Shown here in pieces: positions 1-34,644 of a stretch of 34,644 nt of DNA. The notes below the pieces were generated by a model that saw only the letters and a list, made by a program, of their open reading frames with translations, was not told where the DNA came from and did not search any database. Position numbers and translations under genes: made by a program. Numbering within the stretch: position 1 is the first letter of the stretch; every line of letters begins with the position of its first letter. Origin of the DNA: a bacterium (GTDB taxonomy: Bacteria > JAMCPX01); the NCBI GenBank assembly GCA_021789095.1, contig JAJYJX010000001.1:1-34644 (forward strand). The letters run 5' to 3'.

Positions 1-1
1 C

Positions 2-583
2 AGGGTTGAACTGAAAGCTATAAAGTATGTCAAGTATCCGCCGTTAGATGATGAACTGGCAAAGACAAGCGGAACTTACAATTCACTTGAAGAGTTGAAA
101 TCCGAACTCAGAAAGGATATAAAAGAGGAGATAGAGAGAATCAACAAGTTCATGTATCAGGATATGATCGTGTCTGCCTTGTTGAAAAGACACCCCGTCG
201 AACTCCCTGTGTCTCTTATAAGGAAAGAGCTGGAGCATATCGCAACCGAGGACCAGGAGTTGAAACGGGCATACGTTATGAATAATAAAGAACAGGTGGA
301 GGAGAGGATAAAACAGCTTGAAAATTATATCCGCACGGGGCTTGTTACAAGGATATTCTTTGATACAATCAAGAACCAGGGAAATATCTCGGTTGCCGAA
401 GATGATCTGAAGTCAGAAATTGCAAAGCTGGCGCGCCAGAGCAATGATACACCGGAACACGTAGCGGAAAGACTGCAGAAGGACAACAGCATGGAAACGA
501 TAAAACATCATTTACTGAACGATAAGATTCTTGATTTGATCATTGAAAGTGCCCAATTTATAGAAGAGAGGACAGAAAAATGA
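2..583 (+). CDS. tig: Trigger factor, C-terminal part (5' truncated by window edge)
   Basis: Trigger factor is the ribosome-associated chaperone that receives nascent chains. The frame is open from base 2 and gives 193 residues to the TGA at 581-583. An internal TTG at 95 could be mistaken for a start, but the reading continues upstream of it as [20 protein letters not shown], which matches the end of the PPIase domain and the PPLDDELAK linker of the family. The rest is the helical C-terminal chaperone domain, rich in Glu and Lys (for example the [13 protein letters not shown] helix). The N-terminal ribosome-binding and most of the PPIase domain lie outside the window. The stop overlaps the clpP start (ATGA), and clpX and lon follow, so this is the first visible member of a proteostasis operon. 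Identity is from family pattern recognition. Confidence 0.93.
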
Positions 584-1209
584 CACTTATACCCATAGTT
601 GTGGAACAGACATCAAAAGGGGAAAGGGCTTATGATATATATTCCAGACTTCTGAAGGAAAGGATTATTTTTATAGGCTCCCCCATAGATGATGAGCTGG
701 CCAATATAGTAATAGCACAGCTTTTGTTCCTTGAAGCGGAGGACCCGGAGAAAGATATCTATCTTTATATAAATACTCCAGGCGGCATTGTTACTGCGGG
801 TCTGGCCATTTACGACACCATGCAGTATATCAAACCGCACATTACAACGACGTGCATAGGACAGGCGGCCAGCATGGGCGCTGTTCTGCTTGCAGCGGGT
901 GTCAAGGGCAAGAGATTTGCGCTGCCCCATGCAAGGATCATGATCCACCAGCCGTCAGGCGGGCTGCAGGGAAAGGCATCGGAGATCGACATACATGCAA
1001 AGGAAATACTGAAGCTCAGGGAAGAAATAAACAATATCCTGAGTGAGCATACGGGACAGCCGCTTGAAAGGATAGATGAAGATACGGAGAGGGACTTCTT
1101 TATGGGTGGCGAAGAGGCCATATCTTATGGTATAATAGACAGCGTGATAACAAAACGGGAAGAATTAAAAATAGGTGGAGGTAATAACATTGGTGCTCAA
1201 AAAGGATGA
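580..1209 (+). CDS. clpP: ATP-dependent Clp protease proteolytic subunit ClpP
   Basis: This is the serine protease core of ClpXP: a tetradecameric cytoplasmic barrel that degrades substrates unfolded by ClpX. It has 209 residues, a normal length. The catalytic triad is visible as Ser98 in [11 protein letters not shown], His123 in [10 protein letters not shown] and Asp172 in ERDFFM. The YLYINTPGG segment (about 61-69) forms the substrate-binding region. The ATG overlaps the trigger factor stop in an ATGA arrangement, which suggests translational coupling. Its 3' end runs into the clpX start region. The C-terminal tail [13 protein letters not shown] also encodes the clpX Shine-Dalgarno sequence (GGAGGT at 1177-1182). 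Confidence 0.98.
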
Positions 1210-2449
1210 CAGCGTCTTGAAGTGCTCATTCTGTGGCAAATCTCAAAGAGAGGTCAAAAAGCTTATAGCAGGTCCAAACGCGTTTATATGCGACGAGTGT
1301 GTCGAACTGTGCAACGAAATAATAGCAGAGGACTATGAAGCGCAGCAGGAGCCTTTGGGCATAAGGAGAGCAGTCCCGAAGCCGGGGGAGATAAAGGCGT
1401 TTTTGGACAGGTATGTCATAGGCCAGGAAAAGGCGAAGAAGATAATATCAGTCGCTGTCCATAACCACTACAAGAGGATAGAATCGCATCAGAAGAACGA
1501 CGATGTTGAGATCCAGAAGAGCAATATACTCCTGATAGGGCCCACAGGCACGGGGAAGACGCTGCTTGCGCAGACACTTGCCAGGTTCCTTGATGTGCCG
1601 TTTACAATCGCTGATGCAACGACCCTCACGGAAGCGGGATATGTCGGCGAAGATGTTGAGAATATCATACTCAGCCTTATACAGAATGCAAATTATGACA
1701 TAAACAAAGCGCAAAGAGGCATTGTTTACATAGACGAGATAGACAAACTGTCGCGCAAGACAGACAGCCCTTCGATAACCCGGGATGTTTCGGGAGAAGG
1801 TGTCCAGCAGGCTCTCTTGAAGATCATAGAGGGCACCATGGCGAACGTTCCTCCCAAAGGAGGCAGAAAACATCCTGAACAGGACTACTTCAGGATCGAC
1901 ACTACCAATATCCTGTTCATATGCGGAGGAACCTTCGACGGTATTGAAAAGATTATATCAAAACGCATCGGTGTGAAGTCAATGGGGTTCGGTGCCGATC
2001 TGAAGGGCGTAAGGGGCAGGAGCCTGAGTGATATACTGTCCGTGGTTGAAACAGAAGACCTCATAAGGTACGGGATGATCCCGGAGTTTGTAGGCAGGGT
2101 GCCGATTGTTGCAACAATGGAAGAACTGACCGTAGAGGCACTGATGGATATACTGGTAAAACCAAGGAACGCCATAATCAAACAATACCAGAAACTCTTT
2201 TCCATGGAGGGCGTGAAGCTCATGTTCACCCACGACGCCATAGAATCAATTGCCAGGGAGGCGATCAGGAGGAAATCCGGCGCACGCGGGCTGCGATCTA
2301 TAATGGAAAACGTCATGCTGGACGTTATGTATGAAATCCCCTCAAGGAGTGACGTCAGGGAATGCATGATCAATTCGGATGTGATCTTCAAACATATCGG
2401 ACCTTTGCTTACCTACGAAAAGAAAGCCGAGGCAGGCGGGAGCAAATAA
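1193..2449 (+). CDS. clpX: ATP-dependent Clp protease ATP-binding subunit ClpX
   Basis: ClpX is the AAA+ unfoldase that feeds substrates to ClpP. From GTG 1193 it has 418 residues. The N-terminal zinc-binding domain has Cys11, Cys14, Cys33 and Cys36 (CSFC and CDEC). Walker A is GPTGTGKT at 116-123, the GYVG pore loop is at about 149-152, Walker B is IVYIDEID at about 177-184, and the RKH-type pore loop reads GGRKHPEQ at about 223. The frame opens further upstream at GTG 1175, but GGAGGT (1177-1182) lies inside that extension. It is well spaced for TTG 1190 or GTG 1193, so the start is placed there; the two cannot be told apart by sequence. The gene overlaps the clpP end and its TAA overlaps the lon ATG (TAATG). 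Confidence 0.97.
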
Positions 2450-4884
2450 TGAAAACGGACAACAACAATACATACAAAGTTCCATTATTGCCCCTGAGAG
2501 ATATTGTTATATTCCCCCATCAGACGACGCCCCTGATAGTGGGCAGGCAGAAATCCGTCAATGCGGTAAAAGAGGCCATAAACAATAATTCGTTCATATT
2601 TACAACAATACAAAAAGACCCCAAGATAGAGGACCCGAGAGAAAATGACATATATGCTACAGGCACTCTTTCATCAATAGAGCATCACATCGTTGAGAGC
2701 GACAACATAAAACTGCTTGTAAAAGGGGTCAAGCGCGGCAGGGTTAGATCATACAATGATACGGGAGTTTATGTTTATGTTGAGGTTGAGGCCGTAGAGG
2801 ACATCGTAAAGGACACACTGGAAATAGAAGCTTTAAAGAGACAGCTTATATCTGCGTTTTCCGAGTATGCAAAGAATACCAATCTCATAGCCCCTGAAGT
2901 TGTGGCATACACCACGGCCATTGATAATCCATCCGTACTCGCGAATTCCATTGCAGGCAGCATAAAGATGAAGTCGGAAGAGAAACAGAACCTCATAGAG
3001 ATAGCAGAGCTTGACAAGTACATGAACAAGCTGCTCGAGAGACTCTTTGGAGAGATAGAGATACTCGACATCGAGAAAAGGATTAAGGCGCAGGTGAAGA
3101 AACAGACAGAGAAGGCCCAGAAGGAATATTATCTGAATGAACAGATGAGGGCTATACAGAAAGAGCTTGGTGAAAAGGATGAATTCAAGACAGAGATTAA
3201 AGAGTTAGAGGATCGCATAAAAAAGAAAAAGATGTCTGAAGAGGCCCACAAACGGTGCAAGGGCGAGCTGAAGAAGCTCAGGATGATGTCTCCGATGAGT
3301 GCCGAAGCAGCAGTGGTGAGGAGCTACCTGGAGTGGATACTATCATTGCCGTGGTATGAACATACAGAAGAGAAAAAAGACATCAATGAAGCGAAAAAAG
3401 TGCTGGACAGGGATCATTACGGACTCGAGCAGGTAAAAGAAAGGATCCTCGAATTCCTGGCTGTCAAGGCGCTGAGTCCCGATGCCAAGGGCCCCATCCT
3501 GTGTTTTGTAGGGCCTCCCGGTGTCGGCAAGACGTCTCTTGCAAAATCTATAGCGGAGGCAACAGGAAGGAATTTTGTAAGACAGTCACTTGGAGGTGTA
3601 AGGGATGAGGCAGAGATCCGCGGTCACAGGAGGACATATGTAAGCGCCCTTCCTGGGAAGGTCATACAGTCGATGCGAAAGGCCGGTTCATCTAATCCTG
3701 TTTTCCTGTTCGATGAAATAGACAAGATGAGCACCGATTTCAGGGGTGATCCGTCAGCAGCACTTTTAGAAGTACTCGATCCCGAGCAAAACCATACGTT
3801 TAACGATCACTACCTTGACCTTGATTACGACCTTTCGAAAATCATGTTCATCACGACTGCAAATACAGTTGCGGGCATACCTCCGGCTCTGCTTGACCGT
3901 CTGGAGATAATAAGGCTGCCGGGGTATATAGAGATTGAAAAGCTGAATATCGCAAGGAATTTCCTGATCGCCAAGCAGTTAAAGGCAAACGGGGTCAGCC
4001 AGGATCAGCTTGCTTTCACCAGTAATTCCATTATCAGGATCATAAGGGATTACACGCGTGAGGCAGGGGTGAGGAACGTGGAGCGCGAGATTGCGACTAT
4101 TGTCAGAAAGGTTGCAAAGCATATACTCGAGACGGGTGAATCGAAGAAGAGGAATACAATAAGAAGTTCAAACCTCGAGAAGTATCTTGGTGTGCCGAAG
4201 TATAAGAGGAGTGAACTTGAGGAAAAGGATCTTGTCGGCGTTGCAACCGGTCTTGCATGGACTGAAGCAGGCGGCGATATCCTTGCAATAGAGTCCGCAG
4301 TGCTGAACGGCAGGGGCAAGCTTACCGTTACAGGCAAGCTTGGAGAAACAATGAGAGAATCTGCAAGTGCAGCACTGAGCTATGTAAGGACCATATCTGC
4401 GGACCTTGGTTTAAAAAAAGAGTTTTACAGGCATATAGATGTACACATACATATACCGGAAGGTGCAATACCCAAGGATGGACCATCAGCAGGCATTACA
4501 ATGGCTACTTCGCTCGTATCCGCTTTGACAAAGATCCCCGTAAAACGGGATCTCGCCATGACCGGCGAGATCACCCTGAGAGGCAGGATACTTCCTATAG
4601 GGGGGCTCAAGGAAAAACTTATGGCCGCAATGCGGGCCCAGATAAAAGAGGTGCTTATACCGAAAGACAACGAAAAGGATGTTGAAGAGATACCGGACAT
4701 GATAAGGAAATCGCTCAACATCATGTTTGTCGAACATATGAATCAGGTTATAGAAAGGGCTCTGAGGGTTGATTCACCCGAACAGATATGGAAGGGCAGG
4801 ATAAAAGCGGATGTGCAGCTTCCTGCTATGAGCCAGACAAGCGAAATACCTATACCGCCTGCACAGCCGCAGCCGAACAATTAG
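2449..4884 (+). CDS. lon: ATP-dependent Lon protease (LonA type)
   Basis: Lon is a cytoplasmic AAA+ serine protease that removes misfolded and regulatory proteins. It has 811 residues from ATG 2449, which overlaps the clpX stop by one base and is preceded by a purine-rich GGCGGGAG. The frame is open further upstream inside clpX, but the Lon N-domain signature VPLLPLRDIVIFPH comes directly after this ATG. A coiled-coil linker occupies roughly 190-290. Walker A is GPPGVGKT at 355-362 and Walker B VFLFDEID at about 418-425. The catalytic dyad is Ser680 (PKDGPSAG) and Lys723 (GGLKEKL), spaced 43 residues as in E. coli Lon (S679/K722). The tail is proline- and glutamine-rich (PIPPAQPQPNN). It is the last gene of the operon and faces a convergent gene. 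Confidence 0.98.
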   Translation: MKTDNNNTYKVPLLPLRDIVIFPHQTTPLIVGRQKSVNAVKEAINNNSFIFTTIQKDPKIEDPRENDIYATGTLSSIEHHIVESDNIKLLVKGVKRGRVRSYNDTGVYVYVEVEAVEDIVKDTLEIEALKRQLISAFSEYAKNTNLIAPEVVAYTTAIDNPSVLANSIAGSIKMKSEEKQNLIEIAELDKYMNKLLERLFGEIEILDIEKRIKAQVKKQTEKAQKEYYLNEQMRAIQKELGEKDEFKTEIKELEDRIKKKKMSEEAHKRCKGELKKLRMMSPMSAEAAVVRSYLEWILSLPWYEHTEEKKDINEAKKVLDRDHYGLEQVKERILEFLAVKALSPDAKGPILCFVGPPGVGKTSLAKSIAEATGRNFVRQSLGGVRDEAEIRGHRRTYVSALPGKVIQSMRKAGSSNPVFLFDEIDKMSTDFRGDPSAALLEVLDPEQNHTFNDHYLDLDYDLSKIMFITTANTVAGIPPALLDRLEIIRLPGYIEIEKLNIARNFLIAKQLKANGVSQDQLAFTSNSIIRIIRDYTREAGVRNVEREIATIVRKVAKHILETGESKKRNTIRSSNLEKYLGVPKYKRSELEEKDLVGVATGLAWTEAGGDILAIESAVLNGRGKLTVTGKLGETMRESASAALSYVRTISADLGLKKEFYRHIDVHIHIPEGAIPKDGPSAGITMATSLVSALTKIPVKRDLAMTGEITLRGRILPIGGLKEKLMAAMRAQIKEVLIPKDNEKDVEEIPDMIRKSLNIMFVEHMNQVIERALRVDSPEQIWKGRIKADVQLPAMSQTSEIPIPPAQPQPNN

Positions 4885-4900
4885 AATACTGCGATAGACA

Positions 4901-5012
4901 GTTTACCCCGTTAGAAAACATTACATTTTCTTTACTCGCACAAAAGAGATTTCTGCGAAAGATAGAGGGAACTGGAACTTAACACCGTGTTTGGTTTTCT
5001 ACCGGGGTTTAT
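4901..5012. repeat. Inverted-repeat pair between lon and the convergent TPR gene
   Basis: GTTTACCCCGTTAGAAAAC (4901-4919) and GTTTTCTACCGGGGTTTAT (4994-5012) are inverted copies of each other, matching at 15 of 19 positions and separated by about 75 bases. The right copy overlaps the stop codon of the minus-strand gene that ends at 5009. The pair could fold as a long stem or mark the ends of a small non-coding element. The core ACCCCGTTAGAAA recurs in other intergenic regions of this window. I see no gene between lon and 5009. Confidence 0.5.
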
Positions 5013-6865
5013 CGTGGTAGTTTGCTTATGATCTGCTTCAGTATGGCAGCGTCTTCTTGATAGGGGTCAAGGTAAAGGCTCATTTCAATGGCTTTTCTTG
5101 CTGCATAAGTGTTGTTTGTATATTTCAAATAAAATTCTCCGAGTAGCCTGTAAAACACGGCATTGTCCTGGTGTGATGCTATTATCTCCTTTAACAAGGA
5201 TATTGCCTTCTCTGTTTTGCCATTATTAGCGTAAAAGTCGGTAAGCTCATCTATAAAATCAAGATTATATGGATCTGTCAGAACACAGGTTCTGAGCTCC
5301 TTCTCATAATCAGTGTAGTCCTTTGTTTTCTGGTAATAAACAGCAAGTAAGTGCCTGTAATTTACGTTGTCAGGCGCATACTTTATAGCCTTTTTAATAT
5401 AGAGAAGTGCCTTGCCATACTCCTTGTTCTGCAAATAGTAAAGACTGAAGCCTGCCAGGATATCCGTATCATATGGATTTAATTTCAACCCTGTCTCAGC
5501 CTGTTTCAGTGCCTCGGGTATTTTGTTGTCAGCGACAAGTGCCCATGCATACATTTTATGACCAAAATAATAATCAGGAAGTTTCTCGGTTACATTTCTC
5601 CAGAGATGCTCGTCGTCTTTCCATACACCTACCCTCTGATAAGCAAGTATACCGAAAACAAGTAAAATAATACCTGCTACTGCGATACCGGGTTTTCTGG
5701 TACTCTGTGTAGTATAAAGGTATTCAAGCCCCATGCCGATCAATACATAAATGCCTATGGATGGCAGGATCAGATTAATATTTGTGAAATTATATACCGG
5801 CAGTATACCAAACCCGGGGATCATGTTTGCAAAATACCATGACATCCAGAAAAAGCCTGAATGATGCTTTCTGTAGAGATGGATCATAAGATATAGGAAT
5901 GCCGCCAGTAGTATAATGCTTATGACAAGCCTTGGCGAGAACAGGTTGTATATTACGGATTGAGGATAGAGGGAAACGAGCTTGAATGGCAGGACGATCC
6001 TGTTCGGGTATCCCAGTATGCCTGAGATGTTTGGTATCAACGAAAGGATATGACTGGAAATGTTTCCACCGGTAAGTCCGTTTTTATTCATGAGTATCTG
6101 TCCGATTAAAAATATAGATACAGATATGGCGGATATTATGTAGAATGGAAGCTGAATAAAAAAGATACTCAAAAAATGTTTTCTGTAAATGTACCATTCC
6201 ATTATCAGGATTATAAGTACAACTGTTGCGGCGGATTGTTTTGTCAGGATTGCACAGAGGAATGCAAGTAAACTTACCGCATAAGACAACCTGCTGCCTT
6301 TCTTTATAAAGGAGTTATATTCAATCAGCGCTACAAGGGCAAAGAAAACGGACTGTGTACTGCCGAGTGCTGAAACCCATGCTGCCGAGTCAACATTTAC
6401 GGGCGCGAGCAGAAATAAGATTGCAGCTATCGCTGCTGTGAACCCCGTTAAAGAACCCTGCTCTTGAACAGTTGGTACCGCCGGTGAATCTGGTTCAGAG
6501 GCTTTCTCCAACGGGGTGAACACTGTTTCGATCCTTTTTACAAAAAGGTAAACGAGCATTGCGTCGGCGATGAATATCAAGGCATTCAATGCGTGAAGCC
6601 ACAAAGGCTTAATGCCCGTTATACTGTAGATCAACATGTAAGTGAACAGGTGGAATGGTCCATAAAATCCGTTGTTATAGTAATGTGTAAAAATGTATCG
6701 TATGTTGTGAAATGTTAACCCCTTTATGGAAGGATCGTTTGTTATAAAAAGACTGTCGCCCCAGCTTAAAAGCGGGAATGATAATACGCGGTGATATATT
6801 ATTATACCCAGTACTGCCAGTATAAAGAGTACCAGTTTGTCATTTATTGTTTGTTTGTTTTCCAT
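5009..6865 (-). CDS. Polytopic membrane protein with C-terminal TPR repeats (GT-C/TMTC-like), paralog B
   Basis: This 618-residue protein has about ten hydrophobic segments over the first ~420 residues, then TPR units to the end (for example YAPDNVNYRHLLAVYYQKTK). The layout matches bacterial GT-C-fold proteins with TPR tails that resemble eukaryotic TMTC O-mannosyltransferases, which act on lipid-linked sugar donors at the outer membrane face. The family usually has an acidic pair in the first periplasmic loop. Here the loop reads SWGDSLFITNDPSIKG, so the first acid is Gly36 and only Asp37 remains. The paralog upstream keeps both. A charged insert (about 117-135) follows the third segment. 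The start overlaps the upstream paralog by 22 bp, so the two are likely co-translated. No substrate can be named. Confidence 0.82.
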   Translation of the reverse strand: MENKQTINDKLVLFILAVLGIIIYHRVLSFPLLSWGDSLFITNDPSIKGLTFHNIRYIFTHYYNNGFYGPFHLFTYMLIYSITGIKPLWLHALNALIFIADAMLVYLFVKRIETVFTPLEKASEPDSPAVPTVQEQGSLTGFTAAIAAILFLLAPVNVDSAAWVSALGSTQSVFFALVALIEYNSFIKKGSRLSYAVSLLAFLCAILTKQSAATVVLIILIMEWYIYRKHFLSIFFIQLPFYIISAISVSIFLIGQILMNKNGLTGGNISSHILSLIPNISGILGYPNRIVLPFKLVSLYPQSVIYNLFSPRLVISIILLAAFLYLMIHLYRKHHSGFFWMSWYFANMIPGFGILPVYNFTNINLILPSIGIYVLIGMGLEYLYTTQSTRKPGIAVAGIILLVFGILAYQRVGVWKDDEHLWRNVTEKLPDYYFGHKMYAWALVADNKIPEALKQAETGLKLNPYDTDILAGFSLYYLQNKEYGKALLYIKKAIKYAPDNVNYRHLLAVYYQKTKDYTDYEKELRTCVLTDPYNLDFIDELTDFYANNGKTEKAISLLKEIIASHQDNAVFYRLLGEFYLKYTNNTYAARKAIEMSLYLDPYQEDAAILKQIISKLPR

Positions 6866-8673
6866 GATTCCAGCAACAGTTTGATCTCACCTGCATATTG
6901 TTGTTCAGGTGCAAGTTCAAGGCTTTTTTTAAAGTATTTTATGGCAAGCTGTTGATCATGATAGTACCGTGCTGTTATGTAACCAAGCATGCGCCATGCA
7001 TCAGCGTCAAGCGGTTTCAACGCAACAAGTTTTGCAAGCAGGTTTCTTGCCTCGCTTACCTTGCCTGTCTGTACATAGATATATGCAAGCTTTTCATATG
7101 CCGGAACATAAGGTGCCGCATCAACTGCCTTGATGAGCAGTGCAACGGCCTGATCGATATGATTCTGATTTCCGGCCAGGGTTATCTCTGCCATTTCAAA
7201 GTATATCATCGCCTTTAATGTTGAGGGGGTGTCTCCGAACCCTGGCAAAACAGCTATGTCAGCATGACCTTCTTTTTCGAGCTTGTTGAGCTGGCTTAAA
7301 GCCTCATCAAGCATGGCCTGTGCCCTGGTGTAATCACCTGTGTCTGCATAAGCCTTTGCTATAAAGTATTTCATTGCGACAAAGTCGGGTGTTCTGCTGA
7401 GAAGTTTCCTGCCGTATTCGATACCTTCGTACGGTTCGTTGTTCCTGAGATAAGCGGCTGACAGTGACATAAGAATAGAAGTATCGTCACCAACAGCATG
7501 GAGAGAGCTTGTCCACATGCTTATCTCGTTTTTCCATACAAATTGCCTTTTGAATCCCAGGAACCCGTAAACAAGCAGTATGAGAGCAAGGAACACATAT
7601 GCAATCTTTTTATTATCAATCCTGTTGATAGAAATTACCAGTGTGGTGTACACGCCGATAGAGGCTATGTAGAGATACCAGTTTGCAAAGAACGGCATCG
7701 CGATAATGCCGTAATAAGGCAGCATATTTGCAAAGTACCAGATGATCCAGAATACAAGTAGGAACTCCTTTCTTTTCACCAGTTCTTTAATGCCGATGAT
7801 TATAAAGACCATTATAAGAAGGCTGAGAACGAATCTTGTATTTGAAACTATTGCATCAAGGGGATACGCTATAGAAAGTCTTACAGGAAAAAGCAGCTTT
7901 GAGGGGTATTCGGGCAACCCGGCCATAACTGCAATAACGGTTTTTGTATTTGACCAGAGGCTGTTGCCTATAAGGCCGTGATAAGAACCGATAGTCGCCT
8001 GACCTATCATGAAAATGATCATAAACACCAGAGAGGCTGATGCATAAGGGAGAAGATTAAAGATACTGTTTTTCATTGTCTTGCTGTTGATCAGATCATA
8101 CAGGAACATCATGATTATAAGGGTGGCCCCCGGTGCCTTGACAAGTAACCCGAGAATAAACCCGATGAACGAGCATGCGTAAAGGCTTTTTCTATTCCTG
8201 CTTCTGTACAGCGTATAAAAGTAAAACCCCGACAAAAAGAAAAATAATGACTGCGTGTTTTTCAGTTCCGCTATCCATACCGCCGAATCTATGTTGACGG
8301 GTGATACAAGAAAGAGGAGTGAAGAAAATAATGCCGTGATCCTGTCATGCTGGATCTCATCAACGACCATGTATACCATTACGCCCGACAGTATATGGAA
8401 GATAATCCCGGTCAGGTGGTAAGCCATTGCGTGATAACCCGATATACGGTAAAGGAGCATGTAGGTAAGATACTGAATGGGTGCATATACGCCGTGATGA
8501 AACGAGGTAAAGAAATAGATGATATTGCTCATGGAGAAGTGCCTTATGTACACATTGTCCGTTACATAGAAGTTGTCGTCCAGGTTTACGAACCCGAACC
8601 GCAGTGACGGCAAAAGCATCAGAAATGTTACAACGCTTATAAGTAATATGTCAGGCCATTTTCTTTTTGTCAT
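6844..8673 (-). CDS. Polytopic membrane protein with C-terminal TPR repeats (GT-C/TMTC-like), paralog A
   Basis: This 609-residue protein shares its plan with the next gene: hydrophobic segments from residue ~9 to ~390, then TPR-like helices to the end (for example YYHDQQLAIKYFKKSLELAP). The first periplasmic loop reads VNLDDNFYVTDNVYIRH, with the acidic pair Asp32-Asp33 that GT-C/TMTC-like enzymes use for metal or acceptor handling. Further shared blocks such as LVSPVNIDSAVW and WIIWYFANMLPYYGI confirm common ancestry with the 5009-6865 product. An inner-membrane sugar transferase with a soluble TPR platform is the likely role. No good Shine-Dalgarno precedes the ATG and no glycan genes are adjacent, so the acceptor is unknown. 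Confidence 0.83.
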   Translation of the reverse strand: MTKRKWPDILLISVVTFLMLLPSLRFGFVNLDDNFYVTDNVYIRHFSMSNIIYFFTSFHHGVYAPIQYLTYMLLYRISGYHAMAYHLTGIIFHILSGVMVYMVVDEIQHDRITALFSSLLFLVSPVNIDSAVWIAELKNTQSLFFFLSGFYFYTLYRSRNRKSLYACSFIGFILGLLVKAPGATLIIMMFLYDLINSKTMKNSIFNLLPYASASLVFMIIFMIGQATIGSYHGLIGNSLWSNTKTVIAVMAGLPEYPSKLLFPVRLSIAYPLDAIVSNTRFVLSLLIMVFIIIGIKELVKRKEFLLVFWIIWYFANMLPYYGIIAMPFFANWYLYIASIGVYTTLVISINRIDNKKIAYVFLALILLVYGFLGFKRQFVWKNEISMWTSSLHAVGDDTSILMSLSAAYLRNNEPYEGIEYGRKLLSRTPDFVAMKYFIAKAYADTGDYTRAQAMLDEALSQLNKLEKEGHADIAVLPGFGDTPSTLKAMIYFEMAEITLAGNQNHIDQAVALLIKAVDAAPYVPAYEKLAYIYVQTGKVSEARNLLAKLVALKPLDADAWRMLGYITARYYHDQQLAIKYFKKSLELAPEQQYAGEIKLLLESWKTNKQ

Positions 8674-8806
8674 ACGCGTTGTATAGCATATCGTGCTTGC
8701 CGGATAAAGATAACAAATATTAAAAATACAAAAATGGTTAAAGCTATTGACGAATATAATCCATCAGTATTAAAAATAAAGCCAACAAGAGAGGGAGTTC
8801 CCCTGT

Positions 8807-9169
8807 ATGACGAAAGTCAGGATAATGAAGATTGTAGGGTTTGTTCTCGTCTTTGTGTTTGCAACCAATGCAGCTTTTGCATTCGCAGCAAGTCACCACC
8901 TGACAAATTTCGCCAAAATCCATCATACAAGTAAGAAAAGAGCTTCAAACTTGACCTCTGATGACCCTGATCCAGACAGTGATTTCAAAGCCGCATTTTA
9001 TCCGGTCAGGCATCACATAAAAAGGCAGTATAATTCAATCAGTGCTATGATTACTGTCCCTCCAATACTTGATCCCTTAATCAACGACGGTATCGTTCCA
9101 ATAAAAACATCTCATCCGTCTTTAAACAACCTTTCCGACATCTTCATTCCACCAAAAAACAGAACATAA
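8807..9169 (+). CDS. Small exported protein of unknown function
   Basis: This 120-residue protein is not one I recognise. The N-terminus is a signal peptide: basic MTKVRIMK, then a hydrophobic stretch (IVGFVLVFVFATNAAFAFA) with an Ala-x-Ala cleavage site near residue 25-27. The mature part is about 93 residues, with an acidic DDPDPDSD patch, several His and Lys residues, proline-rich turns (TVPPILDPLIN) and no cysteine. GAGGGAG lies upstream of the ATG at a usable distance. A second ATG at 8825 would also keep the signal peptide. It is divergent from the TPR membrane pair and followed by a dispersed repeat. Periplasmic location is inferred from the signal; nothing shows a function. Confidence 0.55.
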   Translation: MTKVRIMKIVGFVLVFVFATNAAFAFAASHHLTNFAKIHHTSKKRASNLTSDDPDPDSDFKAAFYPVRHHIKRQYNSISAMITVPPILDPLINDGIVPIKTSHPSLNNLSDIFIPPKNRT

Positions 9170-9180
9170 TTGTCCGTTTT

Positions 9181-9248
9181 GTCATTCCGTGCTGTGACAC
9201 GGAATCCAGTCTTCTGGTTTTTCGGATTCCTACTTTCACAGAAATGAC
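9181..9248. repeat. Dispersed palindromic repeat with GTCATT/AATGAC ends
   Basis: This 68-bp element begins GTCATT and ends AATGAC. Inside it, ATTCCGTG (9184-9191) and CACGGAAT (9198-9205) form a perfect 8-bp stem. Sequences of the GTCATTCC...GGAATCCAG type are a common family of intergenic repeats in bacteria. This copy lies between the small exported protein and the lipoprotein gene. It could act as a transcript-stabilising or terminating stem, or be a miniature mobile element. Confidence 0.65.
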
Positions 9249-9322
9249 GCAATTCTGTGACAAAGCAGCGGAGATCGAAAAAAGGCATTGTAAGAGCGAT
9301 TAACAAAAAGAAGGAATTATAT

Positions 9323-11194
9323 ATGAAGATCAAAAAATTAAATAAGTACGTATGGTTCATCGGGTTGCTGTTGTTATCAGTAACAATGAGTATATCCGGC
9401 ATTGGTTGTAACAGTGGTGGTGGATCGGGCAGTAATTTAGCTAAGAAAAATATAAGCAGAATAGGTGGAGCAGCCAGTAACAACACCGGTAGAAGCAGGA
9501 TTCCTGCAGGCACCCCGGGCAGTGGTTTTTCTGCGACCTGCTACGACAATGGTGAGATCTATGTTGCCAATCAAAGTAGTAATTCCATTACCGTGTATAG
9601 CAGGACAGCCTCAGGAAACGTGGCGCCCCTGCGTACTATATCAGGTACTACCACTGGTCTATATAGACCAGGTGGCATTACAGTAGATACTGTGAACAAT
9701 GAGATCGATATTGTTAATGGTAGTGATAATTATTATAATAATTCCATTACCGTGTATAGCAGAACAGCCTCAGGAAACGTGGCACCCCTGCGTACTATAT
9801 CAGGTACTACCACTGGTCTAAATAGTCCAAATGGTATTGCAGTGGACACTGTTAACAACGAGATCGATGTGGCAAATCACTATGGACCCGTTACTGTTTA
9901 TGCACGAACTGCCTCGGGAAATGTGATGCCGCTGCGTATCTTTTATCCGGGCATATTTTCTTATATGAAATCCTTTTGGGGTATTGCTGTGGATCCTGTT
10001 AACAACGAGATCTATATAACAGATAATGTTAATGGTATGGGAATCCCTTATCAGACTGCCATTATTGTATATCCACGGACAGCCTCAGGAAACGTGGCAC
10101 CCCTGCGTACTATTTCAGGTACTACCACTGGTTTGGATTGGCCATGGGGCATTGCAGTGGATACGGTGAACAATCAGATAGATTGTTCCTCAGCTCAATC
10201 TTCTGCTTCTACAGGCTGTATGCTCGCAGGTGCCGTAGACTGTAATAATGGATATTACTGTCTATCAGGAACAATGTGTGCCCAGTCAGGTGGGCAGACT
10301 ATGTGCTATACTGGCTTTTGTGCAGCAACCTGTTCTGATGGTAGCTGCTGTCCTTCTGGTTATACTTGTGCTCCTAAAGGTGGCTGTATGCCATCAAGTG
10401 CTGTAGACTGTGGTAATGGATATTGCTGTCCATCAGGAGCAACGTGTGCCCAGTCAGGTGGGAAGACGGTGTGTGATAGCGGCACCTGTGGAACAACCTG
10501 TTCTGATGGGAGCTGCTGTCCATCAGGTGATACATGCGCTTCCATAGGTTGCATACCGACAGGCGCTATAGATTGTAGTAATGGATACTACTGTCCATCA
10601 GGAACAACATGTGGACAAGCGATATTTACAAGTGGGCAGACTAAGACTGTATGTAATGGAGGTGCTGGTTCAGTGGCATGTTCGGATGGAACTTACACTT
10701 ACTGTCCATCGGGCGATACGTGTGCTTATGCTGGTGGTTGTATACCATCGGGTACTGTAGACTGTAATAATGGATATTATTGCTCAGCTGGAACAACATG
10801 CAGCCCGACGACAAATGGACAGACGGTATGCAATCCGGTTGCGCCGAGATATTCATGCAGTGGAAGTTCCTGTGTATCCGATCCAAATGGTAGCTATACC
10901 GCCTCTAATTGTAACAACGCTTGCGGCGGAGGAGGTGGCGGTAGTACCTGCTCAAGCGACTCGGATTGTTCAGCTTTTGGGACGAACTGCTGTAGCGGCA
11001 GGAGCAATGCCTTCTGCGAATCCGATCACCTATGCCATTGTTGTGAAGTTCTCTGTGGTGGAGTTAGTGGTAATTGTTACTGTAATCCTTCCTGTTCGAG
11101 TTCATCGGGTTGTCCTACTGTCGGGGATGTCTGCTGGGAAAGTGCATGCACATTCCCTCTGGGCGGTGCTCCAAACAACCTGACTTGCCAATGA
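9323..11194 (+). CDS. Lipoprotein with NHL-like propeller repeats and cysteine-rich repeats
   Basis: This is a surface or periplasmic protein of 623 residues from ATG 9323, which follows AAGGA. The frame opens at 9257, but only this start places a lipoprotein signal at the N-terminus, with the lipid-attachment Cys29 in SISGIGC (glycine at -3 is not typical). Residues about 60-290 hold four imperfect ~50-residue blocks with VYSRTASGNVAPLRTISGTT and GIAVDTVNNEID motifs, resembling NHL/propeller blades. From about residue 290 the chain turns abruptly into four ~55-residue cysteine-rich units (VDCNNGYYC, CSDGSCCPSG, granulin-like). A YSCSGSSCVSDPNGSYTASN module, a glycine run and a final Cys-rich domain follow. 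Four blades are few for a closed propeller, so the gene may be a fusion or contraction product. Adhesion or carbohydrate binding is a guess. Confidence 0.78.
   Translation: MKIKKLNKYVWFIGLLLLSVTMSISGIGCNSGGGSGSNLAKKNISRIGGAASNNTGRSRIPAGTPGSGFSATCYDNGEIYVANQSSNSITVYSRTASGNVAPLRTISGTTTGLYRPGGITVDTVNNEIDIVNGSDNYYNNSITVYSRTASGNVAPLRTISGTTTGLNSPNGIAVDTVNNEIDVANHYGPVTVYARTASGNVMPLRIFYPGIFSYMKSFWGIAVDPVNNEIYITDNVNGMGIPYQTAIIVYPRTASGNVAPLRTISGTTTGLDWPWGIAVDTVNNQIDCSSAQSSASTGCMLAGAVDCNNGYYCLSGTMCAQSGGQTMCYTGFCAATCSDGSCCPSGYTCAPKGGCMPSSAVDCGNGYCCPSGATCAQSGGKTVCDSGTCGTTCSDGSCCPSGDTCASIGCIPTGAIDCSNGYYCPSGTTCGQAIFTSGQTKTVCNGGAGSVACSDGTYTYCPSGDTCAYAGGCIPSGTVDCNNGYYCSAGTTCSPTTNGQTVCNPVAPRYSCSGSSCVSDPNGSYTASNCNNACGGGGGGSTCSSDSDCSAFGTNCCSGRSNAFCESDHLCHCCEVLCGGVSGNCYCNPSCSSSSGCPTVGDVCWESACTFPLGGAPNNLTCQ
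9581..10132 (+). repeat. Near-identical DNA repeats inside the lipoprotein gene
   Basis: The 80-bp segments 9581-9660 and 9740-9819 differ at only about two positions, and a third partial copy covers about 10077-10132. They encode the VYSRTASGNVAPLRTISGTT blade motif. Such low divergence points to recent duplication or gene conversion, and the array could expand or contract by recombination. Confidence 0.85.
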
Positions 11195-11209
11195 ATATTT
11201 TATTCTACC

Positions 11210-11234
11210 GCAGGGCGGGCTTTGCCCGCCCTGC
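11210..11234. terminator. Perfect 11-bp hairpin after the lipoprotein gene
   Basis: GCAGGGCGGGC (11210-11220) and GCCCGCCCTGC (11224-11234) pair perfectly around a TTT loop, 15 bases past the lipoprotein stop. The stem is strong, but no T-run follows on either strand. It may stabilise the 3' end or act as a partial terminator, and it belongs to the GC-rich hairpin type seen elsewhere in the window. Confidence 0.55.
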
Positions 11235-11315
11235 ATGCTGAGCACAAAAGATTGGAGGCAAAGCAAACGCCTGTGGAGGAGAGCAGCCTTCGGTTGACTT
11301 TATAACGGGGTTTAC

Positions 11316-11343
11316 TTGACAAGTCGGTTTTTATCATTATTAT
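11316..11343 (+). promoter_or_regulatory. Sigma70-type promoter for rplU-rpmA and downstream genes
   Basis: A perfect -35 TTGACA (11316-11321) is followed after 16 bases by TATTAT (11338-11343), 35 bases before the rplU ATG. The upstream flank contains one copy of the ACCCCGTTA-type motif in reverse (11296-11315). It is the strongest promoter match ahead of the ribosomal protein genes. Confidence 0.72.
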
Positions 11344-11378
11344 GTAACAGGATTTAATCAAACCAAAGTGAGGAAGAG

Positions 11379-11702
11379 ATGTACGCAGTTATTAAACATT
11401 CCGGGAAACAATACACGGTAAAGCAGGGAGACATAGTTGCTCTCGACAGAATAGAGAATGCACAGAAAGATGCAGAACTGCAGCTCCAGGATGTTTTACT
11501 CATAAATAACGGTTCAAACACGCTTATCGGCAACCCTGTGGTTGCAGATGCATTTGTTAAAGTTAAAGTGCTTGGTGAAGCAAAGGGAAGCAAGGTTGTA
11601 ATCTTCAAACACAAGAGAAGGAAGAATTACAGGAAGAAGCAGGGCTTCCGCCAGATTTTTACGAAAGTAAAAGTCGAAGATATTGTATATAAGGGTAATT
11701 GA
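11379..11702 (+). CDS. rplU: 50S ribosomal protein L21 (bL21)
   Basis: bL21 is a large-subunit protein that binds 23S rRNA. It has 107 residues, close to the family's usual ~103. The signature N-terminus MYAVIKHSGKQYTVKQGD and the basic C-terminal block KHKRRKNYRKKQGFRQ that contacts rRNA are both present. GAGGAAGAG directly precedes the ATG. It is the first gene after the 11316 promoter and sits 9 bases ahead of rpmA, the standard bacterial rplU-rpmA-obg order. Confidence 0.98.
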   Translation: MYAVIKHSGKQYTVKQGDIVALDRIENAQKDAELQLQDVLLINNGSNTLIGNPVVADAFVKVKVLGEAKGSKVVIFKHKRRKNYRKKQGFRQIFTKVKVEDIVYKGN

Positions 11703-11711
11703 GGTGTTCTG

Positions 11712-11963
11712 ATGGCTCATAAAAAAGGACAGGGCAGTTCGGTAAACGGGAGGGACAGTCACGGCCAGCGGCGCGGTGTGAAGCTTTTTGCGGGACAGCC
11801 GGCAAAGGCAGGCAATATACTCGTAAGGCAGGTCGGTGAGAAATACAAGCCCGGCAAAAATACCGGCATCGGCAAAGACTTTACGATCTTTGCTCTGAAA
11901 GACGGTGTGGTGAAATTCACGCGTGCAAGGGATAAAGTGACGGTCAATGTAATTTCTGTCTGA
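11712..11963 (+). CDS. rpmA: 50S ribosomal protein L27 (bL27)
   Basis: bL27 lies near the peptidyl-transferase centre, and its N-terminal tail reaches towards the tRNA acceptor ends. It has 83 residues, typical length. It starts [16 protein letters not shown], without the short N-terminal pre-sequence that Firmicutes cleave off. The [19 protein letters not shown] and [14 protein letters not shown] blocks are characteristic. It is followed by a hairpin-containing gap of about 120 bases before obg. Confidence 0.98.
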
Positions 11964-11983
11964 TGTAGGAATTGAATGTAGTG

Positions 11984-12044
11984 GCGAGGTTCCCTCGCTC
12001 TATGAGAGGCAAAATCATACAAAAAGGGCGGGATGACCCCGCCC
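11984..12044. repeat. Two GC-rich hairpins in the rpmA-obg gap
   Basis: GCGAGG/CCTCGC (11984-11998) and GGGCGGG/CCCGCCC (12026-12044) form two short stems. The first is preceded by GTAGTG and the second is followed by CCTAC. Elements of the form GTAGNGGC...GGGCGGG...CCCGCCCCTAC are dispersed repeats in many genomes. A second two-hairpin arrangement lies at 19247-19316. The stem could attenuate read-through from rpmA into obg. Confidence 0.6.
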
Positions 12045-12083
12045 CTACAAGTAATGTGTAATATATTTTTTTCTTGTTAATCC

Positions 12084-13079
12084 ATGAAATTTATTGATAC
12101 TGCCCAAATCCATGTTAAAGCAGGTAACGGCGGCAAAGGCTGCGTAAGTTTCAGAAGGGAGAAGTATGTGCCGAAGGGCGGACCGGACGGAGGCGACGGA
12201 GGCAACGGCGGCAATATCATTGTGCGCAGTTCACTGAGGTTATTCACGCTGATCGATTTCAGGTATGTAAGGCAGTACCATGCAAAAAACGGGCAGCACG
12301 GCAAGGGGAAGAACATGCATGGCAGGAACGGGGATGACAGAATCATTGAAGTCCCGGCAGGTACGCAGATCTATGATGTTGAAACAGGCGAGATGCTGGG
12401 TGATCTTATCAGGCATGGCGAAGGTCTGGTCATCGCAAGGGGAGGAAAGGGCGGTAAAGGCAATGCAAGGTTTGTAAGCTCAACCCACCAGGTGCCGCTC
12501 GAGTCAGAACCTGGTCAGCCCGGTGAGCAAAGGCATATAAGGCTTGAATTGAAATTACTTGCGGATGTAGGCCTGATCGGTTTCCCGAATGTAGGCAAAT
12601 CAAGCCTCATTAAAAGGGTGTCAAACGCACATCCGAAGATTGCAGACTATCCCTTTACGACGATTAACCCGGTTCTTGGTATCGTGCGTTACAAGGAAGA
12701 TAAAAGCTTCGTTATAGCAGACATCCCAGGGTTGATCCAGGGCGCACATAAGGGCAAAGGGCTTGGCGATCAGTTTCTGAAGCATATAGAAAGGACACGT
12801 CTCCTTGTTCATATGCTTGATGCAACAAGGAGCAACGATCCGTACAACGATTTTGAGGTTATAAACAACGAATTGAAGAGCTATAACCCGTCCCTTATCA
12901 AAAAGGAACAACTCGTAGTGATGAACAAGATAGATATTCCTGTTGTAAGAAACAGGCTAATGGGTTATATAAATTCATTCATGGCGCATCACACGGTAAT
13001 ACATCCGATATCATGTGTTACAGGCGAAGGTGTAGATAAACTCATGGATGAGATTGCAAACAGGCTTTACCAGAGCTGA
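12084..13079 (+). CDS. obg: GTPase Obg, involved in ribosome assembly
   Basis: Obg is a ribosome-associated GTPase that acts in 50S maturation and stress control. It has 331 residues. The N-terminal glycine-rich Obg fold carries GGPDGGDGGNGGN (about 32-44). The GTPase domain has G1 GFPNVGKSS at 166-174, switch I DYPFTTINPVLG, G3 DIPG at 213-216 and G4 NKID at 281-284. The chain stops soon after the G domain, so it lacks the variable acidic C-terminal extension found in the 390-residue E. coli protein. No strong Shine-Dalgarno precedes the ATG. It follows rplU-rpmA as usual, and proB starts 5 bases after its stop. Confidence 0.97.
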   Translation: MKFIDTAQIHVKAGNGGKGCVSFRREKYVPKGGPDGGDGGNGGNIIVRSSLRLFTLIDFRYVRQYHAKNGQHGKGKNMHGRNGDDRIIEVPAGTQIYDVETGEMLGDLIRHGEGLVIARGGKGGKGNARFVSSTHQVPLESEPGQPGEQRHIRLELKLLADVGLIGFPNVGKSSLIKRVSNAHPKIADYPFTTINPVLGIVRYKEDKSFVIADIPGLIQGAHKGKGLGDQFLKHIERTRLLVHMLDATRSNDPYNDFEVINNELKSYNPSLIKKEQLVVMNKIDIPVVRNRLMGYINSFMAHHTVIHPISCVTGEGVDKLMDEIANRLYQS

Positions 13080-13084
13080 AGTTT

Positions 13085-14182
13085 ATGAAAAAGATTGTTG
13101 TTAAAATAGGGAGTTCTGTCCTGACCCTTGACAACGGGGAACCAGATCGTACCCGGTTTAATATACTCGCGGCAGATATTGCTGGCATTATGGGAGAGGG
13201 GTATGCTGTTGCAGTTGTGTCATCAGGTGCAATTGCATTCGGAAGATCAATCGCAGGGAAAGAGCTTGCTCCGGTAAGCATACCGAATAAGCAGGTACTG
13301 TCGAGCATCGGACAGCCTCTGCTGATAAATGCATATATGACGGATCTTAAACCGTACAATAAGACTGTCGCACAGGTGCTGCTTACGCATGAGGATTTCA
13401 TGGACAGGCAGAGGTACCTCAATGCAAGAAGGTCGATAGAACTCATGCTGAACAGGGGATTCGTCCCTGTTGTTAACGAGAACGATGCAATATCGGTCGA
13501 TGAGATAAAGGTCGGGGATAATGATACGCTTTCTGCAATGGTCGCCGTTATGATAAGTGCAGACAGACTTATCATATTGAGCGATATAGACGCGATCTAT
13601 GACAGGGACCCCAACAGGTACAGGGATGCAAGGCCCATCAATGAAATAAAACCAGCAGACCAGTACCGTTCATTCGGAGAAAGCAAAAGCAGGTACGGCG
13701 TCGGCGGTGTAAGGACAAAGATCACGGCTGCAAAACAGCTTGCGAAACTTGGCATAACCACAACGATAGCAAACGGCAGGATAAACAATATAATAACAAG
13801 AGTTGTAAACGGGGAAAAGCTTGGTACCACCATTCTGCCGGGCAATAAAAGGATTAATGCGAAAAGAAAATGGGTCAGCCTGCTTTTGAAATCTTCGGGT
13901 TCCATATCCATAGACGACGGCGCCCGTGCTGCAGTGCTGAAGAACAAGAGCCTTCTTGCGGCCGGGATCATAAAGGTGTCGGGTACGTTTAAAGATGAAG
14001 ACGTCATAAGCATCATGGACACAAACGGACGCGAGATAGCAAGAGGTATAACAAATTACTCTGTTACGGAAATAGAAAGGATAAAAGGGAAAAAGTCTTC
14101 TCAGATAAAGACTTCACTCGGATATTTTAAAGGCGACGAGGTCATACACAGGGACAATCTTATACTGAATGCAGATGGTTGA
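13085..14182 (+). CDS. proB: Glutamate 5-kinase with PUA domain
   Basis: ProB phosphorylates glutamate at the gamma-carboxyl as the first step of proline synthesis. It has 365 residues, normal for the PUA-containing form. The amino-acid kinase domain opens with KIVVKIGSSVLT (phosphate-binding lysine and glycine loop), then VVSSGAIAFGRS, VVNENDAISVDE and LIILSDIDAIYDRDPN. The C-terminal PUA domain begins near residue 280 (SISIDDGARAAVLKN). Feedback control by proline is the family rule and cannot be read here. The stop overlaps the open frame of proA, and the products act in succession and often form a complex. Confidence 0.97.
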   Translation: MKKIVVKIGSSVLTLDNGEPDRTRFNILAADIAGIMGEGYAVAVVSSGAIAFGRSIAGKELAPVSIPNKQVLSSIGQPLLINAYMTDLKPYNKTVAQVLLTHEDFMDRQRYLNARRSIELMLNRGFVPVVNENDAISVDEIKVGDNDTLSAMVAVMISADRLIILSDIDAIYDRDPNRYRDARPINEIKPADQYRSFGESKSRYGVGGVRTKITAAKQLAKLGITTTIANGRINNIITRVVNGEKLGTTILPGNKRINAKRKWVSLLLKSSGSISIDDGARAAVLKNKSLLAAGIIKVSGTFKDEDVISIMDTNGREIARGITNYSVTEIERIKGKKSSQIKTSLGYFKGDEVIHRDNLILNADG

Positions 14183-14195
14183 TGGAAGGTATTCA

Positions 14196-15449
14196 ATGGA
14201 TAAAAAAGACGTGGCAGACGTAACACAAAGTGCAAAACAGGCGGGCCTTAAGCTGGGCACTTCAGGGACAGCAGCCAAGGACAATGCCCTGAAGTTGATG
14301 GCAGAAGGTTTGATGGAGAGAAAGTCTTTTATCTTTGATGCGAATGCGACGGATGTAAGCAATGCTAAAAAGAACGGCCTGCATCCCTCATTCATAGACA
14401 GGCTTACCATAACGGAGAAGGTGCTCAAATCCATGGTGGACGGGATAACCGAGGTAAGGGCATTGAAGGATCCTGTAGGCGAGATAACAAGGGCATGGAC
14501 AAGGCCGAACGGGCTTCTTGTCGGAAGGATGCGCATACCGATCGGAGTTATCCTGATGATATACGAGTCAAGGCCGAATGTTACCGCAGATGCGTCTGCA
14601 CTTTGTGTAAAAGCAGGCAATGCCGTGATCCTTAAGGGAGGCTCAGAGGCGATACATTCAAACAAGGCAATTGTTGATGTGCTTGTCTCTGCACTGAAAA
14701 GAGCAGATCTGCCGGCTGGCAGCATACAGTTCATCGACACTCCGGACAAAGACGTCCTGTACGAGTTCCTCAAGCAGGACGGACGGATCGACCTTGTTAT
14801 ACCGAGGGGCGGGGAGGAGCTTATAAGGGCCGTTGCCCAGCATTCGCGCATACCCGTTTTAAAACATGACAAGGGCATATGCCATGTATTTGTTGATGCG
14901 GGCGCGGACCTGGATATTGCATGGAAGGTATGTTTTAATGCAAAGGTTCAGAGGCCGGGGGTGTGCAACGCAATGGAAACACTGCTTGTCCATAAGGATA
15001 CTGCAAAGGCGTTTCTGCCGAACATGATCGATATGTACGGGAAGGCGGGCGTGGAGATCAGGGGATGCGAACGTACGAGGGAGATAGTAGAAGGTATACA
15101 TGCTGCGCAGGAGCAGGACTGGTACACGGAATATCTCGATCTTATTCTGTCAGTAAGGGTTGTGGATTCCCTTGATCAGGCGATAGAGCATATAAACCAT
15201 TATAGTTCCCATCACACGGATTCAATAATCACGAAGGATGTTAATCACTCGATGAAATTTTTAAGGGAGGTCGACTCGTCGACAGTGCTTGTGAATGCGT
15301 CTACGAGGTTCAGCGACGGTTTCCAGCTGGGCCTTGGCGCCGAGATAGGCATATCAACCTCGAAACTGCACGCCTTCGGCCCTATGGGGCTTGAGGAATT
15401 AACAGCCCAGAAATTCGTTATAATGGGTAATGGGCAGGTGAGGGAATAG
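14196..15449 (+). CDS. proA: Gamma-glutamyl phosphate reductase
   Basis: ProA reduces gamma-glutamyl phosphate to glutamate semialdehyde with NADPH, the second step of proline synthesis. The start is set at ATG 14196 because GGAAGG (14184-14189) lies six bases upstream and the resulting 417 residues equal the length of E. coli ProA. ATG codons at 14169 and 14175 are in frame but inside proB. It has the aldehyde dehydrogenase fold. The catalytic cysteine is Cys257 in RPGVCNAMET, and the nucleotide-binding region includes GNAVILKGGSEA. The C-terminus carries the usual GLGAEIGISTSKLHAFGPMG. nadD follows after 12 bases. Confidence 0.97.
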   Translation: MDKKDVADVTQSAKQAGLKLGTSGTAAKDNALKLMAEGLMERKSFIFDANATDVSNAKKNGLHPSFIDRLTITEKVLKSMVDGITEVRALKDPVGEITRAWTRPNGLLVGRMRIPIGVILMIYESRPNVTADASALCVKAGNAVILKGGSEAIHSNKAIVDVLVSALKRADLPAGSIQFIDTPDKDVLYEFLKQDGRIDLVIPRGGEELIRAVAQHSRIPVLKHDKGICHVFVDAGADLDIAWKVCFNAKVQRPGVCNAMETLLVHKDTAKAFLPNMIDMYGKAGVEIRGCERTREIVEGIHAAQEQDWYTEYLDLILSVRVVDSLDQAIEHINHYSSHHTDSIITKDVNHSMKFLREVDSSTVLVNASTRFSDGFQLGLGAEIGISTSKLHAFGPMGLEELTAQKFVIMGNGQVRE

Positions 15450-15461
15450 AATGGAGCTTTC

Positions 15462-16109
15462 GTGAAAAATAGTTTCGGTGTCCTCGGAGGGAGCTTTAAC
15501 CCGATACATTACGGTCACCTGCGTGGTGCCGAGGAGATCAGACAGAGGTTTTCGCTTGAAAAGGTCCTGTTTATTCCAACCTATGTTCCACCGCACAAAC
15601 CAGAACATGATGTTCTTGGATACAAACACAGAAAAGCCATGGTAGACATGGCAATACACTCAAACCCGTCCTTCGTGCTTGAAGGTATAGAAGAGCTCCT
15701 GCCCGTACCGTCCTATACATACAGGACCATGCAGGCACTTATAAAAAAGTATGGCAGGGACGAGGAGTTCTGTTTTATTATCGGTGAGGATGATTTTGCC
15801 AATATTCACACATGGCGTTCTCCTTCCATACTCTTTTCATTGTGCACCATGGTTGTTATAACACGGCATGACACGTCCAAGACCCTTCCGCAGATACTGT
15901 CGGTTGACCTGAAAGACGATTTCTGGTATCTGGAAAAAGAAGGTGTTTTAGTGCATAAAGACGGGAAAAAGGTTTATTTATCTTCCATACCAGTGCTTGA
16001 TATTTCATCGAGCAGGATAAGGTCTCTTGTGAAGCAGCATAAATCAATCCATTATCTTACGCCTGATCCGGTAATAGAGTACATAGAAAAGGAGAGGCTC
16101 TACTATTAA
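15462..16109 (+). CDS. nadD: Nicotinate-nucleotide adenylyltransferase
   Basis: NadD adenylates nicotinate mononucleotide to form NaAD in NAD synthesis. It has 215 residues from GTG 15462, with GGAG just upstream. The nucleotidyltransferase signature is GGSFNPIHYGHL near the N-terminus. FIIGEDDFANIHTWRS forms the central substrate loop, and SSSRIRS near the C-terminus is the family's second ATP-binding motif (usually ISSTxIR). The gene is normally next to rsfS, as here. Its TAA overlaps the proposed ATT start of rsfS. Confidence 0.95.
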   Translation: MKNSFGVLGGSFNPIHYGHLRGAEEIRQRFSLEKVLFIPTYVPPHKPEHDVLGYKHRKAMVDMAIHSNPSFVLEGIEELLPVPSYTYRTMQALIKKYGRDEEFCFIIGEDDFANIHTWRSPSILFSLCTMVVITRHDTSKTLPQILSVDLKDDFWYLEKEGVLVHKDGKKVYLSSIPVLDISSSRIRSLVKQHKSIHYLTPDPVIEYIEKERLYY

Positions 16110-16452
16110 CATTTCTGCTCTTGATCTTATAAAACGCATAACGAGACTGCTTTCCGATAAACTCGCAGAAAATGTTGTTGCAATAGATGTAAGGGCGCAT
16201 CTCGGCATAGTTGATTACTTTATTGTATGTTCGGTGAAGTCCGAGAGACAGTGCCGTGCGGCTGCCATGTACGTACGGGATGAACTGGAGGGGATTGGTA
16301 TACATATGCAGGGTATCGAAGGCGAACAGTCGGGTACGTGGATAGTGATGGATTACGGCGATATTGTACTGCACGTCTTTCTTGAAGCTGCAAGATTGTA
16401 TTACGATATAGACGGCCTGTGGTCCGACGCTAAAAGGGCAGTAATAGAGTAG
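16105..16452 (+). CDS. rsfS: Ribosomal silencing factor RsfS (Iojap family), apparent ATT start
   Basis: RsfS binds L14 on the 50S subunit and blocks subunit joining in starvation. The protein reads in one frame from the ATT at 16105: INISALDLIKRITRLLS, then ENVVAIDV, VDYFIVCS, TWIVMDYGDIVLHVFL and LYYDIDGLW, all family landmarks. This gives 115 residues, the normal size. There is no ATG, GTG or TTG in frame before GTG 16234, which would remove about a third of the domain. GGAGAGG (16091-16097) ends seven bases before the ATT, an ideal spacing, and the ATT overlaps the nadD TAA. ATT is a rare start known for infC, so this may be a deliberate weak start. CTG 16147 is a poorer alternative without a ribosome-binding site. 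Confidence 0.85.
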   Translation: MNISALDLIKRITRLLSDKLAENVVAIDVRAHLGIVDYFIVCSVKSERQCRAAAMYVRDELEGIGIHMQGIEGEQSGTWIVMDYGDIVLHVFLEAARLYYDIDGLWSDAKRAVIE

Positions 16453-16454
16453 CC

Positions 16455-16919
16455 ATGTTTATAAACATAGTGTCTGTGGGCCTGCCCAGAAGCAAACAGG
16501 TGCAACAGTTGACGCATGATTACATGGAAAGAATCAATAAATATTCAAGGGTGTCACTAAAGGCTGTAAAACAGGAACCGCTGTTGCAGGGCAATGGGGA
16601 TGTTGCTGTCAGGAAAGAGGCAAAGAAACTGATAGGACTTATGAAAGATTGCTATAATATTGTACTCGATAAAGACGGGGAAATGATGAGCTCAGAGTCA
16701 TTTGCAAAGTTTTTAAATAATAGTATAATGGGCGGAACGAGGATTGTGAATGTGATAATAGGAGGTCCAACAGGTATTGATATGTCGGTAAAACAGAGGG
16801 CTGATAAGGTGTTATCCTTATCAAGGATGACATTTTCGCATGAAATAACGATGGTGATAATTGCAGAACAGCTGTACAGGGCTTTTACCATAATGCACGG
16901 TATTCCGTATCATAGGTAA
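16455..16919 (+). CDS. rlmH: 23S rRNA (pseudouridine1915-N3)-methyltransferase RlmH
   Basis: RlmH is a SPOUT methyltransferase that methylates pseudouridine 1915 in helix 69 on assembled 70S ribosomes. It has 154 residues, normal length. Family landmarks are VLDKDGEMMSSESFAKFL, the knotted cofactor site FIGG-like segment VNVIIGGPTGID, LSLSRMTFSHEI, and the conserved ending EQLYRAFTIMHGIPYHR. It starts two bases after the rsfS stop and keeps the usual rsfS-rlmH pairing. Its placement extends the translation-related character of this operon. Confidence 0.97.
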   Translation: MFINIVSVGLPRSKQVQQLTHDYMERINKYSRVSLKAVKQEPLLQGNGDVAVRKEAKKLIGLMKDCYNIVLDKDGEMMSSESFAKFLNNSIMGGTRIVNVIIGGPTGIDMSVKQRADKVLSLSRMTFSHEITMVIIAEQLYRAFTIMHGIPYHR

Positions 16920-16928
16920 GGCGGCACT

Positions 16929-18284
16929 ATGTATCAGGCAATGGTATTTTTACTTATTGTTATACTGTTTTTATTCGGTTACCTTTCACTGTTCAACGGA
17001 AAAGAGATGGAACTCTTTCTGTCGAGGACAACATCCATACACACAACGGCATCTGCAGTAGTGATAGCCTCCTTCATTCTCGGCATGCTTCTTATGGCCA
17101 TCGTGAGCCTTGTCAGGGAGGCAAGCAGGATTTACAGGGAATGGCAGAAAAAAGGCCGGATAAGCAGGGAAACCCTCAGTGCCTCTCTGGTTGAAAAGGG
17201 TAATTTCGAGATACTCAAGGGTAATGCAGAAAAGGCCAGGGCATATTACATCGACGCCATTAACAAAAATCCTTCGGATATGAACGCGCATATAAAGCTG
17301 TCGGAGTGCTATACCTTGCTTAAGGATAATCAGAATGCCCTGAAGACGCTGCTGAAGATAAAATATCTTGATCCCGAGAATATACCGCTCCTGCTTGCAA
17401 TGGAGAGGATATATTCCCTGACGAACGATGTAAACAGCATGATAGATATCTCGAAAAAGCTCGTAAGCATTGATGAGAACAACTACAGGTTCCTGACCTT
17501 GTTACGGGATGCGTACATTGCAGCGGAAAAACCCGAAGAGGCTTACAGGACACACAAGATTATCATGAAGCTTATGAAGGGTGAAGAAGGGTATCAGCCA
17601 GAAAGGAACAGGCTGGGCGAACTCAAGTATGATTATGCCATATCGATCCTCAAGAGCGGCGATGTTGATCTGGCATTAAAAAAGCTCGGCGATGTAAAAA
17701 AACTCAACCCCGGGTTTGTTCCTGCATATGTTACTTCAGGGGATATCTATGTTAACAATAAGAGTGATACTGATAAGGCCATAGGGGAATGGGAAGACGG
17801 ATATGCGATGACGCACAACGCGGTATTCCTGATAAAAATGGAAGACGAGTATCTCAAACATGATAATCCTTTTGAGCTTATAAGATTTTACAGAAGGCTT
17901 TTATCGGATAAACCGGACGATACCCTTGCACGTATTTTGTTTGCAAAACTTATGCTCAGACTGGAAATGATAGATGACGCCTATGAACAGATCGCTTACC
18001 TTGACAACAGGTGGATACATATCCCGTCAACGGATATCATATCTGCCGAACTCATGGCCAAGAGGGGCGATTATGTATCAGCATACAAAAAGCTCAAGTC
18101 TATGCAGTTAAGCGGCATACAGGCAAAGTTCCCGTATATATGTTCTTACTGCGGGCAGGAAACCTTTACGTGGACTCCGAAATGTCCGGTATGCAGGACA
18201 GCAAACAGTCTTTCCATCAAAACCTCCAGGGAGCTGGAGGCCCTTAAGGCATCCCAGCCGAAGAACAGCACTCTGAGCATATAA
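16929..18284 (+). CDS. lapB: LapB (YciM)-like TPR protein with LapA-like double membrane segment
   Basis: LapB is an inner-membrane TPR protein that links lipopolysaccharide synthesis to transport and steers LpxC turnover by FtsH. This 451-residue protein has the LapB hallmark: TPR repeats (about 90-380) followed by a rubredoxin-like metal knot, Cys405, Cys408, Cys419 and Cys422 (CSYC and CPVC). Unlike E. coli LapB, which has a single N-terminal helix, it begins with two membrane segments (about 5-22 and 42-62). A short loop FNGKEMELFLSRTTSIHT lies between them. This pattern resembles LapA (DUF1049), the separate neighbour of lapB in E. coli, so a natural LapA-LapB fusion is likely. It starts nine bases after rlmH. 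Confidence 0.85.
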   Translation: MYQAMVFLLIVILFLFGYLSLFNGKEMELFLSRTTSIHTTASAVVIASFILGMLLMAIVSLVREASRIYREWQKKGRISRETLSASLVEKGNFEILKGNAEKARAYYIDAINKNPSDMNAHIKLSECYTLLKDNQNALKTLLKIKYLDPENIPLLLAMERIYSLTNDVNSMIDISKKLVSIDENNYRFLTLLRDAYIAAEKPEEAYRTHKIIMKLMKGEEGYQPERNRLGELKYDYAISILKSGDVDLALKKLGDVKKLNPGFVPAYVTSGDIYVNNKSDTDKAIGEWEDGYAMTHNAVFLIKMEDEYLKHDNPFELIRFYRRLLSDKPDDTLARILFAKLMLRLEMIDDAYEQIAYLDNRWIHIPSTDIISAELMAKRGDYVSAYKKLKSMQLSGIQAKFPYICSYCGQETFTWTPKCPVCRTANSLSIKTSRELEALKASQPKNSTLSI

Positions 18285-18300
18285 TACCATAAACTGTGAT

Positions 18301-18522
18301 ATGTCTAGTCTCTACTGCTCAATCTGCGGCAGGCCGGTTTATCCTACGGTTCATTTTAAAGACCACTATACTGTTGATTATTATGTTGAGGTCACGGGCG
18401 ATACGGAGCAGGCAACCATTACGAGCAATGAGCAGGACAAGCCCGATACGATTTATTTAAAATTACTGGCACCGAAAGAAATAGTTACCTGTGCCGACTG
18501 CAGGAAAAAATCCTTAAAATAA
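18301..18522 (+). CDS. Small zinc-ribbon protein of unknown function
   Basis: This 73-residue protein has two CxxC pairs, Cys6-Cys9 (YCSICGRPVYPTVHFKDHY) and Cys64-Cys67 (VTCADCRKK), framing a mostly polar, beta-rich middle. The arrangement suggests one structural zinc ribbon. It lies 16 bases after lapB in the same direction, just upstream of a promoter. No clear Shine-Dalgarno precedes the ATG. I do not recognise a named family. Confidence 0.65.
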   Translation: MSSLYCSICGRPVYPTVHFKDHYTVDYYVEVTGDTEQATITSNEQDKPDTIYLKLLAPKEIVTCADCRKKSLK

Positions 18523-18524
18523 TT

Positions 18525-18552
18525 TTGACAAACACATTGAAATAGTTATATG
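18525..18552 (+). promoter_or_regulatory. Sigma70-type promoter for the barrel protein gene
   Basis: A perfect -35 TTGACA (18525-18530) is followed after 16 bases by TATATG (18547-18552), about 30 bases before the ATG at 18583. A strong AAAGGAGG ribosome-binding site follows. Together with the terminator at 19290 this makes the barrel gene a self-contained, probably well-expressed unit. Confidence 0.7.
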
Positions 18553-18582
18553 AGTAAACAAAACCTTTAAAGGAGGAAAATT

Positions 18583-19233
18583 ATGAAAAGAGTAAGCATA
18601 AGTTTGATTGCATCATTGCTCGTTCTTGGTTTAACGATTTCGGCAAACGCAGGGTATGCCGGTGGACAAAGTGATCCACCGCAGAGAGGGCAAACATACC
18701 AGATGAGGCAGACAAGTAATGAGGGTACCTCTATGTGGAACCTCAAGATAGGTGTAGGATTTAACGAACAGATATACGCTGTCCCGGCTGTTCCGGTGGC
18801 ACTTCCCTTTACAGCACAGGCAACTGCTCCAGCCGATGTCTCTTTAAGAGTACTTGTAGGGCCTATTGGTGGAGAGTTTGATATTGGAGGAAACCAGTAT
18901 GCTATCAGAGGTATTGGTGATGTTAATGTGTTTGATGTTGGTATGAAGGCATTTTATGCCATTATCTCCAAGCCTTATGTACATTTCAATGGGGGAATGT
19001 CATTGAACTACAGCGATGTGGACGTGAAAGGCTATGGAGTACTGATAGGAACAGGCGTTAATTTCTTTGCAGGGCCGGAGTTTTTTATTCCGCAGATACC
19101 TGAACTTGGATTCAATATAGAGGTAGGACTTGGGTATCAATCATACTCATACAGCGGAGATCACTTTGCAGGCGATAACCTTGGTTTCAACGCCGCCGAC
19201 TTTCTGCAGGCAGGCATACACTATTACTTTTAA
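18583..19233 (+). CDS. Exported outer-membrane beta-barrel-like protein
   Basis: This 216-residue protein has a clear signal peptide (MKRVSISLIASLLVLGLTIS, then ANAGYA) with cleavage near residue 23-27. The mature part alternates polar and hydrophobic residues with many glycines and aromatics (KPYVHFNGGMSLNYSDVDVK, IEVGLGYQSYSYSG). It ends in AGIHYYF, a terminal phenylalanine as in the BAM recognition signal of outer-membrane proteins. Its size fits an eight-stranded barrel. The ribosome-binding site AAAGGAGG is near consensus, and promoter and terminator flank it closely, so it is a single-gene unit. A specific role, such as a channel or structural protein, cannot be read. Confidence 0.75.
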   Translation: MKRVSISLIASLLVLGLTISANAGYAGGQSDPPQRGQTYQMRQTSNEGTSMWNLKIGVGFNEQIYAVPAVPVALPFTAQATAPADVSLRVLVGPIGGEFDIGGNQYAIRGIGDVNVFDVGMKAFYAIISKPYVHFNGGMSLNYSDVDVKGYGVLIGTGVNFFAGPEFFIPQIPELGFNIEVGLGYQSYSYSGDHFAGDNLGFNAADFLQAGIHYYF

Positions 19234-19246
19234 GGGATAGCGCATT

Positions 19247-19274
19247 GTAGAAGCATGGCATGCCATGCTTCTAC
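19247..19274. repeat. Perfect 28-bp palindrome
   Basis: GTAGAAGCATGGCA and its exact reverse complement TGCCATGCTTCTAC meet without a loop at 19260/19261. It lies 13 bases past the barrel gene stop and just before the terminator. It may form a stem in RNA or bind a dimeric protein, and its GTAG...CTAC ends resemble the dispersed hairpin at 11979-12047. Confidence 0.8.
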
Positions 19275-19289
19275 CGGAGATTTCACGTC

Positions 19290-19318
19290 AAAGGGCGGGG
19301 TATACCCCCGCCCTTTTT
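19290..19318 (+). terminator. Rho-independent terminator after the barrel gene
   Basis: AAAGGGCGGGG (19290-19300) pairs with CCCCGCCCTTT (19306-19316) around a TATAC loop and runs into five T residues (19314-19318). It is a textbook intrinsic terminator, and the stem would also work in the opposite direction thanks to the leading A residues. Confidence 0.88.
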
Positions 19319-19373
19319 GTATCACAATGTTTAATGCAGTTTATTGCAAATAAGGATTTTTTAAGCTATCCAG

Positions 19374-21632
19374 ATGTTCATGAAGCAGATTCTTTTGTAT
19401 ATAATGCCTTATTCAGATTATGTTCAGAAAGTACTTGCAAACTACAACGGCAGAATAACGGACATTGGTACCCAGATCATGTGGGGAGCTGTTTTGTTTT
19501 TAGCACTGATATTATCTATTTTTCACTTAATACGCAAGAAAAGAGAACCGGCTTCAGAACCAAATGCTCTGTCTCTGGCAATGAAAGCAGGCAGGCTTTC
19601 GAAGATCGGCGACTACCTAAATGCAGCAAAACTCTATGAAAGGTCGGGCAATCTCCAGCTTGCCGCAGATGCATACTATAAGGCAGGAATAGTTTACTAC
19701 GCTGCACAGCTTTACAAGAGGCTCGGTATTAAAGAAAAGCAGGCCTCTGCATTTGAACAGATAGGTTTTCATAAAGAGGCAGGTGAACTGTACAGGGAAT
19801 TGTCTATGTACAAACAGGCAGGGGAGAATCTGTTAAAAGCCGGAGAACTGTTGAAGGCCGCAAATATGCTTGAAACAACAGGGGAGGCAGAAAAGGCTGC
19901 CGATACTTATATGGCTGCAGGGTTCAACCTTCGTGCAGGAGAACTCTATACAAAGCTGGGAGACAAATCCAAGATTGCAGCCGCGTATGAGGCATCGGTT
20001 GTTATTCCGAAAGGGGATACAGTGCCGAGGGCAATAACGAATTATGCTATGAGGGCAATCCCCGCTTATATTGCCGCAGGCAATATGCAAAAAGCAGCAG
20101 AAGTTGCAGAAAGGGCCAGTTTAAAAAAGTATGCAGCAGAACTTTATTGCAAGTTGGAAAACTGGACAAAGGCAAGCGAACTTTACCTTTCGGAAGGTGA
20201 CAAAAAATCAGCAGCGGATGTTATGGAAAAGGCCGGATGGCACGAACAGGCTGCACTTGTGAGGGCATCTTACTATGAAGAAAGCGGCATGAAACGTGAA
20301 GCAATACAGCTATACGAGAAGACGGGCAGGCTGGATGATGCTGCGAGACTTTACGATTCAATAGGCGAGAAGGCAAAAGCAGCAGAGTTATACGCGACGG
20401 CTGGCAAAACCATTGTTTCCGCATCTATATTCAAGGAAATAGGTTACATAGACAAGGCCCTGTCAATCCTGGAATCGGCCGGTGAGGCTGATAAGCAGAC
20501 AGATGAAGCAAGGGTATTAAAGCTTGATCTGCTGATGGAAAAGGGCATGTACAAAGAGGCAAGGTCTATTATTGAACAGATGCTTTCAGGCACTTCTCCG
20601 GCAGCATCGAACATGCATCTCTATTACAGGCTCGGCGGTATATACGAGGAAGAAGGCAAGGCAAAGGACGCAGTGGGTATCTATAATAAGATTGTGAAGC
20701 TTGATCCTGATTACATGGGTGTGAAAGAGCGCATCGAGAGACTGAAGCGTATTACAGAAACAGCGTCTCCGTCTGTTATTGACCAGTATGCCCAGACCGT
20801 ACTTCTTTCCGATAAAGGCGAAGGCATACTTTCAAAGCGCTACAAACTTATTGAGGAACTGGGCAGGGGGGGTATGGGTATAGTTATAAAAGCGCAGGAC
20901 ATAGTTCTTGGAAGGACCGTAGCCATCAAGATCATGTCAACAGGCGGTGCATCGGATCCCAAGCGTATAGATGCCTTTATAAGGGAAGCAAGGACATCGG
21001 CGTCCCTTAATCATCCGAACATTGTAACTGTTTACGATGTAGGCGAAGACAGGGGCGCATTTTACATAGTAATGGAGTTTGTAGAGGGCAAGGTCGTGAA
21101 GAAGTTCCTTGAGGAGTATCATGACGGGATACCGATACAGCTTGCAATATTTATAGCTGTACAGATGCTGAAGGGCTTGGCGTATGCGCATGAGAAGGGT
21201 ATAATCCACAGGGATATAAAGCCGTCGAATATCATGTGGACGCCAAAAAGGGTTGCAAAGCTTATGGATTTCGGCCTGGCAAAGGCGATGGAAGAGATAA
21301 AGCACGGTGAGACCATTGTTGGCGGTACGCCGCTTTACATGTCGCCCGAACAGATACTCGGGGAAAAAACGGATGCAAGGACGGACATATATTCGTTCGG
21401 GTGTACCCTTTATGAATTGCTCACGGGCAAGCCGCCTTTTGCACAGGGAGATATAGGTTATCATCATATTCATACCAATCCACCCCCCCTGGGCGATGTA
21501 AATGCCCAGGTGCCAGGCTGGCTGTCTGATATTACAATAAAATGCCTTAACAAATTGCCACAGCATAGATACCAGTCCGTAGAGCAGTTGTTTAATGACA
21601 TACAGAAGGGCTATAAGGGCATGAAAGGGTAA
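19374..21632 (+). CDS. Membrane-anchored TPR protein with C-terminal Ser/Thr protein kinase domain
   Basis: This 752-residue protein has one membrane segment (about 35-53). A long cytoplasmic array of about ten short helical repeats follows (70-450; repeated AGELY, AAxLYxxxG patterns), and then a Hanks-type kinase domain at 490-745. Active-site elements are intact: glycine loop GRGGMG 497-502, VAIK Lys519, HRD 612-614 with DIKPSN, DFG 632-634 and the GGTPLYMSPEQ activation segment. It should phosphorylate Ser or Thr residues of unknown partners. Bacterial kinases usually place the kinase first and the membrane helix after it, so this order is reversed. Alternative starts are ATG 19380 and ATG 19404; none has a good ribosome-binding site, so the first ~10 residues are uncertain. 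Confidence 0.88.
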   Translation: MFMKQILLYIMPYSDYVQKVLANYNGRITDIGTQIMWGAVLFLALILSIFHLIRKKREPASEPNALSLAMKAGRLSKIGDYLNAAKLYERSGNLQLAADAYYKAGIVYYAAQLYKRLGIKEKQASAFEQIGFHKEAGELYRELSMYKQAGENLLKAGELLKAANMLETTGEAEKAADTYMAAGFNLRAGELYTKLGDKSKIAAAYEASVVIPKGDTVPRAITNYAMRAIPAYIAAGNMQKAAEVAERASLKKYAAELYCKLENWTKASELYLSEGDKKSAADVMEKAGWHEQAALVRASYYEESGMKREAIQLYEKTGRLDDAARLYDSIGEKAKAAELYATAGKTIVSASIFKEIGYIDKALSILESAGEADKQTDEARVLKLDLLMEKGMYKEARSIIEQMLSGTSPAASNMHLYYRLGGIYEEEGKAKDAVGIYNKIVKLDPDYMGVKERIERLKRITETASPSVIDQYAQTVLLSDKGEGILSKRYKLIEELGRGGMGIVIKAQDIVLGRTVAIKIMSTGGASDPKRIDAFIREARTSASLNHPNIVTVYDVGEDRGAFYIVMEFVEGKVVKKFLEEYHDGIPIQLAIFIAVQMLKGLAYAHEKGIIHRDIKPSNIMWTPKRVAKLMDFGLAKAMEEIKHGETIVGGTPLYMSPEQILGEKTDARTDIYSFGCTLYELLTGKPPFAQGDIGYHHIHTNPPPLGDVNAQVPGWLSDITIKCLNKLPQHRYQSVEQLFNDIQKGYKGMKG

Positions 21633-21732
21633 AAGAGGGGTATAGGAGCAGGGAATAAAGGGATTAAAATTCAATATTCAAAGAATTAATCCGGAACCAA
21701 TTCAACTATTGCATTTTCAAAATTAATACTTT

Positions 21733-22344
21733 ATGACGCAAATGATATTTGTTGCAACAAACAATCTTGCCAAGTTTGAAGAGATCAAAGATATAATGAG
21801 CAGGTACGGGGTCACTGCACAAATGCCCGGTATGGAAATAGATGTCAACGAGGGCACTGTATCTTACGAGGACAATGCAAGGAAGAAGGCATTGTATCTG
21901 ACTTCAACACTCGGCAGTGACGCCATGGGAGAGGATTCAGGCATAGAAGTGCCTGCACTCGGCGGGTTCCCGGGCGTAATATCGGCCAGGTTTGTACAGG
22001 GTGCTGATAGGAACAGGAATGCGGCATTGCTTGACAGGATGAAACAGCTTGCACCTGCTGAAAGAAAGGCTGTTTTCAAGGCTTATGCAGTAATAGCCCT
22101 TGCAGATGGCACATGCCTTGCAGGATACGGGGAGTTAACCGGAAAGATAATCGAAAAACCCGCTGGTGAGAACGGGTTCGGCTATGACCCCATCTTTGTT
22201 CCTGACGGTTATGATAAGACCCTTGCACAGATGTCTCCCGAGGAAAAGAATAACATAAGTCACAGGAGGAAGGCGATAGAGGCTGTTATCGAGAAGTATA
22301 CGGCTTATCTTAAAATCTCCCCTCCCTCGATGGGAGGGGAATAA
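21733..22344 (+). CDS. rdgB: dITP/XTP pyrophosphatase (Ham1/RdgB)
   Basis: RdgB hydrolyses non-canonical purine triphosphates (dITP, ITP, XTP) to monophosphates and keeps them out of nucleic acids. It has 203 residues. Family landmarks are FVATNNLAKFEEIK at the N-terminus, MGEDSGIEVPALGGFPGV, GENGFGYDPIFVP and SHRRKA near the end. The last residues (SPPSMGGE) are encoded by the left arm and loop of a GC-rich hairpin repeat at 22318-22340, and that repeat supplies the stop codon. The natural C-terminus may therefore have been replaced. There are about 100 bases without visible features between the kinase gene and this one. Confidence 0.95.
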   Translation: MTQMIFVATNNLAKFEEIKDIMSRYGVTAQMPGMEIDVNEGTVSYEDNARKKALYLTSTLGSDAMGEDSGIEVPALGGFPGVISARFVQGADRNRNAALLDRMKQLAPAERKAVFKAYAVIALADGTCLAGYGELTGKIIEKPAGENGFGYDPIFVPDGYDKTLAQMSPEEKNNISHRRKAIEAVIEKYTAYLKISPPSMGGE

Positions 22345-22410
22345 AGGGGAGAGTGAAAACAGCATTTTTCCTCACCCCCACCCCCACTCTCCCCCCAGTC
22401 AAGGGGGGAG
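22318..22410. repeat. Compound C-rich/G-rich inverted repeat at the rdgB 3' end
   Basis: TCCCCTCCC/GGGAGGGGA (22318-22340) forms one stem and CTCCCCCC/GGGGGGAG (22389-22410) another. The intervening GGGGAGAGTG is complementary to CACTCTCCCC near 22386-22395, so alternative folds exist. It is a dispersed-repeat type often seen between genes. It overlaps the 3' end of rdgB and precedes the GT4 gene. Confidence 0.75.
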
Positions 22411-22464
22411 GGACACGGGATGCCTTTCTGCAGCTTGTTGCGGGAAATTACACATTACAATAAG

Positions 22465-23685
22465 ATGAAATCTACCAATGATAAAATAAAAGTTTTAAGG
22501 ATCATTGCAAGGCTGAACATAGGCGGTCCTGCAATCCATACAATCCTTTTAACCCATTATCTCAATACCGATATACAAACGAGGCTTGTAGTCGGAGAGG
22601 TATCAGAGGGCGAGGAGAGCATGGATTATCTCCTGGATCAGTACGATGTCAGACCAGTGTATATCAATACGCTCAAAAGGGAGCTTTCTTTTATCGGGGA
22701 TATCAGGTCTGTATTTTCCGTTTACAGGATTATACGGGAGTTCAAACCCGATATTGTCCACACGCATACCGCAAAAGCGGGTGCAATAGGAAGGTCAGCC
22801 GGTATTTTGTATAACCTGTCTCATTTCGGGTCAAGGCAAAACAGGGTGAGGTTTGTCCATTCGTTCCACGGGCATGTATTCAGCGGTTATTTTAACAGAT
22901 TCACGACCTTTGTATTCATTATGATAGAAAAAGTGCTTGCAATGTTTACTGACAGGATTATAGCCGTCAGCGATGCATTAAAGAAAGAGCTTGTTTATAA
23001 ATATAAAATAGCACCTGATAAAAAGATAAAGGTGATATACAACGGCTACGATCTCGAACCCTTTTTAAAGGTCAATAATGCCGGCAGCAAGGCCACAGGC
23101 CGAGCAGGTGCAGGATCAGTGGAGACTGTCATAACAACTGTCGGAAGGCTGGTACCCATAAAAGGTCACAAGTACCTTATACATGCGTTTAGCAGGCTTA
23201 AAATATCTGCCAGGCTTGTTATTGCAGGGGACGGCATATTAAAAGATGAACTGCAGGCATTATCCGAGAAACTGGGCTTGTCCGGCAGGATAAGTTTCCA
23301 GGGCTACAGGAAGGACATTATTTCTGTATACGAACAAACAGGAATATTTGTTTTAAGCTCGATCAATGAAGGTGCACCTGTTGCAGTAATAGAAGCCCTT
23401 GCATGTGCAAAGCCGGTTATTGCAACGGACGTAGGAGGTGTGCAGGATCTGCTGGGACAGAAGGTGAGCATTATTTCAGATACTATATACCTGTGCGAGA
23501 GGGGCATACTGGTGCCTCCTGCAGATGACGAATCAATAGCAGCTGCAATCAACTATCTTGTAAATAATCCTGAAATTGGATACTATACAGGTATGAGGGG
23601 AAGGGAATTTGTTAAAAAAAAATTTACTGTTAACAGATTGATAAAAGACATGACCCGGCTTTACACGGAGGTACTGGAACGATGA
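22465..23685 (+). CDS. Glycosyltransferase family 4 (GT-B fold)
   Basis: This is a retaining glycosyltransferase, probably cytoplasmic or membrane-associated, that uses a nucleotide-sugar donor in cell-surface glycan synthesis. It has 406 residues from ATG 22465. The frame reaches 22420, but that stretch abuts the repeat, and the GT-B opening IKVLRIIARLNIGGPAIHT follows this ATG. The C-terminal donor domain has ITTVGRLVPIKGHKYLIHAF and the EX7E motif in SINEGAPVAVIEALACAKP. HTHTAKAGAIGR lines the acceptor side. Its stop overlaps the next gene's start (ATGA at 23682-23685), which encodes a polyprenyl-phosphate sugar-1-phosphate transferase. Adding a sugar to that lipid-linked product is the likely role; the sugar is unknown. 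Confidence 0.9.
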   Translation: MKSTNDKIKVLRIIARLNIGGPAIHTILLTHYLNTDIQTRLVVGEVSEGEESMDYLLDQYDVRPVYINTLKRELSFIGDIRSVFSVYRIIREFKPDIVHTHTAKAGAIGRSAGILYNLSHFGSRQNRVRFVHSFHGHVFSGYFNRFTTFVFIMIEKVLAMFTDRIIAVSDALKKELVYKYKIAPDKKIKVIYNGYDLEPFLKVNNAGSKATGRAGAGSVETVITTVGRLVPIKGHKYLIHAFSRLKISARLVIAGDGILKDELQALSEKLGLSGRISFQGYRKDIISVYEQTGIFVLSSINEGAPVAVIEALACAKPVIATDVGGVQDLLGQKVSIISDTIYLCERGILVPPADDESIAAAINYLVNNPEIGYYTGMRGREFVKKKFTVNRLIKDMTRLYTEVLER

Positions 23686-25442
23686 TTGTATTACTGTCGG
23701 CCGTTATAGCCTTTGTAGTTGCTGTTGTATGCGTGCCATTTATAAAGCGAATGGCAGTTCACTATGGGGTTATATCGCTGCCGAGGAACGACAGATGGCA
23801 TAAAAAGCCGGTACCGTTGCTGGGCGGCGTTGCTATTTATGCCGCTACAGTTACTGCATTTGTACTTGCAACAAACTGGGATTTTGACTCGATTGTTATA
23901 ATCCTTGCCGGAACAATGGTGTTCCTGCTTGGCATGGTGGATGATTTCAAACACCTGTCCCCGCCCGTGAAACTTGTTGTGGAGATCGTTGTTGCATCGG
24001 CAATTGTAATTGCGGGCATAAGATGGGACATCACAAGCAACACCGCTATTGATACTGTTATAACCCTGGTGTGGATTGTAGGTCTTACGAATGCATTCAA
24101 CCTCCTTGACAATATGGACGGTCTGTCTGCAGGTATCGCCATTATTACGGGCTTTTTTGTCTTTTTATGCATGTTCGGAGGTGCGCAGTCGCCTGCAACT
24201 GTTCTTTTGGCTTCGCTGGTGGGTTCGGCTGCAGGGTTCCTTGTATATAATTTTAATCCTGCGTCAATATTCATGGGTGATTCGGGCAGCCTTTTTATAG
24301 GTTTTATGCTCGGCAGTATCGTGCTTGTCCCGGAGATCAGACTTCCCTCGCAGCTTTTGCAGATAGTTATCCTGCCGGTATTTATCTTCCTTATACCGAT
24401 CTTTGATACCAGCTATGTGGTGTTTATGAGAAAGCTGTCAGGCGTAGATGCAATGAGAGGAGGCAAGGACCATACATCACACAGGCTCGTTAAAATAGGA
24501 CTGTCCGAGAGATGGGCTGTTGTAGTAATATATAGCATCGGTATATTATCCGGTATACTGGTATATCTCGGACGGTTCATGCCTGTATATGCGTATGTTG
24601 AACTGCTCTTCTTGTTTGCTATTTTGCTTATATTCCTGGGTATCTATCTGTCGAAGATCAAGGTGCATGAGGTAAACGTGCATGACAGGGGCACAGTATC
24701 CATAATAGTTAATGTAACGTACAAGCGGCGGATCTTTGAGATCATGCTGGATCTCGTTATAATATTTGTGTCCCTGTACGGTGCTTACCTGCTTAGATTC
24801 GAGGGCAGCAGTTTTCATACGAATATTATAACCCTGGTTAAGTCCCTCCCCTATATCCTGGGTATACAGATCGCATCTTTTTACATAGCGGGGGTTTATA
24901 AAGGCGTGTGGAAGTATACCGGTGCGCATGAGGTATGGGCCATTATCAAAGGTGTTGTACTTGGCGTCGTCATCAGCATGCTGACTATCCTGTTTCTATG
25001 GAGGTTCTACGAGTTTTCCAGGACGGTCTTCATCATATATGCGATATTGCTGTTCATACTCATGGGGTTGTCCAGGTACACATACAAGTCGTTTGACTAT
25101 CTCCTGAAGAAGAACAACACGAAAGAGCTCAAAAGGGTGTTGATCTACGGAGCCGGTGACAGCGGAGAATTCGCCGTAAATGAAATGCTGAACAATGAAA
25201 AGCTGGGGCTGGTCCCTGTATGCTTTATAGACGACGACGGCATGAAGCACGGGCGTTCCATTCACGGCTATCCGGTAATAGGGAGTATTGATATGCTTGA
25301 AAAAGTAATAAAGAGAAGGAATATAAATGAGGTTATTGTCTCAACGCCTAAAATAAAAGAAGAGCAATTAAACGAGGTAAAAAAGATCTGCGAACAGACA
25401 AATGTTATATTGAAAAAATTCTCGCTTAAGATAGAAGATTGA
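23682..25442 (+). CDS. WecA/MraY-like polyprenyl-phosphate sugar-1-P transferase fused to a FlaA1/PglF-type N-terminal half
   Basis: This is a 586-residue membrane protein. Residues 1-325 are a polytopic phospho-sugar transferase that starts lipid-linked glycan assembly on undecaprenyl phosphate. The visible motifs are VDDFKHLSPP (86-95), NAFNLLDNMDG (137-147), FMGDSGS (197-203) and KDHTSHRL (262-269). After about residue 348 a second module begins: KRRIFEIMLDLVII, four membrane segments, LRFEG, and a nucleotide-binding fold with IYGAGDSGE (488-496) ending at 586. That second part matches the front of FlaA1/PglF/CapD proteins, but the catalytic dehydratase (SDR) domain that should follow is absent. 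It may be regulatory or scaffolding. The gene lies between GT4 and GT2 genes, all co-directional. Confidence 0.88.
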   Translation: MIVLLSAVIAFVVAVVCVPFIKRMAVHYGVISLPRNDRWHKKPVPLLGGVAIYAATVTAFVLATNWDFDSIVIILAGTMVFLLGMVDDFKHLSPPVKLVVEIVVASAIVIAGIRWDITSNTAIDTVITLVWIVGLTNAFNLLDNMDGLSAGIAIITGFFVFLCMFGGAQSPATVLLASLVGSAAGFLVYNFNPASIFMGDSGSLFIGFMLGSIVLVPEIRLPSQLLQIVILPVFIFLIPIFDTSYVVFMRKLSGVDAMRGGKDHTSHRLVKIGLSERWAVVVIYSIGILSGILVYLGRFMPVYAYVELLFLFAILLIFLGIYLSKIKVHEVNVHDRGTVSIIVNVTYKRRIFEIMLDLVIIFVSLYGAYLLRFEGSSFHTNIITLVKSLPYILGIQIASFYIAGVYKGVWKYTGAHEVWAIIKGVVLGVVISMLTILFLWRFYEFSRTVFIIYAILLFILMGLSRYTYKSFDYLLKKNNTKELKRVLIYGAGDSGEFAVNEMLNNEKLGLVPVCFIDDDGMKHGRSIHGYPVIGSIDMLEKVIKRRNINEVIVSTPKIKEEQLNEVKKICEQTNVILKKFSLKIED

Positions 25443-25445
25443 AGC

Positions 25446-26150
25446 ATGAAGCTGTCCATAGTAGTACCCGTTTATAATGAAAAAGATACCATAGGGCAGA
25501 TCATATCCATGATCAAGAGTGTGAATTCGCGTAACCTTCAGAAAGAAGTCATTATTGTAGATGACTGTTCAACGGACGGGACAAGGGACGTGCTGAAACA
25601 GTACAGTGATGATTCCGTACATATATTCTACCATGAAAAGAACATGGGCAAGGGTGCTGCTCTCAGGACCGGGTTCAGCAAGGCAACAGGAGACTTTGTG
25701 ATAGTACAGGATGCTGATCTTGAGTATGACCCTGCAGATTATGAAAGGCTGTTGAGACCAATAATCGAAGGCAAGGCTGACGTTGTTTACGGCTCAAGGT
25801 TTATGGGCGGGGAACCGCACAGGGTTATATACTTCTGGCATTATCTGGGCAATAAGTTGCTTACGACATTCTCAAACATGTTTACAAACCTCAACCTTAC
25901 CGACATGGAAACATGCTATAAGCTGTTCAGGAAGGATGTGCTTGACAGGATCAAGATAGAAGAGAACAGGTTTGGTTTCGAGCCTGAGATAACGGCAAAG
26001 GTATCAATGCTCAATGTTAAGATTTACGAGGTCGGCATATCATACAGCGGCAGGAGCTATGCAGAGGGCAAGAAGATAGGGTTCAGAGACGGTTTCAGGA
26101 CACTGTATGTTATCCTGAAATACGGGCTGTTCAAGAGAAGGGCGGATTAG
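25446..26150 (+). CDS. Glycosyltransferase family 2 (DPM1/polyprenyl-phosphate sugar type)
   Basis: This 234-residue GT-A enzyme has the family opening [18 protein letters not shown], the nucleotide-binding VDDCSTDGT, the metal-binding DAD in [10 protein letters not shown], and [14 protein letters not shown] near the acceptor site. Its size and the [11 protein letters not shown] segment fit DPM1-like transferases that load a sugar onto polyprenyl phosphate. It lacks C-terminal membrane helices, so it would act at the cytoplasmic face. The gene starts three bases after the fused transferase, completing a three-gene glycan module. Confidence 0.9.
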
Positions 26151-26227
26151 GTTCATCATTGTTTACCTGACCCGGTTTCCCCTTGAAGCGGCTGAAAACT
26201 AGGCCCTCTCACTGACAGCAATTATAG

Positions 26228-27247
<1,020 letters not shown>

Positions 27248-27566
27248 CCGGTGCAAAGGATTTCATGAACCATGGGAACCATGGGGACAGCGACCGTTTT
27301 CGTTTATATTTTGACAAAGAAATCTGGGGACAACCCCCATATTATTAAGAGCAATAAGTCAGCTAACAAGTAAATCTGCAATCTCCAAAAACCCCGGGCC
27401 ATGATAGGGCGGGTAGGGAATAAGTTAGGGTGGAACCATGCTTCGACTTAAAAATTGAGTTTTTTGACCCCGTTAGAAAGTCACGCCTGAGTGCACAGTA
27501 ACGCATATCTACTGATGAGGCATATAAAGTAACTTTGGCGTGCAGGTACGTCCTTTCTGACGGGAT
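27248..27566. other. Intergenic region with possible mobile-element relics
   Basis: No gene is visible in these 319 bases. A short hairpin ACCGGT-cgctg-ACCGGT spans the reductase stop (27236-27252). GGGGACAGCGACCGTTTTCG (27283-27302) resembles the ends of REP-associated, IS200-like elements, and TGGGGACAACCCCC follows nearby. A copy of the dispersed motif ACCCCGTTAGAAAGTC lies at 27467-27482. The two flanking genes converge here, but no terminator with a T-run is evident. Confidence 0.4.
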
Positions 27567-28076
27567 CTATAATATCTCCACAGCGCAGATGATGATCATG
27601 ATGATCGCTATGATGCCTTTGAAGATCGTGCCTTTTAACCTTCCTATTGCGGACACCCATCCCTTGTGCAACGCGTCGGCTGCCTTCTTGTTTTCTATTA
27701 TTGACACTGCAAACGCGCCTGCAAAGGCCCCGAGCACGGCACCTATGATCGCGCCTATGCCGAGCAGGAACGGAGCAAGCACAATGGATCCGGCGATCGC
27801 CCCTAGTATGGATGCTGTCATTGCCTTGCGGGAAACGCCCGCTTTTCTTGCGTCCTTTATGCCGAACAGCGTTTCCCCAAGTTCCGCAATAATCGTGAGG
27901 ACCGCGAGCACGATGACGGTATACCAGCCGATGTAGTGCGCCTTTGTCAGCAGGACAAATATTAAGACAGATACAAATTCTATAATGGTCCCGGGCAGAC
28001 CGAACACAATGGAAATGGTTGCAATGCCCATAACAACAAACAGGAGTATAATAAAGAATATATGCAGTGCTGTCAT
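27567..28076 (-). CDS. DUF456 family membrane protein
   Basis: This 169-residue protein is nearly all hydrophobic. It has about four to five membrane segments, a GLPGTIIEF motif after the first helix (the DUF456 landmark) and a glycine-rich LGAIAGSIVLAPFLLGIGAI region in the middle. FGIKDARKAGVSRKA is a cytoplasmic loop. Function is unknown for the family. It is the last gene of a tight minus-strand operon and starts one base after the accD stop, which suggests coupling to lipid or membrane physiology, though that is inference. Confidence 0.85.
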   Translation of the reverse strand: MTALHIFFIILLFVVMGIATISIVFGLPGTIIEFVSVLIFVLLTKAHYIGWYTVIVLAVLTIIAELGETLFGIKDARKAGVSRKAMTASILGAIAGSIVLAPFLLGIGAIIGAVLGAFAGAFAVSIIENKKAADALHKGWVSAIGRLKGTIFKGIIAIIMIIICAVEIL

Positions 28077-28077
28077 A

Positions 28078-28923
28078 TTACGAAGCAGTGAGCTTCTTCT
28101 CTGTATTCCCGAGGAGTCTTATGATTTGGGTGATCGTTTTCTTTATCACTTTTCTCTCGATAACCATGTCGATCATGCCGTGCTCGAGCAGGAACTCCGC
28201 GCGCTGGAACCCCTCGGGCAATTTCTGGCCTATGGTATCCGATATGACCCTTGGTCCTGCGAAGCCTATCAAAGCCTTTGGTTCAGCTATTATTATATCA
28301 GCAACACTTGCAAAGCTCGCAGCAACCCCGCCTGTCGTCGGGTCAGTGAGGAGTGCAAGGTACAGGGTCTTGTTCTTCTTAAGCCTGCTTAATGCCGCAT
28401 TTGTTTTTGCCATCTGTACAAGCGAGAAGATGCCTTCCTGCATCCTGGCCCCTCCCGAAGATGTAACGATCAGAAGGTTTGATTCTTCCTGCGCGGCCTT
28501 CTCTATCAGTCTTGTAATCTTTTCACCCACAACGCTGCCCATGCTCCCGCCCATGAAATTGAAGTCGAATATCCCGATATTGATGAACATGTCGTTCAGG
28601 GTTCCGTATCCTGTAACAACAGCGTCGTTTACACCTGCTTGTTTCTGTGCCTCTTTCAGCTTGTCCCTGTATCTTGACCTGTCTTTGAAATCGAGCGGGT
28701 CGATTGACTCGATGTTGTCCCATAATTCATGAAAGGTGTTCTGGTCAATGAGTATATCGATCCATTCCTTTGCAGACATCCTGAAGTGATAGTTGCACTT
28801 CGGACAGACCTTCAGGTTCTTATCGACCTCTTTCTTATAGACGATCTCGCCGCAGTTGTTGCACTTTAACCACAGGCCATCAAGGCTGCTTTTTGTTTTA
28901 CTGTCAGAACCAAACAAGGGCAT
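28078..28923 (-). CDS. accD: Acetyl-CoA carboxylase carboxyltransferase beta subunit
   Basis: AccD and AccA transfer the carboxyl group from biotin to acetyl-CoA, giving malonyl-CoA for fatty-acid synthesis. It has 281 residues, normal length. The N-terminal zinc ribbon has Cys21, Cys24, Cys40 and Cys43 (CNNC and CPKC). The carboxyltransferase domain shows FNFMGGSMGSVVGEKI, TSSGGARMQEG, LLTDPTTGGVAASFAS and FAGPRVISDTIGQKLPEGF. The usual partner downstream, folC, is absent. Instead accD sits behind a cyclic-nucleotide regulator and a phosphodiesterase-like gene with a one-base gap. Confidence 0.97.
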   Translation of the reverse strand: MPLFGSDSKTKSSLDGLWLKCNNCGEIVYKKEVDKNLKVCPKCNYHFRMSAKEWIDILIDQNTFHELWDNIESIDPLDFKDRSRYRDKLKEAQKQAGVNDAVVTGYGTLNDMFINIGIFDFNFMGGSMGSVVGEKITRLIEKAAQEESNLLIVTSSGGARMQEGIFSLVQMAKTNAALSRLKKNKTLYLALLTDPTTGGVAASFASVADIIIAEPKALIGFAGPRVISDTIGQKLPEGFQRAEFLLEHGMIDMVIERKVIKKTITQIIRLLGNTEKKLTAS

Positions 28924-28924
28924 T

Positions 28925-29686
28925 TTATATTTTTATAACCTGGTTAAGCTTTACAGCTTCCATATGCAGGCCTTTCTTCTGCTTCAATTCTTTTACAACC
29001 TGTTTATAGAACTGGGGCTTTATATGGTAGACATAAACAGGGACATTCCTGCTGATCTTGCGTACCTCCTGCGCAACCATCTTAGGCGTCAGATGCTTTG
29101 ACAGGATTGAAAGTTCTTCTTTCTCATCAGGGTATGAACACTCTATGAATACTGCCTTCAGGTTATCTTTCTTTGATGCCATCTCCCAGATCCTGTCTGT
29201 CGGCCCTGTATCAGAACTGAACACCACGCTGCTTTTACCGTCATCCAGTATAACCCCGGATGCCGGTACCGTATGACTGACAAGACACAGCGTAACTTTC
29301 AGGCCGTCGATCTCGATCGTAGATTCACTCTCTGCTTCTTTCATCCTTATGACAGGTTTTTCCTTGCTGGGTATCTCCGTAAAGTCAGGCCAGATGTGCC
29401 AGTTCAACAGGTGTTGTTTTATATGGCTGAGCACAACAGGCATGCCGTATATGGTAAACCCCTTGCCGTTTACGCTGACGCTGTTATCGGCAAGGAACAG
29501 GGTATCCCTGCAGTGGTCAGCATGGGCATGGGTAAGAATGACATGCTCTACCCGGAGCTGTTCTTTTAAGGTGAGCACACCGGTGATCGCACCGCCGTCA
29601 AGTATAACGCTTTTGTTTATAAGGAATGAAGTTGTCCTGAAGTTGGGCAATTCACCGCCGTGACAGCCCAGCACTCTTATATTCAT
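28925..29686 (-). CDS. Metallo-beta-lactamase-fold class II cyclic-nucleotide phosphodiesterase-like protein
   Basis: This is a 253-residue metal-dependent hydrolase. The metal site HAHADH is at His53-His58. The segment SHTVPASGVILDD and the later FSSDTGPTDRIWE and YVYHIKPQF supply further metal ligands. LGCHGGELPNFRTTSFLINK at the start and SHTVPASGVIL are typical of class II cyclic-nucleotide phosphodiesterases (PDEase_II, PF02112) rather than of glyoxalase II or RNase Z. GAGGAGCC gives a strong ribosome-binding site. The gene lies six bases after a cyclic-nucleotide-binding regulator, which supports a cAMP-related substrate. Another small phosphodiester is possible. Confidence 0.78.
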   Translation of the reverse strand: MNIRVLGCHGGELPNFRTTSFLINKSVILDGGAITGVLTLKEQLRVEHVILTHAHADHCRDTLFLADNSVSVNGKGFTIYGMPVVLSHIKQHLLNWHIWPDFTEIPSKEKPVIRMKEAESESTIEIDGLKVTLCLVSHTVPASGVILDDGKSSVVFSSDTGPTDRIWEMASKKDNLKAVFIECSYPDEKEELSILSKHLTPKMVAQEVRKISRNVPVYVYHIKPQFYKQVVKELKQKKGLHMEAVKLNQVIKI

Positions 29687-29692
29687 GGCTCC

Positions 29693-30334
29693 TCACATCC
29701 CCTCGAACTGCTCTTTCATCACAAGGTAATCAAGATATTTTTTCAGGTTGTCATAGTTTCTGATCAATATGCCGTTGTTCGTCAGCTCTATAAGCCTGTT
29801 TTTGGCAAGCCTGTCCACTATCTCGCCCACCTTGTTTTTCTCCAGCCCCGTTGTAATGGCCAATTTCTCAACATCAAGCTTCAGGAAGGTGTCTGTGTCT
29901 ATCTTTGTACCGCTTTCAGCCAGTTTAAGCAGCGTAACGATGACCCTCTGGTTCGAGTCCTTTATCATAAGGTTCGCTATCTGGACATCCGCATCTTCGA
30001 GTCTTTTTGCAAGGATCCTTATTATTCGCAAGGCTATCTCCGAGTTGCTGCGGATCATTGTATCGAATGTACTGTTGTTAATGACGAGCATTTTCGCGTC
30101 TTCCACAACTTCTGCACTTGCGGAACGCGGCTTTTTATTCAGGAGCGACATCTCTCCGAAGAAATCGGACTGGCTGAGCACTGCGAGGACCTTTTCATTG
30201 CCGCCCACTTCTTTGAAAATCTTCACCTTGCCTGTGTTGATGATGTACATGTCTTCCCCTGTATCCCCCTCACGAAAGAGTATCGTGCCTTTTGGGAATA
30301 CCTTGCCAAACCTTTTAAACAGTTCATCTTCCAT
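29693..30334 (-). CDS. CRP/FNR-family regulator with intact cyclic-nucleotide pocket
   Basis: This 213-residue protein has an N-terminal cyclic-nucleotide-binding beta-roll, with GTILFREGDTGEDMYIINTG and the phosphate-binding cassette FGEMSLLNKKPRSASA (59-74). Glu61 contacts ribose and Arg70 the phosphate in this family, so it should bind cAMP or a similar ligand. The long dimerisation helix (about 93-125) is followed by a C-terminal winged helix (LDVEKLAITTGLEKNKVGEI). No cysteines are present, which rules out an FNR iron-sulfur form. The start is set at ATG 30334 because AAGGGG sits five bases upstream; GTG 30340 is inside the ribosome-binding site. It leads an operon with a phosphodiesterase-like gene, accD and a DUF456 gene. 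Confidence 0.88.
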   Translation of the reverse strand: MEDELFKRFGKVFPKGTILFREGDTGEDMYIINTGKVKIFKEVGGNEKVLAVLSQSDFFGEMSLLNKKPRSASAEVVEDAKMLVINNSTFDTMIRSNSEIALRIIRILAKRLEDADVQIANLMIKDSNQRVIVTLLKLAESGTKIDTDTFLKLDVEKLAITTGLEKNKVGEIVDRLAKNRLIELTNNGILIRNYDNLKKYLDYLVMKEQFEGM

Positions 30335-30362
30335 AAACACCCCTTGTCAGGATAATTTATAT

Positions 30363-30392
30363 TTCATAGCATATTTAAGGGCTTTTGTGCAA
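30363..30392 (-). promoter_or_regulatory. Possible promoter of the CRP-phosphodiesterase-accD operon
   Basis: Read on the minus strand, TTGCAC (30392-30387) and TATGAA (30368-30363) are 18 bases apart and about 29 bases before the ATG at 30334. The match is moderate and the -10 is overlapped by a TATAAA alternative. A second, activator-type promoter lies further upstream at 30645. Confidence 0.4.
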
Positions 30393-30440
30393 AATATAGT
30401 AACGGGAATTAAGGAGCGAAGGGTGATGTGTCCGGGAATG

Positions 30441-30647
30441 CTAAAATACTATTACTCCGAGCTTTATAAGCTTGTACAGTCTTTTCATTACTTCAAATTG
30501 CTCAACAGGGTTGATTATCTGCAGGATCTCTTCCATGGAAGAATAACCGTCTACCTTATCAAGGTTATATTTTACAATGTCCCGATCGTTTATATTTAAT
30601 TTCGGGATCTTTTTGAAATTGTGGAGTTTCTGTTTTCGATGCTGATT
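30441..30647 (-). pseudogene. Orphan winged-helix-like coding fragment (DUF4388 C-terminal type)
   Basis: A minus-strand frame between two TAG codons encodes 68 residues with no ATG, GTG or TTG in its first half. The sequence YNLDKVDGYSSMEEIL and FEVMKRLYKLIKLGVIVF is protein-like. It resembles the small winged helix at the C-terminus of DUF4388-containing regulatory proteins. Sequence upstream of the fragment is full of stops. It is best read as the 3' remnant of a deleted gene, though a very short peptide starting at the internal ATG (30533) is possible. The identification rests on pattern recognition only. Confidence 0.45.
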
Positions 30648-30693
30648 CTAACACGGGTAAACTTACAGATTACTTACATATTACTTACAGATT
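30645..30693 (-). promoter_or_regulatory. Three 11-bp direct repeats ahead of a TAGAAT -10: candidate SARP/OmpR-type operator
   Basis: On the plus strand ACTTACAGATT (30661-30671), ACTTACATATT (30672-30682) and ACTTACAGATT (30683-30693) are in exact register, with one mismatch in the middle copy. Read on the minus strand they lie upstream of TAGAAT (30650-30645) with a 10-base gap and would overlap the -35 region, which itself is poor (GTAATC). This geometry (11-bp period, last repeat near the -10) is known for SARP activators and resembles PhoB boxes. A SARP-like regulator gene ends 31 bases away. Confidence 0.6.
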
Positions 30694-30723
30694 GCAGAAT
30701 AGAAAAGACAAGGGGGAATGCCG

Positions 30724-33700
30724 TTAATATTTCCTTTGTAAGGAGGTATAGATTTCCCGGGTTTTGGAAGATGGCTCTATACCAAGGTTTTCTTTAAGGT
30801 TCTTATAACATGAATGATATATTGATATTGCCTCTGCATTTTGCCCAATCAGGATATAGCACGCCATCAACCGCTGATAGAATATTTCTTGAAGATGATC
30901 AACCATCAGTCCCTTATTGTAATATTCTATTGCTGCTTTCCACTCTCCATTTGCCTCACAGTACTGTCCCGCTTCTTCCAGTATATTTAAAAGCCTTCTT
31001 TGCAGCCTTTCACGATAATTCTCCGCCCAGGGGTGTGATAATTCTTTACCGAGAAATGTCCCGCGGTAAATGGATAAAATATGACTTATTATACTTGAAA
31101 TCCCATCCTGTACACCATGGGAAGTCCTGATGCCGGATGCAGAATATTTATGTCTTTTTCGTGATCCAGTCCCAGTGTTTACAGGATGATTCTTTAAAAA
31201 TGTTTCAGCTTTATCTAACCAATGCTCAATCGCCCATGTATCCACCCAACAATATCTTTTATCCAGCGTAAGCTTGCCTGCGTTGAATACTATTGCCCTG
31301 TCATTACCGAGTAATTTTCTCAGGCGGTGCAGGTTTGTGTCAAAGGCATGCTTGGCTCTATCACCGTCAGCATCTTCCCATAATGCATCAATTATATGTT
31401 CCTCACTTACGTCTTCTCCGCCGGATGCGAGGAGTACTTGAAGCAGTTCTACGGGTTTTTGGGGGACCTTCCCATTGAATCCTAATTGTTTATCTTCAAT
31501 AAACAGCTTCGGGCTCCCAAGGGTGAAGACTTTCACCGGCCATGGCCAGTCTTTGCATTCCAATGGAGGTGTATCCGGCATAAGATTTCGTTTCTTGATA
31601 AGGCTTTTCACATACTCTTTATTGATGCCAGCCTCAAGTGCTTTGACACACAGCTTGGCCATAGCAGACGGCCGCCAGCCCGGAAAGTTTACATATCCCA
31701 TATCCTGTCCAAGCTGCATTGCCCTGCGGAGAAATCTTAAACCCGATCTTTCGTTATGTTGATCAAATGCAAACAAGGCCTTTGCTATAAGATACATATA
31801 TTTAAAATGCCTCTGCTTCCTGCAGATTCGATATGTTTTGTTGAGGTAGTACAATGCCCTGGTATCTTCTGAAAGTTCGTGGAGGATTTGAGACATTTGC
31901 AGGGAGGTGAGCACTATCAGGTTTACGTCGCCTGTTTCGATAGCCGGTTTCATGCCCGTTTTCTGACTGTCGTATGTAGAAACAAAATCCTCTCTCATCA
32001 TAGCCTCGCCGGTTGAAACAATATAATATAAGGCGCGATCATACGCCCCTGCCTGTCCTATTGTTTTAGAGATCTTTTGTAAAAGCTGCCTTCCATGCTG
32101 GACATTTCCGGAACTCAGCATCCATGCGGCACCAAACGTTAAAAGTGGATGATCCATTACCTGGATTCCCGTGGTTTCAGCTACTTTTATCCCGTCGTAT
32201 AATGCCTTAAATTCAGGATCAGACACTGCCGTATACCAGCTGTATAAAACTTCTATGACCTTGAGTGTAAGAAACGTCAGGGGAGAAATCTGGTCTGAAT
32301 AAGTCAGTTTTCTCAATGGTGCAATGATCGTGTCCTCCATTGAGATATCCCCTACCGTTGAGTAGTAAAGAGCTATAATGGTACTTAATTGTATTCGCAG
32401 CTCAATAGTATCGCTGCTTTCTAAAAGAAGCGTAGCACGATTCAGCCATTTTTTAATCTTTGGATTAAAGTGCTGTCTGAAATTTAAGGCAAAGAGCATC
32501 TTAGCTACTGCTATTTTTTCTATTTCCGTAGAGGGGAAATCCTTCCTTTTTTTTACAAGCTTTTCCATGATATTTATCCATGGATCGTAGAGCCTATAGT
32601 TTCCAAGCCCATAGAATACAGAATCAACAGCCCCTGTCCACGCCATAAATATCCCGTTTTTATCTTTATTTTTTGTGAGCAGCTTGAACGCTTTTGCAAA
32701 GTAAGCGTGGCTTTCTCCGGGATTAAATGGCAATCTGCATGCACCAAACCAGTAGATAAGCCACGGGTTATTTTCACGCAGAGCATCCGGTATTCCCCTG
32801 AGCCATGCCTCCAGCGTCTGGTTCCTGCCCTGGGAAATAAGCTCTTTTGCATGGAGCAGGATCAACCGTATAACCTCCGTCCAGTCCTGCGATTGATAAA
32901 ACAAGGCAACGGCATCTTCTATGTGTCCTTCTTTTTCCAATACCATCCCTGCACGGCGCTGAACCTCCGACAGTGTTTTCCGGCTCCACACATTCATTGC
33001 CCTTGAAATCAGGAACCCCCTGAACAGGTCATGGTATTGATATACAGCTTCTGAACCTGCATGCCGCGATGTAAAGTAGTGCGAATCGGCAAGGTTTTCC
33101 AAGATTCTCTCGGGAGGCGGATATCCCATAAGCTTCTCTATCATGCCTATCGTCATTTTCGGTAAGAATGCGGTTTTCAGAAAAAAGTCCTGCATCTTCG
33201 CATCTACTTGCCTGAATATCTCGGTTGCGAAATAATCAAACACCCCGGGTGTGGAGCGCGGTATAATCGATGGTCCCTCAATATTTTCCAGCCTCGCTCT
33301 CTCCAGCATAAGGATCAATCCCGCTGCCCATCCTTCCGTTTTTGCATGCAGCTGCTTTATGGTGTCTTCCGGTATTTTTTTGAACCCTCTGGCCCGGATC
33401 AGCTTTTTTGATTCCTGCATGGTGAATTTTATATCATCCCACCCGATAAAATGGATCATGTCCTTTGCCAGGAGCCTGCTGAATACGGCGGGCGGATTGA
33501 TTCTGCTTATAATAATGACATTGATCCCGTCTGGAGCTATCGCAAGACCTTCTGCGAGCAACTCATGGAGTTTTGAATCAGGGTGCAGTTCATGGTAGTT
33601 GTCGAATACGATTGTGGATGGATACCTTAACCTGCCGTATAGATTTTCAAAATACCGTCTTGTAAATATAGCAATACCGGACAAGTATTCGGGTGTGAGC

Positions 33701-33996
33701 ATGGGCAGACGATCTTTTTCCCATGGAGCGGCGTTCTTTCCGGCAAGTCCCATGTAATAAAAGAATGTCGCTATATCATCGTCCCCTTTATCCATCTGAT
33801 ACCATAAACACCCGAGTTTCTTTTTCTCTATAAAGCTGCTTACCAGTACGGTCTTGCCTGATCCGGGCGGTGCAGAGACCCATATAATCCGGCGATCCAT
33901 TTTACGGACAAGCAGACGGAACAGTCTGTCCCTGTTTATAATGCCTTTGGGACTCTGCCGTATGATTTTGGATAGATGGCCATCTTTTGATTTCAT
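30724..33996 (-). CDS. STAND (MalT-like) ATPase regulator with C-terminal SARP module (OmpR-type wHTH plus BTAD)
   Basis: This is a 1090-residue transcription activator. Its N-terminal P-loop has APPGSGKT at 42-49 and Walker B IVFDNYHEL at about 129-136, typical of MalT/LuxR-family STAND proteins that switch on with ATP and an inducer. A winged-helix part (LHAKTEGWAAGLILM) and a long TPR-like sensor region (about 340-800) follow. Instead of the LuxR helix-turn-helix of MalT, the C-terminus carries an OmpR-type DNA-binding winged helix at 821-920 (ALWEDADGDRAK, TNLHRLRKLLG). A bacterial transcriptional activator domain with NLGIEPS follows at 925-1085. GGAGG precedes the ATG. It is monocistronic, with its own promoter at 34016. 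The inducer is unknown. Confidence 0.9.
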   Translation of the reverse strand: MKSKDGHLSKIIRQSPKGIINRDRLFRLLVRKMDRRIIWVSAPPGSGKTVLVSSFIEKKKLGCLWYQMDKGDDDIATFFYYMGLAGKNAAPWEKDRLPMLTPEYLSGIAIFTRRYFENLYGRLRYPSTIVFDNYHELHPDSKLHELLAEGLAIAPDGINVIIISRINPPAVFSRLLAKDMIHFIGWDDIKFTMQESKKLIRARGFKKIPEDTIKQLHAKTEGWAAGLILMLERARLENIEGPSIIPRSTPGVFDYFATEIFRQVDAKMQDFFLKTAFLPKMTIGMIEKLMGYPPPERILENLADSHYFTSRHAGSEAVYQYHDLFRGFLISRAMNVWSRKTLSEVQRRAGMVLEKEGHIEDAVALFYQSQDWTEVIRLILLHAKELISQGRNQTLEAWLRGIPDALRENNPWLIYWFGACRLPFNPGESHAYFAKAFKLLTKNKDKNGIFMAWTGAVDSVFYGLGNYRLYDPWINIMEKLVKKRKDFPSTEIEKIAVAKMLFALNFRQHFNPKIKKWLNRATLLLESSDTIELRIQLSTIIALYYSTVGDISMEDTIIAPLRKLTYSDQISPLTFLTLKVIEVLYSWYTAVSDPEFKALYDGIKVAETTGIQVMDHPLLTFGAAWMLSSGNVQHGRQLLQKISKTIGQAGAYDRALYYIVSTGEAMMREDFVSTYDSQKTGMKPAIETGDVNLIVLTSLQMSQILHELSEDTRALYYLNKTYRICRKQRHFKYMYLIAKALFAFDQHNERSGLRFLRRAMQLGQDMGYVNFPGWRPSAMAKLCVKALEAGINKEYVKSLIKKRNLMPDTPPLECKDWPWPVKVFTLGSPKLFIEDKQLGFNGKVPQKPVELLQVLLASGGEDVSEEHIIDALWEDADGDRAKHAFDTNLHRLRKLLGNDRAIVFNAGKLTLDKRYCWVDTWAIEHWLDKAETFLKNHPVNTGTGSRKRHKYSASGIRTSHGVQDGISSIISHILSIYRGTFLGKELSHPWAENYRERLQRRLLNILEEAGQYCEANGEWKAAIEYYNKGLMVDHLQEIFYQRLMACYILIGQNAEAISIYHSCYKNLKENLGIEPSSKTREIYTSLQRKY

Positions 33997-34015
33997 GAAG
34001 GCCTCCGCGTAATGG

Positions 34016-34045
34016 AATATAGATTAAAAAAGCCAAATAAGTCAA
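34016..34045 (-). promoter_or_regulatory. Promoter of the SARP-like regulator gene
   Basis: On the minus strand TTGACT (34045-34040) and TATATT (34021-34016) are 18 bases apart and about 20 bases before the ATG at 33996, with GGAGG between. Just upstream are a TAACGCGTTA palindrome (34071-34080), which overlaps a variant of the dispersed motif, and a small CCCGG/CCGGG stem (34082-34095). Confidence 0.65.
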
Positions 34046-34119
34046 CCACATTAGGAATGATGCGGCTTTCTAACGCGTTAACCCGGAAAGCCGGGAAATA
34101 GCAGGGAGCAGGGGGCGGG

Positions 34120-34644
34120 CTACTTCCATTCCCCGAGCAGTTTTGACAGAATCTCGAATCCGTTTTCTATGAATACGCCGCTTTTCTCCGCATCGGACTC
34201 GTTGAAAGCAAACCTGTTATTGAATTCTTTGGTTGAATCGTTTAACAGGAAAGGCACAGGTTCTTCCGTGTGTGTCTTCCGTGCTATCGGGGTCCTGTGG
34301 TCCGATAATACGAGCATCCTGAATGCATCGAACCGCTTCATGCCGTCCAGCACCCCGCCCACGATCTTTTCATCAAAGTCCTCTATTGCCTTTATCTTCA
34401 GCTCTATGTCGCCATTATGACCGGCCTCGTCAGGTGCTTCGACATGTATGTAGATAAGGTCATGGTCTTTCAAGGCATTGAAACCGTATTCTGCCTTGCC
34501 TTTGTAGTTTGTATCTATCCAGCCGGTTATACCCGGGACAGCAATGATATCAAAGCCCGCGAGCTTGGCAATGCCCCGCACAAGGTCAACCGCGGATATG
34601 CATGCGCCCGAGAGATTGTGCAATTTTTTGAACGGAGGGATATG
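34120..34644 (-). CDS. apgM: Cofactor-independent phosphoglycerate mutase (archaeal-type), C-terminal part, truncated by window edge
   Basis: This family interconverts 3- and 2-phosphoglycerate with a metal-bound phosphoserine intermediate and belongs to the alkaline phosphatase superfamily. The frame is open to the window edge and gives 174 residues to the TAG at 34120-34122. A TTG at 34623 is internal, not the start, because the upstream residues HIPPFKKLHNLSG continue the family pattern. Landmarks are AVDLVRGIAKLAGFDIIAVPG, IYIHVEAPDEAGHNGD (metal ligands Asp and His) and LVLSDHRTPIARKTH (Asp-His pair). The N-terminal phosphoserine site lies outside. A short hairpin, not a clear terminator, follows the stop. 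Confidence 0.92.
   Translation of the reverse strand, partial: HIPPFKKLHNLSGACISAVDLVRGIAKLAGFDIIAVPGITGWIDTNYKGKAEYGFNALKDHDLIYIHVEAPDEAGHNGDIELKIKAIEDFDEKIVGGVLDGMKRFDAFRMLVLSDHRTPIARKTHTEEPVPFLLNDSTKEFNNRFAFNESDAEKSGVFIENGFEILSKLLGEWK

Follow-up and report, generated by a model that had tools for sequence, protein, structure and literature searches.

An 11-bp direct-repeat operator predicted for a MalT-SARP hybrid regulator, with operator letters that covary with the DNA-reading helix across phyla

Repeats and promoter beyond the end of a regulator gene

The window is a 34,644-nt stretch of bacterial DNA (contig JAJYJX010000001.1). The features considered here comprise the gene for a regulator, P0001, an array of repeats with a promoter, the remnant of a gene, and a CRP-family regulator gene:

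30724..33996, minus strand: gene for regulator P0001, 1,090 aa (Pfam, NCBIfam)
31324..31341, minus strand: codons of the putative DNA-reading helix core D886-T887-N888-L889-H890-R891 (alignment with AfsR T88/R92; covariation)
30661..30693, minus strand: predicted operator, three 11-bp direct repeats (sequence; recurrence in relatives)
30684-30689, 30673-30678, and 30662-30667, minus strand: hexamers TGTAAG of the predicted operator
30645..30653, minus strand: extended -10 TG-T-TAGAAT (TGTTAGAAT); TG-N-TA is equally spaced in most family sites
30441..30647, minus strand: gene remnant of 68 codons with no usable start (tail of a TPR protein)
30363..30392, minus strand: probable promoter belonging to the CRP-family gene itself, TTGCAC-N18-TATGAA, with a TGC extended -10
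29693..30340, minus strand: CRP-family regulator, ATG probably at 30334; a predicted target in the first-pass annotation only

The repeats are head-to-tail 11-mers, ACTTACAGATT at 30661-30671, ACTTACATATT at 30672-30682, and ACTTACAGATT again at 30683-30693, and 30 nt separate them from the end of the regulator gene at 30724. The minus strand reads AATCTGTAAGTAATATGTAAGTAATCTGTAAGTTTACCCGTGTTAGAATCAG, that is, three TGTAAG-N5 units followed by the extended -10 TG-N-TAGAAT; the same units can be written as heptamers, CTGTAAG or ATGTAAG, with 4-bp spacers. TAGAAT (30645-30650) lies 10 nt from the last repeat and 11 nt from the last TGTAAG. No -35 can be recognized, and a consensus scan listed no sigma-70 site there. 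The sequence and the scan confirm what the first-pass annotation had described, namely, three adjacent 11-mers and a minus-strand TAGAAT box 10 nt beyond them with a poor -35; the TG of the extended -10 was absent from that annotation. Placing the -10 at -12 to -7 makes the two promoter-proximal units span -40 to -19, the region bound by AfsR, and we infer a leftward transcript start near 30638. The window contains the trait of SARP-type operators, 11-bp direct repeats over a poor -35 and near a -10, and the leftward direction of the promoter and the location of the repeats where a SARP would overlap the -35, both claimed earlier, are likewise supported. A period-11 self-match of 20/22 occurs at a single place in the whole window, a value never attained in 200 Markov simulations of the window (simulated maximum, 17/22). 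The repeat triplet has one occurrence in the genome.

P0001 joins a MalT-like ATPase to a SARP module

P0001 consists of a MalT-like STAND ATPase (residues about 15-413), a middle part, and a C-terminal SARP module (residues about 820-1090 of 1090). The NCBIfam MalT model matches residues 15-413 with an E value of 6.3e-52, below the whole-protein equivalog cut-off. At the other end of the protein, Pfam matches over cut-off to a Trans_reg_C winged helix (wHTH; PF00486, residues 846-899, E = 1.6e-6) and to BTAD (PF03704, residues 961-1086, E = 1.9e-19) form the SARP domain pair, an OmpR-like wHTH followed by BTAD, and the NCBIfam AfsR model matches residues 844-1082 (E = 2.7e-11, below the equivalog cut-off). 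Pfam gave no match in P0001 to GerE, the LuxR-type HTH, in whose place the SARP module stands, and no Response_reg match indicative of a receiver domain. An AlphaFold model of residues 816-1090 has a pLDDT of 87, and its best PDB matches are EmbR and AfsR. AfsR R92, T88, and R87 correspond to P0001 residues 891, 887, and 886 in the alignment, and T887 and R891, which align with T88 and R92, are invariant across ten aligned proteins.

The C terminus of MalT is a LuxR-type HTH. Because a MalT core recognized by NCBIfam is combined with a Pfam SARP module whose model resembles EmbR and AfsR, P0001 is, as judged from its domains, a MalT-SARP hybrid that carries a SARP module where MalT has the LuxR helix-turn-helix. 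The C-terminal position of the module makes P0001 a SARP-module protein rather than a classical SARP, in which the module is N-terminal. P0001 is the sole full-length MalT-SARP hybrid found in its own 92%-complete genome; the other BTAD gene of that genome, on contig C96, is a 5'-truncated fragment.

Genes downstream of the promoter

The frame at 30441-30647 is the tail of a TPR protein from which about 8 to 10 codons have been deleted internally. Elsewhere this TPR protein is encoded by the third gene of a J-protein/Hsp70/TPR operon, and an assignment of the 68-codon frame as the N terminus of the J-protein (group B) was rejected because it is the tail of that third gene. The operon is headed by the repeat motif in relative G001; in the window's own genome it is intact on contig C116, without the motif. 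The original target of the window promoter appears to have decayed, and as a gene fragment is what follows the promoter, the latter might itself be a relic.

The first-pass annotation had the promoter feeding a CRP-phosphodiesterase-accD operon. A comparison of eight loci led us to reject this operon as a conserved target. The CRP-phosphodiesterase synteny is kept in relatives, with other genes upstream, and the repeats precede this locus in none of the seven relatives having it. A promoter of the TTGCAC-N18-TATGAA type lies ahead of CRP in six of eight aligned genomes, the window's own included. Because the relatives' loci are without repeats and a conserved promoter precedes CRP itself, control of CRP is unsupported as a conserved feature; the first gene downstream in the window, moreover, is the start-less fragment. 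P0001 might still read the site in this strain chiefly to drive CRP-phosphodiesterase-accD by read-through over a 300-nt leader: the promoter is directed toward CRP, no terminator on the minus strand was listed by the scan between the two, and the three repeats and the -10 are intact though the adjoining reading frame has decayed. Some read-through into CRP may occur in this strain, but we consider it unlikely to be the main purpose of the site, given the conserved promoter of CRP itself, the CRP operons of relatives without repeats, and the intervening DNA, which is the remnant of an unrelated operon.

A second strong site, TGTAAGCAATCTGTAAG-N8-TGATAGAAT, was observed in the same genome on contig C96 (locus L226, 3287-4488). 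It lies between the 5'-truncated BTAD gene and a divergent gene for a receiver-domain protein, which follows the site. This receiver-domain gene is the likeliest working target of P0001.

Recurrence of the motif beside homologous regulators

CTTACA-N5-CTTACA occurs without mismatch in 8/8 family genomes, mostly with a GATNA-like spacer, and when an extended -10 at fixed distance is included, most of these genomes have more sites than reversed-pattern controls. The family sites precede orthologous groups with a fixed -10 spacing. Four of these groups encode a receiver-domain protein; a J-domain/TPR protein, with an Hsp70 after it; a GerE-HTH protein that matches PAS weakly; and a ~380-aa exported protein. 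The fifth is an HTH_11-like gene that diverges from a BTAD gene. Most commonly in the family, the regulator gene is followed by an operator-promoter of its own that faces away from it.

An exact scan of 85k genomes returned 51 loci, and 12 of the sites lay ≤0.5 kb from a P0001 homologue (phmmer), in Desulfobulbaceae, other deltaproteobacteria, Sedimenticola, Nitrospiria, Nitrosomonas, Nitrospirae, and, weakly, Hahella. Beside homologous regulators, the element is nearly always directed away and usually just past the 3' end, as in the window; at L105, L107, L122, and L142, it lies 20-35 bp beyond the 3' end of the regulator and faces away in the same manner. Nitrosomonas nitrosa, with sites in L113, is a carrier that has been cultured. 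Some exact-scan matches, e.g., those in Lachnospiraceae and Paenibacillus, look like chance.

The first larger frame after the site encodes a PEP-CTERM protein at L107, L182, and L188 (Sedimenticola, Nitrospirota), with Pfam E values of about 2e-6 for two of the three and a weak match for L188. Other loci have genes for lipoprotein-like and YadA-like proteins and for sensors. These genes suggest control of surface proteins.

Similar motifs were also observed in other settings. Three near-identical sites, TGTAAG.AGTTTGTAA..GGGCGGTATGTTA, on contigs C8 and C16 of a Ruminococcus genome (G091) have no known MalT-SARP link and are perhaps the box of another regulator. A dispersed repeat, TTTAAGTCCTCTGTAAG...GTCATTGCGA, is present in many copies in the window's genome (contigs C13, C53, C70, C154, C181, and C182) and also in relatives G001, G004, and G008; it is probably a mobile or REP-like element, and its likeness to the operator is by chance. 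In the upstream flank of L238 (Nitrosomonadaceae genome G307), the unit TGTAAGtcatcTGTAAGtcaccTGTAAGtcactTGTAAC is repeated four times at 11-bp spacing next to a MalT-SARP gene.

Converse tests starting from the regulator

Sixty-four regulator genes were taken regardless of the motif, and 600/300 bp were searched. At ≤1 mismatch, 27 genes had a site facing away versus 4 toward the gene (control mean, 0.27; control maximum, 2), and for exact sites the counts were 15 and 0. A matching site at ≤2 mismatches was found for 33 genes; for about half of the 64, the searched 600/300 bp held no match. The first-pass annotation had proposed asking whether the repeats are lost where relatives keep the regulator, and these proportions (33/64 at ≤2 mismatches and 27/64 at ≤1) speak in favor of its claim.

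For 29 Nitrospirota regulator genes, eight sites (≤2 mismatches) faced away and none toward (permuted control, 0.02), and 92 kb of Nitrospirota regulator gene bodies contained no site at ≤2 mismatches. Across 198 Nitrospirota genomes, 33 sites and 0 reversed-pattern matches were found. The regulator is present in 16/19 site-bearing genomes versus 54/198 overall (Fisher p = 7e-8), a strong regulator match being absent from 3 of the 19. All 13 regulator-adjacent sites in Nitrospirota face away, 12 of them beyond the 3' end of the regulator. Nitrosomonadaceae repeat the same pattern with TGTATG and TGTAAC variants (12 sites away and 3 toward at ≤3 mismatches; control, 0.5).

Covariation of helix and operator

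Sites for covariation analysis were picked without bases 4-6 or, in another run, without bases 5-6. Among 32 proteins of <70% identity, permutation linked residue 886 with base 6 (p < 0.001), residue 887 with base 5 (p < 0.001), and residue 890 with base 4 (p = 0.01). G6 was found with D, E, N, or Q at 886 in 15/17 cases and with other residues in 2/15 (p = 4e-5), and A5 was found with T887 in 23/25 and with other residues in 0/7 (p = 1e-5). Pairs of helix and operator include DTTLHR with TGTAAG, RTTLHR with TGTAAC, SVNIIR with TGTAGT, STTLQR with TGTGAC, and KITLHR with TGTATC. The proteins stay related after thinning; at 55% identity (n = 15) the grouped tests were still significant (p = 0.011 and 0.002), and significance was lost at <50% identity (n = 10).

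R92 and T88 of AfsR contact bases 3 and 5, respectively, of every repeat, and R87 contacts the backbone beside base 6 (PMC10936776). The AfsR structure thus independently predicts the covarying pairings, which points to the regulator next door as the protein that reads the repeats and is a strong argument against a PhoB-like one. Covariation together with the AfsR contacts supports a predicted set of helix-base contacts in TGTAAG, in which R891 would read base 3, H890 base 4, T887 base 5, and D886 base 6. In the code that we propose, residue 886 specifies base 6 (D/E/N/Q, G; R/K, C; S/V/G, T or C), residue 887 specifies base 5 (T, A; V/I/M, mostly G or T), and Q or Y at 890 tends to go with G at base 4. 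Since the operator letters change in step with the DNA-reading helix, the pairing of regulator and operator should be predictable and testable.

The reader of the repeats

The SARP-type regulator next door is very probably the reader of the repeats, because the neighborhood is conserved across phyla and helix and operator covary; the same evidence supports the earlier suggestion that a SARP-type regulator acts here. A box for a response regulator of the OmpR/PhoB/WalR type was also considered. Such regulators also bind 11-bp direct repeats (WalR consensus, TGTWAH-N5-TGTWAH; Pho box, TGTCA-N6), their motif and spacing are similar to those of the window repeats, and in most family genomes full-length OmpR-type regulators number one or two. 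By inspection, the two OmpR genes of the window's genome were named as a CusR-like pair, located next to a TolC-like gene, and a PhoB/PhoR-like pair. However, no site was seen near family OmpR genes, whereas sites cluster by MalT-SARP genes in several phyla, nearly always facing away. Motif presence tracks the MalT-SARP regulator (p = 7e-8), and the operator letters track the neighboring SARP helix, C, T, and G variants included. A PhoB/OmpR-type reader is therefore very improbable and was rejected on site location and covariation. PhoB and WalR boxes resemble the window operator in their 11-bp direct repeats near the -35 and their TGT core, but they are read by response regulators, and P0001 is without a detected receiver domain. 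That the repeats arose by chance, or are tandem copies of purely structural nature without a regulator, is scarcely credible. Slippage does generate short tandem repeats, but 0/200 simulations reached the observed self-match, the motif recurs phylum-wide at fixed promoter spacing with zero control matches in 198 genomes, and it covaries with the helix.

We consider it highly likely that the repeats are the operator of P0001, as predicted, and that side-by-side SARP modules recruit RNA polymerase to the extended -10, leftwards. A signal would switch on the ATPase/TPR part of P0001, and SARP modules would then bind next to each other, each to its own 11-bp repeat, on the same DNA face and over the poor -35. 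The bound modules would bring RNA polymerase to the extended -10, with leftward transcription from about 30638. Binding, side-by-side occupancy, and RNA polymerase recruitment are all modeled on AfsR and PimR, and activation, not repression, is suggested by position only.

Comparison with known systems

The window operator follows the logic known from SARPs, and the system nearest to it in design is that of PimR, the SARP-LAL regulator of Streptomyces natalensis. Like P0001, PimR couples a SARP module to a large-ATPase (LAL) part; its operator also has three heptamers with 4-bp spacers, and its single target lies next door, a likeness to the window system (PMC3367932, PMC5930380). That target is the PAS-LuxR gene pimM, and one family target group is the GerE-type HTH protein with the weak PAS match. 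PimR differs in its N-terminal SARP, its heptamer CGGCAAG, an operator without -35 overlap, its actinomycete host, and its antibiotic-synthesis pathway. AfsR (8hvr, 8k60) shares the wHTH+BTAD fold with P0001, T88/R92 being conserved as T887/R891, and its afs box has two 11-bp repeats at -40 to -19 over a poor -35 (PMC10936776), an arrangement like that of the window promoter. The order in AfsR is SARP-NOD-TPR, whereas the SARP module is C-terminal in P0001; the two are different proteins, and P0001 falls far short of the NCBIfam AfsR equivalog cut-off. MalT, the Escherichia coli STAND activator, matches the N-terminal 400 residues of P0001 (E = 6e-52) but ends in its LuxR-type HTH, where P0001 has the SARP module and no GerE domain was found.

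SARPs are known mainly as activators of antibiotic pathways in actinomycetes. Judged by the searchable literature, a C-terminal SARP on a MalT-type switch outside actinomycetes, an operator common across phyla, and a helix code are new; no paper on a helix-to-base code or on BTAD regulators of PEP-CTERM genes was found in the open-access literature. The MalT-like switch with a SARP module occurs in mostly uncultured Nitrospirota, ammonia oxidizers, and deltaproteobacteria. A sharply defined operator with a sequence-derived helix-to-base code would yield regulon predictions for many unstudied regulators and open simple swap experiments.

At L096 and L099 (relatives G004 and G007), paralogous MalT-SARP genes with the helix STTLQR have TGTGAC repeats after them, so operators seem to differ between paralogues within a single bacterial family. 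If operators are set by helix residues, paralogues in one genome would be orthogonal switches. We regard it as fairly likely that MalT-SARP hybrids are self-located switches in multiple phyla, that their operators can be read off the protein via the 886/887/890 code, and that their paralogues are orthogonal. If so, orthogonal paralogues would in many cases govern small regulators, along with surface proteins that are exported or of the PEP-CTERM type. In relatives G001 and G003, a tandem pair of MalT-SARP genes encloses two small genes (regions L224, 264-976, and L225, 3832-4544, both minus strand) that, judged by eye, resemble a toxin-antitoxin pair of the AbrB/PIN type.
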